64,000 nucleotides of DNA from a virus. Below, piece by piece: positions 1 to 64,000 of this stretch; the first letter of the stretch is position 1; every line of letters starts with the position of its first letter. The DNA lies in IMG/VR virus record IMGVR_UViG_3300034073_005389, positions 297,491 through 361,490 of that record; one strand, 5' to 3'. The notes beneath the pieces are model-generated. The model saw only the letters and a program-made list of their open reading frames with translations. It had not been told where the DNA came from and ran no database searches. Both the position numbers and the translations under genes were made by a program.

Positions 1-2
1 CG

Positions 3-590
3 ACTTCAACAAAACTGCCGCCTAAATTTTATTTTAAAGGCTTAAGGCTACATGAATCTATGTGCGGTAAAAATCCGCATGGGAAATCAGTAATGTATCC
101 AACTAAACATTCAGATAAAACTATCGAAAAATTAAAAGAGTCAGGTAAAAAAAGAGTTTGGACTCAGGAACAAAAAATAAAACTTAGTGAAAGTATGAAA
201 AATGCTGTTAAAAAGCATCCGGAATCATACACAAATTCTAATAGAGGAAGGGTTAAACAAATAATATTTGATAATATCAAATTTCATGGTAAATGGGAAG
301 TTGCTTTCTATAAATGGTCAAAAGAAAACAATATTGAGATAAAAAAAAATATTGAAGGATTTAACTATTATTGGAGAGGTAATAGAACATATTTTCCTGA
401 TTTTTATCTTCCAAAATTAGAATTATTTATTGAAATAAAAGGATATGAAACATATCGAGACCAAGCAAAATGGTCTGCATTTCCTAAGAAACTTATAGTA
501 ATTAGAAAAGAACAAATTTTACAAATTAATAAAGGAATATTTCCTGGAATAGAAAGCATTCCTTTAACTAGTCCGACAAACAGGACTTGA
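3..590 (+). CDS. Homing endonuclease-like protein (5' partial)
   Basis: The frame is open to the left edge of the window, so the true start lies upstream; the first internal ATG is at 60. After that ATG comes a basic NUMOD3-like segment (HSDKTIEKLKESGKKR, with a second SESMKN copy). It is followed by a PD-(D/E)xK-like core: FPDFYLP, then FIEIKGY about ten residues later. This order is typical of free-standing phage homing nucleases that cut DNA and spread their own gene. The 3' end overlaps, antiparallel, the 3' exon of the intron-containing tRNA-Met. Strand and context suggest a mobile gene associated with that tRNA. Nuclease class is inferred from motifs only. Confidence 0.7.
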   Translation, partial: TSTKLPPKFYFKGLRLHESMCGKNPHGKSVMYPTKHSDKTIEKLKESGKKRVWTQEQKIKLSESMKNAVKKHPESYTNSNRGRVKQIIFDNIKFHGKWEVAFYKWSKENNIEIKKNIEGFNYYWRGNRTYFPDFYLPKLELFIEIKGYETYRDQAKWSAFPKKLIVIRKEQILQINKGIFPGIESIPLTSPTNRT

Positions 591-883
591 ACCTGTAACC
601 ACGCGATTATGCTTACCACTACGATTTTCATCGCCTTTTTAAAGTTTGTGGTCTGGACTATACCTTCCCTCTCGGGTCTAACGTCTAGTCTCTACACCTT
701 CTCAAATTTATTGAGCTTGGCTCGGGATTAGCATATAAATTTCTTTACTTAGCTTTCCCCGAATTTGTCAGATTCTACCAAGATGTTTCACTTGGCAACC
801 CACGATAGTATATCATGAACATATATTGTTTTTAGATATACAATCTTCGAGTCGCATGCTCTAACCAATTGAGCTATTGTCGG
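572..883 (-). tRNA. tRNA-Met/Ile (CAU) interrupted by a group I intron
   Basis: Joining exon 1 (883-850) to exon 2 (611-572) gives a complete cloverleaf: acceptor CCGACAA/TTGTCGG, D arm GCTC/GAGC, anticodon stem TGCGA/TCGCG with loop CTCATAA, variable loop TGGTT, T stem ACAGG/CCTGT and discriminator A. The anticodon CAT means Met, or Ile if the C is modified to lysidine. Exon 1 ends in U33 and the intron ends in G, as expected for group I splicing. A promoter of the phage class lies just upstream at 928-959. CCA is not encoded. Confidence 0.9.
612..849 (-). other. Group I self-splicing intron in the tRNA anticodon loop
   Basis: This 238 nt insert shows the conserved core elements in order on the minus strand: P (AATTCGGGGAAAGC), Q (AATCCCGAGCCAAGC), R (AGAGACTAGACG) and S (AAGGTATAGTCC). 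It is inserted directly after U33, ends with the expected terminal G and contains no ORF. Self-splicing would restore a perfect anticodon loop. Confidence 0.9.
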
Positions 884-931
884 ATAAACTTTATTTCATC
901 ATCTCGATTTCGACGCTTACCTTGCCCCTCA

Positions 932-959
932 CTTATAGTCGGGCTGGTTGCCCGATGGG
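932..959 (-). promoter_or_regulatory. Phage class A promoter for tRNA-Met
   Basis: Box CCCATCGGGCAAC, 9-nt spacer, -10 TATAAG followed by TGAGGGG. The box with its flanks (GGTTGCCCATCGGGCAACC) is also a perfect palindrome. The intron-containing tRNA starts about 50 nt downstream. Confidence 0.8.
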
Positions 960-971
960 CAACCGCAAGCT

Positions 972-1352
972 TTAGCTATCGATTTGTTGTAGCTTTTCAA
1001 AAAACTTAATCACATTCTCTCTAGACAACTTATATAGATTACCTCCAAAATCTTTGGTATCCATATAATAATTATACTGAACCATATCGGTTATATTCTT
1101 AACCGGTCTATAATCTTTGTCAAGATTAAAAAGAAAACTAAAGTCTGGAGACTTTACTAAATTACGTGTCGTAAGGGCATATATCATACCCTCTCCTTGT
1201 TTTAAAGGAGAAAATTTTTCCACACCCATTAAAGAAACAAGATAATAATCTTGTTGTGCATTTTCTGGATTAGATGAATTATTATAATGAAATTCGGCAG
1301 GAGTCACCCAAGCCACATAATTTTTAAAATGTGTATGACCCAAACATAACAT
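972..1352 (-). CDS. Hypothetical protein, 126 aa
   Basis: Not recognised. Soluble, mixed composition, rich in aromatic residues and Asn, with no signal peptide or membrane segment. The ATG at 1352 has only a weak Shine-Dalgarno (AGAAAGA). It follows the lipoprotein gene by 26 nt and is the last gene before the promoter of the intron-containing tRNA, so it probably ends an operon with the genes at 1379-2355. Confidence 0.75.
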   Translation of the reverse strand: MLCLGHTHFKNYVAWVTPAEFHYNNSSNPENAQQDYYLVSLMGVEKFSPLKQGEGMIYALTTRNLVKSPDFSFLFNLDKDYRPVKNITDMVQYNYYMDTKDFGGNLYKLSRENVIKFFEKLQQIDS

Positions 1353-1378
1353 AAATAAATCTTTCTACTTCATCAAAA

Positions 1379-1675
1379 TCAATAATTTTCTACTTGCTCA
1401 ACAATTTCTAATTCTTGAAAAAATTCCTGCTCTACAGGGCGACCTTGGTCAATTGGTTCAATTCCACAATCTGTAGGAATTGCAATCAGCACAACTTGAT
1501 TATTAATCACTACTTCTTTGTAGTCAACAGGACAGCCCAATTCTTTAGGTAAAGATGATGAAAAATCCTCGGCAGAATCTTGAACAGTATCCTGCTCCAA
1601 CTCCTCTGATTCTGGTAACTCTTGGAAGTTATAACAACCAGTTAATACCAAACAAAGAATAAAAAAATGTCTCAT
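1379..1675 (-). CDS. Predicted small lipoprotein, 98 aa
   Basis: The N-terminus MRHFFILCLVLTGCYN has a short charged start, a hydrophobic core and the lipobox LTGC. The mature protein is very acidic in its first half (ESEELEQD) and has two further cysteines that could pair. It would be exported and lipid-anchored in the host envelope. Phage lipoproteins of this kind can act in superinfection exclusion or lysis, but nothing here decides which. A second predicted lipoprotein lies at 20871-21215. Confidence 0.8.
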   Translation of the reverse strand: MRHFFILCLVLTGCYNFQELPESEELEQDTVQDSAEDFSSSLPKELGCPVDYKEVVINNQVVLIAIPTDCGIEPIDQGRPVEQEFFQELEIVEQVENY

Positions 1676-1705
1676 GACTAAATACCAATTAATTAGTTAA
1701 CTTAA

Positions 1706-2194
1706 CTAATCTCCTTTATTATTTTTTAAAAATTCAGTAGCAGATTTATTAATACGCTCTTCTCTTTTATCTTCTTGCTCTCTATAATGATCTTTACATA
1801 GCGTCATGTACCAACTACCAAGAACTCTATTCTCTCCAGGAACACCACAAGTTTCACAAATATGAAAACTCATATTCTCTGCCATAGAAATGGCTCCAGA
1901 AATATAATCATTGGTGCAGCTAGTGTAAAACCTAAGACCACCAAATTTTTCTTTAACTTGAACCGCAGTAAATAAATCTAACAAACTCTTATTAGTTTTA
2001 TGATCAAAATCTTTATTTACTGGAGAATCTGGATTACTAACTCTCCACTCAATATGTTCAAGATGAGATTCAATTATTGAGCATAGATTATCTATTATCT
2101 TATACCAACCAGAACCACACTCTATGTGTGTTAGATTTTTAAACACTCTAGGATACTTTTCCAGTAAAGTAGAATACCAAACTTCTTTAGTCAT
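1706..2194 (-). CDS. Conserved phage protein with C-terminal Cys pair, 162 aa
   Basis: Contains VQVKEKFGGLRFYT near residue 80, a signature I know from many uncharacterised phage proteins. CETCG follows about 35 residues later, then CKDH, a possible zinc-binding CxxC/CxxH knuckle. The C-terminus is highly charged. The start ATG overlaps the stop of the 54-aa gene upstream (ATGA), which suggests translational coupling. Function unknown. Confidence 0.85.
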   Translation of the reverse strand: MTKEVWYSTLLEKYPRVFKNLTHIECGSGWYKIIDNLCSIIESHLEHIEWRVSNPDSPVNKDFDHKTNKSLLDLFTAVQVKEKFGGLRFYTSCTNDYISGAISMAENMSFHICETCGVPGENRVLGSWYMTLCKDHYREQEDKREERINKSATEFLKNNKGD

Positions 2195-2355
2195 AAAAGC
2201 TCTTCTTTGTGTTCAGTATGAGTATCATCACAATGCTTCTCATGACATTTATGAGAATATTTTGTATGATACCATGTATGAAGTTTCTTAAACCATATTC
2301 CAACAAAAGGAATAAGAGACATAATTAAAAATAATTCATCAGCACAAAAATGCAT
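2191..2355 (-). CDS. Small His/Cys-rich membrane protein, 54 aa
   Basis: The start at 2355 sits behind a good Shine-Dalgarno (AGAGGAG) and the stop overlaps the next gene by 4 nt. Residues about 7-22 (ELFLIMSLIPFVGIWF) can form one membrane helix. The cytoplasmic-like tail is rich in His and Cys (KCHEKHCDDTHTEH) and may bind metal. Function unknown. Confidence 0.65.
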   Translation of the reverse strand: MHFCADELFLIMSLIPFVGIWFKKLHTWYHTKYSHKCHEKHCDDTHTEHKEELL

Positions 2356-2749
2356 ACTGGACTCCTCTTAAGAAATTTGCAACCGAGAATATATCACCTA
2401 CATATATTTTAGATATTAAAAATATATTTATAACTTTGTTAAAGCGGCAAAACTAGTAAGTCTACCACTGTAGTACAGCAACAAAGTTATAAATAATATT
2501 TTAAAGACTACCTTCTAAGTGATAAATCTCTCGACAAAAAATGGGATATATTATAGGGAAGAGTAGTTCTTTTATGATCTAAGAAGATCTGATCAAGTAG
2601 AAGAAAATAATATACAGTAAAATTAATACTATCTCCCAGAGTTTTTGGGAGAAGTTGACTTTCTCTTTAGAACTTCCATCAGGTGGATGGCAGGTAAAAG
2701 TCAATTAATATCCTAATTATTAGGGTTATACTAATATAAGATATTATTA
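2356..2749. other. Intergenic region with inverted repeats, no gene seen
   Basis: No credible ORF here. It contains a 14-bp perfect inverted repeat (2427-2440 with 2480-2493) around a 39-nt loop, and extended by further pairing outside. It also contains a TCTCCCA/TGGGAGA hairpin at 2632-2652 and an outer TTGACTT/AAGTCAA pairing around 2655-2705. The latter two may form the 3' end of the gene at 2750. Confidence 0.6.
2427..2493. repeat. Perfect 14-bp inverted repeat with structured loop
   Basis: Arms TTTATAACTTTGTT and AACAAAGTTATAAA enclose AAAGCGGC...CTACCACTGTAG. The loop contains a second small CTAC/GTAG stem. AAATAT/ATATTT pairs extend the outer helix. Could be a small RNA, a protein-binding site or an old mobile-element end. 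Confidence 0.6.
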
Positions 2750-3265
2750 CTATTTATTTTTAATTCTAGAAGTCTGGACAAACAGATCATTCATGCTCAA
2801 ATAGTAATCATTAACATCCAGCTCATAGTAACCACAATTTTTCAGCATTATGGCTGAGTTTTTCACATCTCCTGCATGAAAAAATGTTAATGCTCCTTTA
2901 CATCTATTTTTAATAACTTTCCAATAATTCCTAGCGCCTTCATGGAAGGAAAGGAAAGATCTAAATCTAGAACTAGCTACTTTGTAGTATGCCCTAGTGG
3001 CATGATTAACATGGGCTCCAATATTTCCTAAATTATAATTATATACTAATTTACCTTTACCATTTTCAAGTGCAATTTGTGACCAAGCCATATTTACAGT
3101 ATTTTTGGACGCTGGCTTATCAAAAACTTCTAAATAAGTTTCTTTTAAAACTTCTTTTAATTTTTCTTCTTGAATAGGTGTTTGGTGTTTTTTTATCTCA
3201 AAATTAGCAGAACATTCTTCAACAGGACCAAATGTTCCAAGTATAATACACAATGATTTTATCAT
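2750..3265 (-). CDS. Exported glucosaminidase/lysozyme-like protein, 171 aa
   Basis: Starts with a signal-peptide-like segment (MIKSLCIILGTFG, cleavage possible near SA-N at 20-21). The central part, WSQIALENGKGK followed by NYNLGNIG, resembles peptidoglycan glucosaminidases and FlgJ-type muramidases, where an AxxxxExG..YN.GNI pattern carries the catalytic Glu. It would attack host peptidoglycan from the periplasm. The short length and divergent motif mean this is a family resemblance, not a firm assignment. Confidence 0.6.
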   Translation of the reverse strand: MIKSLCIILGTFGPVEECSANFEIKKHQTPIQEEKLKEVLKETYLEVFDKPASKNTVNMAWSQIALENGKGKLVYNYNLGNIGAHVNHATRAYYKVASSRFRSFLSFHEGARNYWKVIKNRCKGALTFFHAGDVKNSAIMLKNCGYYELDVNDYYLSMNDLFVQTSRIKNK

Positions 3266-3327
3266 TATATTCTCCTTTTATGTTTGTTATGGTGGGAATA
3301 TAATATATAATTATGAATAGAAAATAG

Positions 3328-3400
3328 CTGAGGAAGAAGGATTCGAACCTTCAACTTACGGATTCAAAGTCCGTCATTCTGCCAATTGAATTATTCCTCA
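3328..3400 (-). tRNA. tRNA-Gln (UUG)
   Basis: Cloverleaf with acceptor TGAGGAA/TTCCTCA, anticodon stem CGGAC..., loop CTTTGAA (anticodon TTG), T loop TTCGAAT and discriminator G. No encoded CCA. Confidence 0.9.
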
Positions 3401-3431
3401 ATGCACTAATTAAATTATTAGTGCAAAAATT

Positions 3432-3551
3432 TTAGTGCAAAACAATCTCTTCATCTGAACTATCAGCTGAATCTTCTAAGGAGATAAGAACTTCTCCATC
3501 TGGATAAATATATGTATACCATCCACGAGGAAATTTATCTTCACTCATCAT
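3432..3551 (-). CDS. Small acidic-tailed protein, 38-39 aa
   Basis: The start chosen is ATGATGAGTG, which overlaps the stop of the acidic gene upstream. The frame upstream of that is only a shadow of the neighbour. It contains GWYTYIYPDGEVLISLED and a Ser/Asp/Glu-rich end. The tight overlap suggests co-translation with the acidic protein at 3541-3753. Function unknown. Confidence 0.55.
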   Translation of the reverse strand: MMSEDKFPRGWYTYIYPDGEVLISLEDSADSSDEEIVLH

Positions 3552-3753
3552 CTTCTTCGTCCTCATCGCTATCAAAATCTTCTTCCTCTTCCTCTTCTTC
3601 ATCATCATCTGATTCAAATTCTACTAACTCACCATCTTCATCTTGCATAAGACCAGTAAGAATAACTATTTGACCATCGTCGTCAGTTGTAAGTTCAAAA
3701 CCATTTGGAAATAGTTCTTCCAATGCTTCTTCTAAATCTTCAAGAGTCATCAT
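3541..3753 (-). CDS. Small protein with highly acidic tail, 70 aa
   Basis: AAGGAG lies just ahead of ATGATG at 3753; the longer frame has no ribosome site. The first half is MMTLEDLEEALEELFPNG-like. The second half is a run of Asp and Glu, nearly 25 of the last 28 residues. Such tails mimic DNA or bind basic proteins, but no family is recognised. Confidence 0.75.
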   Translation of the reverse strand: MMTLEDLEEALEELFPNGFELTTDDDGQIVILTGLMQDEDGELVEFESDDDEEEEEEEDFDSDEDEEDDE

Positions 3754-3860
3754 ATGTATCTCCTTATTATTAAGCACTATTATAACAGTAGTTGTAAGAT
3801 TTTTACTTTTTAAGTAAAAATTTTGGCGCTATGTGATTGAACGTGATCTCACACACAGCA

Positions 3861-3891
3861 ACCTGCTAACTATGGCAAATAGTTAGCAGGT
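3861..3891 (-). terminator. Stem-loop between acidic gene and 3901 gene
   Basis: ACCTGCTAACTA pairs with TAGTTAGCAGGT around a 7-nt loop. A second AAGTAAAAA hairpin with flanking T tracts follows at about 3801-3826. Sits directly upstream of the 3541-3753 gene on the minus strand, so it can terminate or punctuate. Confidence 0.5.
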
Positions 3892-3900
3892 GATTATCAT

Positions 3901-4239
3901 TCACTTCATATGAACGCGAACTACTCCGCCACCGTGACCACGAACCACAGTAAACTGAGTTCCAAGAGAAGTTTGAGCCTTAATATAGCTATGAACCTGC
4001 TTGCTAATTGCTGGGAACAAAGCTGGATCTTTAGAGATTGCAGTAGATACAGTGTAAACCAGCATAGTAGTTGGGATAGCAGAAGCACTATTATCAAATA
4101 CTGCGTGCATAGCGCGCTCAATATCTGTAGCTGGAACCTCATTTCGTGAAACCCAATCAGTTAGTGCCTTAGTATAAGCGGCAACTGAAGCGTTTACGTC
4201 AACTGAACCATCAACACCATGAACTGTGAACTTATCCAT
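3901..4239 (-). CDS. RGxxGG-family small protein, 112 aa
   Basis: One of four related small proteins in this window (with 4316, 49469 and 50578). They share a helical body and a C-terminal RG-x-x-GG motif, here VVRGHGGGVVR. The Gly/Arg turn near the end resembles the wing of a winged-helix fold, so DNA or RNA binding is plausible but unproven. The N-terminus (MDKFTVHGVDGSVD) aligns with the copies at 49469 and 50578. Likely cotranscribed with 4316-4639. Confidence 0.85.
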   Translation of the reverse strand: MDKFTVHGVDGSVDVNASVAAYTKALTDWVSRNEVPATDIERAMHAVFDNSASAIPTTMLVYTVSTAISKDPALFPAISKQVHSYIKAQTSLGTQFTVVRGHGGGVVRVHMK

Positions 4240-4281
4240 TTTTAATTATATCTCCAATTATTATAATACTACTCAAACAAT

Positions 4282-4306
4282 CTAAAATAGAACTATTCTA
4301 TTTTAG
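4282..4306 (-). terminator. AT-rich hairpin between the two RGxxGG genes
   Basis: CTAAAATAG/CTATTTTAG with a short loop lies just after the stop of the 4316 gene on the minus strand. It lacks a long T tract, so it may attenuate or protect rather than fully terminate. Confidence 0.45.
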
Positions 4307-4315
4307 AAAACTAAA

Positions 4316-4639
4316 TCAATCTTCTGATACTGATTCAGAATTTGGGGCTACTTGAACCTCTACCTTTTTAGTGGGCTTCTTACTAGCATTTGGATCAGGC
4401 TTAAGAATACCACCATGAGCGCCACGCCTAACTAGTACACCAGGATATGACTCTAGCAAAAATCGAATTGTTGGATATAGTTGAGGACCAGTCATTCCGA
4501 ATTCTGCACCTAACTCAGCGGCAAGGGCAGTTGCAGGGATTTTATCTCCTGGATTTAGAGCTTCAATTCTCTCAGATGCCTTAACAAAAATTTCACGAAT
4601 CTTATTTAGAGAAGCCTCTACATGATCTACATTATGCAT
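4316..4639 (-). CDS. RGxxGG-family small protein with basic/acidic tail, 107 aa
   Basis: The ATG at 4639 has GGAG eight bases upstream; the GTG nine bases earlier is less likely. The helix-rich body contains IPATALAAELGAEFGM, like the recognition part of a helix-turn-helix, then VLVRRGAHGGILKP, the family motif. The C-terminal tail (KKPTKKVEVQV...ESVSED) is variable. A small nucleic-acid-binding regulator is a reasonable guess. Confidence 0.85.
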   Translation of the reverse strand: MHNVDHVEASLNKIREIFVKASERIEALNPGDKIPATALAAELGAEFGMTGPQLYPTIRFLLESYPGVLVRRGAHGGILKPDPNASKKPTKKVEVQVAPNSESVSED

Positions 4640-4692
4640 TTTATTCACTCCAATTTACTTTGTTACTAACTTGGTACAGGGTACCGCCTCTA

Positions 4693-4720
4693 CTTATAAA
4701 AACCTAGGTTGCCCGATGGG
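4693..4720 (-). promoter_or_regulatory. Class A promoter for 4316/3901 genes
   Basis: Box CCCATCGGGCAAC, spacer CTAGGTTTT (9), -10 TATAAG then TAGAGG. Same self-complementary box variant as at 932-959. Confidence 0.8.
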
Positions 4721-4751
4721 CAACCCATATAATTACTTTATCTACAATAAC

Positions 4752-5078
4752 TCAATTTCGAGTTAAACCATTTTGGCGAATCCAAAGTCGAGCAGCCTTA
4801 ATTGCTCTAGTTGGTGCGTCTTTATAAGATACAATATCTTTCATTACCGCTTCTGAAATATCGTGCATAGTAGCTTCTCTATGCATGGAGATCTTTAGCG
4901 GTTCCTCCAAAAGACGACCAAGAGCAAGTTGTCGTGCTACTGCACGATTAAAACGATCTCTTGGATTTAAGACTGAAAGCTGATAAGTAGCTGTCCCACT
5001 ACTACGGTTCACTTGAATTGCAAGACAACCAACGGGATGACCATTTTCTGAACGAAGATACATAATACGACGTGACAT
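4752..5078 (-). CDS. Hypothetical basic protein, 108 aa
   Basis: Not recognised. Arg-rich, begins MSRRIMYLRSENGHPVGCLA, probably alpha/beta, ends in a basic helix (RAIKAARLWIRQNG). AAGGAG is upstream. The nearest class A box on this strand is at 5888-5915, beyond the convergent amidase, so its mRNA may be antisense to the amidase. Confidence 0.8.
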   Translation of the reverse strand: MSRRIMYLRSENGHPVGCLAIQVNRSSGTATYQLSVLNPRDRFNRAVARQLALGRLLEEPLKISMHREATMHDISEAVMKDIVSYKDAPTRAIKAARLWIRQNGLTRN

Positions 5079-5152
5079 ATTTATTACTCCTTGTTAACTA
5101 AACTTGGTTTAATTAGGTATTGATATTAGACGATTAAGATAAGGATTAAGTT

Positions 5153-5854
5153 ATGAATAGAATAATTATTTGTGGAAAAGATTATAGCCTTGATTGCCCC
5201 ACTTTAACTTGGAAAGATAAAGGCGGATTTAATGCTTATCCTTACAAAAAGTTTAATTTAAGAAACTTAAAATTAGAAGATTTAAAGAAACAATCTTCTT
5301 GTTTTGTATTGCACCATTCAGTTACTTATACTGCGGCTACTTGCCAAGCCGTTTTAGTAAGCAGGGGTTTATCCTGTACTTTTCTAATTGATGATAATGA
5401 CGTAGATGGATATGCTACATTATATCAAACTTTAGATGTAAAAGAAGGTGCTTGGTCACATGGCGAAATGAATAATTTTGGTGCCGGAGTAGAAATTTGT
5501 TATATGCCCCAAGCATGGGAAAATAAAAATTTGTACTCCGAAAGTAATAGAAAAAAATTTAATGTTCCAGAACACTTTGTAGTGGATGATACAGTTCAAG
5601 GAAGAACATTAAAAGTCTTTGCGCCTACTGAAGCTCAAATAAAAACTTTAAAATGTTTAATTAAAACAGTATGTTCTGCTCTTGATATTCCTATGATTTT
5701 TCCTAAAAATCAGGAAGGAAATATTATTAAAAGTATTTTATCAGATCCTAAACAACATAAAGGATTACTGGGTCATTTTAATATTAGTAAACAAAAAAAC
5801 GACCCAGCAGGTTTAGATTTAGATTATCTTGAAAAATTTTTAAATGAAGAATAG
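5153..5854 (+). CDS. N-acetylmuramoyl-L-alanine amidase (endolysin)
   Basis: Amidase_2/PGRP-type zinc amidase that cleaves the bond between MurNAc and the stem peptide. Visible motifs: FVLHHS with the first zinc His at 54-55, a central SHGEMNNFGAGVEI strand, and GHFN at 207-210 followed by K..KNDPAG, the canonical His/Lys/Asp-Pro end of the active site. At 233 residues it is a single catalytic domain without a signal peptide, so release to the wall would need a holin or another route. It is one of few plus-strand genes and is flanked on both sides by minus-strand genes. Confidence 0.9.
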   Translation: MNRIIICGKDYSLDCPTLTWKDKGGFNAYPYKKFNLRNLKLEDLKKQSSCFVLHHSVTYTAATCQAVLVSRGLSCTFLIDDNDVDGYATLYQTLDVKEGAWSHGEMNNFGAGVEICYMPQAWENKNLYSESNRKKFNVPEHFVVDDTVQGRTLKVFAPTEAQIKTLKCLIKTVCSALDIPMIFPKNQEGNIIKSILSDPKQHKGLLGHFNISKQKNDPAGLDLDYLEKFLNEE

Positions 5855-5887
5855 TTTTTTTATTTGGGGTTCGTTGCCTTACCCTCA

Positions 5888-5915
5888 CTTCTAGTGAGGC
5901 GAGATGACCGATGGG
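5888..5915 (-). promoter_or_regulatory. Class A promoter pointing antisense into the amidase gene
   Basis: Box CCCATCGGTCATC, 9-nt spacer, -10 TAGAAG then TGAGGG. Lies between the stop of the RNA ligase and the 3' end of the plus-strand amidase. Its transcript would run through the amidase antisense strand to the 4752 gene. Confidence 0.7.
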
Positions 5916-5934
5916 AACCCCTCCTTGAATCACG

Positions 5935-7014
5935 CTATTTATTTAAATTATAGCCTTCTCCAACTAATTTTAGTTGCATTCTAGAATTTAATTTTGGTTC
6001 AAATCTTTCTTTTGTAGTTTTAACTACAAAACCTTCTCTAATATGCTTGCCGCCTAAGGTAGTCAATCCTTCAGCATAAGGATACATCTGATCTTTGCCA
6101 AGCCATTTCCCACGATACAACTCAGGGACCATATCTAATTGTAGATCGTTAATAATCTCAACAAATTTATCATAATCTAAATATCTTCCTGTTTTACGAT
6201 CCCAGATATCAAAAAATCTAATTCTTGACTGATACTTACCATTTACTGGTGTTGTATCGTACTTAAATCCTTTAACTAGTCCATATAGCTCTCCAAAGAA
6301 AACTAAATTAGGATATCTAGTTAATTTTTCTTCTAGATTATAACGGATAGCAATATCCCACCAAGAATCTCCACCATCTCTTCTTTTATAGAGATTTCTA
6401 GATTTTACCCAGAATTTTTCTCCATCAAAACAATAGGAAGAATTCGCCCCATGTATTTTTTCGTTAATTACTATTTCTTCGTCAGGAAGTAAGCAATTTG
6501 CATACTGTCTCAATCCAGATACATCATAAAATGGAATACTCCATCCTACAGGAGATTTTTCCGTTTTTCCTGGATTAAGTTTTGCTTGCTCAGTATGTTC
6601 TTCTTCATCTTCTTCCATCTTTTTAAGATTAAAGAATTCAACTACTGAATCCCCAACAGAAAAATTATATGGGGCAGGAACCAGCATTCCCTGACTATAA
6701 ATATTTCTAATTTTCTTTGCCTTGATAACTCTGTATTTATCGGGAACAGAACCTAAAGTATATTTAGTGCCAATTACTTTTACTTCTCCTGATTCTGTTT
6801 TTTGAGTAAGTTTTGGGCAAAGAAAATAAAATTGTTGAGTGTCAGGAACGATAGTATCAGTTGGAAAATAAGCCGCTACACTATTTACTTTAAATTCCCC
6901 AGTCTTAATTATTACTGGATAATCTCCAAGTACAGTTGCTATTTCTAAATTATCAGCATTAGGATGCTTTTCTATTTTTTCAATAATTACTACCTGTGGA
7001 TTCCATTCTGACAT
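5935..7014 (-). CDS. RNA ligase, Rnl5 (DraRnl) type
   Basis: ATP-dependent RNA ligase that reseals broken RNA through a lysyl-AMP intermediate. The N-terminal domain (1-120) looks like the OB-fold of Deinococcus Rnl5 (KHPNADNLEIATVLGDYPV; IRNIYSQGMLVP). The C-terminal nucleotidyltransferase domain carries motif I EKIHGAN with the nucleophile Lys186, motif III FFGELYG (239-245), motif IV EGFVVK (327-332) and motif V LKLV (348-351). The 359-residue length fits the family. An AAGGAG site precedes the ATG. With many phage tRNAs nearby, repair of cleaved tRNA is a likely role (inference). Confidence 0.9.
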   Translation of the reverse strand: MSEWNPQVVIIEKIEKHPNADNLEIATVLGDYPVIIKTGEFKVNSVAAYFPTDTIVPDTQQFYFLCPKLTQKTESGEVKVIGTKYTLGSVPDKYRVIKAKKIRNIYSQGMLVPAPYNFSVGDSVVEFFNLKKMEEDEEEHTEQAKLNPGKTEKSPVGWSIPFYDVSGLRQYANCLLPDEEIVINEKIHGANSSYCFDGEKFWVKSRNLYKRRDGGDSWWDIAIRYNLEEKLTRYPNLVFFGELYGLVKGFKYDTTPVNGKYQSRIRFFDIWDRKTGRYLDYDKFVEIINDLQLDMVPELYRGKWLGKDQMYPYAEGLTTLGGKHIREGFVVKTTKERFEPKLNSRMQLKLVGEGYNLNK

Positions 7015-7108
7015 AATAATCTCCTTTAAGACTTAAAACTAAATATGGTCAGAAGAATACTAATACCTAGTATTATTTGTAATTTAAAAAATATTATATC
7101 CATAATTT

Positions 7109-7369
7109 TTACACAAACAAATCTAAACCATATTCAGTCAAGGTAATATACTCATCATATTTAGCTGTGCCACTTTTTAATTTATCTTTAAGATAAATTA
7201 AATGCTTACAAGTCTTGCTACCACGATGAATAAAAGAAGGACAATTACAAGACCACTTTACTCCCCTACCTCCTTCTTTTTTAGATTTGCCTGTCCTGCT
7301 AATTCTATAAGGAATATCTTTATTTTTATTACTAAAACTCCAAACTAAAGCTACAGTTTCTTGATCCAT
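7109..7369 (-). CDS. SWIM-type zinc finger protein, 86 aa
   Basis: Contains WSCNCPSFIHR...KTCKHLIYLK, the CxC...CxH pattern of SWIM zinc fingers, which bind nucleic acid or protein partners. The rest is short and basic. The start overlaps the stop of the radical SAM gene by one base, so the two are probably cotranslated. Confidence 0.8.
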   Translation of the reverse strand: MDQETVALVWSFSNKNKDIPYRISRTGKSKKEGGRGVKWSCNCPSFIHRGSKTCKHLIYLKDKLKSGTAKYDEYITLTEYGLDLFV

Positions 7370-8301
7370 TAATTTTTAATATCCTTAAAAAATTGTAACA
7401 AATTTGTTTCGGAAAAGTTTTTACGCTCTGATGAAGTACTAGATACTGCAAAATTTTGCTCTACTGCATCCAAATACATAGTAAATGTTCCATCAGAACC
7501 CATATAAAAAGTATTCCATGCTTCAGATGTAAAATACCTTTTGGCATTTAATTGTTGCAAAGCAAGGTTATCAAAAGATAAAATAATGTTATTATATTTG
7601 AAATATTTAACTAATTGAGTATACCACTCATATTTATTAGCTTCTACTTCTTTATTTTTTAAATAGTAATTTAAACCATTACCATATTTCTTATAGCCAA
7701 GAATTAATACCTTGCACTCTTTATTATTTTGTTGACAAAGTTGATATAATTGATCAATGTCGTCAACATGATTAATTCCCATTATTACATGAAATACTAG
7801 ATGATCAGTTAATGAAATAATAGGTTGAATATCGTTCAGATACTTCGAATCAGAATAAGAAATACCAATACCAAAAACTAAATTATCAGTAATTAATTTT
7901 TCAATTAAAGACTGATAATTTTTAACATGTTTTTGATTAATAGTAATATTAGGAATTAATCCTTGTTTTCTAACATTTTGTAGGAAGCTAATTAGCTTAG
8001 GATGAGCTAATGGATTACCTCCTCCAATTGCTATCTCTACACCAGCCGGTAGAACCGAAAGCTCTAATTCTAACCTCTCTAGGTCAGCATGTTTGCCTTT
8101 TAAATTAGACTTTTCATGGCAAAATGCGCATATAGGATTATCTGATGTTGGTTCGCAATAATTAGTGATCTTTACATCTAAAGATGATGGAAAGTCTACT
8201 GTTAATAGTTCTTGAGAACTATATTCTCTTTCAAGAGAGCCATCTTCAAATAATGTAACAGTAGTATTTCCATTTTGATACTTATGAAGAATTTGGCTCA
8301 T
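7369..8301 (-). CDS. Radical SAM protein
   Basis: Cysteines at 49, 58 and 61 (NYC...PICAFCHEK) give Cx8CxxC, an expanded form of the radical SAM iron-sulfur motif. EIAIGGGNPLAHPKL follows, the usual Gly-rich strand that binds S-adenosylmethionine. About 310 residues, so one TIM-barrel-like domain with little extra. The substrate cannot be told; relatives in phages modify nucleosides or peptides. The ATG at 8301 is preferred to the TTG at 8316. It overlaps the upstream gene by 20 nt. Confidence 0.8.
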   Translation of the reverse strand: MSQILHKYQNGNTTVTLFEDGSLEREYSSQELLTVDFPSSLDVKITNYCEPTSDNPICAFCHEKSNLKGKHADLERLELELSVLPAGVEIAIGGGNPLAHPKLISFLQNVRKQGLIPNITINQKHVKNYQSLIEKLITDNLVFGIGISYSDSKYLNDIQPIISLTDHLVFHVIMGINHVDDIDQLYQLCQQNNKECKVLILGYKKYGNGLNYYLKNKEVEANKYEWYTQLVKYFKYNNIILSFDNLALQQLNAKRYFTSEAWNTFYMGSDGTFTMYLDAVEQNFAVSSTSSERKNFSETNLLQFFKDIKN

Positions 8302-9079
8302 CTTTGATTTTATCAATAGTAAATTTAATATTTTCTATAGAATTTACTTTATAAGTGGGGATTTTATATCCAATAACAAAATCAGCATCATATAAAATAC
8401 AAATGCCATGCTCTATTAAAGAGAAACTATTTAGCTCTTTGCCATCTAAATCTTTAGACTTATTAAAGTTTGGATCAAATATTCTATAGTTAGAATAACT
8501 AATATTTTGATCAGATAACTTATAAGTCATAAGTTTAAGTGATTTTTTAATCTCTGATGTTTCAGGGTATCCTAAAAACTTTGTGACGAGATTTGTATTT
8601 TCTACTTTTAAGAAATGAGTATATTTACTTTCTGGATGATTATAAAATTCACAATCAGCATCTGAATTATCATTTCCAGTATACAGCCAGCAGCTTGGAT
8701 TAAAAATCCAATTTTTAAGAATTTCTTTAGATTGAAAGATTGTTTTTGCCTCACCATCTTCTGACCAAGAAGATTGGTGATCAATATTAGAATCTCTAAG
8801 ATCCCAATAAATATCTTTGGCTCCAGTTTGCTCTTTTAGCACTTCATTTAACATTTCCACTTCTTGTGGATGGTCTTGACAAAAGACGGCTGCATAATTT
8901 GCTTTTGTGGTAGCATCGTTATATTTTTCCCATTCCCAACCAAATAAGCCGCCAGTCAAAGTAATAATACCATTATCTGGTATAATAGAATCGTAAATGC
9001 CGCTAACATTGGACACAATGGAAACAGAATGAGTGCTAGATGAATTAGTTTCAAAAACTTTATTCCTAATATTTTTCAT
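8282..9079 (-). CDS. Conserved 'FETNSSSTHS' protein, 265 aa
   Basis: Starts MKNIRNKVFETNSSSTHSVS, a signature I recall from uncharacterised proteins in many phages and plasmids. The rest is acidic and aromatic with no recognisable catalytic motif. It leads an operon with the radical SAM and SWIM genes, and a joint modification system is conceivable (inference). The tRNA-Tyr lies just upstream. Confidence 0.85.
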   Translation of the reverse strand: MKNIRNKVFETNSSSTHSVSIVSNVSGIYDSIIPDNGIITLTGGLFGWEWEKYNDATTKANYAAVFCQDHPQEVEMLNEVLKEQTGAKDIYWDLRDSNIDHQSSWSEDGEAKTIFQSKEILKNWIFNPSCWLYTGNDNSDADCEFYNHPESKYTHFLKVENTNLVTKFLGYPETSEIKKSLKLMTYKLSDQNISYSNYRIFDPNFNKSKDLDGKELNSFSLIEHGICILYDADFVIGYKIPTYKVNSIENIKFTIDKIKDEPNSS

Positions 9080-9101
9080 ATGTTACCTAATAACAATTTA
9101 G

Positions 9102-9183
9102 TGGGAAGTGATGAATTTGAACCACCGTAGTCTATGACAAAGCGTTTACAGCGCTCCCCCGTTAGCCACTTGGGTAACTTCCC
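9102..9183 (-). tRNA. tRNA-Tyr (GUA)
   Basis: Class II tRNA: acceptor GGGAAGT/ACTTCCC, anticodon stem GAGCG/CGCTT, loop CTGTAAA (GTA), a long variable arm as in bacterial tRNA-Tyr, T loop TTCAAAT and discriminator A. Confidence 0.9.
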
Positions 9184-9248
9184 GAATACAGCATATGCAA
9201 GCTGACATATGCACTATATCTTTAAGGCATATATAGTTTGCCATTAAA

Positions 9249-9377
9249 TCAATAATAATTCTGAGACCTAAAATTCATATACCGCTCTTGCTTTAAGAAT
9301 TTAATCTCATCTTCTAAAATTTTAATTTTTTTCTCTAGCTCTTCTATTTTAGCTAGTAAAATTTTTACATCTTCCAA
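9249..9377 (-). CDS. Small coiled-coil protein, about 42 aa
   Basis: The open frame has strong heptad character (LLAKIEELEKKIKILEDE). The only usable start is TTG at 9377, just past the stop of the previous gene. Coupled translation is possible. Function unknown. Confidence 0.5.
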   Translation of the reverse strand: MEDVKILLAKIEELEKKIKILEDEIKFLKQERYMNFRSQNYY

Positions 9378-9379
9378 AA

Positions 9380-9574
9380 CTAATTTACCATTTTTTTATC
9401 AGATACCAAATGTTCTCCTATAGCATACCCAATATCTGTAAGTTGGTAATATACTGTACCATCTTTAATAAAAGAGCTAACCAAACCATTAGCTAGCATT
9501 TGCTCCATAGCAAGATGAAATTCAGTTAATGATAAATTTAAATCTTCAAAACAAAATGGAGATCGAGGACTCAT
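9380..9574 (-). CDS. Small winged-helix-like protein, 64 aa
   Basis: LTEFHLAMEQMLANGLV followed by a GTVYYQLTDIG hairpin resembles the helix-wing part of a winged-helix domain. It is one base from the next gene upstream. A small DNA-binding regulator is possible but no family is recognised. Confidence 0.7.
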   Translation of the reverse strand: MSPRSPFCFEDLNLSLTEFHLAMEQMLANGLVSSFIKDGTVYYQLTDIGYAIGEHLVSDKKMVN

Positions 9575-9774
9575 TATATTCTCTTTCTATAATTTATTAA
9601 AAATTGTTTGTGATCGTTGCACAAAATTTGACCTGCTTTAATAAATAAAAAAGCATCTGCTTCAGACCAGCCTTTATAAATTAAAGCATCATGTATTGAT
9701 TGTATTGATTCTCCAATCAATATAGCTTGAGACACTATTGATATGATCTCATCAGCACGATCAATGCTGCTCAT
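9574..9774 (-). CDS. Hypothetical helical protein, 66 aa
   Basis: Not recognised. All-helical by eye, with ALIYKGWSEADAFLFIKAG, a UBA-like or helix-hairpin pattern. The start overlaps the stop of the 9771 gene by 4 nt (ATGA), so it belongs to the same operon. Confidence 0.75.
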   Translation of the reverse strand: MSSIDRADEIISIVSQAILIGESIQSIHDALIYKGWSEADAFLFIKAGQILCNDHKQFLINYRKRI

Positions 9775-10202
9775 GGTCTACAGGCGTAGCAAGTATGCTT
9801 TCCGTCATTTGCGTCAGCAACTGCAAATTGATTATAGTTATTACATTTACGGCAAATAGCTCCGCTTTTATTTAAATTAATTTTAATCTGAGAAGAATTA
9901 GAAATTGACATTCCAATTGAATTAGGTTTACTAAGTTTTGTTGGGCAAATAATAAATCTCATTGTGTCTGAGAAATTCATCTCTAATACTGCTTGTTGAT
10001 AATTTCCTGTAGAAATTAAATTTTGAATATTATTTGATACAATAGGATCTAATTTTAAAAAATCTACTTCATTACAGTAGATGGCACAAGCTTGCTGATA
10101 TGCCTCTCTTTCAGAAGAATATATTGGGATAGGGGTAGATTCGTTTTTCCAAACAGAAAACCCCTCATCTTTATAACTGATCTTAATAAGATATTTATTC
10201 AT
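9771..10202 (-). CDS. Protein with C-terminal zinc ribbon, 143 aa
   Basis: The last 30 residues hold CRKCNNYNQF...HTCYACRP, two CxxC knuckles 20 residues apart, a zinc ribbon. The N-terminal body (MNKYLIKISYKDEGF) is beta-rich and unknown. Zinc ribbons at the end of phage proteins commonly mediate nucleic-acid or RNA polymerase contacts. Confidence 0.8.
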   Translation of the reverse strand: MNKYLIKISYKDEGFSVWKNESTPIPIYSSEREAYQQACAIYCNEVDFLKLDPIVSNNIQNLISTGNYQQAVLEMNFSDTMRFIICPTKLSKPNSIGMSISNSSQIKINLNKSGAICRKCNNYNQFAVADANDGKHTCYACRP

Positions 10203-10329
10203 CTACTTTTCCTTTGGGGTAATACATATAACCTATGGCAGATAAATGTAAAATAATAAAAAAATAAAATAAATATTTTATATTATCATTGACAGTAAAA
10301 ACTACCATGGCGCATGTAATCAAATTCAT
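10195..10329 (-). CDS. Small membrane protein, 44 aa
   Basis: An open frame overlapping the start of the zinc-ribbon gene. One strongly hydrophobic segment (YLFYFFIILHLSAIGYMYY). No clear ribosome site, so it may be a chance frame. Confidence 0.4.
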   Translation of the reverse strand: MNLITCAMVVFTVNDNIKYLFYFFIILHLSAIGYMYYPKGKVDE

Positions 10330-10358
10330 AATTAGCGCTGGTAACAAGTTTTCATATT

Positions 10359-10730
10359 TCACTTAAAAACTTCCCATGTTCCATTAGAAAATAAATAAAA
10401 ATAATTCATAACAGAATCAGGAATTTTTTGTTTCATTTCAGAAACTGAAGAATAATTTATAGTTTCATAGATATCGTCTCCTTCTCTTCTATCTCTAGGA
10501 TAAGAGATTACCCAATTAGGAGTAGGACTATGGAAAGAGTGCGGCTCACCAATTTCATGGTTAAGCTCAGAAATTGGTCCTATTTTTATTAAATCTAACA
10601 CCTTATCTAATTTTAGATAAGATTTTTCTAAAATTGATAAGTGGTGCTTAGGATATCCATCCCAATGACAATAAATGCCTTCAATAGAATTGTCTAATTT
10701 AATATAGCCAATAAATGATCTGGTTGACAT
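10359..10730 (-). CDS. Conserved phage protein 'GIYCHWDGYP', 123 aa
   Basis: Begins MSTRSFIGY and contains GIYCHWDGYPKHH, a signature of an uncharacterised family seen in many phages. Trp/His/Asp-rich with no membrane segment. Located just upstream of tRNA-Gly, with AAGGAAAG before the ATG. Function unknown. Confidence 0.85.
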   Translation of the reverse strand: MSTRSFIGYIKLDNSIEGIYCHWDGYPKHHLSILEKSYLKLDKVLDLIKIGPISELNHEIGEPHSFHSPTPNWVISYPRDRREGDDIYETINYSSVSEMKQKIPDSVMNYFYLFSNGTWEVFK

Positions 10731-10743
10731 AACTTTCCTTTAG

Positions 10744-10815
10744 AGCAGGCGACAAGACTTGAACTTGCAACATTTCGGATGGAAACCGAAGGCTCTGCCA
10801 TTGAGCTACGCCTGC
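10744..10815 (-). tRNA. tRNA-Gly (UCC)
   Basis: Acceptor GCAGGCG/CGCCTGC, D arm GCTC/GAGC, anticodon stem TTCGG/CCGAA with loop TTTCCAT (TCC), T loop TTCAAGT and discriminator T. The acceptor and anticodon stems are fully paired. Confidence 0.9.
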
Positions 10816-10865
10816 AAATACTAAAAACAATATATCAAAACTATTAATAGTTGAATATAACTATT

Positions 10866-11354
10866 ATGAAATATAGTGTTCAAACAAGAATAAATTTTTT
10901 ACAAAAATTTGCTAATCAAAAAACATATTCAATTTATTCAGTAGAGCAATGGAAAAATATATTAAAAAGAGTAGCTGGAAATATTAACAACTCTTTTAAA
11001 GATAGCAAGACTCCTCCAGCTACTTTCTGGGAGAGAAACTATCTTACTGGAAAAGAAACACAATATTCTAATTGCATTATTAAATATGCTATTTTTGATA
11101 AAAATGAATTTCCGGCTATAGTTTTTATGTTTCCCAACCCAGACGTTTTTCGCTCTTGCTATTATAGGGCAGGTGATGGTCCTAAAAGAATGTCTTTAGC
11201 TAAGAAGCTGTTAGAAGAAGCTTTGCTTAAAGAAAATCCACCTATACCTGTTTCAGATTTTGAATATGACTTTAGTGGACAAATAAGTGAGGCAAAAGTG
11301 CCAATAAATTATGATATTCTTATTATCTGCCAACCTAAAGGCATTGGCAAATAA
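10866..11354 (+). CDS. Plus-strand protein with shared N-terminal helix, 162 aa
   Basis: The ATG at 10866 is preferred to the TTG at 10851. The N-terminus MKYSVQTRINFLQKFANQ matches an amphipathic leader (..K/RIxxFxKxA..) also found at 20207, 24643, 40421 and 43784. The body (FWERNYLTG...FVFMFPNPDV) is not recognised. Genes with this leader are mostly the rare plus-strand ones, so they may be late virion proteins carrying a targeting or processing peptide (inference). Confidence 0.75.
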   Translation: MKYSVQTRINFLQKFANQKTYSIYSVEQWKNILKRVAGNINNSFKDSKTPPATFWERNYLTGKETQYSNCIIKYAIFDKNEFPAIVFMFPNPDVFRSCYYRAGDGPKRMSLAKKLLEEALLKENPPIPVSDFEYDFSGQISEAKVPINYDILIICQPKGIGK

Positions 11355-11361
11355 TTTGCTT

Positions 11362-11625
11362 TTATGCATAAAAACAAATTCTCGCCGCACCTTGCCGTCT
11401 AGCTTTTAGGATAATATCCTTAATATTTACCGGCACCGCACTTGTTAAGTAATTTTTGATATACCATTCTTCTGTTTCATCCGGGAACAGATGATGAATG
11501 AATTCATAAGTAGATTGATGAACAAAAGATGAATTAATTTCAAGCCAACGATCAAAACTATCAGTTACCATCCCACTGATATTTACTTCAGCCAACTTAG
11601 AAATATCAAAATTAATATCACTCAT
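11362..11625 (-). CDS. Hypothetical protein, 87 aa
   Basis: Not recognised. Starts MSDINFDISKLAEVNISGM. Helical with two Trp residues and a basic C-terminal end. The ATG at 11625 is chosen because the longer frame starts with TTG and lacks a ribosome site. The stop converges on the plus-strand gene at 10866-11354. Confidence 0.75.
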   Translation of the reverse strand: MSDINFDISKLAEVNISGMVTDSFDRWLEINSSFVHQSTYEFIHHLFPDETEEWYIKNYLTSAVPVNIKDIILKARRQGAARICFYA

Positions 11626-11638
11626 ATTATTTTTTATT

Positions 11639-11833
11639 TCATCCTTCTGAACTTTGACACTCTTCAATTTCTTGATCAGCTTTATAATTTAGCCACTCTA
11701 ACCACTGATCTTCTAGATCATGTAGTGATACGAACTCTGTAAAGAGTTGAAGCATAGTATCTTCATTCCAACCAGTCTTTTCAGCAATATCGCTACCAGA
11801 AATATAATCAGGAATCATAGAAATATAATCCAT
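11639..11833 (-). CDS. Hypothetical protein with HTH-like segment, 64 aa
   Basis: ISGSDIAEKTGWNEDTMLQLF looks like a helix-turn-helix, and the remainder is acidic and Trp-rich. No family recognised. It precedes the 11362 gene and is followed upstream by a strong terminator hairpin at 11864-11890. Confidence 0.75.
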   Translation of the reverse strand: MDYISMIPDYISGSDIAEKTGWNEDTMLQLFTEFVSLHDLEDQWLEWLNYKADQEIEECQSSEG

Positions 11834-11863
11834 AGTCTACAAAAATAAAAATTTAAAATAAAA

Positions 11864-11890
11864 TTGGGGCATAGAGTTTCTATGCCCCAA
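11864..11890 (-). terminator. Strong intrinsic terminator
   Basis: TTGGGGCATAG/CTATGCCCCAA stem with a short loop and T-rich tracts on both sides. It ends the 11898-12903 operon. Confidence 0.85.
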
Positions 11891-11897
11891 CCTTTTT

Positions 11898-12143
11898 TCA
11901 CATATGTCGTAAGTGCTCGGACCTCTGAGTCTCTGACATATTATTCCACTCGCACAACCCTTCATAAGTTGCATTTACTTCACGAACAATCTCCCAACCA
12001 TGAGAGACTTCAACCTCTTCTACTTGACCAATATCCTCATTAAAGATTTTGGCAGTATAAACTCTATCTCTCTTTTGCACAACAATCTTATGTACTTTTT
12101 CTCCAGGCTTACTTAGCCTGCCGCTAATTTGACAAACAAACAT
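11898..12143 (-). CDS. Hypothetical protein, 81 aa
   Basis: The start MFVCQISGRLSKPG at 12143 has GAGGAGG nine bases upstream, inside the end of the previous gene. N-terminal CxxxGxxSxPGE, then KIVVQKRDRVY. Resembles short phage proteins of unknown role with a possible beta-barrel. Confidence 0.8.
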   Translation of the reverse strand: MFVCQISGRLSKPGEKVHKIVVQKRDRVYTAKIFNEDIGQVEEVEVSHGWEIVREVNATYEGLCEWNNMSETQRSEHLRHM

Positions 12144-12144
12144 T

Positions 12145-12378
12145 TCAATCATCCTCCTCGTCTCGACGACGACGTTTAGATGGCAATTCAACTCCACTAA
12201 CAAAGTTATGTCTCTCTAAATCATCTCCATAAACAACGTAACTATCATCACCAAACTCTACCACGAAAGCATCTGCGTTCTGCACACGAGAAATAATTTC
12301 TCCAACTTTATTTAAAAGTTGAGACCTTCCAACATGCTTTACTCTATCACCAGGCATAAAATAATACTTATTAAACAT
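12145..12378 (-). CDS. Hypothetical protein with basic/acidic tail, 77 aa
   Basis: The start MFNKYYFMPGDRVKHVG at 12378 sits behind AGGAG. GDRVKHVG...KVGEIISR...DSYVVYGDDLERH is an SH3/KOW-like beta pattern, suggesting RNA or protein binding. Ends KRRRRDEEDD. Function unknown. Confidence 0.8.
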   Translation of the reverse strand: MFNKYYFMPGDRVKHVGRSQLLNKVGEIISRVQNADAFVVEFGDDSYVVYGDDLERHNFVSGVELPSKRRRRDEEDD

Positions 12379-12385
12379 AAATCTC

Positions 12386-12697
12386 CTACTTAAATACTGC
12401 CAGTTTTTCAAACTTAACTTTTTTAAAGCTCAATCCATTTAGCAACCATTGTGAACCAACTTCTACTCTAATAGATGATGGTACGTAAATCGGCTTACCC
12501 CAAGCTCTTTTATAAGCATTGGGGTGCCTAATAATGTCCCCTGATTTATTTGTATGATAGTAACTTTTACCTCGCAATTTAGGAGGTGAATCACCATCAA
12601 CAACTACAATTCGGCAATTATTTCTAGCACCGGCTACTTCTCTTATCCATTTCTTCAATAGTCGAGAAACATCTGTCTTTGCGCTTATTTTTTGCAT
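12386..12697 (-). CDS. Hypothetical basic protein, 103 aa
   Basis: Not recognised. Strongly basic (RLLKKWIREVAGARNN; HPNAYKRAWGKPIYV). Ends in a beta segment. Probably cytoplasmic and nucleic-acid associated. In operon with the genes on both sides. Confidence 0.8.
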   Translation of the reverse strand: MQKISAKTDVSRLLKKWIREVAGARNNCRIVVVDGDSPPKLRGKSYYHTNKSGDIIRHPNAYKRAWGKPIYVPSSIRVEVGSQWLLNGLSFKKVKFEKLAVFK

Positions 12698-12708
12698 AAA
12701 AATTTTTA

Positions 12709-12903
12709 TTAGAACTTGATCTTTGTTTTAGATGCAGTTTGGTTATACAAACCCTTCTTCATATCAAACCAAGTAGTTGCCATGATATCTCCAGCATCTA
12801 CTAGCTTACGAGCAAATTGCTTTAGTGAAAGTCCCTTACCTTCTTTACGCCATCGTAGTTTAAGCTGCTGACCTGTTGTAAATTGCTCTGTTGCATTACT
12901 CAT
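12709..12903 (-). CDS. Small basic helix-turn-helix-like protein, 64 aa
   Basis: LSLKQFARKLVDAGDIMATTWF reads like a helix-turn-helix; the ends are Lys/Thr rich. AAGGAG before the ATG. It is the first gene of the 11.9-12.9 kb operon, so it could be its regulator (inference). Confidence 0.75.
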   Translation of the reverse strand: MSNATEQFTTGQQLKLRWRKEGKGLSLKQFARKLVDAGDIMATTWFDMKKGLYNQTASKTKIKF

Positions 12904-13007
12904 ATTAACTTACTCCTTTTTATACTGATAAAATTATAAGAGCACCACGCCCTTATAAGAGTCTATTTTTTATAAATTACCTGTCAACCAGTCAGAAATT
13001 TTAAAAA

Positions 13008-13757
13008 TTAACTAACAATAAGTTGCTCAATAATTTGAATTGTAAATTCTGGACCAGAAGTCTGAATACACTCCACACCAGTAGAAGTAACCGGATAATC
13101 ATTTCCTCCAGGAAATAAAGCATCTCCCACAAATAACATATCTTCTACAGATAGATGTAGATATCTATCTAATTGTTGAATTCCAAATGCTTTATCAATA
13201 CCCTTCTTAGTTACATCAATAGATGTTGATCCACCAGTTTTAATATCAAACTCTGGTAAAAGTTCAGATATTTCTTTAATCAACACTAGTCTCTTTGAGA
13301 AATTTGGATCCCAACTCTTTTTTATTTCTACTGGTGCTTGTTGACCTAATGCAGAAAAAGTTACCTGAGAACCTCTGTTCTCTAACTTATCTCCCCAAGA
13401 TTCAGCGGGCAACACTACCTTAGTAGTGGAGAATACTTTTTCAAAAGCAGAGTATATTTTAGTAATTTCTTCTAAAGAAAAATTATCAGAATATAATTGC
13501 TCCCATAAATTACCAGTGGGATTACTATAAAAACTAGTTCCAGAAGTTGGAAGTAAAAATAATTTTTTATTTTCTTCATTTGAAGAATTTAAATTAGCTA
13601 GCAGCTGCGTTTGAAACTGATTCCAATTGCCGCCAGAAATAATAGCTACACTAAATTTTTGTAACAGCTTTTTTAAGCTGCTAGCCATAGATGTGCTAAT
13701 AGCTGATTTGCTTTCAGCCAATGTTCCATCTAAATCAAAAATAATTAACTTTTTCAT
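13008..13757 (-). CDS. HAD-superfamily phosphomannomutase/phosphatase
   Basis: HAD IIB enzyme. Motif I is IIFDLDGTLAES with nucleophile Asp8 and Asp10, motif II lies in VAIISGGN, and the C-terminal motif is FVGDALFPGGNDYPV. The 249-residue length and the early Asp match eukaryote-type phosphomannomutases, which interconvert mannose-6-P and mannose-1-P. A phosphatase of the same fold cannot be excluded. Next to a nucleotidylyltransferase gene (4 nt overlap) and 4.5 kb from a phosphomannose-isomerase-like cupin, so a sugar-nucleotide route is likely (inference). Confidence 0.8.
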   Translation of the reverse strand: MKKLIIFDLDGTLAESKSAISTSMASSLKKLLQKFSVAIISGGNWNQFQTQLLANLNSSNEENKKLFLLPTSGTSFYSNPTGNLWEQLYSDNFSLEEITKIYSAFEKVFSTTKVVLPAESWGDKLENRGSQVTFSALGQQAPVEIKKSWDPNFSKRLVLIKEISELLPEFDIKTGGSTSIDVTKKGIDKAFGIQQLDRYLHLSVEDMLFVGDALFPGGNDYPVTSTGVECIQTSGPEFTIQIIEQLIVS

Positions 13758-14149
13758 TTACTTAAAAGCCAAGAAGATGACTGTACTTTTTCTCCTAAAC
13801 CATCTACTATAGATATTCCTAATTGTTTGCAAATTTTAGACTCAGGAATCTCTGACGAAAAACGATCTCCGCCCTTTGCAAAAATATTAGGCTTAATCGC
13901 AGCCAGACTTTCACAAACTGAAGTGTCTTGATCAATAGATAAAAATACTTCATCTACACATTTTAGAGCAGAAACAATAAACATTCTTTCCTGCTCATCC
14001 ATAAATTCTTTAGAATTTTTTAAAGCACGCTGCTTGTCATTATTAATGATAACAATTAAATAATCTCCAAGAGATTTTGCTTTTTGTAAATATTCTACAT
14101 GACCTTTATGTAATGGATTAAAATATCCGCTGGCTGCAACTTTTATCAT
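13754..14149 (-). CDS. Cytidylyltransferase-like nucleotidyltransferase (RfaE-C type)
   Basis: The start MIKVAASGYFNPLHKGH at 14149 carries the HxGH nucleotide-binding motif. KNSKEFMDEQER and IFAKGGDR follow as in the adenylyl/cytidylyltransferase domain of HldE/RfaE. The late SSS (VQSSSWLL) replaces the usual ISST. At 131 residues it is a single domain that activates a sugar- or polyol-phosphate with NTP. Overlaps the HAD gene by 4 nt, which supports a joint pathway. Confidence 0.85.
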   Translation of the reverse strand: MIKVAASGYFNPLHKGHVEYLQKAKSLGDYLIVIINNDKQRALKNSKEFMDEQERMFIVSALKCVDEVFLSIDQDTSVCESLAAIKPNIFAKGGDRFSSEIPESKICKQLGISIVDGLGEKVQSSSWLLSK

Positions 14150-14153
14150 AAAC

Positions 14154-14348
14154 TTACCGCTCCCATGCGGTGCTATATAACATCTTAAGCATTTCTGGAG
14201 TAATAGGTCCGATAGTTGTAGGAGGTCCATTATGTGATGATGGAATCACAATAATATTGTAAGAATCAGTAGATGGATCGTACCTTAGAATTTTGTTAGG
14301 ACTAATTCTTGTAGAAGTAGTCCCGTTAATCTCTTTCCTGATCTCCAT
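14154..14348 (-). CDS. Hypothetical protein, 64 aa
   Basis: The ATG at 14348 (MEIRKEINGT) lies within the end of the previous gene. A short beta-like protein with NGPPTTIGPITPEM. No family recognised. The operon position links it to the nucleotidyltransferase downstream. Confidence 0.7.
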   Translation of the reverse strand: MEIRKEINGTTSTRISPNKILRYDPSTDSYNIIVIPSSHNGPPTTIGPITPEMLKMLYSTAWER

Positions 14349-14586
14349 CTTCTTTGCTTTCATCAAATTTATCAAGTTCTACAGCTAACCAACCTTCTGC
14401 ATTTTCTAATGCTTCGTGAATGGTAGCGCATCCTTTAGTCTGTGGTAAAGATGTATCTCCTTCTACACATCCTACTAGCCACCATTTATTGGTAAAAAGA
14501 TCCTTGACCAAGGACACTTTGTGTGTTGGAGTAACACAAAGAGCCTTGGCTAAGGCAACAATTCTATTGTGAAGAGAATTTGTCAT
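14326..14586 (-). CDS. Hypothetical protein, 86 aa
   Basis: Not recognised. N-terminal helix, then WWLVGCVEGD and an acidic tail (DESKEDGDQERD). Overlaps the helicase stop (ATGA) upstream and the 14154 gene downstream, so it is translationally coupled to both. Confidence 0.8.
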   Translation of the reverse strand: MTNSLHNRIVALAKALCVTPTHKVSLVKDLFTNKWWLVGCVEGDTSLPQTKGCATIHEALENAEGWLAVELDKFDESKEDGDQERD

Positions 14587-16040
14587 TTACCACTCACCAA
14601 GAACAATTCTCTACGAGCCCTTGTATAAGCTACATAAGCCAAATTATTCTCTTCAATTCCTTTACCAACTTTGTAAGTATCTTTCAACATAAAGACTCGA
14701 TCTCTTTCTAGCCCCTTTGCCTTATGAGTAGAAGAAAGAATGACACGATCTTTATCGTCTCCATCCTTAAACAAGTGATTGATATTATCTTTCACTTCAT
14801 CCAAGGTCTTAGCTCCGTCACAAAGAACTCGCAAACATTCTGCCTTGTCAGAAACAATAGAAGAATCTCTACGAATATTTGCCAATCGAGCAACTTCCGT
14901 ATCTTCGTATTCTTCTAGCCAAGAAAGAAATCCAGCAACAGTCTTACTACTTGACTTTTTAATCAAAGAAGAAAGCTGCTGACCCATATCCCGACCTTGA
15001 ATATTAGCAGGAACTCTAGCCTTAAGCAAAGCCAAACACCACTTAATCAGTGGTGCATTAACTCTACTCAAAATAAAATCTCCAGGCTTAACCAAATTTT
15101 CCATCTGATTGACTGGAATCTCAGTTACTGAACCCTCTTCTGCATTAGGGGCAGCTTCAATTTCTGGAACCAGAGTTTGTGCTAGCTCTACAATGTTCTT
15201 AGCACAACGATATGTTACACTAAGAGGCATACGCTTGGAGCCAAGACGTTCTACAATATTGTCAATAGCGTTACTATCTGCTCCCCTGAATGAGTAGATT
15301 GCCTGATTTTTGTCACCAACGGAAATAATACGACCATTATCAGAAACTGAATTAAGCGCCAAATTAATTTGTGCGCTATTCAAATCCTGAGCTTCGTCAA
15401 TAAATACCATTCCGTATTTATCAAGTCTAAGATTCAAAACATTAGGAAGCCAAATCATATCATCAAAATCAACACGACTTGTATCTTTCTTAGTTGCTTC
15501 CATTACCTTGAGAACAGTAGTGGTAAATTGTTCACGAGTATCAGAACAAATATCTACCTGATGACGATCAATAATCTCATCAATTTGTTCAGTAGTATTA
15601 GCCAAATATCCCTTAGCCAAAGAGATTGCCTTAGCAAGATTAGTTCGCAGCTCGTAGTTATCTTCATCGCCACGATCTGCTTTAATATAAGCATCTAGCT
15701 TTTTGCTATCAGGTTGACTAAGCTTAGGAAATGCCCTGCGACAAGCAGCATATCCCAAACCATGCAAAGTCTTTACACTAACTTCAGAAGGCGCACGAGA
15801 TTCCAATTCAGTTTGAATAGACTTATTGAAAGCGCACATAAGGCTATTTTTGTTCTTAGGAACATGATAAAAACCTTCTACAATAGTAGAAGTTTTTCCA
15901 GTTCCTGCAAGAGCATCTACTTGAGTATTTCCATTTCCCTTGGCAATATCAGAAAAAATATCTTGCTGATATACAGACCAATTACGAGTTACTCGATTTT
16001 GCTTAATCGTCTGAGGATTATTAAAACGACGATAAGTCAT
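14583..16040 (-). CDS. SF1 (UvrD/Dda-like) DNA helicase
   Basis: Walker A ALAGTGKTS at 43-51, Walker B FIDEAQD near 213-219, motif III GDKNQAIYSFRGA at 242-254, and C-terminal STHKAKGLE and YVAYTRAR (motifs V-VI). At 485 residues it is a compact superfamily 1A helicase, translocating 3'-5' in known relatives, and likely serves phage replication or recombination. AUG at 16040 follows closely on the small gene upstream. Confidence 0.9.
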   Translation of the reverse strand: MTYRRFNNPQTIKQNRVTRNWSVYQQDIFSDIAKGNGNTQVDALAGTGKTSTIVEGFYHVPKNKNSLMCAFNKSIQTELESRAPSEVSVKTLHGLGYAACRRAFPKLSQPDSKKLDAYIKADRGDEDNYELRTNLAKAISLAKGYLANTTEQIDEIIDRHQVDICSDTREQFTTTVLKVMEATKKDTSRVDFDDMIWLPNVLNLRLDKYGMVFIDEAQDLNSAQINLALNSVSDNGRIISVGDKNQAIYSFRGADSNAIDNIVERLGSKRMPLSVTYRCAKNIVELAQTLVPEIEAAPNAEEGSVTEIPVNQMENLVKPGDFILSRVNAPLIKWCLALLKARVPANIQGRDMGQQLSSLIKKSSSKTVAGFLSWLEEYEDTEVARLANIRRDSSIVSDKAECLRVLCDGAKTLDEVKDNINHLFKDGDDKDRVILSSTHKAKGLERDRVFMLKDTYKVGKGIEENNLAYVAYTRARRELFLVSGK

Positions 16041-16064
16041 ATAATTTTATCTTTATGTAAAAGA

Positions 16065-16256
16065 TTACAGGTTGTTATTAAAGCTTACGGCGACTTCAAA
16101 AAAGATTTCAGGGATATTATCCTTGTCATATGCATCCATCATATGGCAAGTTTCTTCTGCCAATCCAGTATAATTAACTTCATTGGTAAAGGGATCAATG
16201 TGATTTCGAATCAAAGTACGCATCATCTTCTTAATCTGAATCTTGTTCGGCTTCAT
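16065..16256 (-). CDS. Hypothetical protein, 63 aa
   Basis: Not recognised. Basic N-terminal half (MKPNKIQIKKMMRTLIRNH), acidic second half. Overlaps the end of the Cys-rich 16231 gene by 26 nt and precedes the helicase. Probably the same transcript. Confidence 0.75.
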   Translation of the reverse strand: MKPNKIQIKKMMRTLIRNHIDPFTNEVNYTGLAEETCHMMDAYDKDNIPEIFFEVAVSFNNNL

Positions 16257-16395
16257 TTTGTTCTTTCTTGATTTCTTTATAGGGACAGTGTTTACAGTTA
16301 GAATTACAACAAAATCCGCGAGATAAAAGAAACTCGCGAGTAAAAATCATCCTATGATTTTCCCAATAATAATCAATACCTTCAACTAATTTCAT
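16231..16395 (-). CDS. Cys-rich DUF5522-like protein, 54 aa
   Basis: Contains YYWENHRMIFTREFLLSRG then CCNSNCKHCPY, the pattern of a small bacterial family (DUF5522) with CC..xC..CPY that could bind metal. Start ATG at 16395. Lies between the odd tRNA-Arg and the helicase operon. Function unknown. Confidence 0.75.
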   Translation of the reverse strand: MKLVEGIDYYWENHRMIFTREFLLSRGFCCNSNCKHCPYKEIKKEQNEAEQDSD

Positions 16396-16400
16396 ATTTG

Positions 16401-16471
16401 CGCCTCACCCCCGAGTCGAACGGGGTAAACTGAGATTAGAAGGCTCTGTTGGGTAATCCGACCCGTGAGGC
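16401..16471 (-). tRNA. tRNA-Arg (UCU)-like, with unusual D and anticodon stems
   Basis: Acceptor GCCTCAC/GTGAGGC and T arm CCCCG-TTCGACT-CGGGG are perfect. The anticodon loop reads CTTCTAA, but its stem (AGAGC/TCTCA) pairs only in the middle three positions. The D region (GGGT-CGGATT-ACCC) lacks the normal two-base linker. Promoter 16501-16528 directly upstream. May be a degenerate or non-canonical tRNA. Confidence 0.65.
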
Positions 16472-16500
16472 AAATAAATTGTTTTTTTATCGTCCCCCTA

Positions 16501-16528
16501 CTATAAACCATCAAGGCTGACCGATGGG
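16501..16528 (-). promoter_or_regulatory. Class A promoter for the 16401 tRNA
   Basis: Box CCCATCGGTCAGC, 9-nt spacer, -10 TTATAG then TAGGGGG. Confidence 0.75.
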
Positions 16529-16537
16529 AAAGCCTTT

Positions 16538-16636
16538 CTAATCTAGAAAAGAGAATAGAAGAGTTAATAAAAAAACAAAACTAACCCATAAAAAATATAT
16601 AGTTATATGTTCTTTTTTATATTTCCTGTAAATCAT
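16538..16636 (-). CDS. Possible small membrane protein, 32 aa
   Basis: The frame encodes a basic start and a long hydrophobic helix (ITIYFLWVSFVFLLTLLFSF). No good ribosome site, but it fills the gap between the SPL-like gene and the tRNA promoter. Confidence 0.35.
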   Translation of the reverse strand: MIYRKYKKEHITIYFLWVSFVFLLTLLFSFLD

Positions 16637-16649
16637 CCAGCATAATATA

Positions 16650-17768
16650 TCAGAACATATATCTAATATTACTATAAGGAGTATATCTGCTAATAATATC
16701 TTTCATTGTATTTTTTAAGTTTGATTTATCAGATTGAGAGTAGCTCAATACATTTGGCTTATTCCATTTAGGAACTAACTTTAGTGGACCATTAACCATT
16801 AAATTATGTGCCTTTGGTACACACTGAGAAATTGGCTCAAACATCTTCTCACTGTGAGTAAGAAAAATAATTTCATACGCCATTTGCTTTTTAGCCTTAT
16901 CTGATAAGGTGTCGTTAACTAGCGACAATAATTCACTATATTCATTTTTAAAATGATTTGTAATCACAATGGGGCTAAGATTAATATGCACCTCAAACCC
17001 AGCATCTACCAATTTATTGGCGGCATGAAGTCGATCAATAATCTTACTAGTATTTTGTTCTAGTATTTGTCGGTGATGCTCTGGCATTAATGACAATCTA
17101 ATTCTATGTTTATCAGGAAATTTGCAACCCTCAATAAAAACATCAATTTTAGATGATTTAGTAGCGAAACTAGTCATCACATGATGAGTATTATCAGCTA
17201 CCAAATTCATTACTTCTACCATATGACCGTGGTAGCTAGAATGCATAGTGGTACTATTACTAGTAACTACATCGCTATCACAACCTAAATCAATGGTAAC
17301 CATTTTATTATGGTGTTGATTTCTTTCTCGCTCGAATCTCTTCTTAGTTTCTTTAAAGAACTTTTCTTCACAAACTTCTTGATTTTGATCAATATAGATT
17401 GATAAATCTACCAATTTAAAAAGATCGTTATAAATCTTCAAGAAATTATTAGGATAATTTCTTTCTGTATAGCAGTAGCTACATCCAAATTTATAACAAC
17501 CTTGTTCCATCATTTGAGAAGGAAGAAAGTCTGTAGACCTACCATTACAATCTAAACTCCATTTAGCTTCTCTTTTTAAGAGTCCAACAAATCGTTTCTT
17601 TTGTAAGAAACGATCTTTAGGATGCAAGGAAATTAAATTGTAATTAGGATTGGTTAGCTCTGTATTCTTCTTGATAATAACTACTTGGCTAGTTGGATTA
17701 GCTGTCTTTAGATTTTGTGCTAAAGGAGAATTAATACAATCTTTATGCAAGAATAAAGTATTTTTCAT
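16650..17768 (-). CDS. Radical SAM protein, spore-photoproduct-lyase-like
   Basis: GCYKFGCSYCYTER holds Cx4CxxC followed by Tyr, like the iron-sulfur cluster site of SPL-type DNA repair lyases, which usually have Cx3CxxC. TIDLGCDSDVV and HIRLSLMPEHH-like strands fit a radical SAM barrel. The 372-residue length also fits. A role in DNA photoproduct repair or nucleoside chemistry is possible. The ATG at 17768 (MKNTLFLHKD) is preferred to the upstream TTG. Confidence 0.6.
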   Translation of the reverse strand: MKNTLFLHKDCINSPLAQNLKTANPTSQVVIIKKNTELTNPNYNLISLHPKDRFLQKKRFVGLLKREAKWSLDCNGRSTDFLPSQMMEQGCYKFGCSYCYTERNYPNNFLKIYNDLFKLVDLSIYIDQNQEVCEEKFFKETKKRFERERNQHHNKMVTIDLGCDSDVVTSNSTTMHSSYHGHMVEVMNLVADNTHHVMTSFATKSSKIDVFIEGCKFPDKHRIRLSLMPEHHRQILEQNTSKIIDRLHAANKLVDAGFEVHINLSPIVITNHFKNEYSELLSLVNDTLSDKAKKQMAYEIIFLTHSEKMFEPISQCVPKAHNLMVNGPLKLVPKWNKPNVLSYSQSDKSNLKNTMKDIISRYTPYSNIRYMF

Positions 17769-17769
17769 T

Positions 17770-18003
17770 TTATTGTCTGTATTCAAAATCGTGCCTAGCC
17801 TCTTCTAAAGAAGAAAAATACCTGCCCAAATAAAAAGAATAATGATGCAATTCATCATTCTCTACTTTAAGATTTTCATAATGAGTTGAATATGGAGCCT
17901 TTGAATCTGGTAGATATCTTAGTACAATTCTATGAGGAAACTCTCCTGGTCTCATACGAAAAGACTTTGAATCAATAATAGATGACTCATCAACTATTTT
18001 CAA
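17770..18003 (-). CDS. Hypothetical protein, 77 aa
   Basis: Not recognised. Arg/Tyr/His-rich (PHRIVLRYLPDSK; HHYSFYLGRYFSSLEEA). One nucleotide from the radical SAM gene and 4-nt overlap with the gene upstream. Confidence 0.8.
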   Translation of the reverse strand: MKIVDESSIIDSKSFRMRPGEFPHRIVLRYLPDSKAPYSTHYENLKVENDELHHYSFYLGRYFSSLEEARHDFEYRQ

Positions 18004-18194
18004 TCATCATCTCCTAAAGAAAAAACAGATAAGAACTCCCACTCATTATTAGGAATTCCAATCCAATTAACTTCATTATTTTTAATTTTTTGAGCAGCAA
18101 TAAGAATTGCATCTCTTTGATGCGATGCATCAAGCACAATTCTTGCTTCTGCATCACCAGAAACAATATTTACTTCGTACTTATTTTGTTTCAT
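18000..18194 (-). CDS. Hypothetical protein, 64 aa
   Basis: The start MKQNKYEVNIVSGDAEARIV at 18194 lies inside the end of the cupin gene. Alpha/beta pattern: a beta hairpin, then a helix (QRDAILIAAQKIKN). Such small beta-alpha-beta proteins are common in phage operons. Function unknown. Confidence 0.75.
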   Translation of the reverse strand: MKQNKYEVNIVSGDAEARIVLDASHQRDAILIAAQKIKNNEVNWIGIPNNEWEFLSVFSLGDDD

Positions 18195-18543
18195 TTTCTC
18201 TACCAAAATCATCTTGAATACGAACTACATCATCTAATTCAGGCGTAGAAACTTCAATTACTTCTGTATCTTCAATTCCAGACATACGATGTACCATATT
18301 TGTTTTAATATGGTATGCGTCTCCTGGTAGCAATACAATTTGTTGTAATTGATTCTTATCTGAACCAATTTCTAATAAAAGTTTTCCAGATTTTACTAAA
18401 ATTGTCTCGTCTTTCTTTTCGTGGTACTGAAGCGATAGTCGCTTTCCAGCTTCCACAAAAAGAATTTTGCCCACATATTTATTGGTTTCTGCCCAAATTT
18501 TTTCATGCCCCCAAGGCTTGGGGATATATTTAATATTGTTCAT
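18181..18543 (-). CDS. Mannose-6-phosphate isomerase-like cupin
   Basis: Single-domain type II phosphomannose-isomerase cupin: PKPWGHEKIWAETN, KRLSLQYHEKKDET (metal-binding HxxxxE region), LLPGDAYHIKTNMVHRM (second cupin motif) and VIEVSTPELDDVVRIQDDFGR. At 120 residues it matches the C-terminal domain of ManC-type enzymes. With the HAD enzyme and nucleotidyltransferase at 13.0-14.1 kb it could make an activated mannose- or heptose-like sugar (inference). Confidence 0.85.
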   Translation of the reverse strand: MNNIKYIPKPWGHEKIWAETNKYVGKILFVEAGKRLSLQYHEKKDETILVKSGKLLLEIGSDKNQLQQIVLLPGDAYHIKTNMVHRMSGIEDTEVIEVSTPELDDVVRIQDDFGRENETK

Positions 18544-18552
18544 TCACTCTCC

Positions 18553-18900
18553 TTAAGAGTGAATATAACCATCCTGCTCAATACCGAACGTAATATTATT
18601 CCATCGAAAAGTCCAGTAATCTCCCAAAGTATGGTAAATCATATTACCAAAAATAGACTTATCTGTAATATTATGAAATTCTGAAAACTTATTAATAGCT
18701 TCATTAATTTGAGGCAGGGGCTTCATTTTCCAATGCTCAAGCATTAGCAGCTCGCTAAAATGCTCTTTACAAATAGGAATAGGTTGACAACCAACCTCTC
18801 CAAAACTCTTTGGATCATAACATACAGCCATTCCAACTGCTTCATTATTATCAGGAGTAGGATTGCCATGGTTATCAACCCATTGAATACAACACTTCAT
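18553..18900 (-). CDS. Hypothetical protein with His/Cys clusters, 115 aa
   Basis: Begins MKCCIQWVDNHGNPTPDNNEAV and has PIPICKEHFSEL, a pattern like small zinc-binding phage proteins. The C-terminal half is aromatic. Two nucleotides from the methyltransferase-like gene. No family recognised. Confidence 0.8.
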   Translation of the reverse strand: MKCCIQWVDNHGNPTPDNNEAVGMAVCYDPKSFGEVGCQPIPICKEHFSELLMLEHWKMKPLPQINEAINKFSEFHNITDKSIFGNMIYHTLGDYWTFRWNNITFGIEQDGYIHS

Positions 18901-18902
18901 AA

Positions 18903-19466
18903 TTATCTCCTACAATAAATTTGAACTGAATCGTTAATGCCATTCCAACGAGGAATAAATATCTCTTTTACAAGAGAATAGTGCTGCTCTACATAGTCAA
19001 ACATCTTATCATTACCGGTACAACCATACTTACTTTCTCCAATCAGAATAAGATTCTTACCCTGATGAGCGGTAATATGATCATATCCCATATCTGTGTT
19101 ATATGGTGCCCAACACAACATTAAAGTTTTATCATGATGATTTTTCATGATTTCTGCATCACCAAGATGCACTCTATGATATTGAGCTTTATGCTGATAA
19201 ATATTATGAGTTTCTCCAGGAGGAGCGATATCATAACAAATAATATCTCCTCCAGCCTGGTGAATTAAACTAGCCCAATATCCAGTACCGGCTCCGCCTT
19301 CTACAATTGGGCTATACTTAACAATTTCTTTGATTGCTTCTTCGTTAGGAATTGCCCAACTATATTTAGTAGTAAGCTCTGTCCTTGCAGGATTAAATAA
19401 TCCTACATTTAGACGACGGCACCTTGCAATTTCTTTACTAGCTAATTCAAGGTACGGATTATACAT
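18903..19466 (-). CDS. SAM-dependent methyltransferase-like protein
   Basis: Class I Rossmann pattern: VEGGAGTGYWASLIHQAG (motif I), IICYDIAPPG (acidic end of beta 2), VHLGDAEIM (motif III-like), then MLCWAPYN in place of a DPPY motif. 187 residues. The substrate is unknown; the absence of DPPY argues against a simple DNA adenine methylase. Confidence 0.75.
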   Translation of the reverse strand: MYNPYLELASKEIARCRRLNVGLFNPARTELTTKYSWAIPNEEAIKEIVKYSPIVEGGAGTGYWASLIHQAGGDIICYDIAPPGETHNIYQHKAQYHRVHLGDAEIMKNHHDKTLMLCWAPYNTDMGYDHITAHQGKNLILIGESKYGCTGNDKMFDYVEQHYSLVKEIFIPRWNGINDSVQIYCRR

Positions 19467-19470
19467 ATAA

Positions 19471-20010
19471 TCACTCTGTAGGAATAATTTCCAGTCGCTC
19501 TACAGTAATCTTTTCTACTTGATTTGGCGTAATCTTAAATTGTCTAAAAGAATTAATTGGTGTCATTTTTCGGAGCTTATCCTTAGCAAGCGATAGAGGC
19601 GACTTATTGGTTTTCTTATACTTACCAGGAGCAAGTGTCTTTTTACTTACTACTGCTCCATAAAGATGAAGAGTGTCTGTTTTCTTATGAAGCTTTACAC
19701 CTTTGATTAGGGAGCCGTCAGCATCATAAAAATGATGATATGAATTTTCATCCAGAAAGGATGCCATCCTTGTAAGAGACGATTGATATCCATCAATAAG
19801 TTCAGACTTAGCTTGAAACTCTAGATCATTTAGAGGCTTATAACTTTGAAGTGCAGTAATTGATCGCTCCAAAGCAGATTGATAACTAATATGAAAAACA
19901 ATATTATAATCAGCAACTTCTCCAGCTAGATTGCGATAATGATGAAGCTGAAGAAAAGTAGCAGAAGGACGAATAGTAGCTAGAGTTCCAACAATATCAA
20001 ACTTGTTCAT
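19471..20010 (-). CDS. Hypothetical protein, 179 aa
   Basis: Not recognised. The first half is mixed helix/strand (TLATIRPSATFLQLHHY). The second half is very basic (KKTNKSPLSLAKDKLRKMTP), suggesting nucleic-acid binding. First gene behind the class A promoter at 20056-20083, so it heads the 16.6-20.0 kb operon. Confidence 0.85.
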   Translation of the reverse strand: MNKFDIVGTLATIRPSATFLQLHHYRNLAGEVADYNIVFHISYQSALERSITALQSYKPLNDLEFQAKSELIDGYQSSLTRMASFLDENSYHHFYDADGSLIKGVKLHKKTDTLHLYGAVVSKKTLAPGKYKKTNKSPLSLAKDKLRKMTPINSFRQFKITPNQVEKITVERLEIIPTE

Positions 20011-20055
20011 AAGTTTCCTTTTATTTAAAAATATTCGGTGAGATATGCACCCTTA

Positions 20056-20083
20056 CTGTTAATCCTGCAAGATGACCGATGGG
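20056..20083 (-). promoter_or_regulatory. Class A promoter for the 19471 operon
   Basis: Box CCCATCGGTCATC, 9-nt spacer, -10 TAACAG then TAAGGG. Confidence 0.7.
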
Positions 20084-20206
20084 CACGTAGAATTATTTAT
20101 AAAAATTAAAAAAAAGTTAATAAAAATAGCAATATGCTTATATATTAATTGCTACCGTCACAATTTCTTTCTTTTAGAAAGAAAGAACAAAGAAGGCATA
20201 AATTTT

Positions 20207-20821
20207 ATGAAAAAAATATCTGCTCAACAAAAAATTAAAATTTTAGATAAGTTTGCCAAACACTTAGGGCATTTTACCAGCAAATTTGCTGCTGGACCTA
20301 ATGATATGTATGTCACAGATGCTTCTATGGAAGTAGCTAAAGTTTTAGAAAAACTAGTAAATGAAGATCAATACAAGGCTGTCAGATATGTAAAATCTCA
20401 GTTTCCTGGAGTAGATTTGGCGGAAGAACCAATGCCAGATACTTATGGCGGTATTAGTGCCAAGGCTGCTGGCGTAGGAATGATGAAAGCACTAAAGAAA
20501 ATAAGAAACTCTATACCTGCATTTAGTATGCCTTTTGAAAATGTTCAAAAATTTAGATCTAAATTAGAAGAAACTCTTTTAGATATTTCACAATTTGAAC
20601 TAAACTTTCCTACATCTTTTGAGGATATAGAAAAAGTAAAAGCTTATACTGATAGATTAAAAGAAATTAAAAATAAAAATATTACAATAGATCCTTATGC
20701 TTCAGATACTGAGCTTGATACTGAGCTTAAAAAGATCGAAGAAAGATCTAAAGAAATGGGTGATGTTTTACGATCACCTGGTTTTGGTAGCGCAACAGAA
20801 ACTGTCTTATCTAGAAGATGA
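20207..20821 (+). CDS. Plus-strand helical protein with shared N-terminal leader, 204 aa
   Basis: The ATG at 20207 is preferred to the long upstream frame, which crosses a promoter. MKKISAQQKIKILDKFAKHL is the recurrent amphipathic leader. The rest is Lys/Glu-rich helix without known motifs (KAAGVGMMKALKKIRN). Followed by a strong terminator at 20851-20870. Possibly a virion or scaffold protein (inference). Confidence 0.75.
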   Translation: MKKISAQQKIKILDKFAKHLGHFTSKFAAGPNDMYVTDASMEVAKVLEKLVNEDQYKAVRYVKSQFPGVDLAEEPMPDTYGGISAKAAGVGMMKALKKIRNSIPAFSMPFENVQKFRSKLEETLLDISQFELNFPTSFEDIEKVKAYTDRLKEIKNKNITIDPYASDTELDTELKKIEERSKEMGDVLRSPGFGSATETVLSRR

Positions 20822-20850
20822 TAGATATTTAACAATCAAAAAATTATTAA

Positions 20851-20870
20851 AACCGGCATCATGCCGGTTT
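20851..20870 (+). terminator. Intrinsic terminator of the 20207 gene
   Basis: AACCGGCAT/ATGCCGGTT hairpin followed by TTTATTTG on the plus strand. It sits directly against the convergent lipoprotein gene stop. Confidence 0.85.
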
Positions 20871-21215
20871 TTATTTGTCTAATTCACAAAGACTCCAAAA
20901 ATCTTCACAAGCATACCAATCAATGCTTTCAGCGCAAGATGGCTCTAGATAATCTAACCATCCACAATTATTGGGACAGTTATCAGAAGTGTGGCATTGA
21001 CAATTTGATAATAGATTAGCAATCTGCTTAGCAGCAGTACAAGCAAACTGATAATCTTCAGGTCGTCTAAGCTCCGAACAATGTAAACAATCAGGTTCGT
21101 CACCCTCTATCTCATGCGGATCAATTAAATCTAGCCAGGTGGATTCATTTTCTGAATCAGGAGAATATTCCTGGCAATTAACTAGAATAACTAGTACAAT
21201 CAAAAATTTCTTCAT
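20871..21215 (-). CDS. Predicted Cys-rich lipoprotein, 114 aa
   Basis: MKKFLIVLVILVNCQE has a signal peptide and lipobox LVNC. The mature part holds ten further Cys residues (CLHC, CQCH, CPNNC), likely disulfide-bonded in the periplasm. It has acidic residues and DYLEPS. May be a surface or exclusion protein, but no family is recognised. Confidence 0.8.
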   Translation of the reverse strand: MKKFLIVLVILVNCQEYSPDSENESTWLDLIDPHEIEGDEPDCLHCSELRRPEDYQFACTAAKQIANLLSNCQCHTSDNCPNNCGWLDYLEPSCAESIDWYACEDFWSLCELDK

Positions 21216-21291
21216 ATTAATTTTTAATATTTAAACCAATAATTAAACCTGTGGTAAAACAGATCCACATATTTAATATAATGAAAAACAT

Positions 21292-21483
21292 TTAAAAGTT
21301 TTTATAAAACTCTGATTTATGTTTATTTAACGTTTCAAAATATTCTTGAGGAGTCCAGCCAGAATCTTCAATCATTTTAGTATGAGATTGTTCACTTTCA
21401 GCGAGCACCTCACTAATTTTACTAGAATAATAAGAAGTCAATTTGTTTATACAAACAATTAATTCTACAAATTGAAGTTTCAT
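21292..21483 (-). CDS. Hypothetical helical protein, 63 aa
   Basis: Not recognised. All helix, N-terminal hydrophobic stretch (LQFVELIVCINKL), later SGWTPQEYFETL. The ATGA overlap with the upstream zinc-ribbon gene suggests coupling. Confidence 0.7.
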   Translation of the reverse strand: MKLQFVELIVCINKLTSYYSSKISEVLAESEQSHTKMIEDSGWTPQEYFETLNKHKSEFYKNF

Positions 21484-21821
21484 GCCTTGCCTTTATGGTT
21501 GGTTGGCTTAAACCCTTGAATAGTCTCAAACTGAATTCCAGGAGTAGTAGATAAATGTGCTCCTAGTTGACAGCTTTTAGACTTATGATACCCACTATTG
21601 TTCTGCCAAAAAGAAATATATGCTTTTTTGTCTTGTTCTGAGTTAAACTTTAGAATAGTGGCTTGTGATTGTTTCCCATCTGCTGCTTGAAAGCCAGCAT
21701 ATCGAATGGCTGTTTCTACAGAACAATCAGGGCAATTATTAATTTTTCCTCCAGCCCTATTCTTTTCTGAAGAATGCAAATCGAACTCTTCCCCACATTC
21801 AACACAAACTTTGATCATCAT
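21480..21821 (-). CDS. Zinc-knuckle protein, 113 aa
   Basis: Starts MMIKVCVECGEEFDLH and continues INNCPDCSVE, two CxxC pairs about 22 residues apart, a zinc ribbon. The C-terminal part is basic and beta-rich (KACISFWQNNSGYHK-like). Probably nucleic-acid binding. Function unknown. Confidence 0.8.
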   Translation of the reverse strand: MMIKVCVECGEEFDLHSSEKNRAGGKINNCPDCSVETAIRYAGFQAADGKQSQATILKFNSEQDKKAYISFWQNNSGYHKSKSCQLGAHLSTTPGIQFETIQGFKPTNHKGKA

Positions 21822-21823
21822 AA

Positions 21824-22006
21824 TCAAAAAGGCAGATCGTCAAAAACATCCATTGTACGATAAGGGTAATTATCTGTTGGAGCAACTTGCATAGCATACT
21901 CTTGCTTGCTAAGCAAATGCCTAACATGCTCTAACTGCTCCAGCTTATCCATTTCAATACAACATTGATCGTCAAAATGATTACTAATAATAGTCTTTGC
22001 TTGCAT
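21824..22006 (-). CDS. Hypothetical protein, 60 aa
   Basis: The ATG at 22006 (MQAKTIISNHFDDQC) is preferred. Acidic, ends DVFDDLPF, a motif seen at the C-terminus of single-strand binding proteins (D[D/F]DLPF), which contact replication partners. It has no OB-fold, so only the tail resembles SSB. Confidence 0.7.
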   Translation of the reverse strand: MQAKTIISNHFDDQCCIEMDKLEQLEHVRHLLSKQEYAMQVAPTDNYPYRTMDVFDDLPF

Positions 22007-22367
22007 TCTTCCCTCCAATAAAACCAATTTGTGAAGGATATAGTAGAGGAATTATTTCTTCAGAAATAAGCTCTTCCTCTGAATCAAAAGCTTGAACCTG
22101 CTCTTTATCATTGTCTGATTTGACCAGACGATGATAATCAAACAAATTCATATGAACTCTAAAAGAGTGCTTTAATACTCTTTTATATAGAGTACCTCTA
22201 CTTGAAACGCCAAGATAATATTCTACAGATCCATCTTGCCCAACCTTATAAAAGGTAATGCCCTTGTGTGTCTCGCCAAACAAATGATCTCGATAATGAT
22301 TAAAATCACCATTATCACCAGCAATATATTTGGTGGCTAGCTTATAAACTAAATCTTGATTACTCAT
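21984..22367 (-). CDS. Hypothetical protein, 127 aa
   Basis: The ATG at 22367 (MSNQDLVYKLATKYIAG) overlaps the end of the upstream gene. Contains VEYYLGVSSRGTLYKRVLKHSFR and a C-terminal SEEIIPLLYPSQIGFI. Not recognised. Confidence 0.75.
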   Translation of the reverse strand: MSNQDLVYKLATKYIAGDNGDFNHYRDHLFGETHKGITFYKVGQDGSVEYYLGVSSRGTLYKRVLKHSFRVHMNLFDYHRLVKSDNDKEQVQAFDSEEELISEEIIPLLYPSQIGFIGGKNASKDYY

Positions 22368-22761
22368 TCTCTTTCGCATTCCAAAAAGCAGTTGACCATT
22401 TTTGAAAAATATCTTCGGCATTATCACGATACCAACTATTGATCTCCTGCTGAAGATAAAAGTAAATAGCTGCCATACCATCATTCTGCATCGGATTATC
22501 ACCGACTCCAGCATCTTCATAAGCTTGAATAAAATCATTCTTATAAAGATACCAAAGATCTTCGATCTCCTTAGTATAAATAGGAACCGCAGAATCTACA
22601 ATCTCATGAATTGATCCATTGTAGTCTAGATCATTCCAAAGGTCTGGGCAACTAGATGGAGTATTAGCGTCAAGATACTCTGTTAGAGTATTCTTTACAT
22701 CTTCAATTGCAGACTCAACACGATCATTGAGAGTATCATTAACTTCAATGGTGCGCATCAT
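22360..22761 (-). CDS. Hypothetical acidic protein, 133 aa
   Basis: Not recognised. Acidic, helical, several Trp/Tyr (DLWYLYKNDFIQAYEDAG). Starts ATGATG, so 22758 is an alternative. Overlaps the next gene by 8 nt. Confidence 0.85.
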   Translation of the reverse strand: MMRTIEVNDTLNDRVESAIEDVKNTLTEYLDANTPSSCPDLWNDLDYNGSIHEIVDSAVPIYTKEIEDLWYLYKNDFIQAYEDAGVGDNPMQNDGMAAIYFYLQQEINSWYRDNAEDIFQKWSTAFWNAKENE

Positions 22762-22770
22762 AAATCACCA

Positions 22771-22926
22771 ATCAGTAGAAGAATTTTCCCAACGATTCTT
22801 GTTTGGATTGTTTTGACGCTTATCTCGACGATTCTTCATTGGTCCTCCCTTATGGCTAGAACCCATATCTTTTGCAATAAAATTACGAGGCAACTTTTGT
22901 TGACGAGGCTTAATCTTAGATCCCAT
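22771..22926 (-). CDS. Small very basic protein, 51 aa
   Basis: Lys/Arg/Gln-rich: KIKPRQQKLPRNF, then KNRRDKRQNN. Starts MGSK at 22926. Likely binds nucleic acid or ribosomes; no family recognised. Ends just before the start of the acidic 22360 protein, a possible charge partner (inference). Confidence 0.65.
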
Positions 22927-22937
22927 GATACATTCTT

Positions 22938-23129
22938 TCAAGAAAAATTTTGCTTGTTAACTTCCCGAGTAATTTCTTCGTTAATTACAAAACTACCATC
23001 TAAATAAATACCATCTGGTAAATCATCAGTAGAAGATTCTACTATCTTTATAGCTTCTTGCATAGAAGAAGCTTTGACTTCAACAAAATCATGCATAATC
23101 CATTCAACTGCAATTTTATACTTTGTCAT
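22938..23129 (-). CDS. Hypothetical protein, 63 aa
   Basis: MTKYKIAVEWIMHDFVEVKA followed by SMQEAIKIVES. A beta-beta-alpha fold as in many small phage proteins (compare 35544 and 18000). First gene after the class A promoter 23153-23180. Confidence 0.8.
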   Translation of the reverse strand: MTKYKIAVEWIMHDFVEVKASSMQEAIKIVESSTDDLPDGIYLDGSFVINEEITREVNKQNFS

Positions 23130-23149
23130 TTTCTCTCTGAGGCTTGCCC

Positions 23150-23335
23150 TCACTTATAGTCGGGCTGGTTAACCGATGGGAGCCCTTCATCATTACCTGA
23201 TAGCTTTTTAAGCTGTTCAATACAACGTTCAAACAAATAAAAGCTATTCTTATAAGGACCAACAGAGTCCCAAGTTTTTTGTTCCTGCTTTATTTCTTCA
23301 ATCAATTGCTTAATTTCTAAATTAATATTATTCAT
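23150..23335 (-). CDS. Hypothetical protein, 61 aa
   Basis: Helical N-terminal half (NLEIKQLIEEIKQEQK). The final residues PSVNQPDYK are encoded by the class A promoter. Not recognised. Confidence 0.7.
   Translation of the reverse strand: MNNINLEIKQLIEEIKQEQKTWDSVGPYKNSFYLFERCIEQLKKLSGNDEGLPSVNQPDYK
23153..23180 (-). promoter_or_regulatory. Class A promoter embedded in the end of the 23150 gene
   Basis: Box CCCATCGGTTAAC, spacer CAGCCCGAC, -10 TATAAG then TGAGGGC. The TGA is also the stop codon of the gene at 23150-23335, so the box is translated as part of that protein. Confidence 0.8.
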
Positions 23336-23389
23336 TTAAACTACTAAATTTTTCTTCTAGTTAAGAACTGTATTTAACATCTAAAAAAC

Positions 23390-23605
23390 TTAGATAATGG
23401 TTACAACCTGTACAGGGGAATCAAAGTTAAAAACTTTACTCACTTGGGGTAATTGTATTTTTACAATCTTAGTGTCTTTATTTGTTCTTACTACATGTTC
23501 ATGCTGTAAGCTTCTAACTTGATGATATTGCCAAGTAGTCGCAATAACCATATTTGTGTCGTACTCTACAATACAATACATTGAATTGTCATCGTTATTT
23601 ATCAT
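23390..23605 (-). CDS. Hypothetical protein, 71 aa
   Basis: Not recognised. Beta-rich (YCIVEYDTNMVIATTWQYHQ), ends VQVVTII. Follows a tiny membrane-protein gene on the same strand. Confidence 0.75.
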   Translation of the reverse strand: MINNDDNSMYCIVEYDTNMVIATTWQYHQVRSLQHEHVVRTNKDTKIVKIQLPQVSKVFNFDSPVQVVTII

Positions 23606-23614
23606 AAATATATT

Positions 23615-23704
23615 TTAACGCTGAGTAATTATTTGTAATAAATTTAAAATTATTGTAAATATAAGAATAACGTTTGTAATGTGTACTTTAGTTTCGAAAG
23701 TCAT
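23615..23704 (-). CDS. Tiny membrane protein, 29 aa
   Basis: Good Shine-Dalgarno (AAAGGATAGG) before ATG at 23704. Encodes a short polar start and one hydrophobic helix (NVILIFTIILNLLQIIT). Ends ten bases before the next gene. Function unknown. Confidence 0.55.
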   Translation of the reverse strand: MTFETKVHITNVILIFTIILNLLQIITQR

Positions 23705-23786
23705 ATACCTATCCTTTATAGAAAAAAGTTGTTCCCCTTTTCTACCTATCAATAGCCAATTGACCATCTCTCCCTGATAGATATTG

Positions 23787-23870
23787 TGCGGTTGACCAGA
23801 CTTGAACTGGTACGCTCTAACGAGCAGGAGATTTTAAGTCTCCGGTGTCTGCCGATTCCACCACAACCGC
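23787..23870 (-). tRNA. tRNA-Leu (UAA), copy 1
   Basis: Acceptor GCGGTTG/CAACCGC, anticodon stem GGAGA/TCTCC with loop CTTAAAA, long variable arm TGCTCGTTAGAGCG, T loop TTCAAGT, discriminator A. Confidence 0.9.
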
Positions 23871-23877
23871 TAACTTT

Positions 23878-24030
23878 TTAGTTATAACTCTTCTTCAAAT
23901 GCTTGTCAAGCACTTGCTGCTTTGCTTTAGCAATTGCAGCCGCCCGCTGCATTTCATATAACATTTCTTTTCTATAATTTTCATCTTTCAATAATTCTTC
24001 TACCGTTCTATCATCAAAATCATTTTTCAT
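23878..24030 (-). CDS. Small charged coiled-coil protein, 50 aa
   Basis: Starts MKNDFDDRTVEELLKDENYR; the second half is Ala/Lys/Gln helix (AAIAKAKQQVLDKHLKK). The ATG overlaps the stop of the upstream gene by 4 nt. Function unknown. Confidence 0.7.
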   Translation of the reverse strand: MKNDFDDRTVEELLKDENYRKEMLYEMQRAAAIAKAKQQVLDKHLKKSYN

Positions 24031-24194
24031 AGGCTTGATTCCCAGTATCCATTAATAGGAAGATCAAATTTATTTTTTTCTTCTTCAGAAAAGAGATCGG
24101 CTTCTGATTGATTTACCCAACCCCACTGGTTATTCCAGTACAATGGAATTCCATCATCATCCATCTCAAAAGAATTTCGAATATAATATTCCAT
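24027..24194 (-). CDS. Small aromatic protein, 55 aa
   Basis: The ATG at 24194 (MEYYIRNSFEMDDDG) has TGGAG upstream; the longer frame is not used. Rich in Trp/Tyr (PLYWNNQWGWVNQSE). Not recognised. Confidence 0.75.
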   Translation of the reverse strand: MEYYIRNSFEMDDDGIPLYWNNQWGWVNQSEADLFSEEEKNKFDLPINGYWESSL

Positions 24195-24195
24195 A

Positions 24196-24624
24196 TTACT
24201 CCAGAGAATTAATTTCTTCACAACTACAATCAAAATCAGGAGGATCCATATAAGATCCGCTATAGTGCGTCTCAGTATACTTTAACCACCTAGCCTTATT
24301 ATCGTTGCAATTCACTTTGCAAGTGAAACTAGTAGAATTGCTGCGACTACTAATACGTACCACGGCATCACGAACCTCTAATACTTCTACAGGTAGAAAT
24401 TCAATGGTATCAGGATCAGCTTCATAATACTGCTTCAACATCTCCAAAACTTGATCTTTGTTTTGAAGAATTTGATTGGCAGAATCTTTTTCTTCTTGAG
24501 CAAGAGATTGATAAAAATCTTCCATCAAATCAGAAGCATCAATTCCTTCTCTTTCAGATTCTGACTTCCAGAATTCAGAAGTTGTCATACAAGAAACGCC
24601 CAAAACATTATGATTGTACGGCAT
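24196..24624 (-). CDS. Hypothetical acidic protein, 142 aa
   Basis: Acidic helical N-terminal half (DASDLMEDFYQSLAQEEK), beta-rich second half with CKVNC and a CSCEE near the end. Not recognised. Starts MPYNHNVLGV. Confidence 0.8.
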   Translation of the reverse strand: MPYNHNVLGVSCMTTSEFWKSESEREGIDASDLMEDFYQSLAQEEKDSANQILQNKDQVLEMLKQYYEADPDTIEFLPVEVLEVRDAVVRISSRSNSTSFTCKVNCNDNKARWLKYTETHYSGSYMDPPDFDCSCEEINSLE

Positions 24625-24642
24625 AATTATATACTTTCATTA

Positions 24643-25257
24643 TCAATTCATTTTTTTTAATTCTAATAATTTTTGAAAAGATGAAGAAGTTAATAAGAAT
24701 GATTTAGAGTTATTTAACAAATCTCTTATTCGAGGCTCTAAATCTAAATCAGTAAATGATATTTGAATTTTATCTAAATTATATTTTTTTAAATCTTCAT
24801 CAATCTCTGAAAATTTATACTTCCATTTTAATGGAATTAATAATCCATTTTCTTGGATAAGACCATGAAGTCTTACATAGTCATCTGTTTTGGGATCTGT
24901 TTTTTCTACTAAAACTTGACCTTGAGGACTTCTACCAATAGAAGATTTTGCTAAATCACTCCACTTTTCTTGCCATTGTAAATCATCCCAATGATTAAAC
25001 AAATTTTGTGCATACTTAACTGGTAAAGTTTCTGGTACTGGAGGCTCATCAAAAGGCTCAAAAGTATAGTAAATACTTAAGTCAGGAAGAATAGATATTT
25101 TGTAATTTAAATAAGATAATAAATTTTCTCTGTATATTTCTTTTATAGAAAAATTTTTAATTTTAACAAGAGTTGGCTCATCATCTGATGACCCAAGGCT
25201 ATACTTAAATTTAAATTTATTAGCAAGTTTAAATATTCTATTGTAGAAATATTCCAT
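24643..25257 (-). CDS. Protein with shared N-terminal leader, 204 aa
   Basis: MEYFYNRIFKLANKFKFKY carries the FKLA leader pattern found in the plus-strand proteins. The body is acidic/aromatic with DLSIYYTFEPFDEPPVPE. No family recognised. Start preceded by GAGGTGAT. Confidence 0.8.
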   Translation of the reverse strand: MEYFYNRIFKLANKFKFKYSLGSSDDEPTLVKIKNFSIKEIYRENLLSYLNYKISILPDLSIYYTFEPFDEPPVPETLPVKYAQNLFNHWDDLQWQEKWSDLAKSSIGRSPQGQVLVEKTDPKTDDYVRLHGLIQENGLLIPLKWKYKFSEIDEDLKKYNLDKIQISFTDLDLEPRIRDLLNNSKSFLLTSSSFQKLLELKKMN

Positions 25258-25301
25258 AATATCACCTCAATATTATTGATATGATATTATCATCCATATG
25301 A

Positions 25302-25487
25302 TTAGTTATCTCGTACAATATAATATTTATTTCCAAATTTATCAAATGCCCAGGTCCAACCATCTACCTCTAAAGAGGTAAATGACTTCTCTGGCACCAA
25401 CATCATTAGATTAGCATTATCAATACCAATTCTTTGCAGACCGGCAACCAAAGCCCCATGCTGATAAACTGTAAATTTCTTATCCAT
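25302..25487 (-). CDS. Hypothetical protein, 61 aa
   Basis: Not recognised. Beta-rich: MDKKFTVYQHGALVAGLQR, then DGWTWAFDKFGNKYYIV. No membrane helix. Confidence 0.75.
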   Translation of the reverse strand: MDKKFTVYQHGALVAGLQRIGIDNANLMMLVPEKSFTSLEVDGWTWAFDKFGNKYYIVRDN

Positions 25488-25526
25488 AATATTTATTTTG
25501 TTGAGGTTAATAGTTAATTAACTTAG

Positions 25527-25600
25527 CGTCCCCGATAGGATTTGAACCTATAACCTACGGATTAGAAGCCCGTTGCTCTATCCAATTGAGCTACGAGGAC
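25527..25600 (-). tRNA. tRNA-Arg (UCU)
   Basis: Canonical: acceptor GTCCTCG/CGGGGAC with G-T pairs, D arm GCTC/GAGC, anticodon stem ACGGG/TCCGT (one G-T), loop CTTCTAA, T loop TTCAAAT, discriminator G. Confidence 0.9.
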
Positions 25601-25605
25601 TCAAT

Positions 25606-26130
25606 CTATTCTTTCTCTACGCCTAGTAGATGCTCTTTATATAGAGATTCTAAGTCTCGATCTGATAAATCAACGATCTTTTTTCTTCTAGGAGAATTAG
25701 GCATCGCTCTAGTTAATTCATCTATTAAAGGAGAAGATGGATCTTTCCTCTCTAATCTTCTAATTTTATACTCTAATGAGAGAATCTTTAGATCATTCTC
25801 GTGAAGTATTAAATAACTATAATCTTTTTCTTCTTCTGGCTCAGGCTCTACCAGAACTTTTTCTTTTTTAGAAACATTAGCAACTGGTTTTTCAACCGGC
25901 TCTATTACAGGAGCTTTAGGTTTTGGCTTTTCACTTTCAACAGGTTTGCTCTTAGGTCTCTTAGCTATTTCTTCATCTAAAATTTTATTAGCTAATCTTT
26001 TTCCCTCTGCAATACCATCCCCACCTAACATCATTTTTTCAAAACCACTTAGCTCAGACTCTATCAAAGATTCTGTGGTAGAGTTTACCTGCTCTTTAGC
26101 TTTATACAACTCTCCTAAACTAAGTTGCAT
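25606..26130 (-). CDS. Hypothetical protein with Pro/Lys/Glu linker, 174 aa
   Basis: Three parts: a helical N-terminus (1-65), a low-complexity linker rich in Pro, Lys and Val (SKPVESEKPKPKAPVIEPVE), and a charged C-terminal helix region (SLEYKIRRLERKDPSSP; DLSDRDLESLYKEHL). Could be an adaptor or virion assembly factor. Coupled to the small gene upstream by TAATG. Confidence 0.75.
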   Translation of the reverse strand: MQLSLGELYKAKEQVNSTTESLIESELSGFEKMMLGGDGIAEGKRLANKILDEEIAKRPKSKPVESEKPKPKAPVIEPVEKPVANVSKKEKVLVEPEPEEEKDYSYLILHENDLKILSLEYKIRRLERKDPSSPLIDELTRAMPNSPRRKKIVDLSDRDLESLYKEHLLGVEKE

Positions 26131-26267
26131 TAAAGTTCTACCAGTTTTTTTTTAGAATATTCTTCCATTTTGCCACGAACTTGATCTTCACTTGGCTTCA
26201 TGGCTAAAGAGTATAAACTAATTTTATCTATATTGCTATTTTTTCTAATAGTAGAAGATCTAGACAT
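26130..26267 (-). CDS. Small basic protein, 45 aa
   Basis: MSRSSTIRKNSNIDKISLYSL... ends KMEEYSKKKLVEL. The stop and next start overlap (TAATG). Unknown function. Probably a partner of the 25606 protein. Confidence 0.65.
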   Translation of the reverse strand: MSRSSTIRKNSNIDKISLYSLAMKPSEDQVRGKMEEYSKKKLVEL

Positions 26268-26320
26268 AATATCACCCGTATTATATATGTATATATTACA
26301 AGCAATACTATTTTAAGTTT

Positions 26321-26914
26321 TCAATCATCAGAATTATTCTGATCTTCTTCTGCTTCCATTTCTCGAAGATACTCTACTTCTGATTCAGCTAAGAAATGCT
26401 CTAGCTCATTAACGTATTCTTCCAATTCATCAGCATTAGAATAATCACGATATTCATCGTGAAAACTACCATCTGTAGTATGAGCTACGCCCATAAAACG
26501 ATTACCTGACTCTAAATACTCCAGACGAATTCTAAGACCACGATCCTTATATTTATCATAAATATCTTCAAAAGCCGCTACTGGTGGTCCCCAAGCACTA
26601 TCAAAGTTTGATCTAAGTTCAAACTTATCGTGATCTTCTTCGAAAATTTCCAAATCATCAACTGGACCAACATCCCATTTAGTTCCCCAATTCTCTACAC
26701 ACCAATCATACCAAGATTTATATCCATATTTCTCTTGGTTTTGCTGCATCTTACTAGGCATATCGCCAGCTTCATTAGCATAAACTGCTTCAGTTTCAAG
26801 CAATTCTTGCGGGCATGGAACTAACTTTTGCAAAGACAATTTAGTCTCTGCAATCTCCTGAATTACATCTTTAGGTCCAGACAAAAATAAACTGTTTTGA
26901 CACCAATTAGGCAT
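26321..26914 (-). CDS. Api92/DUF1281-like protein, 197 aa
   Basis: MPNWCQNSLFLSGPKDVI, then WYDWCVENWGTKWDVG and FDSAWGPPVAAFE are hallmarks of the phage/plasmid Api92-like (DUF1281, YubB) family with a ferredoxin-like fold. Acidic C-terminal tail (EAEEDQNNSDD). Biochemical role unknown. A shorter paralogue lies at 27228-27719. Confidence 0.9.
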   Translation of the reverse strand: MPNWCQNSLFLSGPKDVIQEIAETKLSLQKLVPCPQELLETEAVYANEAGDMPSKMQQNQEKYGYKSWYDWCVENWGTKWDVGPVDDLEIFEEDHDKFELRSNFDSAWGPPVAAFEDIYDKYKDRGLRIRLEYLESGNRFMGVAHTTDGSFHDEYRDYSNADELEEYVNELEHFLAESEVEYLREMEAEEDQNNSDD

Positions 26915-27149
26915 TGCTGTTTTCCTTTACTCCAAAACGATCTTCGAACTCATTGCAAAGAAAAAAGTAATCAGGATGATCAGAAGAATTTCTCTTACAG
27001 AATAAATCTTTTTGACCATTTCCAATATAAACATATCCCACTTCAAATTCTTTACCAGTATTCTGTGCAATACGATACTGCCAAAAAATCTTATAATTAT
27101 TATCCTCTGCAATCTGATTCAATTCAGAACGTGAATAATATTGCCTCAT
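26907..27149 (-). CDS. Hypothetical protein, 80 aa
   Basis: Not recognised. Tyr/Phe-rich with GKEFEVGYVYIGNGQKDLFC. First gene behind promoter 27166-27193; overlaps the Api92-like gene by 8 nt. Confidence 0.8.
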   Translation of the reverse strand: MRQYYSRSELNQIAEDNNYKIFWQYRIAQNTGKEFEVGYVYIGNGQKDLFCKRNSSDHPDYFFLCNEFEDRFGVKENSNA

Positions 27150-27165
27150 GCCCTCTTACTTCCTA

Positions 27166-27193
27166 CTACTAAACTCTTAGATTGACCGATGGG
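27166..27193 (-). promoter_or_regulatory. Class A promoter for the 26907-26321 genes
   Basis: Box CCCATCGGTCAAT, 9-nt spacer, -10 TAGTAG then TAGGAAG. Confidence 0.7.
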
Positions 27194-27227
27194 AAGCCTC
27201 ACGATATCTCTATTTGTCGAGAGATAA

Positions 27228-27719
27228 TTAGCCTCCACGATAACCGCGATAATCTTCTCGAAGATCACGAAGAATTTTGCCGCCCTTTATCTCAAAAATT
27301 CCTTTGAATTGAGCACCTCGCTCATAATATTTGAGCAAAAATCTAACCGCAGGGTACTTGTCACTCATCTTATGAATTACTGGAATCGGAGGACTCCATG
27401 CAGAATCAAAATAATATGTGGCACGACTACGAGAACCAGACAATCTAGAACTAACTAGCTTAGATCGATAAATTCCCCACTTAGTCCCCCAATTATCAAT
27501 ACACCATTGATAACCGCCAGAATTAAATCCATCTTTAATATAATTGCCCTGCTCACGAGCAAGAGCTGCCATTTCATCCATTTTCTTAAAATTTTCAGGG
27601 TATGGAATGTACTTATTAGCACTTAAAACTTCCAAACCTTCTTGCGAAAATTCCATGAAATCTATCACAAAGATTTCTTTACCATAAACAAACAAATCTT
27701 GTGAACAATGATTAGGCAT
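27228..27719 (-). CDS. Api92/DUF1281-like protein, 163 aa
   Basis: Same family as 26321: MPNHCSQDLFVYGK, YQWCIDNWGTKWGIY, YFDSAWSPPIPVI and FKGIFEIKGG. Lacks the acidic tail and ends in an Arg/Gly/Tyr-rich segment (DLREDYRGYRGG). Probably a tandem duplication that diverged. Confidence 0.9.
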   Translation of the reverse strand: MPNHCSQDLFVYGKEIFVIDFMEFSQEGLEVLSANKYIPYPENFKKMDEMAALAREQGNYIKDGFNSGGYQWCIDNWGTKWGIYRSKLVSSRLSGSRSRATYYFDSAWSPPIPVIHKMSDKYPAVRFLLKYYERGAQFKGIFEIKGGKILRDLREDYRGYRGG

Positions 27720-27722
27720 ACA

Positions 27723-27929
27723 TCACTTCTTTTCCGAATGATCAGAACATTCACCCTGACAATAAATAGTACAATCAGGATAATTAATTAGTTGAGCAAA
27801 TTGCTCTCTAGTAGTGCTATTTTGAAACAATCTTCGCCATGCAACAGTTGCAGCACCAAGATCGCTTCCCCACCTACGGAAAATAGCTCTTGCCAAAATA
27901 ACATGATCAATATGAGAAAAATCTTTCAT
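27723..27929 (-). CDS. Hypothetical protein, 68 aa
   Basis: Helix-rich (HVILARAIFRRWGSDLGAATVAWRRLF), ends CTIYCQGECSDHSEKK with three Cys. Not recognised. Three nucleotides from the Api92-like gene. Confidence 0.75.
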   Translation of the reverse strand: MKDFSHIDHVILARAIFRRWGSDLGAATVAWRRLFQNSTTREQFAQLINYPDCTIYCQGECSDHSEKK

Positions 27930-27949
27930 AGAATATCCTATGTTAATTG

Positions 27950-28384
27950 TTAATCTTTAGTGTAGTAAATGTATCCGGTCTTACCCATTGTGTCATACGA
28001 CAATCCTAAATCAATTAGGTTCTGACCCAACTCTGAATCAGGATCTGCCTCAGTACGAATAGCAAAACTGCTTTTCTTGCCAAACATTCCACGACCAGAA
28101 TAATCTAAATCAACCGTATAGTCAAGGTCTGAGCCAGAAAACAATTCATATACTTGATCTTCAAGATCCTCAGTATCAGGACCAAACTTATCAGAATAAT
28201 TATCTTCTGCCCAATTATAAATTGCCTCAATCGCCCCAGGATTATCCTCTAGGAAATTAACCAATGAAGCCAGATTAGCCCCACTAGATCCAATTCTAAA
28301 AAACCTATTCCGATCTGTATAGCCCAAATGCTCTGACAAACAGATTAGATCATTTACAGAGGAATTTAAATCTTCAATCTTCAT
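27950..28384 (-). CDS. Hypothetical acidic protein, 144 aa
   Basis: Not recognised. Acidic alpha/beta protein: DRNRFFRIGSSGANLASLVNFL, SGSDLDYTVDLDYSGRGMFGK, ends GYIYYTKD. Directly downstream of the Gly/Tyr gene array. Confidence 0.85.
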   Translation of the reverse strand: MKIEDLNSSVNDLICLSEHLGYTDRNRFFRIGSSGANLASLVNFLEDNPGAIEAIYNWAEDNYSDKFGPDTEDLEDQVYELFSGSDLDYTVDLDYSGRGMFGKKSSFAIRTEADPDSELGQNLIDLGLSYDTMGKTGYIYYTKD

Positions 28385-28415
28385 AAAATCTTTCTTCTAA
28401 GGAAAAAGTAAATAA

Positions 28416-28631
28416 TTATCCTTTACGACTAACAGTTCCATAACCGTCACCGAAACCATTACCGTAACGGTCACTATAATTATAACCGTAACCATAACCG
28501 TCACCGTCACCGCCACTGTAACCGTAACCGTTACCGTAACCTTCACCGCCAAAGCCACTGTAACCGTAACCGTAACCATTACCGTAACCGTAACCGTCAC
28601 GGCTTCCAACTAGCATAAAATATTCTTCCAT
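28416..28631 (-). CDS. Gly/Tyr-rich repeat protein 5, 71 aa
   Basis: MEEYFMLVG head, then GYGYGNGYGYGYSGFGG-type repeats, ending GYGTVSRKG. Last of five paralogues. Tyr and Gly at near-regular spacing with no hydrophobic core means disorder or beta-spine stacking. Possible self-assembly or phase separation (inference). No known family. Confidence 0.85.
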   Translation of the reverse strand: MEEYFMLVGSRDGYGYGNGYGYGYSGFGGEGYGNGYGYSGGDGDGYGYGYNYSDRYGNGFGDGYGTVSRKG

Positions 28632-28635
28632 ATAT

Positions 28636-28965
28636 TTACCTCTTACGACTAACAGTTCCGTAACCGCAACCGTCACTGTCACCATAACCGTAACCGTAAC
28701 CGTAACCGTAACCGTCACCACGACCATTACCGTAACCATTACAATTACCGTAACCATTACCGTAACCGGAACCGTCACCGGAACCGTCACCGGAACCATT
28801 ACCATTACCATTACCATTACCGTAACCATTACCGGAACCATTACCGGAACCATTACCGGAACCATTACCGGAACCATCACTGTAACTGTAACTGTAACCG
28901 TAACCGTAACCATTACCGTAACCGTAATGGTCACGGCTTCCAACTAACATAAAATATTCTTCCAT
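28636..28965 (-). CDS. Gly/Tyr/Ser/Asn-rich repeat protein 4, 109 aa
   Basis: Longest copy. The middle is GSGNGSGNG and NGNGNGSGDGSGDG, so Ser/Asn/Asp replace Tyr there, while both ends keep GYGYGYG. MEEYFMLVGSRD head and TVSRKR tail are shared with copy 5, its closest relative. The different length among paralogues points to repeat slippage. Confidence 0.85.
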   Translation of the reverse strand: MEEYFMLVGSRDHYGYGNGYGYGYSYSYSDGSGNGSGNGSGNGSGNGYGNGNGNGNGSGDGSGDGSGYGNGYGNCNGYGNGRGDGYGYGYGYGYGDSDGCGYGTVSRKR

Positions 28966-28969
28966 ATAT

Positions 28970-29242
28970 TTACCTCTTACTAACAGTTTCGTAACCGTAA
29001 CCGTCACCGTAACCGGAACCATCATCATAACCGTAACCATAACCGGAACCATAATCGTTACCGTAACCATTACCGTAACCATAACCGTTACCGTAACCAT
29101 TACTGTAGCCGTAACCGTAACCGTCACCATAACCACGACCATTACCGTAACCGTAACCATTACCGTCACCGCAACCGTCACCATTAAAGGAAACGTCACC
29201 GGAACCATAACCATTACCGACTAACATAAAATATTCTTCCAT
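28970..29242 (-). CDS. Gly/Tyr-rich repeat protein 3, 90 aa
   Basis: Head MEEYFMLVGNGYGSGDVSFN, then CGDGNGYGYGNGRG and YDDGSGYGDGYGYETVSKR. The C-terminal block matches copy 1 (29497), so these two share a recent ancestor or exchanged sequence. Confidence 0.85.
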   Translation of the reverse strand: MEEYFMLVGNGYGSGDVSFNGDGCGDGNGYGYGNGRGYGDGYGYGYSNGYGNGYGYGNGYGNDYGSGYGYGYDDGSGYGDGYGYETVSKR

Positions 29243-29246
29243 ATGT

Positions 29247-29492
29247 TTACCTCTTACGACTAACAGTTCCGTAACCGGAACCGCCACCGTAACCGTTACC
29301 GTAACCGTAACCGCCACCGTAACCGTTACCGTAACCGGAACCGCCACCGTAACCGTAACCGTAACCGTAACCGCCACCGTAACCGTAACCGTCACCGTAA
29401 CCGTTACCGTAACCGTCACTGTAACCGTAACCGTAACCGTAACCGTAACCGTCACCGGAACCATTACCGACTAACATAAAATATTCTTCCAT
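29247..29492 (-). CDS. Gly/Tyr-rich repeat protein 2, 81 aa
   Basis: Nearly pure Gly-Tyr with regular GGGYGYG blocks (YGGGSGYGNGYGGG) between the shared MEEYFMLVG head and GTVSRKR tail. The most regular of the five. Confidence 0.85.
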   Translation of the reverse strand: MEEYFMLVGNGSGDGYGYGYGYGYSDGYGNGYGDGYGYGGGYGYGYGYGGGSGYGNGYGGGYGYGNGYGGGSGYGTVSRKR

Positions 29493-29496
29493 ATGT

Positions 29497-29676
29497 TTAC
29501 CTCTTACGACCAACAGTTTCGTAACCGTAACCGTCACCGTAACCGGAACCATCATCATAACCGGAACCATAACCGGAACCATAATCGTTACCATAACCGT
29601 TACCGTAACCATAACCATTACTGTAGCCGTAACCGTAACCGTCACCATTACCAACTAACATAAAATATTCTTCCAT
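29497..29676 (-). CDS. Gly/Tyr-rich repeat protein 1, 59 aa
   Basis: First and shortest copy. MEEYFMLVGNGDGYGYGYSN head, then NDYGSGYGSGYDDGSGYG, ending YETVGRKR. Has its own AAGGA ribosome site. Downstream copies depend on stop-start proximity. Confidence 0.85.
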   Translation of the reverse strand: MEEYFMLVGNGDGYGYGYSNGYGYGNGYGNDYGSGYGSGYDDGSGYGDGYGYETVGRKR

Positions 29677-29702
29677 ATATAAGTCCTTCAATGGAAGGTA
29701 AG

Positions 29703-29737
29703 ATAATCCCCATCATCATTATGATGATGGGGATTAT
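29703..29737 (-). terminator. Long hairpin ahead of the Gly/Tyr array
   Basis: ATAATCCCCATCATCAT/ATGATGATGGGGATTAT, 17 bp with a minimal loop. It follows the stop of the 29743 gene. The T tract is weak, so it could also be a protective 5' or processing hairpin for the array mRNA. Confidence 0.7.
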
Positions 29738-29742
29738 TAGTT

Positions 29743-30069
29743 TCAAAGCCCCCAGTCAGAAGAAACTGGAACCCTGAAAATTTCAGATTCCTTAGGAAAA
29801 TCTACAACATGATCCATCTTCCTAAGAGTAACGCTCTTACTCTTAGGATCTTTAAGCACACCGTCGAATCCACAAGATTCCCACTTAAAAACCCAAACTG
29901 CATTACTCAGTCGAACTCGACCATTTTCTTCTGTTACATCACCTGCAAAAACCCAACCACGATCTACCACAACAACACAACGATTACCAGAAGGAACTAC
30001 AGTTCCAACAGAATCCTTACGAACATAATCAACGCCATTAATCGAAATAGTTTCAACAATAGTATTCAT
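29743..30069 (-). CDS. Hypothetical protein, 108 aa
   Basis: All-beta by eye: SINGVDYVRKDSV, NRCVVVVDRGWVFAGDV, ending SSDWGL. Similar to small phage proteins of unknown role. AAAGGAG before the ATG. Confidence 0.85.
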   Translation of the reverse strand: MNTIVETISINGVDYVRKDSVGTVVPSGNRCVVVVDRGWVFAGDVTEENGRVRLSNAVWVFKWESCGFDGVLKDPKSKSVTLRKMDHVVDFPKESEIFRVPVSSDWGL

Positions 30070-30123
30070 AACTTTCTCCTTTAAAAAATAGTAAAAATTT
30101 ACTTCCTGATATCAATCTTAATC

Positions 30124-30540
30124 TTAACCCTGAACCTCTACCACATAATAAAAATTAAAATTAAAACAATTAAGCAATCGAGCCCAATCACTATCAGATG
30201 GCTCAACCACAGATTGACCTCCTTGGTTATCATCAAAATAAGTAACGTTATCCCACCACTCTGATGCCGTCTTTCCAAATAGCTTCATAAAGATTCCATC
30301 TTTACCATCTAGCTCATCACTAGAACCACGATGATCCAAAACTTCATCTAAACTATAACCATAATCTTTAATACTTCCATCTTCAAGAATATTTCTAAAT
30401 TGCTCAATATTCTTTTGAAGCATCACTTTTTCAGCAGCCTCTTTACTAGTAAAGACTCTACTAGGATTACCTCCCTCACTAGGAAGATAAACCTCATCGT
30501 TATAATCAAAACCAGCTTCCATCAACACAAAATAACTCAT
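30124..30540 (-). CDS. Hypothetical acidic protein, 138 aa
   Basis: The ATG at 30540 (MSYFVLMEAGFDYNDEVY) is preferred. Acidic, aromatic, with a C-terminal Tyr/Phe/Asn stretch. Contains FTSKEAAEKVMLQ, resembling domains common in phage host-takeover loci. Function unknown. Confidence 0.8.
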   Translation of the reverse strand: MSYFVLMEAGFDYNDEVYLPSEGGNPSRVFTSKEAAEKVMLQKNIEQFRNILEDGSIKDYGYSLDEVLDHRGSSDELDGKDGIFMKLFGKTASEWWDNVTYFDDNQGGQSVVEPSDSDWARLLNCFNFNFYYVVEVQG

Positions 30541-30547
30541 TGTTACC

Positions 30548-30904
30548 TCAATCAACTTTAATTGTTAGGTTTTTATTTTGCTTACGCTGTGAACCTAACA
30601 TCCAATCTTGGATGTTAATATTTTGCATCCATTGATCTAGACTAGGAATAAATCCTAAATCTTCAATCACATGATCTTCAGCAATATCCCGAACAGAAAC
30701 TAACTTACCATCAGAATTAGTAATTGTAATTCCGTAAGTTTTCTCTACAATAAAAATTCCAAATGCAGAATGGAAAATAGCTCGGTGCTGCATCGAAGCA
30801 CATGCTGCTTTACTACTATCCATGAAATTATGGATGTCAATATAATCTTCCCACTTACCGCCATGCTTTTTAGCAGAATTCTTAGCGTGAATCAAAGGCT
30901 TCAT
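30548..30904 (-). CDS. Conserved phage protein (DUF6915-like), 118 aa
   Basis: HAKNSAKKHGGKWEDYIDIH, FMDSSKAAC, HRAIFHSAFGIFIVEKTYG and VRDIAEDHVIEDLGFIPSL follow the pattern of a conserved His-rich phage/bacterial family that I associate with DUF6915. Probably metal binding. Function unknown. Confidence 0.8.
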   Translation of the reverse strand: MKPLIHAKNSAKKHGGKWEDYIDIHNFMDSSKAACASMQHRAIFHSAFGIFIVEKTYGITITNSDGKLVSVRDIAEDHVIEDLGFIPSLDQWMQNINIQDWMLGSQRKQNKNLTIKVD

Positions 30905-30908
30905 ATAT

Positions 30909-31115
30909 TCACTTATAAAGTTTTACAATATGTTCAGCAATTTCTCGTCGATGACATTCTGCCACAATCTCATACAATTCTTGATTGTCTTTGTCTTGCA
31001 CGCAAACATGATACTCGCCAAACGGAGTCTTGCGAAGCAAAACATTCCCAAAACTTTCATCGGTAGATAGTTTGCGATAAAAACAACCTACCGAACCATT
31101 AGGAACTTGAATCAT
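30909..31115 (-). CDS. Hypothetical protein, 68 aa
   Basis: The ATG at 31115 has GAGGTGAAT upstream. Two Cys, basic patches (LLRKTPFGEYHVCVQDKD), C-terminal helix. Not recognised. Confidence 0.8.
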   Translation of the reverse strand: MIQVPNGSVGCFYRKLSTDESFGNVLLRKTPFGEYHVCVQDKDNQELYEIVAECHRREIAEHIVKLYK

Positions 31116-31117
31116 AT

Positions 31118-31375
31118 TCACCTCGTACGAGCCGAACTTTCGGCGTAAAAGATTTCTTCCAATTCTTCAATAGAACGATCTAGCATCAATAAAGCATTGA
31201 CTAGTTTAATACAAACTCCGCTTCGATTGTATTTATTAGTAATAACCTCAACTGCCGATAAAGCGGCATCAGCCAAATCGTTATGCTTACAATATTCATC
31301 TGCTGCATCAGGCGCAAGATCATTCAGAATAAGATACAATGTTTTACGAAGTCTTTTTTGAGAATTAATATCCAT
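31118..31375 (-). CDS. Hypothetical helical protein, 85 aa
   Basis: The ATG at 31375 (MDINSQKRLRKTLYLIL) follows AAGGAT. All helix with ALSAVEVITNKYN and ALLMLDRSIEELEEIF. Not recognised. Confidence 0.8.
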   Translation of the reverse strand: MDINSQKRLRKTLYLILNDLAPDAADEYCKHNDLADAALSAVEVITNKYNRSGVCIKLVNALLMLDRSIEELEEIFYAESSARTR

Positions 31376-31397
31376 TTTCAATCCTTAATAGGATAAG

Positions 31398-31481
31398 TGC
31401 CGCCAACAAGACTCGAACTTGTACGCTTGCAATAAGCAGAAGATTTTAAATCTTCGGTGTCTGCCATTCCACCATGGCGGC
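31398..31481 (-). tRNA. tRNA-Leu (UAA), copy 2
   Basis: Acceptor GCCGCCA/TGGCGGC, anticodon stem GAAGA/TCTTC with loop TTTAAAA, long variable arm, T loop TTCGAGT, discriminator A. Acceptor identical to the tRNA-Leu (CAA) at 45903. Confidence 0.9.
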
Positions 31482-31535
31482 TAATAAAGAACTCTTTACT
31501 TAAGTTACTAACTAATAAAGAACTCTTTACTTAAG
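31481..31535. repeat. 24-bp direct repeat behind tRNA-Leu
   Basis: CTAATAAAGAACTCTTTACT is the start of two identical 24-bp copies (31481-31504 and 31512-31535). The right copy includes the stop region of the 31527 gene. Each copy contains AAGAACTCTT, a palindrome. Confidence 0.8.
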
Positions 31536-32006
31536 AGAGTTCTTGTTTTCAATTTCTTTCTTATGCTGATTTGTATAACTTCTAACGATGCTAGAGATAT
31601 CAACAACAGAGCAATCATTAGCCGTTACAAACAAACAGCCACCACCAAATTCTCCAGACCTCATTTTACTACACACACTTGCCCAAGTCATACTAAAATA
31701 ACCTTCTGCATCAAACTTAGACAAAAAGACCTTCATAATCTCAATGAGATGCTCAATATCACCACCAGAAAAACTATGCTCGTCTGCGTAGAATGTTACC
31801 TCATCTTTATGAAACTGATAATCAAAATTAGGAAAATTAGTACAATCACTAATATCTTCCAGATTAAAACCAAGCTGGACTAGCTTTTCCTGCTTAAGTT
31901 TAAGATCATTTTCATCGCTCAAGAAAAGAACTTCATACATCCAATCACTTTCCTCTGGAGTGTTAAGAGATACTGATTGAGCCCAAAGATTATAATTATT
32001 TGCCAT
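31527..32006 (-). CDS. Hypothetical protein, 159 aa
   Basis: MANNYNLWAQSVSLNTPEE; central FHKDEVTFYADEHSFSGGD, FEGGGCLFVTAN-like strand. Acidic alpha/beta protein found by memory in several phages as unknown. Ends in the direct repeat. Confidence 0.85.
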   Translation of the reverse strand: MANNYNLWAQSVSLNTPEESDWMYEVLFLSDENDLKLKQEKLVQLGFNLEDISDCTNFPNFDYQFHKDEVTFYADEHSFSGGDIEHLIEIMKVFLSKFDAEGYFSMTWASVCSKMRSGEFGGGCLFVTANDCSVVDISSIVRSYTNQHKKEIENKNSLK

Positions 32007-32007
32007 A

Positions 32008-32229
32008 TCAAAACACCTCTACGTTATCAGGATGAGCCAACAACATCCTAACATAGATTTTTTGCTTATCACCTCGATGCAAATAACCAGCCTCCTCCAA
32101 CTCTACTACATAATAAAGAGATGGATTTTCTACCCCAATATTATTGGTAATGGCTGTACCAATAATTCTTCCAATAGACTCGCTTTCATAATCCTTGTCA
32201 ACATACACTTTTGTTCCAATCGGAATCAT
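32008..32229 (-). CDS. Hypothetical SH3-like protein, 73 aa
   Basis: The ATG at 32229 (MIPIGTKVYVDKDYESES) is preferred. Short beta protein with GTKVYV, GRIIGTAI and YYVVELEE, like small SH3/KOW barrels. Not recognised. Confidence 0.8.
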   Translation of the reverse strand: MIPIGTKVYVDKDYESESIGRIIGTAITNNIGVENPSLYYVVELEEAGYLHRGDKQKIYVRMLLAHPDNVEVF

Positions 32230-32230
32230 A

Positions 32231-32599
32231 TCAATCTCCAATAGAGATAGAGGCAGTGACCCAAGAGAGAGTAACATTATTTTTCATATCACTCTCATCA
32301 AATTGCTTACTAGCAGTCTTACAAAAGAGACTATTCAATCCTCGCTCAAACATCTCAACAGCCGCCTTCATCTTACTAGATGAAGAATACAGTGGATGAC
32401 GACGATAGGTTACAAAATATCCAGTATCATCAGTCCAGCTATTTTGGCGCACAGTAGTTCCAAAATCTTCAATAATCAAGACATCATAATCCAAACCAGC
32501 CGACTTACCCGAATCAGCAGCCAACTTTCCAACCTTATTCAAAAGGCTCCGCACATAAGAGTTATTGATATCACGAATTTGAAAAGATTGCTTGATCAT
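32231..32599 (-). CDS. Hypothetical protein, 122 aa
   Basis: Not recognised. Starts MIKQSFQIRDINNSYVRSLL. Mixed helix/strand with YDVLIIEDFGTTVRQNSW. One base from the next gene. Confidence 0.85.
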   Translation of the reverse strand: MIKQSFQIRDINNSYVRSLLNKVGKLAADSGKSAGLDYDVLIIEDFGTTVRQNSWTDDTGYFVTYRRHPLYSSSSKMKAAVEMFERGLNSLFCKTASKQFDESDMKNNVTLSWVTASISIGD

Positions 32600-32609
32600 A
32601 TCTTACCTC

Positions 32610-32999
32610 TCAATAATCATCATAACGATGCGCCCGATCATATGCCATATCTTCATACCGATTATCATCATAGTGGGATGATGAACTGTCATAAATAATC
32701 TGATCTAGCTTAGCTCCAATCTCATTCAATTCAGAATCCGAAACTTTCTCCATCCAATTATTGCCGTCAATATCTTGAATAGATGTAATCTCTGAATCCA
32801 AATCCTCTGGATAACAATCTTCTGGAAGTCGATGAAGGCAGGCTGGAGTGTAACTACCATTACCCTCTACATAAAGAGTAAATCCTTCACAATCCAAAAA
32901 TTTAATATCAAGACCTTGCTTTTCAGCTTCTTCTTTGGTCAAAAGCTGCTTTGTCTTAGGATGCACATAACGATTGATTTCATATTGAAAATCGAACAT
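32610..32999 (-). CDS. Hypothetical acidic protein, 129 aa
   Basis: Asp/Glu/Tyr-rich. Ends SSHYDDNRYEDMAYDRAHR-like, a low-complexity tail resembling those of the 45425 and 54281 proteins. N-terminal HPKTKQLLTKEEAEKQG. Function unknown. Confidence 0.85.
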   Translation of the reverse strand: MFDFQYEINRYVHPKTKQLLTKEEAEKQGLDIKFLDCEGFTLYVEGNGSYTPACLHRLPEDCYPEDLDSEITSIQDIDGNNWMEKVSDSELNEIGAKLDQIIYDSSSSHYDDNRYEDMAYDRAHRYDDY

Positions 33000-33009
33000 A
33001 ATTAATCTC

Positions 33010-33171
33010 CTAACAATGATTAAAATGACAAGCTACTTGCTCCGCCTTCTCTCGACAATCAAAAAAACCAATCAAACATCCGTTAAATATAATATACCAC
33101 TTACCAATATCTTCTTCCTCCAAAGAAGAAAAACACTTCAAATCTTCTTCAGAAATTTGAAAGATTCTCAT
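33010..33171 (-). CDS. Small acidic/aromatic protein, 53 aa
   Basis: MRIFQISEEDLKCFSSLEEE, then WYIIFNGCLIGFFDCREKAE. AAGGAATG upstream of the ATG and a class A promoter 40 nt further. Function unknown. Confidence 0.7.
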   Translation of the reverse strand: MRIFQISEEDLKCFSSLEEEDIGKWYIIFNGCLIGFFDCREKAEQVACHFNHC

Positions 33172-33212
33172 AGTTATTCATTCCTTGGATTGTCAATCAA
33201 TCTTGCCCCTCA

Positions 33213-33240
33213 CTTATAGCTCGGCAAGTTGACCGATGGG
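33213..33240 (-). promoter_or_regulatory. Class A promoter for the 33010 operon
   Basis: Box CCCATCGGTCAAC, spacer TTGCCGAGC, -10 TATAAG then TGAGGGG. Exact consensus. Confidence 0.85.
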
Positions 33241-33321
33241 AACACCCAACATTAACAACTACTCTGAAATATTCTTATACCTAACACCCGACAACCTAAC
33301 CCTTTTGACCGACAACTTAAT

Positions 33322-33534
33322 TTACTCTGATGGAATATTTACAAAAATTGGCTTTTGTACCGTCAAAGGCTGATAAACCCACTGATCACCATATCGAACT
33401 AATCGAATAGGCTCCATGCCAAAAGAAAAAGAAATCTTATAAATAGAAGAATCTTTTTCAGCTGCAATCATAGCATCAGAAAGTTGCTGAAAATATCGAA
33501 TACCATTTATTTCAGAACGAGTTTGAACTTGCAT
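33322..33534 (-). CDS. Hypothetical protein, 70 aa
   Basis: Not recognised. Begins MQVQTRSEINGIRYFQQLSD, beta-rich second half (ISFSFGMEPIRLVRYGDQWV). Last gene of its operon. Confidence 0.8.
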   Translation of the reverse strand: MQVQTRSEINGIRYFQQLSDAMIAAEKDSSIYKISFSFGMEPIRLVRYGDQWVYQPLTVQKPIFVNIPSE

Positions 33535-33549
33535 TTTTAACCTAACAGT

Positions 33550-33861
33550 TTAACATTGAATCCAAGAAAGCCATTCACACTTCTTTTTAATCGAAATGTT
33601 GGCTCTAACATCATCTGCCACTTCCATCATAATAAGTGACAATACTCGATGCGCCTTTTCTGGATCAAGATCGCTAGGCAATTCAGTACAATATGAACTA
33701 TTGTCTACCTCTACCCACTCGTTATTTTCAAATTTAAATACGTCAAACCGCATCAACAACTTATCCTCAGGATCGTCTGGATTATAATCTCCATTATATC
33801 CTTCGTTGGTTTCGTCATGCAATTCAACCTTTACATCATTGTCAATCAATTTGTAATTCAT
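33550..33861 (-). CDS. Hypothetical acidic protein, 103 aa
   Basis: Acidic N-terminal half (NEGYNGDYNPDDPEDKLL), helical C-terminal half (KAHRVLSLIMMEVADDVR) ending in KKKCEWLSWIQC. Not recognised. Confidence 0.8.
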   Translation of the reverse strand: MNYKLIDNDVKVELHDETNEGYNGDYNPDDPEDKLLMRFDVFKFENNEWVEVDNSSYCTELPSDLDPEKAHRVLSLIMMEVADDVRANISIKKKCEWLSWIQC

Positions 33862-33871
33862 TATTCACCAC

Positions 33872-34282
33872 TCAAATCACTGAGTCTAAACTTCTTCCAT
33901 AAAAACTAGTCGGAGTCGGCACCATAGGCGGATTGATATTGTAAATAAATACAATATCCGGCTCCGTAATCAACTTCAACTTTTCCACTGGGAAAGTTTC
34001 TATCTCAGTACCATAAGACTTCTCAAAAAATGATTTCTCATTCAATTGAATCCTAGCTGGATAAAATGATCCTTGGTAAGTAACAAATACTCCACCAAAC
34101 AAATCATACAAATAATCACCAGATTGCAAAGTAATCTTCTTATACTGATTACCTAATACATTCGCCCGACCTATATAATGCTCAGTCTTATAACATCCAA
34201 CCAAAATAAAAATATCAAAACTTTCCACTACCTCAAAATAAGAGTTAGTAGAAACTTCTGATAGATTATTGCGATACTTCAT
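33872..34282 (-). CDS. Hypothetical protein, 136 aa
   Basis: The ATG at 34282 (MKYRNNLSEVSTNSYFE) is preferred. Beta-rich with FIYNINPPMVPTPTSFYG near the end. Not recognised. Confidence 0.8.
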   Translation of the reverse strand: MKYRNNLSEVSTNSYFEVVESFDIFILVGCYKTEHYIGRANVLGNQYKKITLQSGDYLYDLFGGVFVTYQGSFYPARIQLNEKSFFEKSYGTEIETFPVEKLKLITEPDIVFIYNINPPMVPTPTSFYGRSLDSVI

Positions 34283-34289
34283 TTTTTTT

Positions 34290-34493
34290 CTATGCCTTAT
34301 CATTTACAGCAAACACAATTTGCTTTAATACCACCCCACAAGGATCTTTAAAAGAAAGAGTTGGTGGTGTCGGAATAATATTTGGCGTTTGATAATGCCC
34401 TAAACTCTGAGTAAGATGCACAATCAATTGACATGCTTCTTCCCTGGAAAGAACTATTCCTTGAATATTATTTGAGATTTTTTCTGTTGCCAT
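34290..34493 (-). CDS. Hypothetical protein, 67 aa
   Basis: Helix (LSREEACQLIVHLTQSLGHY), then a Pro/Thr loop (TPNIIPTPPTLSF). Not recognised. Three bases from the gene upstream. Confidence 0.75.
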   Translation of the reverse strand: MATEKISNNIQGIVLSREEACQLIVHLTQSLGHYQTPNIIPTPPTLSFKDPCGVVLKQIVFAVNDKA

Positions 34494-34496
34494 TAC

Positions 34497-34694
34497 CTAA
34501 TAATCCTTATTAGACTCTGCCTTATCTAGATTGCTAATAATCTGATTGATATCATTAACAATCTTCTCAGCAGAAGAAGTGCTTACATTCTTTCCATTAC
34601 TAAGAAATGACTGTATCAGAAAAGTCATTGCCTTTAGCTTAGTAACATCTTCTACCGCAATTAAATAGAATCCATCAGGAATATTAGCTTCCAT
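34497..34694 (-). CDS. Hypothetical protein, 65 aa
   Basis: The ATG at 34694 (MEANIPDGFYLIAVEDVTK) is two bases past the stop of the 34696 gene. The longer hydrophobic start would overlap that gene by 80 nt and is rejected. Helical. Not recognised. Confidence 0.7.
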   Translation of the reverse strand: MEANIPDGFYLIAVEDVTKLKAMTFLIQSFLSNGKNVSTSSAEKIVNDINQIISNLDKAESNKDY

Positions 34695-34695
34695 T

Positions 34696-35085
34696 TCAAT
34701 AAAATCCAGCTTCTTTGGCAGCCCCACAGCCATCAAACAAAATAATATCATCACAATAATCAATATTATCTCCATAAGTTTCTCCAGCTGCCAATAAAAT
34801 TACACTATTCCTCAGTTGAATCTTATTCATAAACCTATGACTGTTTTCCCAGCCAGCCTGGCAAGAAAATAAAGCATCCATAAATGCCTTCTTGGCATTC
34901 TCAATCTCAAGAGGAATATCTTCCAAATCCTCCTCGGTATATTCATCTCCCAACTGTAGAATATCCGAATATGTATTTACTGCTACCAAATCATCCATGT
35001 TTTGGATGTACATTTCTGCTTTCTTCCAATCAGGATTAATGTTCTTTTTGATTTCCAAAACAGCAGAAATTAGTTCAGCACCCAT
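34696..35085 (-). CDS. Hypothetical acidic protein, 129 aa
   Basis: Helix-rich: LISAVLEIKKNINPDWKKAE, TEEDLEDIPLEIENAKKAF. The C-terminal DYCDDIILFDGCGAAKEAG could bind metal. Not recognised. Confidence 0.85.
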   Translation of the reverse strand: MGAELISAVLEIKKNINPDWKKAEMYIQNMDDLVAVNTYSDILQLGDEYTEEDLEDIPLEIENAKKAFMDALFSCQAGWENSHRFMNKIQLRNSVILLAAGETYGDNIDYCDDIILFDGCGAAKEAGFY

Positions 35086-35119
35086 TGTTTACTCCAGAAG
35101 TAATTTGGTCATTCATAAA

Positions 35120-35554
35120 TCACCAACTAGATTGGTAATAAATACTTCCACCCTCTGTAACCAATTCCAATGCCTTCTTGCAAATCTTTACAGTATTTGC
35201 CAAATCATCCAAGTAATAATCATCATACTCTGTGCTACCAAAGAAAAATCCACTAGCAGTAGGCAAAATATCCCTACCACTCTTAGGATCATTCAAGACA
35301 GTCTCACAATCAGTAATCAATTCCTTCAACATATCAGGAGATACATAATAATTCCCGCAATCATCCTGCCCATCCTGAACATGCTGCACAAACCAATTGT
35401 GAATTGCATTTGCCTTGCGCCAATATCCAATTTCCTCTACTACATGAGAAATCTTACTGCAATCAATATCAGCAGGTTGACCATTCTTAGTAATGGTGAC
35501 AGTATATCCAGGATCAATATAAGTCTTACGAGTCAAAAACATATCAAGTCCCAT
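35120..35554 (-). CDS. Conserved phage protein 'GYWRKANAIHNWFV', 144 aa
   Basis: MGLDMFLTRKTYI, then EEIGYWRKANAIHNWFVQHV, QDGQDDCGNYYVSPDML and GFFFGSTEYDDYYLDDL are hallmarks of a family found in very many phages and mobile elements. Function unknown despite wide distribution. Confidence 0.9.
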   Translation of the reverse strand: MGLDMFLTRKTYIDPGYTVTITKNGQPADIDCSKISHVVEEIGYWRKANAIHNWFVQHVQDGQDDCGNYYVSPDMLKELITDCETVLNDPKSGRDILPTASGFFFGSTEYDDYYLDDLANTVKICKKALELVTEGGSIYYQSSW

Positions 35555-35795
35555 AATGCTTCTCCTTCAAAATTTCTTCTACCAACTTTTCAGGCTCATT
35601 TTGCCTATAACTACTACGCCAAGGCAAAATGCCTTTTTCAATTGGTAACAAATCTGTTACATTATTAATTTGTTCCACTGAATCTAAATCAGTAATCTCT
35701 TGGTGCTGATGCAATTTGGCAATATCAATTGCCTGATTTGCATCCTCAGCTTCTACTAAAAGCTGTGTAAGAAAAGAAACTCTGTATAACTTCAT
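35544..35795 (-). CDS. Hypothetical protein, 83 aa
   Basis: MKLYRVSFLTQLLVEAEDAN, then QAIDIAK: a beta-strand plus helix fold common to small phage genes. Ends basic/acidic. Overlaps the 35120 gene by 11 nt. Confidence 0.8.
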   Translation of the reverse strand: MKLYRVSFLTQLLVEAEDANQAIDIAKLHQHQEITDLDSVEQINNVTDLLPIEKGILPWRSSYRQNEPEKLVEEILKEKHYGT

Positions 35796-35823
35796 AATTA
35801 CTCCACAAATATTTTATATAAAG

Positions 35824-35899
35824 CGCGCCTGGCAGGACTCGAACCTGCATGAATCCAATTAGCTTTCTCCTGCTTAGAAGGCAGGCGGCATACAGACGC
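35824..35899 (-). tRNA. tRNA-Arg (UCU)-like element lacking a D arm
   Basis: Acceptor GCGTCTG/CAGGCGC, perfect anticodon arm CCTGC-CTTCTAA-GCAGG and perfect T arm GCAGG-TTCGAGT-CCTGC. Only seven bases (TATGCCG) lie where the D arm should be, and the variable region is 20 nt. May be a functional D-armless tRNA, a decoy or a relic. Confidence 0.65.
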
Positions 35900-35916
35900 C
35901 TATCAAGCAAAAATAA

Positions 35917-36114
35917 TTACCGCAAACTACTTTTGCCAGTCAATTGCATAATTGCCATATCAGCTTGGTCAATGGTCTTATACTCTCCAAGACAAACCGG
36001 AAATGGCGAAACATCCTCATAAAAATCATTTTCATCATCACATGCCTCAATCTGAATCCAAACCTTAAACTTTAAACTACCATTTTTATTAAGCTTCAAC
36101 GGCTCATCTTTCAT
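35917..36114 (-). CDS. Hypothetical protein, 65 aa
   Basis: KFKVWIQIEACDDENDFYED, then YKTIDQADMAIMQLTG: beta plus helix. The start overlaps the stop of the 36114 gene. Not recognised. Confidence 0.8.
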   Translation of the reverse strand: MKDEPLKLNKNGSLKFKVWIQIEACDDENDFYEDVSPFPVCLGEYKTIDQADMAIMQLTGKSSLR

Positions 36115-36626
36115 CAGCTTACCTCCAATTTTCCATTGTAATCTTCCAAAGCCTCATTCCCAGCTTCTTCGGCATCCTTCTTAAAATAAAATCCATAACA
36201 ACTATCTACCACCTGATCATCATCAATCACTTGATAACCATATACCTCGCCAGATAGATAGTGAGAAAATACCTCTACCTCAACCTTAAGAAAATCAATT
36301 ACCCTTTGCTTCAAAGCAGCAGTAATTCTCTTTACATCAAAATGCTCTCGAACTTGCTGCTTGCTAATATAAATAATTCCACACTTACCACTATCCCAAG
36401 GACAACTAAACCCAACCGTATTTAGCACTACCCCACTGTGAATATAAGCATATACCGGGACTACAATATTGTCACCGTCTTTCTCAATCTTGTCAATCTC
36501 CTCCCAACTAACTTGCTTATCTCCCAGATTATACCTAGAAGAAGTATATAGCATAGTTCCAAGATTGCAATACGCAACCCGAGGAGACATAGGATCGTTA
36601 TCCATTACAATCTCAAGATGTGCCAT
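36114..36626 (-). CDS. Conserved phage protein 'DNDPMSPR', 170 aa
   Basis: VMDNDPMSPRVAYCNLGTML and RYNLGDKQVSW match a family widely distributed in phages and plasmids. FYFKKDAEEAGNEAL at the end. Cys pair near the middle (SCPWDSGKCG). The ATG at 36626 with AGGAAT is preferred. Function unknown. Confidence 0.85.
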   Translation of the reverse strand: MAHLEIVMDNDPMSPRVAYCNLGTMLYTSSRYNLGDKQVSWEEIDKIEKDGDNIVVPVYAYIHSGVVLNTVGFSCPWDSGKCGIIYISKQQVREHFDVKRITAALKQRVIDFLKVEVEVFSHYLSGEVYGYQVIDDDQVVDSCYGFYFKKDAEEAGNEALEDYNGKLEVS

Positions 36627-36641
36627 TTTATTCCTCACAGA

Positions 36642-36812
36642 TTAGAATTGCTTATTAGCCACAACTTCTGGATTATCCAACTCTACCACAAAACAATTCT
36701 TCAAATTAAATAAATTAGCATACTCTGCCGCCAAATCCGCATTGGTAAATGGTCCGTAAAACTTATACCCAGTCACCAAATTGCCAATTACCAAAATAGC
36801 CATTTTGCTCAT
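36642..36812 (-). CDS. Small hypothetical protein, 56 aa
   Basis: MSKMAILVIGNLVTGYKFYG, then NADLAAEYANLF: Rossmann-like start in miniature. GGGGAT before the ATG and a class A promoter 30 nt upstream. Function unknown. Confidence 0.65.
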   Translation of the reverse strand: MSKMAILVIGNLVTGYKFYGPFTNADLAAEYANLFNLKNCFVVELDNPEVVANKQF

Positions 36813-36840
36813 TTTTTTATCCCCTCAACCAACACCCTCA

Positions 36841-36868
36841 CTACTAACTATCTCAGTTAACCGATGGG
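36841..36868 (-). promoter_or_regulatory. Class A promoter for the 36642 operon
   Basis: Box CCCATCGGTTAAC, 9-nt spacer, -10 TAGTAG then TGAGGG. Confidence 0.75.
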
Positions 36869-36880
36869 AACCCCCTCCCA

Positions 36881-37315
36881 TCACTCCAAAAGATATTGCT
36901 CAATCAAGCTCAACATCTTCTTAGAAAGAAAGTTATTATATACCTCTTGAGCAAAATCTTCCGCAAATTGTTCTTCATCCCATGGTCGATTATATGACCG
37001 ACCAGGATAACTATCCCTCAATAAAGAAAACATTTTGTCATTATTCACATAAGCACTTTCTGCCATCACATGACCATATTCATGCAATACAGAAAGTATA
37101 AACTCTGGCTTATTCTCCAATAACATTGGAGCAAGCCAAAAAATAGGTCCCCTGCCACCATTCTTATATTGAGAATAACTACGATACATAGCAACAAAAT
37201 TATTATTTGGTTGCTTGATTTTGATCATAAACTTATCCTCAATACCAACGGAGGCAAGCTTATTCAAAGCCAATTGCTTATAATCAAGTAATTTATTGAT
37301 AATAGTTGAGTTCAT
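36881..37315 (-). CDS. Zinc metallopeptidase-like protein, 144 aa
   Basis: FILSVLHEYGHVMAES carries HExxH with zinc ligands His78 and His82 and catalytic Glu79. A third acidic ligand is likely in DEEQFAEDFAQE about 35 residues later, as in gluzincin or minigluzincin phage proteins. No signal peptide, so it would cut an intracellular target. Overlaps the upstream gene by 23 nt. Confidence 0.8.
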   Translation of the reverse strand: MNSTIINKLLDYKQLALNKLASVGIEDKFMIKIKQPNNNFVAMYRSYSQYKNGGRGPIFWLAPMLLENKPEFILSVLHEYGHVMAESAYVNNDKMFSLLRDSYPGRSYNRPWDEEQFAEDFAQEVYNNFLSKKMLSLIEQYLLE

Positions 37316-37529
37316 AAAAATAAACCCGACGCAAATATCCTAGATTCTCAGCAAGATCGCAAGCATCAAGAAAACGAAAATAATTTTTATTGTTTTCTGA
37401 AGGAGGATCATAAATGTGAAAATGATAACGCAATTTGGGCTTCTTCCCGCCCCAACCCCGTAAATCTCCATCCGAAGTTAAAAACCAAACAATATTATCA
37501 ATCTCTCCAAGATAATCTATTTGTTTCAT
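37293..37529 (-). CDS. Hypothetical protein, 78 aa
   Basis: Aromatic, beta-rich: IVWFLTSDGDLRGWGGKKPK, YHFHIYDPPSENN. Not recognised. Translationally linked to the metallopeptidase. Confidence 0.8.
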   Translation of the reverse strand: MKQIDYLGEIDNIVWFLTSDGDLRGWGGKKPKLRYHFHIYDPPSENNKNYFRFLDACDLAENLGYLRRVYFYELNYYQ

Positions 37530-37605
37530 TATTAACCTCGCTAGTTAAACCTAAGATTATTATCTTAATAATCTATTTATTAAAAATAAGATTTTAGTAG
37601 TATAA

Positions 37606-37833
37606 TCAACCTTCAACTTGATTCATTCGCAAACCATGATCCATATCCAATACAGATTCCACAATCTCACTAATCTCAAATCCTTGATCCAACAAAATCT
37701 TTACCTGCTCAAGAATCTCATTGGAACTAATCTCTCGTTCAAATGGTCCCCTATCACAAGATACAAGAATCTCGTCAACCTGCTTCTCTACATGATTAAC
37801 AATCTTTTGCAACATCTGATCTTGCGTAATCAT
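37606..37833 (-). CDS. Hypothetical helical protein, 75 aa
   Basis: All helix: QMLQKIVNHVEKQVDEILV, SSNEILEQVKILLDQGFEIS. Not recognised. May oligomerise. Confidence 0.8.
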   Translation of the reverse strand: MITQDQMLQKIVNHVEKQVDEILVSCDRGPFEREISSNEILEQVKILLDQGFEISEIVESVLDMDHGLRMNQVEG

Positions 37834-37860
37834 TTTACCTATCTCCCAATACTAAATAGA

Positions 37861-38046
37861 TTATTCCTTGCCTAGATATTGAAACCTATGCTGCTCTCCA
37901 TCTACTTCTAAAACTAGAGCTTTATCATCCCAATAACATTTAGCGGTCTTTAACGAATCGCTGCCTCGTAAAGCGTAATACCTATCCTGGGATATCCCTA
38001 GGTTAAGCCAATAAGCAGCAGTACTAATAGCTTTGCTAGGTCTCAT
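37861..38046 (-). CDS. Hypothetical protein, 61 aa
   Basis: MRPSKAISTAAYWLNLGISQ, then CYWDDKALVLEVDG. GGAG before the ATG. Not recognised. Lies between two small genes and tRNA-Leu. Confidence 0.75.
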   Translation of the reverse strand: MRPSKAISTAAYWLNLGISQDRYYALRGSDSLKTAKCYWDDKALVLEVDGEQHRFQYLGKE

Positions 38047-38066
38047 TATTTCTCCTATTATATTAG

Positions 38067-38149
38067 TGCTCAGAGGGGGACTTGAACCCCCACGACCATA
38101 AGGTCCGCAGATTTTAAGTCTGCTGCGTATGCCATTCCGCCATCCGAGC
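38067..38149 (-). tRNA. tRNA-Leu (UAA), copy 3
   Basis: Acceptor GCTCGGA/TCTGAGC, anticodon stem GCAGA/TCTGC with loop CTTAAAA, long variable arm GGACCTTATGGTCG, T loop TTCAAGT, discriminator A. Confidence 0.9.
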
Positions 38150-38160
38150 TAAACTAAAAA

Positions 38161-38322
38161 CTAAATCCAAACCCATGTCTGATATTGATGAAAATCTCGC
38201 ACCATCTCCAAATATTCCACTTGGTCAATGGTCAATTGCGGCTCCTGCTTTTGCAAAATCTCAATGTTGTGCTTATATTCCTTCTCAGAAATAGGACTCA
38301 GAATAATATTCTCCTCAATCAT
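38161..38322 (-). CDS. Hypothetical protein, 53 aa
   Basis: The ATG at 38322 (MIEENIILSPISEKEYK) has GGGGAGG nine bases upstream. The longer frame lies over the 38315 gene and is rejected. Acidic start, C-terminal Trp. Not recognised. Confidence 0.7.
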   Translation of the reverse strand: MIEENIILSPISEKEYKHNIEILQKQEPQLTIDQVEYLEMVRDFHQYQTWVWI

Positions 38323-38491
38323 TGCAATCATCCTCCCCATCTTCCTCATCCACAATAAACTCATTGCACTCTGCCATATCCTGAACATCAGATTCACTCA
38401 TATAGTTCAAACATGCCAGAATCAAGGTATCCTTATCCAGAATACCCTCCTCCACCATTTGCAACAACTGATTGGTAAACTTACGAGTCAT
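38315..38491 (-). CDS. Small acidic protein, 58 aa
   Basis: MTRKFTNQLLQMVEEGILDK, then an acidic tail (DEEDGEDDCND). Good GGGAG before ATG at 38491, 8-nt overlap with the next gene. Unknown; acidic tail as in 3541-3753. Confidence 0.75.
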   Translation of the reverse strand: MTRKFTNQLLQMVEEGILDKDTLILACLNYMSESDVQDMAECNEFIVDEEDGEDDCND

Positions 38492-38526
38492 AACTATCTC
38501 CCTTTACTAAAATATTTATATTCTGA

Positions 38527-38979
38527 TCAGAATGGAATATGATTATCCTCAATCCTATCATCCATTGATGCAATAGATACCGGCATACTAACTTTCACAA
38601 AAGTCTTATGCTCCACCGGCATCTCATTCCAAGCAATCAACAATTGCTGATCCTGTTGGCTCATCTCAACCAATCTCTTAGCGAAATCCTCAATATAATT
38701 GTTCAAATGATATTGATAATACTCACTATCAGTCATCATGCTTTCCGCCGCACCAAAACTCCATCCCTCTCCATCAGGATTACTATTATAATCACTAATC
38801 ACCTGATTCAAATGCCGCGCAGCCAAAGCATAAACAACTTGCTCTAGCTTATCCAAATAAGCAGTATTCTCGTCTACTTCTCCAGTCCCACGACAATGAT
38901 AACAATCTTCCTGAAAATATCGACCATCTTCGTAATCTTCATGGTAGCCAATGCCATAACAGCTAGAACAAATAGCCAT
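38527..38979 (-). CDS. DnaJ-type zinc-cluster protein, 150 aa
   Basis: The ATG at 38979 (MAICSSCYGIGYHEDYE). CSSCYGIG and CYHCRGTG form the CxxCxGxG pair of the DnaJ cysteine-rich domain, binding one zinc. The rest is helical and unrelated to J-domains. Probably a protein-interaction module. First gene after promoter 39035-39062. Confidence 0.85.
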   Translation of the reverse strand: MAICSSCYGIGYHEDYEDGRYFQEDCYHCRGTGEVDENTAYLDKLEQVVYALAARHLNQVISDYNSNPDGEGWSFGAAESMMTDSEYYQYHLNNYIEDFAKRLVEMSQQDQQLLIAWNEMPVEHKTFVKVSMPVSIASMDDRIEDNHIPF

Positions 38980-39034
38980 AATACTCCTCAAAAGATTAGG
39001 AATCCAATCTATCAGGGGCTAAACAAACCCCTCA

Positions 39035-39062
39035 CCTATAACCCTACAGGTTAACCGATGGG
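39035..39062 (-). promoter_or_regulatory. Class A promoter for the 38527 operon
   Basis: Box CCCATCGGTTAAC, 9-nt spacer, -10 TATAGG then TGAGGGG. Confidence 0.85.
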
Positions 39063-39074
39063 TAACTCCTCACC

Positions 39075-39782
39075 TTACCCCAATAACCTTACCTTGCTAC
39101 CAGATGCCATACTCTGCCCCAAATGAATGGACTTTCCCCTATCCATCCCAGCATTATATGCCCCAAGATCAAATCTGCTCGAACTAGTTACCTTACTAGT
39201 ACGCAAAGTATGCATCTTGTTCATAAATGCAATTGCCTCATTCTCACGAGAGTTAATCTTAATAATAGAACTCTCACTGGCATTTGCCTTAGCTTCTTCT
39301 CTAGACTTATTCAACTGTTGCCTAATGCCAGCCACAAATCCCTGACAATAAGAAGCTGCAAAAATATTTCCTTTTCCACGAGCCTCTTTCTCAGAAAGAC
39401 GCTGACATTCCATCACCAACCAATTAAACATATAATTGGTAATATGAATATCACTGGTCCTACCAATTAGCTTATACCGGCTTACCTTGCGACCATTAGG
39501 ATAATATGCAGAATTAAATACCGCACATCCATAATGCTTGGCAAGCACTACCACCAAAGAACTCTTCCAAGGTACAATCCGACCAGTCTCATAAATAAAT
39601 CCATCATCCTCAACCAATGGATCAAGATCCTTCTCCTCAGTAGAATAATCCGCCTCAGACAAACGATATTGGTCAATTAGCTTATTGGCAGCAGCAGCCG
39701 CCGCCGCTGCCTCATTCGCATTACTGCTATTAGACAAACTCAATAGCTTCTGGACTTTGCTGATAACTGTAGATAGTTCCAT
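39075..39782 (-). CDS. DUF2786 domain protein, 235 aa
   Basis: KVQKLLSLSNSSNANEAAAA followed by ANKLIDQYRLSEADY is the DUF2786 repeat unit. The middle (RRKVSRYKLIGRTSDIHIT-like) and the SYCQGFVAGI region match the extended phage form. Ends SMASGSKVRLLG. Possible DNA-interaction role, unproven. Confidence 0.85.
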   Translation of the reverse strand: MELSTVISKVQKLLSLSNSSNANEAAAAAAAANKLIDQYRLSEADYSTEEKDLDPLVEDDGFIYETGRIVPWKSSLVVVLAKHYGCAVFNSAYYPNGRKVSRYKLIGRTSDIHITNYMFNWLVMECQRLSEKEARGKGNIFAASYCQGFVAGIRQQLNKSREEAKANASESSIIKINSRENEAIAFMNKMHTLRTSKVTSSSRFDLGAYNAGMDRGKSIHLGQSMASGSKVRLLG

Positions 39783-39783
39783 C

Positions 39784-40131
39784 TCAAACCTCCTCTACAA
39801 ACTGAGCCTCAAAATCCTTAATGTACTTTCGCTCTCCATTCAAATAATGAATCACCGTCACATTATGATCAAACCTAAATGTAGAATAATCTTGAGTAGG
39901 AACTTCATTAGCATGGTCTAATGAAAATGTAATCTCATCCCCACCATACCAACGATCCCCGCAACAATCACAATCTTTCCCGTTCAAAACCCCATCAAAA
40001 TAAATGCCAATCTTCTGGGCTCGCTGATAACAATCATCTTCATCAACTCCCTCCACTACCACAGTAGAAGAAATGTCATCATCCAAATCATAAGAACCAC
40101 CGGAATTATTCTGACGAAATTGATAAAACAT
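39784..40131 (-). CDS. Conserved phage protein with CDCCGDRW, 115 aa
   Basis: MFYQFRQNNSGGSYDLDDD, GIYFDGVLNGKDCDCCGDRW is a signature of a widely distributed small phage family; the Cys cluster may bind zinc. AAGGAG upstream. Function unknown. Confidence 0.85.
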   Translation of the reverse strand: MFYQFRQNNSGGSYDLDDDISSTVVVEGVDEDDCYQRAQKIGIYFDGVLNGKDCDCCGDRWYGGDEITFSLDHANEVPTQDYSTFRFDHNVTVIHYLNGERKYIKDFEAQFVEEV

Positions 40132-40139
40132 AATACTCC

Positions 40140-40367
40140 TTACTTATTAGGATTAACTTTCAACAGCTCCATAGCCTTATGGAAAGAATAATACTTTCCA
40201 TTCACCATCATACTGTGATCTAATACATCAGCAAAAGCTAAATACAACGTACTAGGATAACTAGTAGTTTGATACAAACTCATCAATTGCTGATATTTAG
40301 TCTCATCTACTCCTTCTTCTAACCAATCAAAAAGAGTAATAGCTAACTGATCTTCAAAGTTTTTCAT
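40140..40367 (-). CDS. Hypothetical helical protein, 75 aa
   Basis: Not recognised. Helical with FEDQLAITLFDWLEEGVDE and TLYLAFADVLDHSMMV. First gene of its operon. Confidence 0.8.
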   Translation of the reverse strand: MKNFEDQLAITLFDWLEEGVDETKYQQLMSLYQTTSYPSTLYLAFADVLDHSMMVNGKYYSFHKAMELLKVNPNK

Positions 40368-40420
40368 AGATATTACTAATATTTATTTATATATTTTATT
40401 TTCAACCTTATAGGAATACT

Positions 40421-41038
40421 ATGAATAAGTATAGTTCTCTACTAAATAAAGTAAATTTGTTCTATAAATTAGCCAATCAAAGTAGTAAAGTAATAGACCC
40501 AGAAATCCAAAAGATTCTTGGAGTAGCAGCTGATGGTCAATTAGGTCCTCAGACTAGAAAAGCTATTGACGCTAAAAAAGCTGAATTGGCAAAAAAATTC
40601 AATATACAACCTAGCTCTATATCAGATAGTACTTTGTTTAGTCATCTTCTTACTGGAAGCCCTATAACTCAAAGTTTTCAACAAGCAGAAAAAACTACTG
40701 GTCCAACAACTAGTACCATTCCAAGTGAATTAAAAGGCTTTATTCCAGAAAGCACTGTTGAAAGCTTTCAACAAGCAGCACCAACAACCACTCCAGCAGT
40801 AGATTTTAATACTGCTTATGAAGCATACATAAAAGGCTTGCAATCACCAGTTACTAGCTTCCAACAAGCACAACCAACTACTGCCCCAACAACTACTACT
40901 ATTCCTCCAGGGCTTCAAGGATTTATTCCATCAACCCAAACTCAAAGCTTTCAACAAGCACAACCATCTACCACTCCAGCAGTAGATTTTAATACCGCTT
41001 TTAATGAGTATATGAAAAAACTACAACAAAAGCCTTAA
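40421..41038 (+). CDS. Plus-strand repeat protein with peptidoglycan-binding-like N-terminus, 205 aa
   Basis: Leader MNKYSSLLNKVNLFYKLANQ (the FYKLA motif). Then IQKILGVAADGQLGPQTRKAI resembles a PGBD_1 peptidoglycan-binding unit. The second half has four SFQQAxPTT repeats alternating with AVDFNTAxxxYxK and IPxxLxGFIP segments, an irregular Thr/Pro/Gln-rich fibre-like region. Likely virion associated (inference). Strong terminator behind it. Confidence 0.8.
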   Translation: MNKYSSLLNKVNLFYKLANQSSKVIDPEIQKILGVAADGQLGPQTRKAIDAKKAELAKKFNIQPSSISDSTLFSHLLTGSPITQSFQQAEKTTGPTTSTIPSELKGFIPESTVESFQQAAPTTTPAVDFNTAYEAYIKGLQSPVTSFQQAQPTTAPTTTTIPPGLQGFIPSTQTQSFQQAQPSTTPAVDFNTAFNEYMKKLQQKP

Positions 41039-41067
41039 TCTACCAACCTAAAACAGTAAAGTAAACA

Positions 41068-41097
41068 AGAAGCAGAATATATTTATATTCTGCTTCT
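41068..41097 (+). terminator. Intrinsic terminator of the 40421 gene
   Basis: AGAAGCAGAATAT/ATATTCTGCTTCT followed by TTTTATTTATT on the plus strand. Confidence 0.9.
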
Positions 41098-41109
41098 TTT
41101 ATTTATTGG

Positions 41110-41182
41110 TCCGGAGAGGGAGAATCGAACTCACCAATGGGAGCTTTATAAGAACTCCTGCCATAACCAATGACTTCTCCGG
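41110..41182 (-). tRNA. tRNA-Ile (UAU)
   Basis: Acceptor CCGGAGA/TCTCCGG, anticodon stem GAGTT/AGCTC, loop CTTATAA (anticodon TAT), T loop TTCGATT, discriminator A. A UAU anticodon reads AUA directly, bypassing lysidine tRNA. Confidence 0.85.
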
Positions 41183-41241
41183 GTATCTTACTTTAAGCTA
41201 AGTAAATTACTTCTTATTTACCAATTGCATTAAAGAAAATC

Positions 41242-41562
41242 CTATGAGTGCATGACGTCTTGTATCTTGAGCAGGGGCACTTTCCGAGCCCAATCCTCAT
41301 CAGTCTTTATGTCAGGATACTGAGTCCCATTCCACCAATAATAATGGGACTTAATTGCGCCAGATTCGTAATACCAGATGGATGCAGGACCGTCCTCACG
41401 ATGCCGATTGCCGTTGAGGTCCCATTCCTGGCGCATGACGGCGCCGGATTTGTAATAATGGATAAGTGCGGGACCGTCCTCACGATGCAACTTGCCTTTG
41501 AGGAACCATTCCTGGGACCTGATGGCGTTGGATTTGTAGTACATAAAGATCTTGGGTTCCAT
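41242..41562 (-). CDS. HREDGPA-repeat (MORN-like) protein, 106 aa
   Basis: Two and a half repeats of a roughly 24-residue unit: KLHREDGPALIHYYKSGAV, NRHREDGPASIWYYESGAI. This degenerate MORN-type beta-hairpin repeat occurs in large viruses and phages. Probable protein-interaction surface. Paralogue at 43001-43429. AGGAGG before ATG. Confidence 0.85.
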   Translation of the reverse strand: MEPKIFMYYKSNAIRSQEWFLKGKLHREDGPALIHYYKSGAVMRQEWDLNGNRHREDGPASIWYYESGAIKSHYYWWNGTQYPDIKTDEDWARKVPLLKIQDVMHS

Positions 41563-41570
41563 AATTCCTC

Positions 41571-41810
41571 CTACGAATTCATCGTATCTTCTATCAGGAA
41601 TAGTCTTAAAGAAAATCCCGTGATTTCCTCAATCATAAAGTCTAGATCCGAAATAAACAACTGATCCCGCTCGTCAAGCCCCTTCAATAAAGCAAATACA
41701 AGCTTCTTCGCCTCCAAATAAGGTATCTCACATTTGTCCTCTCCAAGAATAAAAATAATACTTTCCCCAAATGAAGATACATCTAATCCATTATACTCAA
41801 ATAACTTCAT
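41571..41810 (-). CDS. Hypothetical protein, 79 aa
   Basis: Not recognised. Acidic alpha/beta: SFGESIIFILGEDKCEIPYL, helix AKKLVFALLKGLDERDQ. The ATGA overlap with upstream gene indicates coupling. Confidence 0.8.
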   Translation of the reverse strand: MKLFEYNGLDVSSFGESIIFILGEDKCEIPYLEAKKLVFALLKGLDERDQLFISDLDFMIEEITGFSLRLFLIEDTMNS

Positions 41811-42010
41811 TTCCTAATAAGATCCCTAACCGCCCATAAAGGCAAAGTCACTACCTTATCTCCAGCAAGAAACTGCAAATCAGGATCAAATGCCACCAAC
41901 TTCCATCCTGTCTTTTTACAAAGACTATTAGCTTCTGCTTTCCAAGCCTTACTATATTCTGTAGTGTTATTGGTAAACTTGCCATTAGGCAAACGTCGAA
42001 TAGTGCTCAT
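41807..42010 (-). CDS. Hypothetical basic protein, 67 aa
   Basis: MSTIRRLPNGKFTNNTTEYS, then WKLVAFDPDLQFLAGDKVVT. Small, basic. Overlaps both neighbours by 4 nt. Not recognised. Confidence 0.8.
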   Translation of the reverse strand: MSTIRRLPNGKFTNNTTEYSKAWKAEANSLCKKTGWKLVAFDPDLQFLAGDKVVTLPLWAVRDLIRK

Positions 42011-42273
42011 TTCGCCTCCAACCTAATAACCTCATTCCGCCAATAACGAAACAAAGTCCTATACTGAAAATAAGTCTCAAACGTACTAGTGCAATACTGC
42101 TTGTACTTATCTCCATACTCCTTACGCATATTCTTGAGCAATAGCTTCCAATCAAGATATCCTTGCCGATAACTATTCAACATAGACTTGGCAAATACCA
42201 ACTTTACATTATCTTCCCACGACAAATACCTATCTGCCATGTCATTATCCTCAGAATAAAAAATAGGCTTCAT
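42007..42273 (-). CDS. Hypothetical basic helical protein, 88 aa
   Basis: Helical, Tyr/Arg/Lys-rich (NSYRQGYLDWKLLLKNMRKEYG). First gene after promoter 42286-42313. Not recognised. Confidence 0.8.
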   Translation of the reverse strand: MKPIFYSEDNDMADRYLSWEDNVKLVFAKSMLNSYRQGYLDWKLLLKNMRKEYGDKYKQYCTSTFETYFQYRTLFRYWRNEVIRLEAK

Positions 42274-42285
42274 ACTTTCTCCTTA

Positions 42286-42313
42286 CCTACAATCACCAAG
42301 ATTGACCGATGGG
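42286..42313 (-). promoter_or_regulatory. Class A promoter for the 42007 operon
   Basis: Box CCCATCGGTCAAT, 9-nt spacer, -10 TGTAGG then TAAGG. Confidence 0.7.
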
Positions 42314-42362
42314 AAACACTGACCATTATCAAGAATCCCATAAGACTTCTTGATAAAATATC

Positions 42363-42611
42363 TCACTGGAAAACCAACCTCAAGCTTCGCTCTTTCTCCA
42401 GCTTCTCCAACTCGCTCTGGTAATAAAGCAGATCCGACTTGCAAGCTTTCATCCTTTGCTTACAGCCACGCACATATGCCACCGCATAGGTATCCAGCCT
42501 TCCACGGTGCTGCTCAATGTGACTCAAATACATCTGAATGGATTTCTGACAACCCTCGATTTTCATTTGCAAAAATGACATTTTGTTATCCAAACCCATT
42601 TGTTGCCACAT
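42363..42611 (-). CDS. Small coiled-coil protein, 82 aa
   Basis: Continuous amphipathic helix: LQMKIEGCQKSIQMYLSHIE, then KSDLLYYQSELEKLEKERS. AGGAGCGG before the ATG. Likely dimeric. Function unknown. Confidence 0.8.
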   Translation of the reverse strand: MWQQMGLDNKMSFLQMKIEGCQKSIQMYLSHIEQHRGRLDTYAVAYVRGCKQRMKACKSDLLYYQSELEKLEKERSLRLVFQ

Positions 42612-42653
42612 AATACCGCTCCTGTATAAGTGTATACAAAAAACTAAATAACT

Positions 42654-42977
42654 TCAATCAACAAATGTGTCGTGAAGATCATCCAACATATTCTCAATCT
42701 CATCACGAGGAACATCTGCCGCCACATTATCAAAACTAGACCAATACTTGGACCAAGTAGTCTTGGAAAATCTCTTATCCCTCTCTGGATGAAACCACTC
42801 ATCATTCAGAATAAGAGCCACCTCAAAACGATCATAATAATCCGATTCCATGCCATCCCTCCGAGGGGAACAATAATGAGTTTGACTTGCTTGAATGGAA
42901 ACCGTCAAATCCCCAATCTGAATAGGCTGAAAATGAGTATAGCTGCCAGGAACCCGCGTCAATACAAAATCAATCAT
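42654..42977 (-). CDS. Hypothetical protein, 107 aa
   Basis: The ATG at 42977 (MIDFVLTRVPGSYTHF) has TAGGAG upstream. Beta-rich, with SPRRDGMESDYYDRFEVALI and DEWFHPERDKRF, and an acidic C-terminal helix. Resembles unknown proteins in other phages. Confidence 0.8.
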   Translation of the reverse strand: MIDFVLTRVPGSYTHFQPIQIGDLTVSIQASQTHYCSPRRDGMESDYYDRFEVALILNDEWFHPERDKRFSKTTWSKYWSSFDNVAADVPRDEIENMLDDLHDTFVD

Positions 42978-43000
42978 GGCTATTCTCCTATCAAATAGGG

Positions 43001-43429
43001 TCAAACAGGATCAATCAATTTCCCGTTTACGTAGTATTGCTCATAGGTAACCTTCCCACTATTATCATAATGAATAATAGCAGGTCCATTTTCTCTATGA
43101 AAATTGTTATTCTGCCAATATTCTTCAACACTTACCTGTCCATCCTCATAATAAGAGGTGCAAGTAGGTCCATCTTCTCGATGAATCATCCCATGATGAT
43201 AATAATATTCCAATATCTTATTGCCACTCTCGCTCCAAGCAATACAAGCAGGTCCATTATCCCTATGCCGTTCCCCATTCATATAATACCACTCATAATA
43301 AAGAACGCCATTAGAATGATAAGTAAAAATCTTACAGCTCTTTTGGCTAAGCTCAATCTCAGCATAGCGAATAGCATCGCTTACATACTTGAAAGTAGTC
43401 GTCTGCCCTTCACATTCTACCATATACAT
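43001..43429 (-). CDS. HREDGPA-repeat (MORN-like) protein, 142 aa
   Basis: Four repeats: ERHRDNGPACIAWSESGNK, MIHREDGPTCTSYYEDGQV, NFHRENGPAIIHYDNSGKV and a degenerate first unit. Same family as 41242-41562, so a dispersed duplication. Probable beta-solenoid interaction protein. Confidence 0.85.
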   Translation of the reverse strand: MYMVECEGQTTTFKYVSDAIRYAEIELSQKSCKIFTYHSNGVLYYEWYYMNGERHRDNGPACIAWSESGNKILEYYYHHGMIHREDGPTCTSYYEDGQVSVEEYWQNNNFHRENGPAIIHYDNSGKVTYEQYYVNGKLIDPV

Positions 43430-43432
43430 AAA

Positions 43433-43708
43433 TCACCTATAAAGATATCCACCATATGGATCGCATTCTTGCAATAGACGATCTATGTCATTATATAGAT
43501 TATATCTTATTCCTTTTGCTGGTGCTTTCCAACTAGCGGGCTTATAAATATCCCCAGTATTGTTATCCACAAAGGCATGTGAACTATTTTGCCCATTATA
43601 TTGACGAATAACCTTGGTATATTTATAGCCAGTCTCACTGAAAAACTTGGTATGTTTATCAGCTTTACTCTCCAAAGCTGATAGCCATCTATCCATGTAT
43701 AGATTCAT
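43433..43708 (-). CDS. Hypothetical protein, 91 aa
   Basis: MNLYMDRWLSALESKADKHT; second half basic and aromatic with YRYNLYNDIDRLLQECDPYG-like end. Could also start at the second Met. Not recognised. Confidence 0.8.
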   Translation of the reverse strand: MNLYMDRWLSALESKADKHTKFFSETGYKYTKVIRQYNGQNSSHAFVDNNTGDIYKPASWKAPAKGIRYNLYNDIDRLLQECDPYGGYLYR

Positions 43709-43752
43709 TATATCTTTGCCCTATCAAGAAAGATAAACAATCTTGCCCTTCA

Positions 43753-43780
43753 CTTATAGTCGCCTAAGTTGACCGATGGG
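43753..43780 (-). promoter_or_regulatory. Class A promoter for the 43433/43001 genes
   Basis: Box CCCATCGGTCAAC, 9-nt spacer, -10 TATAAG then TGAAGGG. Confidence 0.85.
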
Positions 43781-43783
43781 TAG

Positions 43784-44920
43784 CTACCATAAAGGAACAA
43801 CTCTGCCTTTTATATATTCTAATTGATTACTTAAAGTCTTATCATACTCTCTAGCATAATCTAAAAATACTTTTTTAATATTAGGAATATCTTTTTTGGG
43901 AGCTATTTTGTATATCTTATACGAAAGATTTCTTAACCAATCATATTTCGTGGGGGGAATGTTAGCAATAGATTTATTAATATTATCTATCAGACGTTGA
44001 GGATTAGTTGCCATCACACCCCCCATATCAGTATAATATATATCTATAGGAGATAAACTGTCTACAAACTTAGATATCCCACCTTGTTTCCTATGATATA
44101 ACATCATATCAGGAAATAAATCTTGTAAAGAAGATTCACTTATATTCTTAGTAGAAATAGCTCCAGGTATTGGATTATTAATAAAAAATAGAGACATGAT
44201 TATGGTGTTCCATAAATCAACTTTATATTCCAAGAAAGATGATACATCATCCAATAATGGATGATATTCTTTCTCTGTATATACTTTTACCGATATCTCA
44301 TAATCTTTAGAAATTGCATCTATTATTTTTTCTGGAAGTGAATCCGAAAAAAATTGATCAAATAATTCAGTTGGACCACCAAGTAAGTGATGACCTATAT
44401 CGTGATCAAGTGCTAATGGATTCTTAGCATCATTAATATCTAAATCGTTAGCTAATATCGTAACGCTATTCTCAGCATTACTAAATAACTTATTCCAATT
44501 ATCTAATAAATACTCTGCCTTTTCCTTCACACGTTGATCTACATCCTTTGAATCAGGTCTTAAAAGACCTTCAAGTTTCTCTTTGAAATCTTCTACCGGT
44601 AAACCATATTTTCCTAGATCAAATGTATAATTGGTAAATATAATGTGATATGGTATGTCGGTCCCACCAAAATAACTCCTATATTCCTCAATAGGAGATA
44701 TATTAGCTCTTCCACCAGTAGAAGGTATTTCCTCTTTTGTAGAAGGAATACCCTCTAAAATAGGCTCCTCGCCCTCATCACCCTCATCACCCTCATCACC
44801 CTCATCACTATAATGTATTAGATTTCCACCTAGATCTCCACCTAGATAATCAGGTAATACTGTAAGCCTAGCTATCTTATAATAAAAATCTATTTTTCTT
44901 AGTAATCTCTTATCCAACAT
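43784..44920 (-). CDS. Large protein with shared leader and DEG repeat, 378 aa
   Basis: Leader MLDKRLLRKIDFYYKIARL (recurrent motif), then an acidic run encoded by a perfect 9-bp repeat (GDEGDEGDEGDEGEE). The central LALDHDIGHHLLGGP has clustered His/Asp residues like a metal-binding active site. Two hydrophobic stretches (DLWNTIIMSLFFINNPIPGA). By length and leader a virion or late protein is possible. No family recognised. Confidence 0.8.
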   Translation of the reverse strand: MLDKRLLRKIDFYYKIARLTVLPDYLGGDLGGNLIHYSDEGDEGDEGDEGEEPILEGIPSTKEEIPSTGGRANISPIEEYRSYFGGTDIPYHIIFTNYTFDLGKYGLPVEDFKEKLEGLLRPDSKDVDQRVKEKAEYLLDNWNKLFSNAENSVTILANDLDINDAKNPLALDHDIGHHLLGGPTELFDQFFSDSLPEKIIDAISKDYEISVKVYTEKEYHPLLDDVSSFLEYKVDLWNTIIMSLFFINNPIPGAISTKNISESSLQDLFPDMMLYHRKQGGISKFVDSLSPIDIYYTDMGGVMATNPQRLIDNINKSIANIPPTKYDWLRNLSYKIYKIAPKKDIPNIKKVFLDYAREYDKTLSNQLEYIKGRVVPLW

Positions 44921-45008
44921 ACTAAGAATAAGTATTTATTAGCTGGCGGCTACTTATAAACAATAAAACTAAAATATTATCCAATGTAGCCCCATGTACA
45001 AATAGATA

Positions 45009-45221
45009 TCACTTCTCCAGTTCCTTTACCAATCTTTCAATCTGATTCCATTCTCTTTCAGATAAATGAACCCTAAACTCACCTTCATTGGAATCAGAAC
45101 AACTAGATCGTAGAACCCTTATTCGGGATAACCTAAGAACTAATTCATTTGCGATTGGAACATTGAATCCAAATAATGGATCATTATCTTTTGTCTCACA
45201 CTTATTACTGCAATCACACAT
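45009..45221 (-). CDS. Small Cys-rich-headed protein, 70 aa
   Basis: MCDCSNKCETKDNDPLFGFN then a helix-turn-helix-like basic half (VHLSEREWNQIERLVKELEK). Head may bind metal. AGGAGC upstream. Not recognised. Confidence 0.75.
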   Translation of the reverse strand: MCDCSNKCETKDNDPLFGFNVPIANELVLRLSRIRVLRSSCSDSNEGEFRVHLSEREWNQIERLVKELEK

Positions 45222-45253
45222 ATAGGCGCGCTCCTATTGTCAAAATATAATAG

Positions 45254-45337
45254 TGCTCAAAGTGGGACTCGAACCCACACGGTTATTATAACCCGCAGAT
45301 TTTAAGTCTGCTGCGTATGCCATTCCGCCATTTGAGC
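45254..45337 (-). tRNA. tRNA-Leu (UAA), copy 4
   Basis: Acceptor GCTCAAA/TTTGAGC, anticodon stem GCAGA/TCTGC with loop CTTAAAA, variable arm GGGTTATAATAACCG, T loop TTCGAGT, discriminator A. D and anticodon arms match copy 3, while acceptor and variable arms differ. Confidence 0.9.
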
Positions 45338-45424
45338 AATATACCCACTTTTATACCATAAGGGATTAGTGGGAACACCTGCCGTTTTTTATCTAGGAGG
45401 ATAACGGTCAACCTAAATCTCTAC

Positions 45425-45865
45425 TCAATAATCATCATACGATGAGTACCGACTCTCCATATAATCGTAATACGATTCCATCTCATTGTGATGCTCATAT
45501 GGGCGCGCAAGTCGAACACCCAACACATTCAACATCTCCTCAATCACATTCATGCGAATGAGTGGTTCATTTTTCTTCTCATCTACTTCTTTATAGAAGT
45601 TCTCAATAGCCTCTTCTCGAAGCTCTGCAATCTCATCCTTAGAAAGATTAGGATTCTTCTCCAAAGCCGCGTATTCTGCCTCATACGCAATCTCATCTGC
45701 CAAATCGCCCAACATATCATGTTCTTCATCAGCAGGACAAATATAATCCGTACTACGATCCAAACGATTCCATTCATCAACCAACTTACTAATCATCTCA
45801 AGCTTGATACGCGATTGCATGCTTTCGTCATTGAGAGAATCATCCAAAATCACATAGCTTCGCAT
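45425..45865 (-). CDS. Acidic coiled-coil protein, RPYEH family, 146 aa
   Basis: Long acidic helix (EHDMLGDLADEIAYEAEYAA...) ending RPYEHHNEMESYYDYME then SYDDY. The cassette gene at 54281-54739 has the same C-terminal pattern (RPYEHWNEEERYMQYME) and starts MRGYVI versus MRSYVI here. Paralogues across the composition boundary. Function unknown. Confidence 0.85.
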   Translation of the reverse strand: MRSYVILDDSLNDESMQSRIKLEMISKLVDEWNRLDRSTDYICPADEEHDMLGDLADEIAYEAEYAALEKNPNLSKDEIAELREEAIENFYKEVDEKKNEPLIRMNVIEEMLNVLGVRLARPYEHHNEMESYYDYMESRYSSYDDY

Positions 45866-45902
45866 ATATATACCTCTGTGTGAATGTTTGTTTACAGTAT
45901 GG

Positions 45903-45985
45903 TGCCGCCAACAGGACTTGAACCTGTATGCTCAATGAGCAAAAGATTTTGAATCTTCCGTGTATGCCGATTCCACCATGGCGGC
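45903..45985 (-). tRNA. tRNA-Leu (CAA)
   Basis: Acceptor GCCGCCA/TGGCGGC, anticodon stem GAAGA/TCTTT with loop TTCAAAA, long variable arm TGCTCATTGAGCA, T loop TTCAAGT, discriminator A. Promoter at 46017-46044. Confidence 0.9.
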
Positions 45986-46016
45986 TTATTTAGGGTAAGT
46001 AACAACCTACCCTTCA

Positions 46017-46044
46017 CTTCTAATGAATTAGGTTAACCGATGGG
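46017..46044 (-). promoter_or_regulatory. Class A promoter for tRNA-Leu (CAA)
   Basis: Box CCCATCGGTTAAC, 9-nt spacer, -10 TAGAAG then TGAAGGG. Confidence 0.8.
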
Positions 46045-46062
46045 AAACCCTGTTCATAACAA

Positions 46063-46090
46063 TAGGCAGTTTAGACACATGCCCAGGTGT
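46063..46090 (-). promoter_or_regulatory. Class B promoter-like repeat, copy 1
   Basis: Minus strand ACACCTGGGCATGTGTCTAAAC then TGCCTA; the -10 is TCTAAA. Lies 20 nt upstream of the class A box for tRNA-Leu (CAA). Confidence 0.65.
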
Positions 46091-46166
46091 ATCTTACTAT
46101 AATCACCATGCTACCAAATGTCAACTCTCAAGTATTTTATAAATATATAGGCTGTCAATGGCAAGA

Positions 46167-46388
46167 TTAGATTTCCACCATTGCCAAACGCACATTGGTA
46201 AACGTATACGGAACACCATCCGGCGTCTTATCAGGAAGATAGGAAAGCAGCTTCCTAGCCGCTTCATCCCTATTAGGAGAAGTACGAATACACTCAAGCA
46301 TCAGTCGATACAAGGGTTCATCATTACCCAGCCAAAGACACACATTCCAAGCGTTGTAGTTCTTATGCCCGTTATACTTCTTAGACAT
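46167..46388 (-). CDS. Conserved phage protein 'YNGHKNYNAWNVCLWL', 73 aa
   Basis: The ATG at 46388 (MSKKYNGHKNYNAWNV). The NGxxNxxxWNVxLWLxND signature marks a small family widespread in phages (DUF7249-like in my memory). Function unknown. Confidence 0.85.
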   Translation of the reverse strand: MSKKYNGHKNYNAWNVCLWLGNDEPLYRLMLECIRTSPNRDEAARKLLSYLPDKTPDGVPYTFTNVRLAMVEI

Positions 46389-46413
46389 TTGTGCCTCCAC
46401 TAGACTTGAGTAG

Positions 46414-46734
46414 TTAGACCCACATTCCTTCGTGGAAAGGAACTACATTTCCATCCTTTTTCCGAAAAAACCATTTGAACTTTCGCTGAAAAAGATCTCC
46501 ACGAGAACCAATAGCCTGATTGATTCTCCTCTTGGTGGTTACACCCCTATAGTTGTTTGTAAGCAACTGAACATCCCCGTTCTTATTCCAAGTCACCACT
46601 GGAGTATTATGGTAAAACAAACCAATGGCATCAGCGGTAATACGAGCAACCCTCGTTGCCTTCTTACCACGAACATTCTTGCTATTCTTGCCATTCAAGA
46701 ACTGTTCCGCCGAAACATAGCTACAAGGAATCAT
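46414..46734 (-). CDS. Hypothetical basic protein, 106 aa
   Basis: Basic, beta-rich: GKKATRVARITADAIGLFYH, NGDVQLLTNNYRGVTTKRRI, FKWFFRKKDGNVVPF. Resembles phage nucleic-acid-binding unknowns. Not recognised. Confidence 0.85.
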   Translation of the reverse strand: MIPCSYVSAEQFLNGKNSKNVRGKKATRVARITADAIGLFYHNTPVVTWNKNGDVQLLTNNYRGVTTKRRINQAIGSRGDLFQRKFKWFFRKKDGNVVPFHEGMWV

Positions 46735-46744
46735 AAATACCTCT

Positions 46745-47014
46745 TCAACTATTAGAGTAATAGGTTACAATAACTGCTTGATATTCACCAGCAGTATTTA
46801 CCACAACTCCAAGTACCGCTCCCATTCCTCCAGGAAAAGAACTTCTCTCATAAGCAATAACATGCTTACGACCATGCATATAAGCATCTTCAGCAGAAGA
46901 AAATAGTTCTGGCAAAACCACAGGTTCTCTAGGAAACGGATTATGAAAACTATAAAAGGGAAGCCCATTAGAATAATGACCCTTTGGATTTAGGTCTAAA
47001 ACCTGAATGTTCAT
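46745..47014 (-). CDS. Hypothetical protein, 89 aa
   Basis: MNIQVLDLNPKGHYSNGLPF then a helix (SSAEDAYMHGRKHVIAYERS) and C-terminal strands (GAVLGVVVNTAGEYQAVIV). Ends four bases before the start of the upstream... gene order is 46745 then 46414. Not recognised. Confidence 0.85.
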   Translation of the reverse strand: MNIQVLDLNPKGHYSNGLPFYSFHNPFPREPVVLPELFSSAEDAYMHGRKHVIAYERSSFPGGMGAVLGVVVNTAGEYQAVIVTYYSNS

Positions 47015-47044
47015 TGTAAACCTCTTATAAGAAAACTTCTTGAT

Positions 47045-47198
47045 TATAAGATTAGGTATTTCAGAATAAGCCCCTGGCTACTTCCACTACAGAAGCGCGG
47101 AATCGAACCGCACGCAGTTTCTAGTTTCGTGCACAAAACTATACTTCTGCTTATTCAGATAAGTTAGCTACTCTTACCTTGAAATACCTAATCTTATA
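47045..47198 (-). ncRNA. tRNA-like RNA enclosed in a perfect 19-bp inverted repeat
   Basis: TATAAGATTAGGTATTTCA (47045-47063) is perfectly repeated, inverted, at 47180-47198. A further GAATAAG/CTTATTC pair lies just inside. The centre (47090-47149, minus strand) has an acceptor-like helix CAGAAGT/GCTTCTG, a hairpin TAGTTT/AAACTA and a canonical T arm GCGG-TTCGATT-CCGC, but no D arm and no standard anticodon loop. Class B promoter just upstream at 47210. No CCA follows. Confidence 0.6.
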
Positions 47199-47209
47199 AA
47201 CAAAAATAT

Positions 47210-47237
47210 TAGGCAGTTTATACACATGCCCAGGTGT
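47210..47237 (-). promoter_or_regulatory. Class B promoter-like repeat, copy 2
   Basis: Minus strand ACACCTGGGCATGTGTATAAAC then TGCCTA; -10 TATAAA. Drives the tRNA-like RNA at 47045-47198. Confidence 0.7.
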
Positions 47238-47271
47238 CAACATGATTGACTCCTTCATTCCAGAAACTATT

Positions 47272-47361
47272 TTACCACTTATACAAACACATAACAAAAA
47301 CAATACCACCCGAAACAAACCAAGAGCCAACCATAACCAAAAACCCAGTTTGTGCCGACAT
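47272..47361 (-). CDS. Tiny membrane protein, 29 aa
   Basis: AGAGG five bases before ATG at 47361. Single hydrophobic helix (FLVMVGSWFVSGGIVFVMCL) with a short basic end (YKW). Class B repeat lies 39 nt upstream. Could be a regulatory or toxic micropeptide. Confidence 0.6.
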   Translation of the reverse strand: MSAQTGFLVMVGSWFVSGGIVFVMCLYKW

Positions 47362-47399
47362 ACTAACCTCTATAGTTATGTGATTTGTTGAATACAAAA

Positions 47400-47432
47400 A
47401 GGCAGTTTATACACATACCCAGGTGTATAAAC
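47400..47432 (-). promoter_or_regulatory. Class B promoter-like repeat, copy 3, with palindrome
   Basis: Minus strand ACACCTGGGTATGTGTATAAAC. The copy is part of a 10-bp perfect palindrome, GTTTATACAC-N8-GTGTATAAAC (47405-47432), unlike the others, so a TATAAA is present on both strands. Precedes the 29-aa gene. Confidence 0.7.
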
Positions 47433-47437
47433 TACGC

Positions 47438-47620
47438 TCAGTCTTCGATCCCGCCTTTGCGGAAGGCTTGGAAGACTTTACCAATGAAATAAGCGGGGAT
47501 GCAGATGAGCTTGGGGGGATTATGCGCCTCGGGTCCGGCGAGAACCAAGATTTCGTATTCGTCAGTCTCCGTGTTGTATCCAACAAGAACGTCATCGTTC
47601 AGAACGAGTTTGTTTTTCAT
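47438..47620 (-). CDS. Hypothetical protein, 60 aa
   Basis: MKNKLVLNDDVLVGYNTETD, then AGPEAHNPPKLICIPAYFIG and a basic helix. AAAGGATAG before ATG. Beta-rich start. Not recognised. Preceded by a long structured leader. Confidence 0.8.
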   Translation of the reverse strand: MKNKLVLNDDVLVGYNTETDEYEILVLAGPEAHNPPKLICIPAYFIGKVFQAFRKGGIED

Positions 47621-47631
47621 GTGCTATCCTT

Positions 47632-47730
47632 TCAGAGTGAACTTTGAACCGCCATGTTTAGAGCAACAGAACAATCCATTCAGGAGTAACTTTGCACTAG
47701 ACACTTTGCCGCATTACGAATGATCCTCAT
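47632..47730 (-). other. Two tiny leader ORFs (16 and 15 codons)
   Basis: ATG at 47730 with GGAGG upstream encodes 16 residues (MRIIRNAAKCLVQSYS). Its TGA is directly followed by ATGG at 47679, encoding 15 residues that end at 47632, just before the 47438 gene. Possible leader peptides; no conservation check possible here. Confidence 0.35.
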
Positions 47731-47760
47731 CACAGCCTCCTTGTAGAATCACACACATTT

Positions 47761-47914
47761 GTGTATTATAATAAACCAACAAGCCGAGAGACTAAATAAA
47801 AATATGTCTCTCTTTCTTGCTGCAACAAGCAAACGATTATAGCTTATCTACTTGCAGGTAAATAAACCTTATCGTTTCTTTATAATCACTTGTTGGCTTA
47901 TTGTAATACACAAG
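47761..47914 (-). ncRNA. Long structured leader or small RNA
   Basis: The ends TTGTGTATTATAATAAACCAACAAG and its inverted partner at about 47890-47914 pair over roughly 25 positions, the differences giving G-U pairs. Inside are GAGAGAC/GTCTCTC and AAACGAT/ATCGTTT stems. Transcribed from the class B repeat at 47912-47939 into the 47438 gene. Confidence 0.55.
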
Positions 47915-47939
47915 GCAGTTTATACACTTGCCTAGGTGT
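47912..47939 (-). promoter_or_regulatory. Class B promoter-like repeat, copy 4
   Basis: Minus strand ACACCTAGGCAAGTGTATAAAC then TGCCTT; -10 TATAAA. Leads into the structured leader at 47761-47914. Confidence 0.7.
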
Positions 47940-47970
47940 TTGGGTTATTTGGTAAAAATAAGTGGGGCAT

Positions 47971-48036
47971 TTGGTAAAAATAGGATTTGCACCTATTTCT
48001 CCCTATCCAGGGCGAGTTAGCTATACTCCTTTACCA
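47971..48036 (-). ncRNA. Degenerate tRNA-like element
   Basis: Outer helix TGGTAAA/TTTACCA, a GAGT/ACTC hairpin, a CCC/GGG arm with a 6-nt loop, and a T-arm-like ATAGG-TGCAAAT-CCTAT. The anticodon arm is not standard and the T loop has TGCAAAT instead of TTCAAAT. Downstream of class B copy 5. A tRNA relic or a structural mimic. Confidence 0.45.
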
Positions 48037-48037
48037 C

Positions 48038-48170
48038 TATCCCCGGTCCTATTAGATTGATAGGTAATCTCACTAATAGGTATTAGGTAGTTTAGACACT
48101 TGCCTAGGTGTGTATGGCTATTCTCTGAAAGGCTCCCAGGTTACTATCCTCGGTCCTATTAGATTGACTA
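48038..48170. repeat. Direct repeat CTATCC(C/T)CGGTCCTATTAG
   Basis: Two near-identical copies of a roughly 24-bp sequence, at 48038 and about 48145, each followed by an inverted CTAATAGG or CTAAGAGG half that can form a hairpin. Each copy lies between two class B RNA units, so they may be terminators or processing sites. Confidence 0.55.
48084..48111 (-). promoter_or_regulatory. Class B promoter-like repeat, copy 5
   Basis: Minus strand ACACCTAGGCAAGTGTCTAAAC then TACCTA; -10 TCTAAA. Upstream of the tRNA-like element at 47971-48036. Confidence 0.65.
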
Positions 48171-48185
48171 AGAGGTAATAAAAAT

Positions 48186-48285
48186 GGCAACCATCCAAAC
48201 ATCTTTATCCACGGTTGCCATCACCGGATAAAGAAATAGCAACCATCTCAACATACTTTACCCACGGTTGCCATCACCGAGTAAA
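48186..48285 (-). ncRNA. Tandem H-type pseudoknot RNA
   Basis: Two units of about 52 nt. Read on the minus strand, unit 1 (48285-48238) is UUUACUC-GGUGAU-GGCAACC-GU-GGGUAAA, then about 12 nt, then GGUUGCU. Unit 2 (48232-48186) is UUUAUCC-GGUGAU-GGCAACC-GU-GGAUAAA, then 11 nt, then GGUUGCC. The helices interleave (a, b, a', b'), forming pseudoknots. One pair changes U-A to C-G, and others change to G-U only on this strand, supporting a real minus-strand RNA. Class B promoter at 48324-48351. No ORF. Confidence 0.75.
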
Positions 48286-48323
48286 GCTGGAACGGTTTCA
48301 GGTAAATCCGCCAACCAAAACTA

Positions 48324-48351
48324 TTAGGCAGTTTATCCACTTGCCCAGGTG
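48324..48351 (-). promoter_or_regulatory. Class B promoter-like repeat, copy 6
   Basis: Minus strand ACACCTGGGCAAGTGGATAAAC then TGCCTA; -10 GATAAA. About 40 nt upstream of the pseudoknot RNA. Confidence 0.7.
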
Positions 48352-48357
48352 TATTCC

Positions 48358-48528
48358 TCACGGCAAGAAATACCTTCCATCCACCGCATCAACCTTATCC
48401 AGCATATCCAGAATCTTGTTCTTCTCCTCGCCTTCCGACAATCCTCGAACCACCAACATCAGATTGTCCCAGGCATCCTGATCAATGCCGTATTCATCAT
48501 CCAAAAGAGACTCAATGAAGTTGAACAT
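48358..48528 (-). CDS. Small acidic helical protein, 56 aa
   Basis: The ATG at 48528 (MFNFIESLLDDEYGIDQD) has GGAGGTAAG upstream. Acidic helices, ends VDGRYFLP. Not recognised. The pseudoknot promoter follows its stop. Confidence 0.8.
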   Translation of the reverse strand: MFNFIESLLDDEYGIDQDAWDNLMLVVRGLSEGEEKNKILDMLDKVDAVDGRYFLP

Positions 48529-48565
48529 TGTGCTTACCTCCAATCCAACCCAACCTTGTCCCCTA

Positions 48566-48593
48566 CCTACAATCTCCCAAGTTTACCGATGGG
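48566..48593 (-). promoter_or_regulatory. Class A promoter for the 48358 gene
   Basis: Box CCCATCGGTAAAC, 9-nt spacer, -10 TGTAGG then TAGGGG. Confidence 0.75.
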
Positions 48594-48605
48594 AACCCCC
48601 ACTTA

Positions 48606-48636
48606 TTGCCAACAAAGCCGAAACCTTGTTGGCAAT
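48606..48636 (-). terminator. Hairpin after the 48641 gene
   Basis: ATTGCCAACAAGG pairs with CTTTGTTGGCAAT on the minus strand. Sits between the stop at 48641 and the promoter box at 48581-48593, but the T tract is weak. Confidence 0.65.
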
Positions 48637-48640
48637 CCTG

Positions 48641-48796
48641 TCAATCCTCTACCCGCTCCAAATAACTCTCCTCCTCATTAGAGGTTTTTTTGTAACCCGT
48701 AGCCACCACAATCTCTCCCGAACTGTCCTCCGAGAATACCGCATCAGGACAAACTTGCAACACCAGTTGCACCATTTCCGCAAAAGTGATCTTCAT
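48641..48796 (-). CDS. Small acidic protein, 51 aa
   Basis: MKITFAEMVQLVLQVCPDAV, then SEDSSGEIVVATGYKKTSNE. The TGATG overlap with the upstream gene couples translation. Function unknown. Confidence 0.75.
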   Translation of the reverse strand: MKITFAEMVQLVLQVCPDAVFSEDSSGEIVVATGYKKTSNEEESYLERVED

Positions 48797-48951
48797 CACC
48801 ACCCAACCTTGTCAGGAGATACCACCAAACAAAAATACGGATTCCCAGGTTTCATCAATCGCAACTTGTTTCCCAGCTTTCCCATAAAACAATACACGCC
48901 AGCATAACCAGAAACACTTGCATACACCAAATCACCAATCCGCAAGTTCAT
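48796..48951 (-). CDS. Hypothetical SH3-like protein, 51 aa
   Basis: The ATG at 48951 (MNLRIGDLVYASVSGYAG) with GGAGGC upstream. Short beta barrel pattern with GDLVYA, GYAGVYCFMG and LRLMKPG. Not recognised. Confidence 0.75.
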   Translation of the reverse strand: MNLRIGDLVYASVSGYAGVYCFMGKLGNKLRLMKPGNPYFCLVVSPDKVGW

Positions 48952-48990
48952 TATGCCTCCTGTTTTATCTCCAACCAACCGCTCCCCCCA

Positions 48991-49018
48991 CCTCTAATCA
49001 CCCAAGTTGACCGATGGG
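48991..49018 (-). promoter_or_regulatory. Class A promoter for the 48796/48641 genes
   Basis: Box CCCATCGGTCAAC, 9-nt spacer, -10 TAGAGG then TGGGGG. Confidence 0.8.
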
Positions 49019-49067
49019 AGCCGTTTGCACTTACCAGGAAGCCCATTACAGGCTTCCCAGTAAATAA

Positions 49068-49382
49068 TCACTTTTGAAGCGCCTTCTTTTCCATATTCTC
49101 CGTGGCAACTTCCACCAGTTGCCGAACATACTTATACATCATCACTCTGGCTTTATTCAAATGATTTCCCGTCAACTTCTTACCACTCATTAGCCATTTG
49201 GCATAATAAGTGCCAAGCCTGGCATCAGGTCCATTGAAGCCTTTGCCATTCGTGTGCAATGTGGTATTGCTGGTTTGCTCATCCATGGTTTGACGAGCAA
49301 AAATAGCCAATACCGCCCTCTCCACCGCATAATCATTGCAAAGCAACAAATAACGAATGTAATCCGGACTATTCTTTTCCAT
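49068..49382 (-). CDS. Conserved phage protein, 104 aa
   Basis: The ATG at 49382 (MEKNSPDYIRYLLLCND) with TGGAGG upstream. TNTTLHTNGKGFNGPDARLGTYY-like core, then WLMSGKKLTGNHLNKARVMM, a signature I have seen in unknown phage proteins. Helical, basic C-terminus. A GGGAAGCC/GGCTTCCC-type hairpin at about 49038-49061 terminates it. Confidence 0.8.
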   Translation of the reverse strand: MEKNSPDYIRYLLLCNDYAVERAVLAIFARQTMDEQTSNTTLHTNGKGFNGPDARLGTYYAKWLMSGKKLTGNHLNKARVMMYKYVRQLVEVATENMEKKALQK

Positions 49383-49416
49383 CTTTTCCTCCAAAAAAAG
49401 ATTTTCAAGAACTTGG

Positions 49417-49459
49417 ACGGAGGGAAAGGAATCGAACCTTTCCTACAACCATTCTCCGT
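49417..49459 (-). ncRNA. tRNA minihelix-like element (acceptor plus T arm only)
   Basis: ACGGAG/CTCCGT helix joined through about ten bases to GGAAAGG-TTCGATT-CCTTTCC. The T loop is canonical, but D and anticodon arms are missing. 43 nt. Lies between two genes on the same strand and has no own promoter; a processed tail or an RNA decoy is possible. Confidence 0.5.
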
Positions 49460-49468
49460 ATTCTCTAA

Positions 49469-49801
49469 CTACTTGCGCGAAATACCACCATTCTGCCCAC
49501 GACTCGCCACAAACTTATTGCTCCCAGCAAGATAATCAGCAATCCGCTTGCTCAATCGACCATAATCCTCATACCGATTGCTAATCTTAGCAAACACCTG
49601 CCCAATCAGCAATGGCTTCACCACCTTTGCGTTATTGTTCTCATCAAAAATACTATTCAAAGCATTCTCAATCAGAATATCCTCCGAAAGATTGACATTC
49701 TCCCATTCCACCAAATCCCCCATAAACTTATTCAGCGTAGCCTCATGATCAATCGCACCCGCGTCATTACGAATAACATAGGAAACAAAATCAATCTTCA
49801 T
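49469..49801 (-). CDS. RGxxGG-family small protein, 110 aa
   Basis: MKIDFVSYVIRNDAGAIDHE, then helices, ending FVASRGQNGGISRK. Clearly homologous to 50578-50925 (same start pattern and SRGQNGG) and more distantly to 3901 and 4316. Possible nucleic-acid-binding regulator. Confidence 0.85.
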   Translation of the reverse strand: MKIDFVSYVIRNDAGAIDHEATLNKFMGDLVEWENVNLSEDILIENALNSIFDENNNAKVVKPLLIGQVFAKISNRYEDYGRLSKRIADYLAGSNKFVASRGQNGGISRK

Positions 49802-49839
49802 AATCTTTTTTTCCTTTCAGCAACCAACCATTCCCCCCA

Positions 49840-49867
49840 CCTCTAATCACTCAGGTTGACCGATGGG
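49840..49867 (-). promoter_or_regulatory. Class A promoter for the 49469 gene
   Basis: Box CCCATCGGTCAAC, 9-nt spacer, -10 TAGAGG then TGGGGGG. Confidence 0.8.
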
Positions 49868-50300
49868 CTAACCCATACATACTTATCTGCCTATTTACCC
49901 ATTCACACATACATACATTTTTTCTGCCCGCTTACGCACACCCGTATACCCACCAACCATAAACATACTCTCCCATTCATACACACCCCTACTTACACTC
50001 CCCCAATAACCTATAAACTATAATAAATACATTCCACCCAAACTAACTACCCAATATCTCAATACCTACACCCCCACACACATCTATATGCAAAATTTAT
50101 TCTACCTATACCTTATACAATACCACTATTCCTTATTTCCATAACTTACATTTCTCCCGCCCCCATTCTTTATTTCCCTAAATCTGCACCCCATTTCTTT
50201 CTTATTTCTACTTATTTATAAAATAGATTATGTAGTTTAGTGTATATGTGTATTGATGTGTCTATGTTTGTGTGCAGTATAATAAATAAAAAAAGTTTGT
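49868..50300. other. Gene-free region, C-depleted on the minus strand
   Basis: From about 49870 to 50220 the plus strand contains almost no G while C, A and T are abundant. No ORF, no clear hairpins. From 50220 to 50300 the bias ends in a GT/TG-rich stretch. The G-rich RNA or strand would be the minus strand. Marks the change from AT-rich to GC-rich sequence. Confidence 0.7.
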
Positions 50301-50375
50301 TTTTGGCTAGGGCAAAAACCATTGTGTGCAGTTGTTTGAATCTATGCCTAAATGTGTTTTGCGCCCTAGCCAAAA
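50301..50375 (-). terminator. Long inverted repeat downstream of stacked terminators
   Basis: TTTTGGCTAGGGC at 50301-50313 pairs with GCCCTAGCCAAAA at 50363-50375 across a 49-nt loop. T tracts on both sides. Confidence 0.55.
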
Positions 50376-50460
50376 AGCATTTTTTTTAGGGCTAGGGCTT
50401 ATGCCACACCCAATTGCCAACCGAATGCATTTATCCAAAAACACAAACACAAAAAAAAAA

Positions 50461-50487
50461 GCCAATGGCGGGATTTCCGCCATTGGC
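50461..50487 (-). terminator. Intrinsic terminator, second of a stack
   Basis: GCCAATGGCGG/CCGCCATTGGC followed on the minus strand by ten T residues. Backs up the terminator at 50531-50554. Confidence 0.9.
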
Positions 50488-50530
50488 TTTCACACACGCA
50501 AAAAAAGACAAAAAAAAAGACAAAAAAAAA

Positions 50531-50554
50531 GCCCCAGCGCATTGGCGCTGGGGC
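50531..50554 (-). terminator. Strong intrinsic terminator of the 50578 gene
   Basis: GCCCCAGCGC/GCGCTGGGGC followed on the minus strand by nine T residues. Confidence 0.95.
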
Positions 50555-50577
50555 TTTGGGAGACGGTCAGTCAGGTT

Positions 50578-50925
50578 TCACCGAGCGATGCGCTCGACTC
50601 CGCCATTCTGACCACGCTGGGCGTGGAATCGCGTCTTGTCTCCCAAGTAATCCGCGATCTTCTTAGAGAATTCCCCGAACTGAGTGAACGAAACACCCTT
50701 TCCGAGAAGGTACTGGAACGCTTCGCCCACCACCAGGGGCTTGGGCATGCGTTTGTTATCGTGACGGTCAAAGACCGAGTTGACGGCTTCGCGGATGAGT
50801 TCGAACTCATCCGCCGAAGCGGACTCGAAAGCGATGAGGTCTTGCATGAACTTGTGGAGCGTTTGCTCGTGATCGATGGAACCATCATCCGAGCGAACCA
50901 CGTAGCTAGCGAGATTGATCTCCAT
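50578..50925 (-). CDS. RGxxGG-family small protein, 115 aa
   Basis: MEINLASYVVRSDDGSIDHE, then TLHKFMQDLIAFESA and FHAQRGQNGGVERIAR. Nearest paralogue is 49469. GGAGG before ATG. The GC-rich coding contrasts with the AT-rich copies at 3901 and 4316, so the copies have adopted local base composition. Behind four tandem boxes. Possible regulator (inference). Confidence 0.9.
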   Translation of the reverse strand: MEINLASYVVRSDDGSIDHEQTLHKFMQDLIAFESASADEFELIREAVNSVFDRHDNKRMPKPLVVGEAFQYLLGKGVSFTQFGEFSKKIADYLGDKTRFHAQRGQNGGVERIAR

Positions 50926-50970
50926 GACTGTATCCTCCGAAGGGCGTTGCGGCGTGATTGCCTGCCCTCA

Positions 50971-50998
50971 ATATTGGTTCTGCAGGTTGACCGATGGG
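50971..50998 (-). promoter_or_regulatory. Class A promoter, proximal of four boxes
   Basis: Box CCCATCGGTCAAC, 9-nt spacer, -10 CAATAT then TGAGGG. Serves the 50578 gene. Confidence 0.75.
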
Positions 50999-51019
50999 TG
51001 CAACCGGGACAAAAAAACC

Positions 51020-51047
51020 TTTACTCAGGGGCATGTTGACCGATGGG
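51020..51047 (-). promoter_or_regulatory. Class A box, second of four
   Basis: Exact box. The -10 position reads AGTAAA with no TGAG, so it may be a weak promoter or a bare factor-binding site. Confidence 0.6.
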
Positions 51048-51074
51048 TACAATCCATCTAAAAAACCAAAACCC

Positions 51075-51102
51075 CCGTTGAATAGCAGAGGTTGACCGAT
51101 GG
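51075..51102 (-). promoter_or_regulatory. Class A box, third of four
   Basis: Exact box. The -10 position reads TCAACG, a poor match. Followed by GGGG then T-rich sequence. Confidence 0.5.
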
Positions 51103-51121
51103 GCGCTTTGACGCGCAGGTA

Positions 51122-51149
51122 CATTGTAGATTAGAGGTTGACCGATGGG
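51122..51149 (-). promoter_or_regulatory. Class A box, fourth of four
   Basis: Exact box. -10 ACAATG, or TACAAT one base shifted. Confidence 0.55.
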
Positions 51150-51176
51150 AACCCGATTGCACTTGGCAAAAAAAAA

Positions 51177-51200
51177 TCCCAGGTGCCTAAGCACCTGGGA
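51177..51200 (-). terminator. Intrinsic terminator of the 51223 gene
   Basis: TCCCAGGTGC/GCACCTGGGA followed by nine T residues on the minus strand. Confidence 0.95.
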
Positions 51201-51222
51201 TAAGATAAGACTCACTTTAGTA

Positions 51223-51396
51223 CTAGCTGGTTCGCACCTGGTAACCCACCGCCTTCTCCAGGCTCTTGTCGGTTTGGCTCAGGTTCAGCTTGAGCGCTTC
51301 CTTACGAGCCGTAAGCAAACACTCGTACACCTTCACCACCGACTCAGACAAGGAGTTGCTTTCCAGGTCCAGCTGCAGACGAACGATCTTGTACAT
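51223..51396 (-). CDS. Hypothetical cassette protein, 57 aa
   Basis: The ATG at 51396 (MYKIVRLQLDLESNSLSE) with AGGAGG upstream. Helical, basic end (QTDKSLEKAVGYQVRTS). Own promoter, 5' hairpin (TCAGG/CCTGA) and terminator. Not recognised. Confidence 0.85.
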   Translation of the reverse strand: MYKIVRLQLDLESNSLSESVVKVYECLLTARKEALKLNLSQTDKSLEKAVGYQVRTS

Positions 51397-51425
51397 AGAG
51401 CCTCCTATCAGGAATGACCCTGACA

Positions 51426-51453
51426 CAGTAGTATTGCCTGGTTGACCGATGGG
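51426..51453 (-). promoter_or_regulatory. Class A promoter for the 51223 cassette
   Basis: Exact box, 9-nt spacer, -10 CTACTG then TGTCAGG, which opens the 5' hairpin. Confidence 0.75.
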
Positions 51454-51469
51454 TGCGATCCATTAAAAC

Positions 51470-51497
51470 TTGCTCAGGTACAGATGTACCTGAGCAA
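51470..51497 (-). terminator. Terminator of the 51519 cassette
   Basis: TTGCTCAGGTAC/GTACCTGAGCAA followed by TTTTAATGG on the minus strand. Confidence 0.9.
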
Positions 51498-51518
51498 GTT
51501 AGGCTAAGCTACTACCTG

Positions 51519-52079
51519 TCAGCCGTGAGAGAAGCTGACCTTGGTGGGTCGGGTTGCCATCAGCTTGAAGTCGCTGGTGAACGTACGCTCCTTCATCACA
51601 GGTCCAGAACGCTTACCCATCACCCTGGCGATTGCCTCGTCACGGTCCACTTCCATCGTGATGTGATTAGTGGAGCCGTCTTTGTTGGTGATCTTGGAGT
51701 CAATCACCCCTCGACAACCTGGCGGTCCAGCATCTAGCTTGCGATCCACCCACCTGGACGCTTCCCCACTCATGTAGAAACCCATCTCCTCCAACACTCC
51801 ACCCTTCGCATCGTAGATGCAGGCGTTGATGGGCTTCTGCACCTTCTCACGCTGGCGTGTAGCCTTGGCTTCCTGCTTCTTCTCAGGAACCCTGAGAAGG
51901 TCTTGCAAGACCGCCTCTTGCACCAGCTTGAGCGCTGGCGTCGGATACAGCTCTCCCTTCTCCAGGCGAGCCAGAATCGAGACAGCCTCGGGAATCCCCG
52001 AAAGGAACTCCCTTTGAGCCTGCAAGAAAGCGGCAGCGGAAACCTTACCAGCGGACTGACGCAGGAACTTCTTGTGCAT
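51519..52079 (-). CDS. Hypothetical cassette protein, 186 aa
   Basis: The ATG at 52079 (MHKKFLRQSAGKVSAAAF), GGAGG upstream. Basic/acidic helices (KKQEAKATRQREKVQ), then a beta domain with MGFYMSGEASRWVDRKLDA. C-terminal part basic. Not recognised. Confidence 0.85.
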   Translation of the reverse strand: MHKKFLRQSAGKVSAAAFLQAQREFLSGIPEAVSILARLEKGELYPTPALKLVQEAVLQDLLRVPEKKQEAKATRQREKVQKPINACIYDAKGGVLEEMGFYMSGEASRWVDRKLDAGPPGCRGVIDSKITNKDGSTNHITMEVDRDEAIARVMGKRSGPVMKERTFTSDFKLMATRPTKVSFSHG

Positions 52080-52111
52080 AGGAACCTCCAAACAAAGCCG
52101 TGATTGGCTCA

Positions 52112-52139
52112 CCTATGTTTGTGCAAGTTGACCGATGGG
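52112..52139 (-). promoter_or_regulatory. Class A promoter for the 51519 cassette
   Basis: Exact box, 9-nt spacer, -10 CATAGG then TGAGCC, followed by AGCC/GGCT hairpin. Confidence 0.8.
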
Positions 52140-52156
52140 TTCAAGCCACTGAAAAC

Positions 52157-52184
52157 GCTCTTGAGACCATGTGGTCTCAAGAGC
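52157..52184 (-). terminator. Terminator of the 52190 cassette
   Basis: GCTCTTGAGACC/GGTCTCAAGAGC, then GTTTTC on the minus strand. Confidence 0.9.
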
Positions 52185-52189
52185 CTAGA

Positions 52190-52387
52190 CTAGAAGCTCA
52201 AAGGCGATCCATCCTCGTGTTCAGACTCCTCCGGCAACATGTCAATGAATGGGGCTGCCGTCTCCCAATCATCCTCACAGGCACCTCCCCTGAGGTTGAG
52301 CGTGTGAATACGCTCAAAATCAGGAATATAGCTGTCCATCTCATCTTCCAACATGGGGACGGATCGAGGAACGTATTGCTTTCCCAT
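52190..52387 (-). CDS. Small acidic cassette protein, 65 aa
   Basis: The ATG at 52387 (MGKQYVPRSVPMLEDEMD), GGAGG upstream; the longer frame is rejected. Acidic, Pro-rich, ends EDGSPLSF. Not recognised. Confidence 0.8.
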   Translation of the reverse strand: MGKQYVPRSVPMLEDEMDSYIPDFERIHTLNLRGGACEDDWETAAPFIDMLPEESEHEDGSPLSF

Positions 52388-52416
52388 AACTACCTCCATG
52401 AACCATGATTGGTTCA

Positions 52417-52444
52417 CAATAGGTTTAGCAAGTTGACCGATGGG
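52417..52444 (-). promoter_or_regulatory. Class A promoter for the 52190 cassette
   Basis: Exact box, 9-nt spacer, -10 CTATTG then TGAACC. The 5' hairpin is TGAACC/GGTTCA, a compensated change relative to GAGCC/GGCTC elsewhere. Confidence 0.8.
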
Positions 52445-52471
52445 CTACCTGGATTGCACTCAACAAAAAAA

Positions 52472-52508
52472 AACGCCCTAGTACTCGTGTGTGAGTACTA
52501 GAGCGTTT
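52472..52508 (-). terminator. Terminator of the 52529 cassette
   Basis: AACGC(C)CTAGTACTC pairs with GAGTACTAGAGCGTT on the other arm, followed by eight T residues on the minus strand. Confidence 0.9.
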
Positions 52509-52528
52509 AGGTGTGTGAGACTGTTTAG

Positions 52529-53110
52529 TTACACGCCGAGAGCAGCAAGCCGCTCATCGATGTTATTGATGCGTTCTTGTTCCCACGCTTCCGCACCAGG
52601 ATCATCTTGGTTGTGAGCGTGTAGCAGTGCTTCCACTGCCACTCGACGCTGAGCAATCAAGTTGTCAATCTCTCGCTGCCTGGGATTGGGCATACCTTTG
52701 ACGTAGCCCTGCAAGGTAGCTTGAGCGGTTGGTGCTGGAGACTTGCCGTATCGCTCTTGTTGGATCAAGTACCTGGCTCGTTGCCTGGCACGATCCAACT
52801 GCAAGCTGTACAGCTCACCAGTGTATGCGCCCGTGAACTTCTCAATGGCTCTGATGATTTCTTTCTTTGTCTCCGCTTCGGACTTTTCCTTGTTTGCCAG
52901 ATTGCACTCATGGATGAACGTTTTAGCGTCCTCCAAGGTTGCAACCTTGGTCGGCATGGGCGGAGGCGTTTGAGCAGGCTTGACAGGCTTGCTTACCACC
53001 TTTCGCTCCTCGGGAATGGTCCGGATTTGGATTGTCTGACGCTTCTCTTGCAACTTGGCAAGAGACGCAGCATACAACGCAATCATTTCGCGGAGATCGA
53101 CTTTGTTCAT
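52529..53110 (-). CDS. Coiled-coil cassette protein, 193 aa
   Basis: The ATG at 53110 (MNKVDLREMIALYAASLA). Helical head, Pro-rich linker (KPVKPAQTPPPMPTKVA), then long charged helices (RARQRARYLIQQERYG). Possibly elongated adaptor. Not recognised. Confidence 0.85.
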   Translation of the reverse strand: MNKVDLREMIALYAASLAKLQEKRQTIQIRTIPEERKVVSKPVKPAQTPPPMPTKVATLEDAKTFIHECNLANKEKSEAETKKEIIRAIEKFTGAYTGELYSLQLDRARQRARYLIQQERYGKSPAPTAQATLQGYVKGMPNPRQREIDNLIAQRRVAVEALLHAHNQDDPGAEAWEQERINNIDERLAALGV

Positions 53111-53145
53111 GTTTACTCCAATCCACTGACAAGTGCCAGTAGACA

Positions 53146-53173
53146 CCTATGGTTGTGCTGGTTGACCGATGGG
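53146..53173 (-). promoter_or_regulatory. Class A promoter for the 52529 cassette
   Basis: Exact box, 9-nt spacer, -10 CATAGG. 5' hairpin CTACTG/CAGTGG follows. Confidence 0.8.
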
Positions 53174-53193
53174 TGTGAGCCGCTGAAACAAAA

Positions 53194-53219
53194 TGCTCAG
53201 GTCTATATAGACCTGAGCA
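53194..53219 (-). terminator. Terminator of the 53232 cassette
   Basis: TGCTCAGGTCT/AGACCTGAGCA, then TTTTG on the minus strand. Confidence 0.9.
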
Positions 53220-53231
53220 CCTGTCAACTCG

Positions 53232-53480
53232 TCACCTCTCGTCAGTGAGAACCATCACGAACTCCTTGTCAAGCAAGATCTTGAGCGCATCATCCTGTTC
53301 GGATGGATGCAGCTGTACTTCCAAGGGGAAGAATCGGCTCCAATCATAGGCTCGAACCCGGTATTCTTCCGGCTCACCTGCACAGTCCCAAGTAGGACCT
53401 TTGGCTGGAACATAGTCCAGCTCCAGGTCTACGGTAATGGTTTTGTGGTTGCGTACGATCTGCATCTGAATGTCTTTCAT
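53232..53480 (-). CDS. Hypothetical cassette protein, 82 aa
   Basis: Beta-rich: IQMQIVRNHKTITVDLELDY, then WSRFFPLEVQLHPSEQDDA. GGAGG before ATG. Not recognised. Confidence 0.85.
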   Translation of the reverse strand: MKDIQMQIVRNHKTITVDLELDYVPAKGPTWDCAGEPEEYRVRAYDWSRFFPLEVQLHPSEQDDALKILLDKEFVMVLTDER

Positions 53481-53496
53481 AAAACCTCCTGGGTCA

Positions 53497-53524
53497 ATGG
53501 TGGTGTAGTAAGTTGACCGATGGG
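53497..53524 (-). promoter_or_regulatory. Class A promoter for the 53232 cassette
   Basis: Exact box, but -10 CACCAT is weak; no TGAG. CACCATTGACCC follows. Confidence 0.6.
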
Positions 53525-53541
53525 TGCATACAACTGAAAAC

Positions 53542-53569
53542 GCTCATGGAACCATATGGATCCATGAGC
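53542..53569 (-). terminator. Terminator of the 53575 cassette
   Basis: GCTCATGGA/TCCATGAGC with inner CCATATGG, then GTTTTC on the minus strand. Confidence 0.9.
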
Positions 53570-53574
53570 ATAAA

Positions 53575-53820
53575 CTAGATGATGTTGAGCCTGCTCCAAA
53601 ACCTTTGGCTTTCTTTCCCTACCTCACACAGAGGCAAAGGAGCGACTTCATTTTGAGCAAGCATGCGCCTGACTTTACGCCCTTCCTGGTCCTCCTTGAA
53701 ACCAGGAAGGCAAATAAAGTCTCTGGAAACGGCTTCAGAGAATGCGTCCTCCAACGCAATCTCGAACTGTTTCTCAGACTCGAACTTATAGCCACTGATA
53801 GTGTAAATGCACTGTGCCAT
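53575..53820 (-). CDS. Hypothetical cassette protein, 81 aa
   Basis: The ATG at 53820 (MAQCIYTISGYKFESEKQ), GGAGG upstream. Helical, acidic start, basic middle (KEDQEGRKVRRMLAQNE). Not recognised. Confidence 0.85.
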   Translation of the reverse strand: MAQCIYTISGYKFESEKQFEIALEDAFSEAVSRDFICLPGFKEDQEGRKVRRMLAQNEVAPLPLCEVGKESQRFWSRLNII

Positions 53821-53836
53821 AAATAGCACCTCCGTA

Positions 53837-53864
53837 ACCTACTTACTGCTTGTTGACCGATGGG
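53837..53864 (-). promoter_or_regulatory. Class A promoter for the 53575 cassette
   Basis: Exact box, -10 GTAGGT, short leader with GGAGG close behind. No 5' hairpin. Confidence 0.65.
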
Positions 53865-53891
53865 TTACCTGGATTGAACTTAACAAAAAAA

Positions 53892-53933
53892 CCCAGGCTT
53901 ACATGGACTCATTAGAATCCACATAAACCTGGG
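53892..53933 (-). terminator. Terminator of the 53940 cassette
   Basis: CCCAGG(T/C)TTA.../...ACCTGGG stem, containing a GGACTC/GAATCC inner stem, then TTTTTTTG on the minus strand. Confidence 0.85.
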
Positions 53934-53939
53934 CTCTCA

Positions 53940-54167
53940 CTACCTCACCAACACGAAGGTGTTGGGTTGACCCAGCCAGCTGTTGAGCTGGGTCGCCATC
54001 TGCCTTGCATCTTGGTATGTGTACTCTTGTACACGAGTTATGCCGTTGCGAGTGTCTCGCAACTTCCAACCTTTCTCCTCGAACAATGCCAGGAAACAAT
54101 CCTGGCAAATCGGCTTGCAGTTGAACTTGCATGTGCTTGCGCTTTTATCACACATCTGGCAGTTCAT
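53940..54167 (-). CDS. Zinc-finger-like cassette protein, 75 aa
   Basis: The ATG at 54167 (MNCQMCDKSASTCKFNCK), then PICQDC. Six Cys in CxxC/CxxxC pairs at the N-terminus can bind two zinc ions; helical C-terminal half with Thr/Gln/Leu. Not recognised. AAAGGCATT before ATG. Confidence 0.85.
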   Translation of the reverse strand: MNCQMCDKSASTCKFNCKPICQDCFLALFEEKGWKLRDTRNGITRVQEYTYQDARQMATQLNSWLGQPNTFVLVR

Positions 54168-54203
54168 AATGCCTTTCCATCTACTCTGTTTGGTGAGTAG
54201 ACA

Positions 54204-54231
54204 CCTATACCTATCTATGTTGACCGATGGG
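54204..54231 (-). promoter_or_regulatory. Class A promoter for the 53940 cassette
   Basis: Exact box, 9-nt spacer, -10 TATAGG. 5' hairpin TCTACTC/GAGTAGA. Confidence 0.85.
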
Positions 54232-54247
54232 TGCACACAACTGAAAC

Positions 54248-54275
54248 GTTGTGCAGGAGTTGCCTCCTGCACAAC
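54248..54275 (-). terminator. Terminator of the 54281 cassette
   Basis: GTTGTGCAGGAG/CTCCTGCACAAC, then GTTTCAG on the minus strand. Confidence 0.85.
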
Positions 54276-54280
54276 CTTTC

Positions 54281-54739
54281 TCAGTAGTCGTCGCGACCCG
54301 ACCACCGATCCTGTTCCATGTACTGCATGTACCTCTCCTCCTCGTTCCAGTGCTCGTAGGGTCGCATCATACGAGCGTTGTAGTCTCTGAGTACCGACTC
54401 CAGCGCCTCCCGCTTGGCGTGGAGCCTGTTGATGTAGGCGTCTCGCTGCGCCTCCATCTCTTCGTTCACCTGCTCTCGTAGGTGATCGCGCTCCTCCTTG
54501 GTCAAGTCGCGACCAAGAGCAGACTCACGACTACAGAACTCCTCATACGCACGCTCTTGGAAGAGGTCATCCTCCATCTCACGTGCGTGGTCGTCCCAGT
54601 GGTAACGCTCGATCTGAGCATTGGTATCATTCCACTGAGAGGCGAGACCCTTGATGATCTCCTCCTTTGCCTGAGCGATCAGGCGCTCGTGGTCCGTAGC
54701 GTTTTCGGGGCACTCGATGTTGATCACGTATCCACGCAT
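54281..54739 (-). CDS. Coiled-coil cassette protein, RPYEH family, 152 aa
   Basis: The ATG at 54739 (MRGYVINIECPENATDHE) with TGGAGG upstream. Long charged helix, then RPYEHWNEEERYMQYME and GRDDY at the end, the same architecture as 45425-45865. Shows that the cassette region shares genes with the AT-rich region. Function unknown. Confidence 0.85.
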   Translation of the reverse strand: MRGYVINIECPENATDHERLIAQAKEEIIKGLASQWNDTNAQIERYHWDDHAREMEDDLFQERAYEEFCSRESALGRDLTKEERDHLREQVNEEMEAQRDAYINRLHAKREALESVLRDYNARMMRPYEHWNEEERYMQYMEQDRWSGRDDY

Positions 54740-54770
54740 ATCAGCCTCCAGACAAGCCTTGATTGGCTCA

Positions 54771-54798
54771 CTTATGTTTTTGCATGTTGACCGATGGG
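54771..54798 (-). promoter_or_regulatory. Class A promoter for the 54281 cassette
   Basis: Exact box, -10 CATAAG then TGAGCC. 5' hairpin AGCC/GGCT. Confidence 0.85.
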
Positions 54799-54818
54799 TA
54801 CAGCCCACTGAAAAAAAA

Positions 54819-54843
54819 CCGTGTCAGGAAATTCCTGACACGG
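54819..54843 (-). terminator. Terminator of the 54868 cassette
   Basis: CCGTGTCAGGAA/TTCCTGACACGG followed by eight T residues on the minus strand. Confidence 0.95.
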
Positions 54844-54867
54844 CTAGGTATGTACGCTAGTTGGCGA

Positions 54868-55074
54868 TCACTTGACCTTGATCACCAGACCGTTTTGCAC
54901 GGTCACCTCTGCGTACCAGGTATGGGGCTGCGGGTAGTGCGGTCCACCTACCGCAGTAGTCCCATTCTCTGGCGGGTTGCCGAGACCAGGTGCGTAAATA
55001 TGCACCGGTTTCCCGGCAGCCACATCATCCTTGAGTTGCTTCTTGGTCTTGTAGTTCTTGGTGGTGTAGAACAC
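54868..55074 (-). CDS. Conserved protein with GTG start, 68 aa
   Basis: GGAGGGTTCA precedes GTG at 55074. MFYTTKNYKTKKQLKDDVAA, then VGGPHYPQPHTWYAEV matches a small family common in phages and plasmids, sometimes next to DNA-metabolism genes. Beta-rich C-terminal half. Function unknown. Confidence 0.85.
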   Translation of the reverse strand: MFYTTKNYKTKKQLKDDVAAGKPVHIYAPGLGNPPENGTTAVGGPHYPQPHTWYAEVTVQNGLVIKVK

Positions 55075-55107
55075 TGAACCCTCCTAGACAAAGCCGTGAT
55101 TGGCTCA

Positions 55108-55135
55108 ATGGTAGTTGTGCAGGTTGACCGATGGG
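55108..55135 (-). promoter_or_regulatory. Class A promoter for the 54868 cassette
   Basis: Exact box, -10 TACCAT then TGAGCC; 5' hairpin AGCC/GGCT. Confidence 0.75.
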
Positions 55136-55152
55136 TACGGACCACTGAAACA

Positions 55153-55178
55153 TGCTTGGAAGCATTCGCTTCCAAGCA
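55153..55178 (-). terminator. Terminator of the 55203 cassette
   Basis: TGCTTGGAAGC/GCTTCCAAGCA, then GTTTCAG on the minus strand. Confidence 0.9.
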
Positions 55179-55202
55179 CGTTTTGTTGAGAGTGTTGTTA
55201 GA

Positions 55203-55493
55203 TTACTTCTTGTTGCTCTCCTTGTAGAGTACGATCAGCTGTTCGTATACCTGGCTGTGATGGTACAATCCTTCCTGCCATTCCAGCAGGAGTTTTTTCA
55301 CCCTTTCCTGCTGAATCTCGTTGAGAGCGTTGTACAGGTACAGACCTGGCAGTTCCCCATCCCACAGCTGGGTGAGAAGCCTCTCCTCTTCCATGACCAG
55401 AGCCTTGATCTTCTGGTCGTACGCCAACTGCTTGCGCAGCTTGGCGATACGGTTTTTGATCTGGTGTACGGTGTTGCGGTTGCGGTTGCTCAT
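55203..55493 (-). CDS. Coiled-coil cassette protein, 96 aa
   Basis: The ATG at 55493 (MSNRNRNTVHQIKNRIAK). Almost all helix with heptads (KLRKQLAYDQKIKALVMEE) and a later TQLWDGELPGLYLY break. CGGAG upstream. Not recognised. Confidence 0.85.
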   Translation of the reverse strand: MSNRNRNTVHQIKNRIAKLRKQLAYDQKIKALVMEEERLLTQLWDGELPGLYLYNALNEIQQERVKKLLLEWQEGLYHHSQVYEQLIVLYKESNKK

Positions 55494-55534
55494 GTGAGAC
55501 TCCGAGAAAGCCGTGTGTGGAGTTGTACGGCTCA

Positions 55535-55562
55535 CATACAGTTATGCGGGTTGACCGATGGG
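55535..55562 (-). promoter_or_regulatory. Class A promoter for the 55203 cassette
   Basis: Exact box, -10 TGTATG then TGAGCCG; a longer 5' stem AGCCGT...ACGGCT follows. Confidence 0.8.
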
Positions 55563-55590
55563 TTAACTTGTTTGCATTTAACAAAAAAAA

Positions 55591-55618
55591 CCCTTGGCTT
55601 GCTTGCGCAAACCAAGGG
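55591..55618 (-). terminator. Terminator of the 55624 cassette
   Basis: CCCTTGG(TTTGCG)...CCAAGGG stem followed by eight T residues on the minus strand. Confidence 0.9.
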
Positions 55619-55623
55619 CTTTA

Positions 55624-55827
55624 TCACTGCAACGAAAGCAAGAACATCTCTCCTTTCTGAGTGAAAGACTTGAGAATCATACCGCCAGCCATGGAGTAAA
55701 CTCCAAGGTCTGTGCCAGGATGAACTTTGCTGTTGAACTTTGCCACACGATCTCCATTGGGAGCCATGTAGGCAATGGTCAGCCCTTGCTCCAGGGCTTT
55801 CTCGAACTCAACGTGGCTAATCTGCAT
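55624..55827 (-). CDS. Hypothetical cassette protein, 67 aa
   Basis: The ATG at 55827 (MQISHVEFEKALEQGLTI), AGGAGG upstream; the long upstream frame reads through the promoter and is rejected. Helix, then beta strands with MAPNGDRVAKFNSK. Not recognised. Confidence 0.8.
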   Translation of the reverse strand: MQISHVEFEKALEQGLTIAYMAPNGDRVAKFNSKVHPGTDLGVYSMAGGMILKSFTQKGEMFLLSLQ

Positions 55828-55840
55828 AGCTACCTCCTCG

Positions 55841-55868
55841 TATTGAAGTATGTATATTGACCGATGGG
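55841..55868 (-). promoter_or_regulatory. Class A promoter for the 55624 cassette
   Basis: Box CCCATCGGTCAAT, -10 TCAATA. Short leader without hairpin. Confidence 0.65.
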
Positions 55869-55885
55869 TGCAAACAACTAAAACT

Positions 55886-55913
55886 GCAAGCACCTGATTG
55901 CTCAGGTGCTTGC
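55886..55913 (-). terminator. Terminator of the 55919 cassette
   Basis: GCAAGCACCTG/CAGGTGCTTGC, then AGTTTTAG. Differs from 56244-56271 by a compensated base pair. Confidence 0.9.
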
Positions 55914-55918
55914 AAGAG

Positions 55919-56164
55919 TCAGTACATGCTGATGCTGTTCTCAATCTCTTGGTCTTGGCTCAACCGAGCCGCCTCCTTCCAGCGGCGCTGAACCATCCAA
56001 CGGGTGACCAGCCCGTTGTACTTGAATGCTTTTTCGCACGCTTCTACGGTTTTCCGCCATGCCTCTGCCGCCTTTTGGTTACCGGTGGCGGCAGCGAACT
56101 GCCCCTCCACCGAAGCCAGGATGGAGAGAGAGATGAAAGGCGTGCTGGATCGCATGATCTTCAT
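55919..56164 (-). CDS. Hypothetical helical cassette protein, 81 aa
   Basis: Starts MKIMRSSTPFISLSILASVE. Ala-rich helices (GNQKAAEAWRKTVEACEKAF). AGGAG before ATG. May oligomerise. Not recognised. Confidence 0.85.
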   Translation of the reverse strand: MKIMRSSTPFISLSILASVEGQFAAATGNQKAAEAWRKTVEACEKAFKYNGLVTRWMVQRRWKEAARLSQDQEIENSISMY

Positions 56165-56198
56165 GTTTATCTCCTAGAGCCATTGGTTGATTGGCTCA

Positions 56199-56226
56199 CT
56201 TGTAGTTGTGCAGGTTGACCGATGGG
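56199..56226 (-). promoter_or_regulatory. Class A promoter for the 55919 cassette
   Basis: Exact box, -10 TACAAG then TGAGCC; hairpin GAGCC/GGCTC. Confidence 0.85.
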
Positions 56227-56243
56227 TACATACCACTAAAACT

Positions 56244-56271
56244 GCAAGTACCTGATTGCTCAGGTACTTGC
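56244..56271 (-). terminator. Terminator of the 56277 cassette
   Basis: GCAAGTACCTG/CAGGTACTTGC, then AGTTTTAG on the minus strand. Confidence 0.9.
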
Positions 56272-56276
56272 GTGTT

Positions 56277-56540
56277 TCATGAGTTCACGTATTCCTCCTC
56301 TGCCTTATTGATGATGCGGTGCGCCAAGTTGTCAATCTCATCCATCTCTGCCTCGGTGGCTTGGTCGAGCGCACCCGCAGACACAAGCTCCATCACCTTC
56401 AGATGAAGGTTGCCGATGTTATGGCAACCATTCACGTAGTTGTATTCTCCTCGGATCTTTCCGAAATGGTTCTTGTTACAAGCAAACCCGTTGTTACGGA
56501 GATGCTTGATGACCAGGGGGATCAGCCTACCCAGTTGCAT
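56277..56540 (-). CDS. Hypothetical helical cassette protein, 87 aa
   Basis: The ATG at 56540 (MQLGRLIPLVIKHLRNNG), AAAGGC upstream. Helix, short Cys/His loop (ACNKNHFG...NGCHNIGN), acidic helix at the end. Not recognised. Confidence 0.8.
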   Translation of the reverse strand: MQLGRLIPLVIKHLRNNGFACNKNHFGKIRGEYNYVNGCHNIGNLHLKVMELVSAGALDQATEAEMDEIDNLAHRIINKAEEEYVNS

Positions 56541-56569
56541 AACTTGCCTTTCCGAGCCATAGTGGCTCA

Positions 56570-56597
56570 CTTATGTTTTTGGAAGTTGACCGATGGG
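56570..56597 (-). promoter_or_regulatory. Class A promoter for the 56277 cassette
   Basis: Exact box, -10 CATAAG then TGAGCC; hairpin GAGCC/GGCTC with 5-nt loop. Confidence 0.85.
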
Positions 56598-56612
56598 TAC
56601 AACCAACTGAAA

Positions 56613-56638
56613 CATGCTCAGGATTGCTCCTAAGCATG
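56613..56638 (-). terminator. Terminator of the 56645 cassette
   Basis: CATGCTCAGG/CCTAAGCATG (one mismatch), then TTTCAG on the minus strand. Confidence 0.8.
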
Positions 56639-56644
56639 CTTGTC

Positions 56645-56827
56645 TCAGAGAGATAGGCGAGATACCACCCTGCACCCCTGACGAACCAACGAGGCAAACA
56701 TGCGCTCCCAGTTGTCCTCAGAGACGAGCATGGTTGCCTCGTCTCCTTCTTTGGTAATGTACCACAGGCGTACATTACATTTTTCTTTGATCCCAGGGCT
56801 AACTGCCCTGGGTTTTAGCTTACTCAC
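56645..56827 (-). CDS. Hypothetical basic protein with GTG start, 60 aa
   Basis: AAAGGAT lies upstream of GTG at 56827. MSKLKPRAVSPGIKEKCNVR, then LWYITKEGDEATMLVSEDNW. Overlaps the tiny membrane ORF upstream by 8 nt. Not recognised. Confidence 0.75.
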   Translation of the reverse strand: MSKLKPRAVSPGIKEKCNVRLWYITKEGDEATMLVSEDNWERMFASLVRQGCRVVSRLSL

Positions 56828-56909
56828 GTCTACTTATCCTTTCTTGCGTGAACAATAGTCCAACGCAAAGAAAAAGAACCCCATAGAACATGAAGTCAAA
56901 TAACTCCAT
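56820..56909 (-). CDS. Tiny membrane protein, 29 aa
   Basis: MELFDFMFYGVLFLCVGLLF then TQERISRRE: one hydrophobic helix and a basic tail. The ATG lies only 2-8 nt behind the -10 of promoter 56911-56938, so the mRNA would be nearly leaderless or start at the inner Met (56891). The stop overlaps the next start. Confidence 0.55.
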   Translation of the reverse strand: MELFDFMFYGVLFLCVGLLFTQERISRRE

Positions 56910-56910
56910 A

Positions 56911-56938
56911 ACTATGTTTGTACATGTTGACCGATGGG
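56911..56938 (-). promoter_or_regulatory. Class A promoter for the 56820/56645 genes
   Basis: Exact box, 9-nt spacer, -10 CATAGT, directly followed by TATGGAG. Confidence 0.8.
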
Positions 56939-56954
56939 TGCGAACCATTGAAAC

Positions 56955-57035
56955 AAGAACCCAGGATTGCTGTTGCAATCCTGGGTTCTTATCTGCTCAC
57001 CCACCGGAATCCGTTAGGACTCAACAGTGGGTGAG
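56955..57035 (-). terminator. Double terminator of the MYG1-like gene
   Basis: Two hairpins: CTCACCCAC/GTGGGTGAG (56996-57035, with a GAGTCC/GGATTC inner stem), then AAGAACCCAGGATTGC/GCAATCCTGGGTTCTT (56955-56990), then GTTTCAA on the minus strand. Confidence 0.85.
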
Positions 57036-57039
57036 TGTG

Positions 57040-57900
57040 TCAACCGAGCGCCAGCTTCGCCAGGGCGATTGCGCCCTCCCGACTGCGGGCGCCGCCGATG
57101 AACCGTGCGTTGTGGCAGAATACGGAATCATGAACTCCAGTCACTGCCGCCAGCTGTTCGTTTCGTAGCCCCGCCCATGCCTCGGGGAGCGGTCGGCGTT
57201 GCCCGAAGCTCCCCATGCTGGGCGGAACGCACTGGACCAGCCAGTCGTCCGCTTGGGGGAACACGAGGAAGAGCGCGTGGGTGCTCTCCTCCACCACCGT
57301 CTGCATGACCGGCATGAACCGGTCCAGAACGATGATCTTCCCCTCGATTGCGTTGGAGATGGCGTGGCGAGCGCCCTCCAACGCGAGCATCCGACCCTGC
57401 GCAGAGGCGATCACCCTGCGCAGGTGTGCCTCTGCAAACTCGACGGCGCGGGCGAATGCGTCGTCGAAGTTTTGCGCCTCGTGCCAGCAGGGGTTGAACC
57501 CGCTGACCACATCAGAGAAGGTGTGGTGATCCACACCTTCAGTAATGCTGCGGGTGCCGTACCCGCAGTCGAGGGCGTCAACCGCCCAGATGAGGTCGCT
57601 TTCGACCTCCCCCTCCACGCCGGGGGCGATGGAAGCACCAAAGTGCTTCCACACGAGACCGGCGCTGCTGTAGGGCACCCCATTGGGGCGCACGCCAGCG
57701 CCCCCCTTCTGGTGGTGGTCGAATCGTAGCGTGGTGGGGTCATAGACCCCTCCCACGTCCACAACAACCATCCCCATCTCGATCACCTTGGGATCGCGGG
57801 TCCGGATAACCGGACCCTCGAACCCCGCCATGCGCAAAATAGCGCAGGCGAGAACGTCGTCGGCGTGGAAGGGACCATTGTGAGTGACAATACTGCTCAT
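57040..57900 (-). CDS. MYG1/UPF0160-family metal-dependent hydrolase
   Basis: VTHNGPFHADDVLACAILR carries the N-terminal His/Asp metal site. VVDVGGVYDP then RFDHHQKG (DHH at 61-63) complete the DHH-like catalytic core, and PCWHEAQNFDDAFARAVEFA and VTGVHDSVFCHNARFIGGAR match the MYG1 C-terminal half. 286 residues is close to normal length. Known MYG1 proteins act as RNA 3'-5' exonucleases. High GC, its own cassette, so a recent host acquisition is likely (inference). Confidence 0.85.
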   Translation of the reverse strand: MSSIVTHNGPFHADDVLACAILRMAGFEGPVIRTRDPKVIEMGMVVVDVGGVYDPTTLRFDHHQKGGAGVRPNGVPYSSAGLVWKHFGASIAPGVEGEVESDLIWAVDALDCGYGTRSITEGVDHHTFSDVVSGFNPCWHEAQNFDDAFARAVEFAEAHLRRVIASAQGRMLALEGARHAISNAIEGKIIVLDRFMPVMQTVVEESTHALFLVFPQADDWLVQCVPPSMGSFGQRRPLPEAWAGLRNEQLAAVTGVHDSVFCHNARFIGGARSREGAIALAKLALG

Positions 57901-57941
57901 GTGAGCCTCCTAGAAAGCCGTGTGTGAAGTTGTACGGCTCA

Positions 57942-57969
57942 CATACAGTTGTGCAAGTTGACCGATGGG
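57942..57969 (-). promoter_or_regulatory. Class A promoter for the MYG1-like cassette
   Basis: Exact box, -10 TGTATG then TGAGCCG. 5' stem AGCCGT...ACGGCT. Confidence 0.85.
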
Positions 57970-57987
57970 TACAAGCCATGTAGAAAA

Positions 57988-58027
57988 TCGGTGAGTCAGA
58001 ATCTCGAAAGACTCAATGACTCACCGA
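57988..58027 (-). terminator. Terminator of the 58033 cassette
   Basis: TCGGTGAGTC/GACTCACCGA with an inner GAGTCTTTCGAGATTC hairpin, then TTTTCTAC. Confidence 0.9.
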
Positions 58028-58032
58028 GTGTG

Positions 58033-58506
58033 TCAACCGTAGAGCGTTCGGAGGGTCGCGCAAACGCGCGTCGCCTCCGATTGTTGGAACCGCTCCACTT
58101 TCTGGAGCAGTTCGATTGACTCTTCCCGGTCCATGCCGGGAAGCTGACGGAGTGCCAGCAACAGCAGTTTGCTGCTGGCGGTGGGTGCGCCGTCGAAGCG
58201 CACCACCTCACCGTTGAGGGTGAGGGAGAAGGGCTCATCGCCCTCCTCGCCCTCGCCCTCGCCCTCATTGCCGAGTGCCTCACCGAGTGACCATGCGGTC
58301 ACTCGGTGGGAGGAGGTGCCTGAGTGCCCGTCAAGGCGCACCGACACCCCCTCCTCGTGGGTGAGGGTAAGAACTGCGGGGAGGAGTAACGTACTCCTCC
58401 CGATGTGGTGCCTGAACGAGCCGAGGACAATCGCCCCCAGCTCGTTCAGCACCACCTGGCGGGGTTCAAACCCCGCCATGGCTGCGAAACCAGTTGCAAT
58501 AATCAT
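58033..58506 (-). CDS. Hypothetical cassette protein with acidic repeat, 157 aa
   Basis: The ATG at 58506 (MIIATGFAAMAGFEPRQV), GGAGG upstream. Beta-rich first part, an acidic run GEGEGEEGDE from a short DNA repeat, then a helical end (ESIELLQKVERFQQSEA). Not recognised. Leader element 58521-58584. Confidence 0.8.
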   Translation of the reverse strand: MIIATGFAAMAGFEPRQVVLNELGAIVLGSFRHHIGRSTLLLPAVLTLTHEEGVSVRLDGHSGTSSHRVTAWSLGEALGNEGEGEGEEGDEPFSLTLNGEVVRFDGAPTASSKLLLLALRQLPGMDREESIELLQKVERFQQSEATRVCATLRTLYG

Positions 58507-58520
58507 TGCAACCTCCTTGC

Positions 58521-58584
58521 AGAGTCTATCCACTACCCGTAATAGATCAGCATGACCTGTCATCAGGTAACAGCTTCGACTCTC
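58521..58584 (-). promoter_or_regulatory. Structured leader element, copy a
   Basis: AGAGTC/GACTCT outer stem, TTACC/GGTAG middle stem, AGGTCA-TGC-TGATCT inner hairpin with a G-U pair, then GGAGG. Between promoter 58586 and the 58033 gene. Confidence 0.75.
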
Positions 58585-58585
58585 A

Positions 58586-58613
58586 CATACAGTTGTGCAA
58601 GTTGACCGATGGG
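58586..58613 (-). promoter_or_regulatory. Class A promoter for the 58033 cassette
   Basis: Exact box, -10 TGTATG then TGAGAG. Confidence 0.85.
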
Positions 58614-58627
58614 TACAAGCCATGTAG

Positions 58628-58671
58628 AATCAGTGAGCCGGAATCCCGAAGGACTCAACAGCTCACTGATT
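58628..58671 (-). terminator. Terminator of the 58681 cassette
   Basis: AATCAGTGAGC/GCTCACTGATT enclosing GAGTCC-TTCG-GGATTC. Short T tract. Confidence 0.9.
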
Positions 58672-58680
58672 CCGGGACAC

Positions 58681-58911
58681 CTACAGATCGTAGACGCCCC
58701 GTTGTCCCACGATTGACCAAGAGGAGTACTCCTCTTGGTCAATCATGGTTGTGTGTCCGACGATGAGGTTTTCAAACCTCTCGTCGGTCACCAGTTTGTA
58801 GGCGTCGCCACGTAGCAACGCCTTTGCCGCCCGCATGGCGAGCGGCAGAGGGAGACCCGTCTTTCGACGGATCTCCCTCCCCAAAACCACACGTCTTCGT
58901 TTCAGTGTCAT
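58681..58911 (-). CDS. Small basic cassette protein, 76 aa
   Basis: The ATG at 58911 (MTLKRRRVVLGREIRRKT), GGAGG upstream. Strongly basic N-terminal third, then AMRAAKALLRGDAYKLVTDE. Likely nucleic-acid binding. Not recognised. Confidence 0.8.
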   Translation of the reverse strand: MTLKRRRVVLGREIRRKTGLPLPLAMRAAKALLRGDAYKLVTDERFENLIVGHTTMIDQEEYSSWSIVGQRGVYDL

Positions 58912-58923
58912 TTGACACCTCCA

Positions 58924-58951
58924 CTTACTTGTTTGCAAGTTGACCGATGGG
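58924..58951 (-). promoter_or_regulatory. Class A promoter for the 58681 cassette
   Basis: Exact box, -10 AGTAAG then TGGAGG; the Shine-Dalgarno follows at once, so a very short leader. Confidence 0.8.
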
Positions 58952-58966
58952 TGCGTGCCAGTTAGA

Positions 58967-59055
58967 TTGACCAGCCGGAATCCCGAAGGACTCAACAGCT
59001 GGTCAATACTACCCCCTCACTGAAGCTCAACCCTCTCAGGGAACTTCAGTGAGGG
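58967..59055 (-). terminator. Double terminator of the 59060 cassette
   Basis: CCCTCACTGAAG/CTTCAGTGAGGG (59014-59055), then TTGACCAGC/GCTGGTCAA with the GAGTCC-TTCG-GGATTC core (58967-59006). Confidence 0.85.
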
Positions 59056-59059
59056 ACCT

Positions 59060-59407
59060 TCACACCTCACACCAGGGAATAGTCTCCCTGGTGAAATCCT
59101 CCTCCACCTCATGCCAGCCGAACTGGTCGGCATGAGGTGAAACCCTCCCCACGTAGCGGACCAAACGAAATGGTCCGCTGTGGGGGTAGTCCGTATCGTA
59201 CGCGGCGGACTCTTCGTCCACCTCGTACGCCACCACCCACGCCATTCCGGCGTGGAAGCCACGCGCCCACGGGGGCGCGTCGTCGCCCCGAAGAGCCCAG
59301 AGCCCTTCGGGGTGGGTATAGAGGAGGTCACGGACCTCCTCCATGGTGGGGATGGGGAGGTCCGTCTCCGGAACCTCCCCATCCCAATCAGGAAACATCA
59401 CCCTCAT
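59060..59407 (-). CDS. Acidic cassette protein, 115 aa
   Basis: The ATG at 59407 (MRVMFPDWDGEVPETDLP), AGGAGG upstream. Acidic, Trp-rich: WALRGDDAPPWARGFHAGMA, ends EVEEDFTRETIPWCEV. Not recognised. Confidence 0.8.
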   Translation of the reverse strand: MRVMFPDWDGEVPETDLPIPTMEEVRDLLYTHPEGLWALRGDDAPPWARGFHAGMAWVVAYEVDEESAAYDTDYPHSGPFRLVRYVGRVSPHADQFGWHEVEEDFTRETIPWCEV

Positions 59408-59421
59408 GGTGACCTCCTTGT

Positions 59422-59485
59422 AGAGTCTATCCACTACCCGCAACAGATCACCACGATCTATTATCAGGCAGTAGCTTCGACCCTC
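59422..59485 (-). promoter_or_regulatory. Structured leader element, copy b
   Basis: GGGTC/GACTC(T) outer stem, CTGCC/GGTAG middle stem (one G-U), AGATCG-TGG-TGATCT inner hairpin. Followed by AGGAGG of the 59060 gene. Confidence 0.75.
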
Positions 59486-59486
59486 A

Positions 59487-59514
59487 CATACAGTTATGCA
59501 AGTTGACCGATGGG
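59487..59514 (-). promoter_or_regulatory. Class A promoter for the 59060 cassette
   Basis: Exact box, -10 TGTATG then TGAGGG. Confidence 0.85.
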
Positions 59515-59528
59515 TGCACGCCAGTTAG

Positions 59529-59570
59529 ATTGACCAGCCGGAATCCCGAAGGACTCAACAGCTGGTCAAT
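59529..59570 (-). terminator. Terminator of the 59576 cassette
   Basis: ATTGACCAGC/GCTGGTCAAT with the TTCG-capped core; nearly identical to the one at 58967-59006. Confidence 0.9.
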
Positions 59571-59575
59571 CTCAC

Positions 59576-59797
59576 TCACTGCGGGAGGAAGCTCCGAAGA
59601 GCCTCCATCGCCACAGCGAGGGTTGCGCCCCCGCCCGTGCGGTCCCACGCCCCTCGGGCGTGGTTCTCCGCTGCTGGCACGTAGGTGACGTGCCAGCAGC
59701 GCCCGCAGGCGCACCCATCCGGGGAAGGTGGCGTGATCTCCACCTTCCCCGGACCCCAGGCGGCACAAGCCGCCTGTACCAGAGATTCGAAGTCCAT
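59576..59797 (-). CDS. Hypothetical cassette protein, 73 aa
   Basis: The ATG at 59797 (MDFESLVQAACAAWGPGK), GAGGAGG upstream. Central CACGRCWHVTYVPA has Cys/His that may bind metal; helical end (ATLAVAMEALRSFLPQ). Not recognised. Confidence 0.8.
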   Translation of the reverse strand: MDFESLVQAACAAWGPGKVEITPPSPDGCACGRCWHVTYVPAAENHARGAWDRTGGGATLAVAMEALRSFLPQ

Positions 59798-59810
59798 GTG
59801 GACCTCCTCA

Positions 59811-59875
59811 GAGAGCGTATCCACTACCCGCAATAGATCACCACGATCTATCATCAGATAGAGGTTTCCACCCTC
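59811..59875 (-). promoter_or_regulatory. Structured leader element, copy c
   Basis: GAGGGTG/CGCTCTC outer stem with G-U pairs, CTATC/GGTAG middle, ATAGATCG-TGG-TGATCTAT inner. Ahead of the 59576 gene. Confidence 0.75.
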
Positions 59876-59876
59876 A

Positions 59877-59904
59877 CATGCAGTTATGCAGGTTGACCGA
59901 TGGG
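59877..59904 (-). promoter_or_regulatory. Class A promoter for the 59576 cassette
   Basis: Exact box, -10 TGCATG then TGAGGG. Confidence 0.8.
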
Positions 59905-59921
59905 TGCGAGCAGTGTAGAAA

Positions 59922-59965
59922 CTCGGCAAGCCGGAATCCCTTACGGGACTCAACAGCTTGCCGAG
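59922..59965 (-). terminator. Terminator of the 59973 cassette
   Basis: CTCGGCAAGC/GCTTGCCGAG with a longer GAGTCCCGTAAGGGATTC core, then TTTCTACAC. Confidence 0.9.
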
Positions 59966-59972
59966 GGGGGAG

Positions 59973-60185
59973 TCAATGAAGCTTGAAAAGCTTCATTGCC
60001 TCCCCCGCTGTCATTTTTTGCGGGAAGTCGTATTCATATACGACCCCCGCTACGTCGTACGTGAGTCCGAGGTACACAAGTACCTCGGACTCTGGGGGGA
60101 GGACTGCCAGCCTCTGGCAGTCCTCCCCGTGCAAATATGGATAGCCCCATAAATCGGGGCTCATCCACTCGTAGAATTCCTCCAT
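59973..60185 (-). CDS. MEEFYE-family cassette protein, 70 aa
   Basis: The ATG at 60185 (MEEFYEWMSPDLWGYPYL), AAGGAG upstream. Shares LxxLPxxSEVxVYxGxxYxxxGxVY and MTAxEAxKxF with 61286-61489. Small alpha/beta fold. Paralogous cassettes, function unknown. Confidence 0.85.
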   Translation of the reverse strand: MEEFYEWMSPDLWGYPYLHGEDCQRLAVLPPESEVLVYLGLTYDVAGVVYEYDFPQKMTAGEAMKLFKLH

Positions 60186-60198
60186 GGAATTCTCCTTA

Positions 60199-60263
60199 GA
60201 GAGCGTATCCACTACCCGCAATAGATCACCATAATCCATTATCAGGTAACAGCTTCAACTCTC
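60199..60263 (-). promoter_or_regulatory. Structured leader element, copy d
   Basis: GAGAGT/GCTCTC outer stem, TTACC/GGTAG middle, ATGGATTA-TGG-TGATCTAT inner with G-U pairs. Ahead of the 59973 gene. Confidence 0.75.
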
Positions 60264-60264
60264 A

Positions 60265-60292
60265 CATACAGTTACGCAGGTTGACCGATGGG
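60265..60292 (-). promoter_or_regulatory. Class A promoter for the 59973 cassette
   Basis: Exact box, -10 TGTATG then TGAGAG. Confidence 0.85.
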
Positions 60293-60354
60293 TGCAAGCC
60301 ATGTATATTAACAAAAAAATTGAAATACTCATATACTCTTGTGTGAAAAGAAAT
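60293..60354 (-). other. Short promoter unit without a supported gene
   Basis: Between boxes 60280-60292 and 60370-60382 there is only about 60 nt ending ATTTTTTTGTTAATATAC. A 25-codon frame (MSISIFLLIYMAC...) runs into the next promoter box and has no ribosome site. May be a deleted cassette or a tiny RNA. Confidence 0.5.
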
Positions 60355-60382
60355 AAGTAACTTATACAAGTTGACCGATGGG
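60355..60382 (-). promoter_or_regulatory. Class A box upstream of an empty unit
   Basis: Exact box; -10 TTACTT is weak (TATAAG occurs three bases into the spacer). Confidence 0.55.
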
Positions 60383-60400
60383 TGCAAGCCGTGTAGAGTA

Positions 60401-60436
60401 ACGAGCCGGAATCCTTTGCAGGACTCAACGACTCGT
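60401..60436 (-). terminator. Terminator of the 60448 cassette
   Basis: ACGAG(TC)/(C)CTCGT outer stem with GAGTCCTGCAAAGGATTC core. Confidence 0.85.
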
Positions 60437-60447
60437 CACTCGCATTG

Positions 60448-61110
60448 TTACTTGCGATTTTTCTTGCCACCAAAGTGGCTCAGAAAACTCGCAATCGCAC
60501 CCGCCGATGCGGGCTCACCTCGCACCGGAGGCGGAGGGGGAGGAGGAGGGGGAGGAGGAGGAGGGGGAGGGTATTCTGAATAATACCTCTCCTTATAATA
60601 CTCCTCCTTCAATCCCCCTGCACTCATGACAAAGCGCGAATACGCGATTTTGTCATGAAAGTTCTCCCAAGAGACCGACCAATCAGCCTCAATTGGGAGA
60701 ACCAGCCACTCTTTGCTGCGGTTTCCATACCGGGACGTGCTCAAATCCCGGTGAAGTTTACACCCCCGGAACACCGGGTCCCCCAGGGTGTAGCGTTTCC
60801 CCCCTTGGGGGATTGCCCTGACCGTGACGCATTGCGCCACGATCAGATCGTCGGCAGCCTTTTCAGCTGCCTTGCGTGCGGCTTCTTCAGCCGCTTTGGC
60901 TGCTTGCGCAGCCTCCCGCGCAGCTGCCTGCGCCGCCCGCTCCGCCCGCTCCTCCGCCAGACGAGCCTCTACCTGGGCGGCAAATGCCGGGTCCAGGTAG
61001 CTCCTTCCCGCCGCCCCGATAGGCGGCGGAGCCGCTTGCCCCCACGGATCGTAGGAGCCGCGCTGCGTGCCGGGCTCCTCCCCGTTGAGATAACGGTTCC
61101 AGTCACCCAT
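60448..61110 (-). CDS. Ala-rich coiled coil protein with polyproline tract, 220 aa
   Basis: GGAGGTCACCT precedes ATG at 61110. Parts in order: Gly/Pro-rich head; Ala/Glu/Arg coiled coil of about 50 residues (EARLAEERAERAAQAA); a beta domain (KRYTLGDPVFRGCKLHRDL); then 15 consecutive prolines and a basic tail (FGGKKNRK). The proline run would need EF-P. Architecture recalls TolA- or TonB-like spacers or virion proteins, but there is no membrane anchor. Not recognised. Confidence 0.85.
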   Translation of the reverse strand: MGDWNRYLNGEEPGTQRGSYDPWGQAAPPPIGAAGRSYLDPAFAAQVEARLAEERAERAAQAAAREAAQAAKAAEEAARKAAEKAADDLIVAQCVTVRAIPQGGKRYTLGDPVFRGCKLHRDLSTSRYGNRSKEWLVLPIEADWSVSWENFHDKIAYSRFVMSAGGLKEEYYKERYYSEYPPPPPPPPPPPPPPPVRGEPASAGAIASFLSHFGGKKNRK

Positions 61111-61125
61111 AGGTGACCTCCTTGT

Positions 61126-61189
61126 AGAGTCTATCCACTACCCGCAATAGATCACCATGATCTATTATCAGGTAGAGGCTTCCACTCTC
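61126..61189 (-). promoter_or_regulatory. Structured leader element, copy e
   Basis: AGAGT/ACTCT outer, CTACC/GGTAG middle, ATAGATCA-TGG-TGATCTAT inner, all Watson-Crick. Ahead of the 60448 gene. Confidence 0.8.
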
Positions 61190-61190
61190 A

Positions 61191-61218
61191 CATGCAGTTA
61201 TGCAGGTTGACCGATGGG
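61191..61218 (-). promoter_or_regulatory. Class A promoter for the 60448 cassette
   Basis: Exact box, -10 TGCATG then TGAGAG. Confidence 0.8.
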
Positions 61219-61235
61219 TGCGAGCAGTGTAGAAA

Positions 61236-61279
61236 CTCGACAAGCCGGAATCCCTTGCGAGACTCAACGGCTTGCCGAG
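61236..61279 (-). terminator. Terminator of the 61286 cassette
   Basis: CTCG(A)CAAGC/GCTTG(C)CGAG with GAGTCTCGCAAGGGATTC core, then TTTCTACAC. Confidence 0.85.
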
Positions 61280-61285
61280 CGACGG

Positions 61286-61489
61286 TCAGAGGAAGGCTTT
61301 TTGAGCCTCCTCTGCCGTCATTACTTCCGGGGCGCCGTGTTGGTACACGTACCCCGACATTTCGTATTCAATTCCGAAGTACACGCGTACTTCGGAATCG
61401 ATCGGGAGGGCGCGGAGGCGGACTTTATCCGCCTCCGCGAGCCAGGCGCGACCTACGTCGCCCCCCCCGCACTCGTAGAATTCCTGCAT
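61286..61489 (-). CDS. MEEFYE-family cassette protein, 67 aa
   Basis: The ATG at 61489 (MQEFYECGGGDVGRAWLA), AAGGAG upstream. Paralogue of 59973-60185 through SEVRVYFGIEYEMSGYVY and MTAEEAQKAFL. Even the leader, Shine-Dalgarno and start context (GAATTCCATG) are shared, so the whole cassette was duplicated. Confidence 0.85.
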   Translation of the reverse strand: MQEFYECGGGDVGRAWLAEADKVRLRALPIDSEVRVYFGIEYEMSGYVYQHGAPEVMTAEEAQKAFL

Positions 61490-61502
61490 GGAATTCTCCT
61501 TA

Positions 61503-61567
61503 GAGAGCGTATCCACTACCCGTAACAGATCACCACGATCTATTATCAGATAGGGGCTTCCACTCTC
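61503..61567 (-). promoter_or_regulatory. Structured leader element, copy f
   Basis: GAGAGTG/CGCTCTC outer, CTATC/GGTAG middle, ATAGATCG-TGG-TGATCTGT inner. Ahead of the 61286 gene. Confidence 0.75.
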
Positions 61568-61568
61568 A

Positions 61569-61596
61569 CATATAGTTGTGCAGGTTGACCGATGGG
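61569..61596 (-). promoter_or_regulatory. Class A promoter for the 61286 cassette
   Basis: Exact box, -10 TATATG then TGAGAG. Confidence 0.85.
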
Positions 61597-61628
61597 TGCA
61601 GACCATGTATATTAACAAAAAAATTGAA

Positions 61629-61657
61629 GCAATCAACCGCTACTCGGTATTACTTGC
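61629..61657 (-). terminator. Terminator of the short 61.63-61.72 kb unit
   Basis: GCAAGTAATACCG/CGGTTGATTGC with internal mismatches, then TTCAATTTTTTTG on the minus strand. Confidence 0.7.
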
Positions 61658-61719
61658 GTGCCTTGTCGAGAAAATAATAAGTAAATAAATAAATACAAAA
61701 CAATAACTTGAATAGCCAT
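61633..61719 (-). CDS. Possible tiny membrane protein, 28 aa
   Basis: MAIQVIVLYLFIYLLFSRQG, one hydrophobic helix and a polar end. The ATG overlaps the -10 of the promoter at 61717-61744, so this start could not be on that transcript. May be a noncoding unit instead. Confidence 0.3.
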   Translation of the reverse strand: MAIQVIVLYLFIYLLFSRQGTQVIPSSG

Positions 61720-61744
61720 AGATTCAAATAAGTTGACCGATGGG
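61717..61744 (-). promoter_or_regulatory. Class A promoter of a very short unit
   Basis: Exact box, -10 TCTATG. Transcript would be only about 90 nt to the terminator at 61629-61657. Confidence 0.65.
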
Positions 61745-61764
61745 TGCAAACCACCAAAACTTGA

Positions 61765-61799
61765 ACCCCCGGACTCACCTATACAGATGAGCCGGGGGT
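61765..61799 (-). terminator. Terminator of the 61805 cassette
   Basis: ACCCCCGG(ACTCA)/...GAGCCGGGGGT stem, then TTCAAGTTTTGG on the minus strand. Confidence 0.85.
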
Positions 61800-61804
61800 C
61801 CATC

Positions 61805-62035
61805 TCAGTCGGCACCTCCTTTCTCGGTTGCGGTGGCGGCGGTGGCGTACCCGTGGAACCACGGGTCGCCACCACCGATGAGGTGGGCGTCGGAGGCTGC
61901 CCAGTCAGCCTCCGACATGTTGTTGAGGGCGCGGGGACCCCAGTAGGGTCCCGCCCCCGAACCAAAGGTAAAGGCGTCACCTGGGGACGCCTCTACCTCC
62001 CAGGTTTTACCCTGGAAAACAACGACGCACTTCAT
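61805..62035 (-). CDS. Hypothetical cassette protein, 76 aa
   Basis: MKCVVVFQGKTWEVEASPGD, then WGPRALNNMSEADWAASDAH. Acidic/aromatic, Ala-rich end. AAAGGGG before ATG. Not recognised. Confidence 0.85.
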   Translation of the reverse strand: MKCVVVFQGKTWEVEASPGDAFTFGSGAGPYWGPRALNNMSEADWAASDAHLIGGGDPWFHGYATAATATEKGGAD

Positions 62036-62080
62036 GTGCGCCCCTTTCTGAGAGCCTCGGCGGGATTGCCATAGCTCTCA

Positions 62081-62108
62081 CATACAGTTACGCAGGTTGA
62101 CCGATGGG
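62081..62108 (-). promoter_or_regulatory. Class A promoter for the 61805 cassette
   Basis: Exact box, -10 TGTATG then TGAGAG. Confidence 0.85.
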
Positions 62109-62130
62109 TGCGAACCATGCAAACAAAAAA

Positions 62131-62154
62131 GTGGATGGTCTTTCGACCATCCAC
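62131..62154 (-). terminator. Terminator behind the 62260 gene
   Basis: GTGGATGGTC/GACCATCCAC with TTTC loop, then TTTTTTG on the minus strand. About 105 nt of sequence rich in GACTC/GAGTC repeats lies between the gene stop and this hairpin. Confidence 0.9.
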
Positions 62155-62259
62155 TCATCTAGCTGCGGTCTCGCTCCAGATTGGTGGAGTCCCCGCTCAG
62201 GACTGCTAGAGTCCCCTCAGGTTACGCCTGAGGACGTTCCCTCGTCACCACCGAGAAGA

Positions 62260-62625
62260 TCAGACGATCTCTCGGAAAGCGACGAACCCGAATACGGCGG
62301 TCTTGGTGACCGAACCGTCAGGGTTCGTCACTTCGACGGAGCGTCGCTCCGTCGTGGTGACGACCACCCGTCGCCCCTTGGAGAGCAGGCTCCGGATGGT
62401 GGTGTAGACCAGGGAGGTTTCTCCCATGATCATCACCACGTCTCCGGGAGCGCATTGCTCCACCAAAGTGGCGGCGAGGGTGGCAACTTCCGCCATGGTG
62501 GCGGAAGCGGGGACGTTCGGGAACGCGATGTCCCTGATGTCCCCGCCGAGCGCCTTGGCGGCGCTCAGCTGGTCCTCGCCCCACTTCTGGGACGGGTGGT
62601 TAGAAATGTTCACAAACATTTCCAA
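62260..62625 (-). CDS. Conserved Rossmann-like small protein, 121 aa
   Basis: MFVNISNHPSQKWGEDQLSA (inner Met), DIRDIAFPNVPASATMAEVA, GDVVMIMGETSLVYTTIRSL, RRVVVTTTERRSVEV and FGFVAFREIV follow a bacterial family of uncharacterised proteins that I recall but cannot name. Alpha/beta nucleotide-fold pattern. Start could be MEMF or MF. Probably acquired from a bacterium. Confidence 0.75.
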   Translation of the reverse strand: MEMFVNISNHPSQKWGEDQLSAAKALGGDIRDIAFPNVPASATMAEVATLAATLVEQCAPGDVVMIMGETSLVYTTIRSLLSKGRRVVVTTTERRSVEVTNPDGSVTKTAVFGFVAFREIV

Positions 62626-62723
62626 CCTTCCTATCGGCTTGATCGGGCTCCTCTATCAAGCCCAGCCGATAACCCTACCACAAGCGATGAATCAACATGA
62701 CTCATCATCAAGCGGCAGGCTCA

Positions 62724-62751
62724 CTTATAGTTGTGCAGGTTGACCGATGGG
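62724..62751 (-). promoter_or_regulatory. Class A promoter for the 62260 gene
   Basis: Exact box, spacer CTGCACAAC, -10 TATAAG then TGAGCC. Confidence 0.9.
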
Positions 62752-62764
62752 TGCAGACCCCTGA

Positions 62765-62912
62765 AATAAAAAACCCCCCGGTCACTCCTGCCCACTATCA
62801 CCCGGTGCCTTTCAGCGTTGGTGAAGTGTTTTTATGGCAATAATTGGAGGGACCGGGGGGGATGCTAGGTCATAACAGCATCCTCCTATAACTGTCACTT
62901 CACTTAGTAACA
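62765..62912 (-). ncRNA. Noncoding unit 1 (structured, own promoter and terminator)
   Basis: Starts behind promoter 62919-62946. Contains a GGATGCT/AGCATCC hairpin. A perfect AGGAGG is followed by ATG ACC TAG, a two-codon frame. The 3' half is closed by CCCCCCGGTC(C)CTCC pairing with GGAGTGACCGGGGGG, then TTTTTTATTTC. No longer ORF. Confidence 0.65.
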
Positions 62913-62918
62913 GTTACA

Positions 62919-62946
62919 CTAATAGATAAGTATGTTGACCGATGGG
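62919..62946 (-). promoter_or_regulatory. Class A promoter of noncoding unit 1
   Basis: Exact box, spacer ATACTTATC, -10 TATTAG then TGTAAC. Confidence 0.85.
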
Positions 62947-62961
62947 TGCGGACCCCTGAAA

Positions 62962-63089
62962 TAAAAAAACCCCGCCACGCTGCAAAGCGTGGCGGGGCAC
63001 AACAGGGCATAGAGATAACCCTTTCCGTAGCCTATAGTAGTAAGATAACTCCTTCCGGCAAAATGCTCCGAAGTTATCTTCGTACCTTA
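62962..63089 (-). ncRNA. Noncoding unit 2
   Basis: Behind promoter 63096-63123. AGATAACT/GGAGTTATCT hairpin containing a GGAGC..GCC interior, then the terminator GCCCCGCCACGC/GCGTGGCGGGG and TTTTTTTATTTC. No ORF with a ribosome site. Confidence 0.65.
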
Positions 63090-63095
63090 GCTACA

Positions 63096-63123
63096 CTAAT
63101 AGATAAGTATGTTGACCGATGGG
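63096..63123 (-). promoter_or_regulatory. Class A promoter of noncoding unit 2
   Basis: Exact box, spacer ATACTTATC, -10 TATTAG then TGTAGC. Same spacer and -10 as unit 1. Confidence 0.85.
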
Positions 63124-63147
63124 TTAACTTGTTTGCATTTAACAAAT

Positions 63148-63462
63148 AAAAAAACCCTGACCAGCTTTCGCCAGTCAGGGTTTGTATGAACGGCGTAGGG
63201 ACTCTGCCTCCCTCTTTCACCCTCTAAGTCACGGGCTCCGTTCTACTTGGTCCTTTGAGCATCGCAATGGTGTGCGTGCTCGTTTTTCCTCCGCGCCGAC
63301 CCCAGGGTAGGACTCTTTGCCCCGTATCGGGTTTGCGTGTGCGCTTATCCCGCCCTGTCTATCCAGGTTTCAGGCGGTTCTTTCCCGGCGCGCACAATGG
63401 GTCCTATAAAGGACCGTCAGTAGGGGAACACATAAGTGTCCGAGATCCCCAGATGCAACTAG
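63148..63462 (-). ncRNA. Noncoding unit 3 (about 310 nt, highly structured)
   Basis: Behind promoter 63469-63496. Hairpins in order: GATGC/GCATC, GGGGA..GACAC/GTGT..TCCCC, GGTCC/GGACC, GTGCGC...GCGCAC enclosing CCGCC/GGCGG, then terminator CCCTGACTGG/CCAGTCAGGG and TTTTTTT. A 31-codon frame from an ATG at about 63462 has its ribosome site too close and no homology I know. Confidence 0.65.
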
Positions 63463-63468
63463 CATCCT

Positions 63469-63496
63469 ACTATAACTCAGTATGTTGACCGATGGG
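63469..63496 (-). promoter_or_regulatory. Class A promoter of noncoding unit 3
   Basis: Exact box, -10 TATAGT then AGGATGC. Confidence 0.85.
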
Positions 63497-63512
63497 TACA
63501 AACCATGTAGAA

Positions 63513-63610
63513 TCTCGACAAGCCAGAATCCCTTGCGGAACTCAACAGCTTGTCGAGTCTCTCTCCCCACCTCTACCAGAATCCGTTAGGACTCGATGAT
63601 AGAGGTGGGG
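63513..63610 (-). terminator. Double terminator of the 63617 cassette
   Basis: CCCCACCTCTA/TAGAGGTGGGG with GAGTCC/GGATTC core (63565-63610), then CTCGACAAGC/GCTTGTCGAG (63513-63557), then ATTCTAC. Confidence 0.9.
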
Positions 63611-63616
63611 AGGTGT

Positions 63617-63859
63617 TTACTTGCGGCGGCTAAGCTGGTGGGCTCGCGCCCAGCCAGCCGCCGACGCCGCCCATGCCGCCACCGCCGCCGTGAGGCAGGC
63701 GATGGCGAGCAGGGCGATTCTGGCGGGGGCGTTTTTCGCCCCCGCCGCCCTCGCCGCCCAGTGGGCGGCGAGGGCGCGCCAAAGCGCGCTCCTCTCCGCC
63801 GCCCAGGCGGCGCGCGCCGACCTGAGGTCGGCGCGGATTCGAAAGAGGGACTTTTCCAT
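63617..63859 (-). CDS. Small Ala/Arg-rich membrane protein, 80 aa
   Basis: AAGGGACC before ATG at 63859. MEKSLFRIRADLRSARAAWA, a basic amphipathic helix, then one hydrophobic helix (RIALLAIACLTAAVAAWAA) and a basic tail. Extreme GC content. Topology is compatible with a holin or pinholin-type protein, but there is no direct evidence. Confidence 0.75.
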   Translation of the reverse strand: MEKSLFRIRADLRSARAAWAAERSALWRALAAHWAARAAGAKNAPARIALLAIACLTAAVAAWAASAAGWARAHQLSRRK

Positions 63860-63948
63860 GGTCCCTTCCCTTCAAGCCCCATTGACACCCATAGACAATC
63901 GTCTCTCACCATGAGAGATTGGACTTCTCTGGCATGCCATGCGGCTCA

Positions 63949-63976
63949 TGTATGGTTTGCTAGGTTGACCGATGGG
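63949..63976 (-). promoter_or_regulatory. Class A promoter for the 63617 cassette
   Basis: Exact box, 9-nt spacer, -10 CATACA then TGAGCC. The terminator of the next cassette begins at the window edge. Confidence 0.8.
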
Positions 63977-64000
63977 TACAAACCATGTAGAAATTCGACA

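Follow-up and report, generated by a model that had tools for sequence, protein, structure and literature searches.

A shared leader hairpin and hairpin-rich mRNAs at one end of a jumbo myophage genome

Introduction

Emory in 1992, and Bouvet and Belasco in the same year, reportedly found that 5'-terminal stem-loops stabilise mRNAs in E. coli. The ompA and papA stabilising stem-loops from the Belasco laboratory resemble the leader analysed here in that a hairpin occupies the presumed 5' end and is closely followed by the Shine-Dalgarno (SD) site; they differ in that the phage leader is repeated before unrelated genes and is followed by hairpins along the whole mRNA, and stabilisation by it is putative. 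Structure at a start codon normally lowers translation. The start-codon region of dsDNA phages tends to have reduced structure (PMC3072339).

Hairpins in the initiation regions of T4 genes e, soc, 49 and I-TevI, together with the gp43 operator (PMC3014915), are similar to the present case in holding the SD or AUG in or beside a phage mRNA hairpin. The T4 examples are single genes with known repression, whereas here 8 of 11 neighbouring genes are involved, with the AUG in the loop and the SD mostly outside. Genome-scale ordered RNA structure (GORS) of RNA viruses (PMC3950689) likewise consists of structure along coding sequences beyond randomised controls, but the mRNAs described here belong to a dsDNA phage, come from one genome end and carry short discrete hairpins. 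Taken by itself, the leader is a modest find; the surprise is the packing of hairpins into mRNAs of a presumably early region. In a limited literature search we found no description of such hairpin-packed early-region mRNAs in dsDNA phages.

Results

Genome and leader genes

The window analysed comprises the final 64 kb of a virus record of 361,490 bp. The record's genes for a DNA polymerase III alpha and for structural proteins, among them a tail sheath and a baseplate J protein, identify it as a jumbo myophage. DNA comparison of the 56.5-64 kb segment with annotated phage records gave no match, and a search for a multi-subunit RNA polymerase beta domain found none. Six genes carry the leader. 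They encode five unrelated proteins, the sole homologous pair being 59973 and 61286 (46% identity). Folding of coding sequences (CDS) was scored as z against synonymous-codon shuffles, in which the protein and its codon usage are unchanged.

58033-58506, minus strand: leader gene 58033, 157 aa, without family match, hairpin-rich CDS (z -9.7)
59060-59407, minus strand: leader gene 59060, 115 aa, without family match (CDS z -8.0)
59576-59797, minus strand: leader gene 59576, 73 aa, no clear family (CDS z -5.0)
59973-60185, minus strand: leader gene 59973, 70 aa, paralogue of 61286 (CDS z -8.2)
60448-61110, minus strand: leader gene 60448, 220 aa (CDS z -6.7)
61286-61489, minus strand: leader gene 61286, 67 aa, paralogue of 59973 (CDS z -4.2)

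The leader copies are supported by their shared fold and a covariance model, and the seventh by its match to that model and by two-sided pair changes.

58518-58585, minus strand: leader hairpin of gene 58033
59419-59486, minus strand: leader hairpin of gene 59060
59809-59876, minus strand: leader hairpin of gene 59576
60197-60264, minus strand: leader hairpin of gene 59973
61123-61190, minus strand: leader hairpin of gene 60448
61501-61568, minus strand: leader hairpin of gene 61286
62675-62718, minus strand: divergent seventh copy, gene 62260, middle and inner stem only

The six copies reported by the first-pass annotation were confirmed, all on the minus strand, and pattern searching of the whole 361,490-bp record gave no others. 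Its proposal to search with a covariance model of the six copies proved productive: the divergent copy at 62675-62718 was recovered at 26.2 bits (E = 8e-4 in 873 kb) and aligns gap-free to model positions 13-56. The region being hairpin-rich, this copy may resemble the leader by chance. The annotation had named no riboswitch with this sequence, in agreement with Rfam release 15, which gave no match to the leaders at the gathering score or up to E = 1. No leader homologue was found in a pattern scan of genome_contigs, among DNA-polymerase relatives, or in relatives sought via the proteins of two leader genes. Two viral_contigs matches to the leader core pattern were rejected as chance; the rest of the leader and the promoter box are absent from them. 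Across the relatives and pattern scans searched, the leader is known from one genome only.

Leader fold and sequence changes

All six leaders form one interrupted hairpin of ~25 bp adjoining the SD site, in which an outer stem of 6-7 bp is followed by an internal GAAR/AUA loop and then by helices of 10 and 9 bp with a bulged A between them. Folding energies are -28 to -36 kcal/mol (z -3.0 to -5.3 vs. dinucleotide shuffles in the six copies), and every copy folds more strongly in the sense orientation than its own antisense. The hairpin is unbranched, without a junction pocket. The nested outer, middle and inner stems proposed earlier recur as the same fold in six copies, but GCGGGTAGTGGATA is not the separate strand it was taken for: GCGGGTAGTGG belongs to the middle stem as its 3' arm, with just the end (AUA) in the internal loop. 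The broader claim, a structured 5' leader adjoining the SD and common to genes of unrelated sequence, was borne out. The unpaired GAA, AUA, UGG loop and bulged A hardly vary between copies, in contrast to the drifting 5' arm. The conserved unpaired bases (GAA, AUA, UGG) would also suit a protein-binding site.

Pairing is maintained in 96% of cells across the six leaders, where changes are mostly one-sided wobbles. Covariation had been claimed for these copies, and the claim stands in part. One-sided changes do spare the pairs (6 broken cells vs. 11.1 expected on relocation, P = 0.009), but strict covariation is not seen within the six: a two-sided change occurs at one pair only (columns 8-60), which is broken in two of them, and the six-copy score is no better than shuffled (325/500). 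Covariation did emerge on adding a homologue, the seventh local copy, with two-sided changes at six pairs and 5/500 shuffles scoring as high, in an alignment that was fitted to the covariance model and is hence biased towards structure.

The leader was rejected as a coding sequence. The frame YLIIDRGDLLRVVDTLSKE is open in five of the six copies, with a stop in the sixth, and shows 22 synonymous vs. 100 nonsynonymous codon differences. Identity among the six cassettes is 84% in the leader, 90% in the promoter box, 48% in upstream DNA and 33% in the first 90 nt of the genes. Recent cassette duplication, the explanation that the first-pass annotation had set against its own reading, is ruled out by the gap between leaders and gene starts and by the single homologous gene pair; it fails because six genes encode five unrelated proteins.

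Promoter-like box, 5' ends and SD sites

61584-61597, minus strand: promoter-like box ACCCATCGGTCAAC of gene 61286, 14 nt

The same ACCCATCGGTCAAC box stands before each of the remaining five leader genes and before most genes in the final ~14 kb. With up to 3 mismatches there are 53 sites in the window vs. 3.1 expected, almost all of them on the minus strand in front of a gene, and in the record they are confined to the last ~60 kb. The strict promoter pattern was not found in viral_contigs. Only seven of the ~50 boxes are followed by the leader. Many box genes have 5' hairpins, unrelated in sequence, whose first base lies 1-3 nt past the start of a conserved TGAG; examples at 50-64 kb are UGAGCC..GGCUC, UGUCUACUC..GAGUAGAUG and UGAACCA..UGGUUCA. 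A terminal stem of at least 6 bp follows 74% of the promoter boxes vs. 48% of control offsets, a modest excess. The pattern of box, TGAG and hairpin suggests that transcription starts here, and the position of the leader stem is consistent with this putative start, which is placed from the sequence. The SD lies outside the leader. Most copies have it in a short linker between the leader stem and the start-codon hairpin, with little or no pairing; in 59576 part of it is paired.

Start-codon hairpins

58492-58513, minus strand: start-codon hairpin GGTTGCAAT(GATT)ATTGCAACT, gene 58033
59397-59413, minus strand: start-codon hairpin GTCACC(ATGAG)GGTGAT, gene 59060
59789-59806, minus strand: start-codon hairpin GAGGTCC(ACAT)GGACTTC, gene 59576
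60173-60193, minus strand: start-codon hairpin AGAATTCC(ATGGA)GGAATTCT, gene 59973
61101-61118, minus strand: start-codon hairpin GGTCACC(TATG)GGTGACT, gene 60448
61477-61497, minus strand: start-codon hairpin AGAATTCC(ATGCA)GGAATTCT, gene 61286

In 8 of 11 genes of the genome's last 7 kb, a 6-9 bp hairpin has the AUG in its loop or at the loop's edge. The corresponding fractions are 9% for other genes of the same genome, 2% for GC-rich relatives and 10.5% with shuffled flanks. Across most genes the start-codon hairpins share no sequence. The pattern runs against the dsDNA-virus rule of less structured starts (PMC3072339).

Hairpins inside coding sequences

The earlier claims concerned the leader; the CDS, start codons and 3' ends of the leader genes are hairpinned as well. 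All 11 genes tested at 57-63.9 kb fold beyond synonymous shuffles (z -4.0 to -9.7, median -6.5), with a mean excess of -7.6 kcal/mol per 60 nt, and genes without a leader carry equally strong coding hairpins. The excess fades inward, to a median z of -2.8 at 48-57 kb and -1.4 further in, and the rest of the record gives about -1.5 (60 genes). Early-type regions of relatives have median z of -0.6 to -1.9. GC content is not the cause because the comparison phages Celia (69% GC), lambda and MTATph1 score -1.2, -0.9 and -1.0, respectively. The MYG1-family gene has z -7.4, vs. -3.0 for a 43%-identical homologue of equal GC on another viral contig.

Hairpins of at least 8 bp number 85 in 6,976 nt, compared to 24-30 in shuffles, and across the gene region there is one every ~80 nt. 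The longer ones include:

58711-58744, minus strand: 15-bp hairpin in gene 58681
60063-60092, minus strand: 13-bp hairpin in gene 59973, kept by paralogue 61286 at 61371-61398
60096-60128, minus strand: 15-bp hairpin in gene 59973

The pairing of the 13-bp hairpin is kept between 59973 and 61286 by matched changes in both arms. In the terms used for GORS, CDS folding exceeds randomised controls in 11/11 genes, and its spread is regional rather than genome-wide: the excess was found in one genome, within its last ~7-16 kb.

A covarying 3' element

59526-59571, minus strand: 3' UU-bulged tetraloop hairpin, one of ten copies
56992-57037, 57984-58029, 58626-58671, 58963-59008, 59919-59966, 60394-60441, 61233-61280, 63511-63558 and 63563-63609: the other nine copies

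The ten copies all lie in the last 7 kb, near gene ends, with the layout [variable stem]-UU bulge-GAGUCC-tetraloop-GGAUUC-[stem']. Thirteen of 19 pairs have changed on both sides (0/500 shuffles), and the loops alternate between the stable tetraloops UUCG and GNRA. This element is the best-supported covarying RNA of the region. Its core was not found in viral_contigs.

Discussion

The leader fold and its conservation, the hairpin excess, the start-codon loops and the covarying 3' element are well supported computationally. We read the leader as the 5'-terminal hairpin of structured, "armoured" early mRNAs, with protection against ribonucleases as the most likely benefit, and tentatively give this reading a probability of about 45%. 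That the genes are expressed early is suggested by their sequences. A module of leader and promoter-like box sits before early-type genes of a jumbo myophage, and the mRNA is predicted to be a chain of leader hairpin, SD linker, start-codon hairpin, gene hairpins every ~80 nt and a bulged tetraloop near the 3' end. The 5' hairpin would block entry of 5'-end-dependent ribonucleases, the 3' hairpin would guard against exonucleases, and inner hairpins would guard against single-strand endonucleases of the host or of defence systems, while the SD would stay open in its short linker. A protective-only role must bear the translation cost of start-codon structure.

Next in rank after ribonuclease protection, and rather unlikely, is an operator for a phage or host RNA-binding protein that co-regulates translation or stability, the start-codon hairpins being repressible sites. 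Analogues are the T4 gp43 and RegA sites and the MS2 replicase operator. Such binding would fit the near-invariant GAA, AUA, UGG loop and bulged A beside a drifting 5' arm, the location of the AUG in hairpin loops, and the T4 precedents (PMC3014915). However, start-codon hairpins lack a common sequence across most genes, the coding hairpins are equally strong in leaderless genes, and no candidate protein was found.

Perfect inverted repeats might also be made at the DNA level, by templated quasi-palindrome correction or as a selected DNA structure, with the leaders as a recombining cassette boundary. This would account for the many perfect stems, the strong folding of both strands, and a leader and promoter box common to unrelated genes. 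Yet the sense strand folds over the antisense beyond shuffles in 10/11 genes (Stouffer z about -4, from summed values), and interrupted stems in sense RNA have more G-U than A-C (7:1 for the right end, 18:4 for the whole window; small counts). The 3' element varies between stable RNA tetraloops, and start codons sit in loops. We infer selection at the RNA level rather than a DNA-level cause; the latter is kept as a rival because the G-U/A-C counts are small, and we regard it as unlikely.

HK022 put RNAs, which the leader may resemble, act on RNA polymerase in cis. A put-like leader would modify the polymerase for passage of inter-cassette terminators, in keeping with its position at the presumed transcript start and with leader genes that end in hairpins without a clear U tract. 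We consider this very improbable: the leader follows seven of ~50 boxes only, and since every gene comes with a box of its own, there is no obvious need for read-through. A riboswitch sensing a small ligand and controlling SD access, as the first-pass annotation suggested from a structured leader adjoining the SD with conserved unpaired bases, is scarcely credible and has no positive support: the leader is a single unbranched hairpin with no junction pocket, inspection by eye showed neither a conserved anti-SD nor an alternative fold, the SD lies outside the leader, the downstream genes are unrelated, and a riboswitch is recognised by a conserved aptamer that covaries in diverse genomes, whereas this leader has no match in Rfam, was not found in relatives or pattern scans, occurs in one genome and needs its seventh copy for two-sided changes.

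Returning to armoured mRNAs, it is possible, though doubtful, that a dsDNA jumbo phage evolved its early-region mRNAs into hairpin chains that leave hardly more than the SD exposed, as a shield from host ribonucleases or RNA-targeting defence. Folding that surpasses synonymous controls by about 7.6 kcal/mol per 60 nt suggests that phage mRNA is under a strong pressure that has gone unrecognised. If the hairpins are protective, they would represent an RNA-level way to survive host ribonucleases, and would also be a model for mRNA stability in bacteria.

Folding within coding sequences and 3' hairpins

In the 11 minus-strand genes at window positions 57040-63859, folding of the coding sequence greatly exceeds that of synonymous-codon shuffles, and this excess is a larger result than the leader hairpin common to six neighbouring genes. 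Strong covariation was found in the outer stems of a hairpin near gene ends (3' hairpin element), the loops of which are UUCG, GNRA or UAAC.

Window features (all minus strand)
56992-63609: 3' hairpin element, ten sites within this range; UU bulge, GAGUCC/GGAUUC core
57040-57900: MYG1-type (PF03690) predicted exonuclease gene, in the early-type region of the phage (early timing inferred from sequence)
62770-63123: two promoter-box units in tandem, with strong hairpins and U-tract ends
630-824: match to the group I intron family RF00028 at 52 bits

Promoter-like boxes and candidate small RNAs

No clear gene was found in the two tandem units at 62770-63123, which are candidate small RNAs. Several of the 14-nt promoter-like boxes (57957 to 61597) read TTGACC-N17-TAGAAT or TATATT on the plus strand, a sequence resemblance to a sigma-70 promoter in the opposite orientation; the -10 part is not conserved at boxes further left. 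In the relative G011, the terminal 19 kb (its end region, L068) holds about 40 copies of a 12-mer around TTTAGCTAATAA, which is possibly that relative's own early promoter element.
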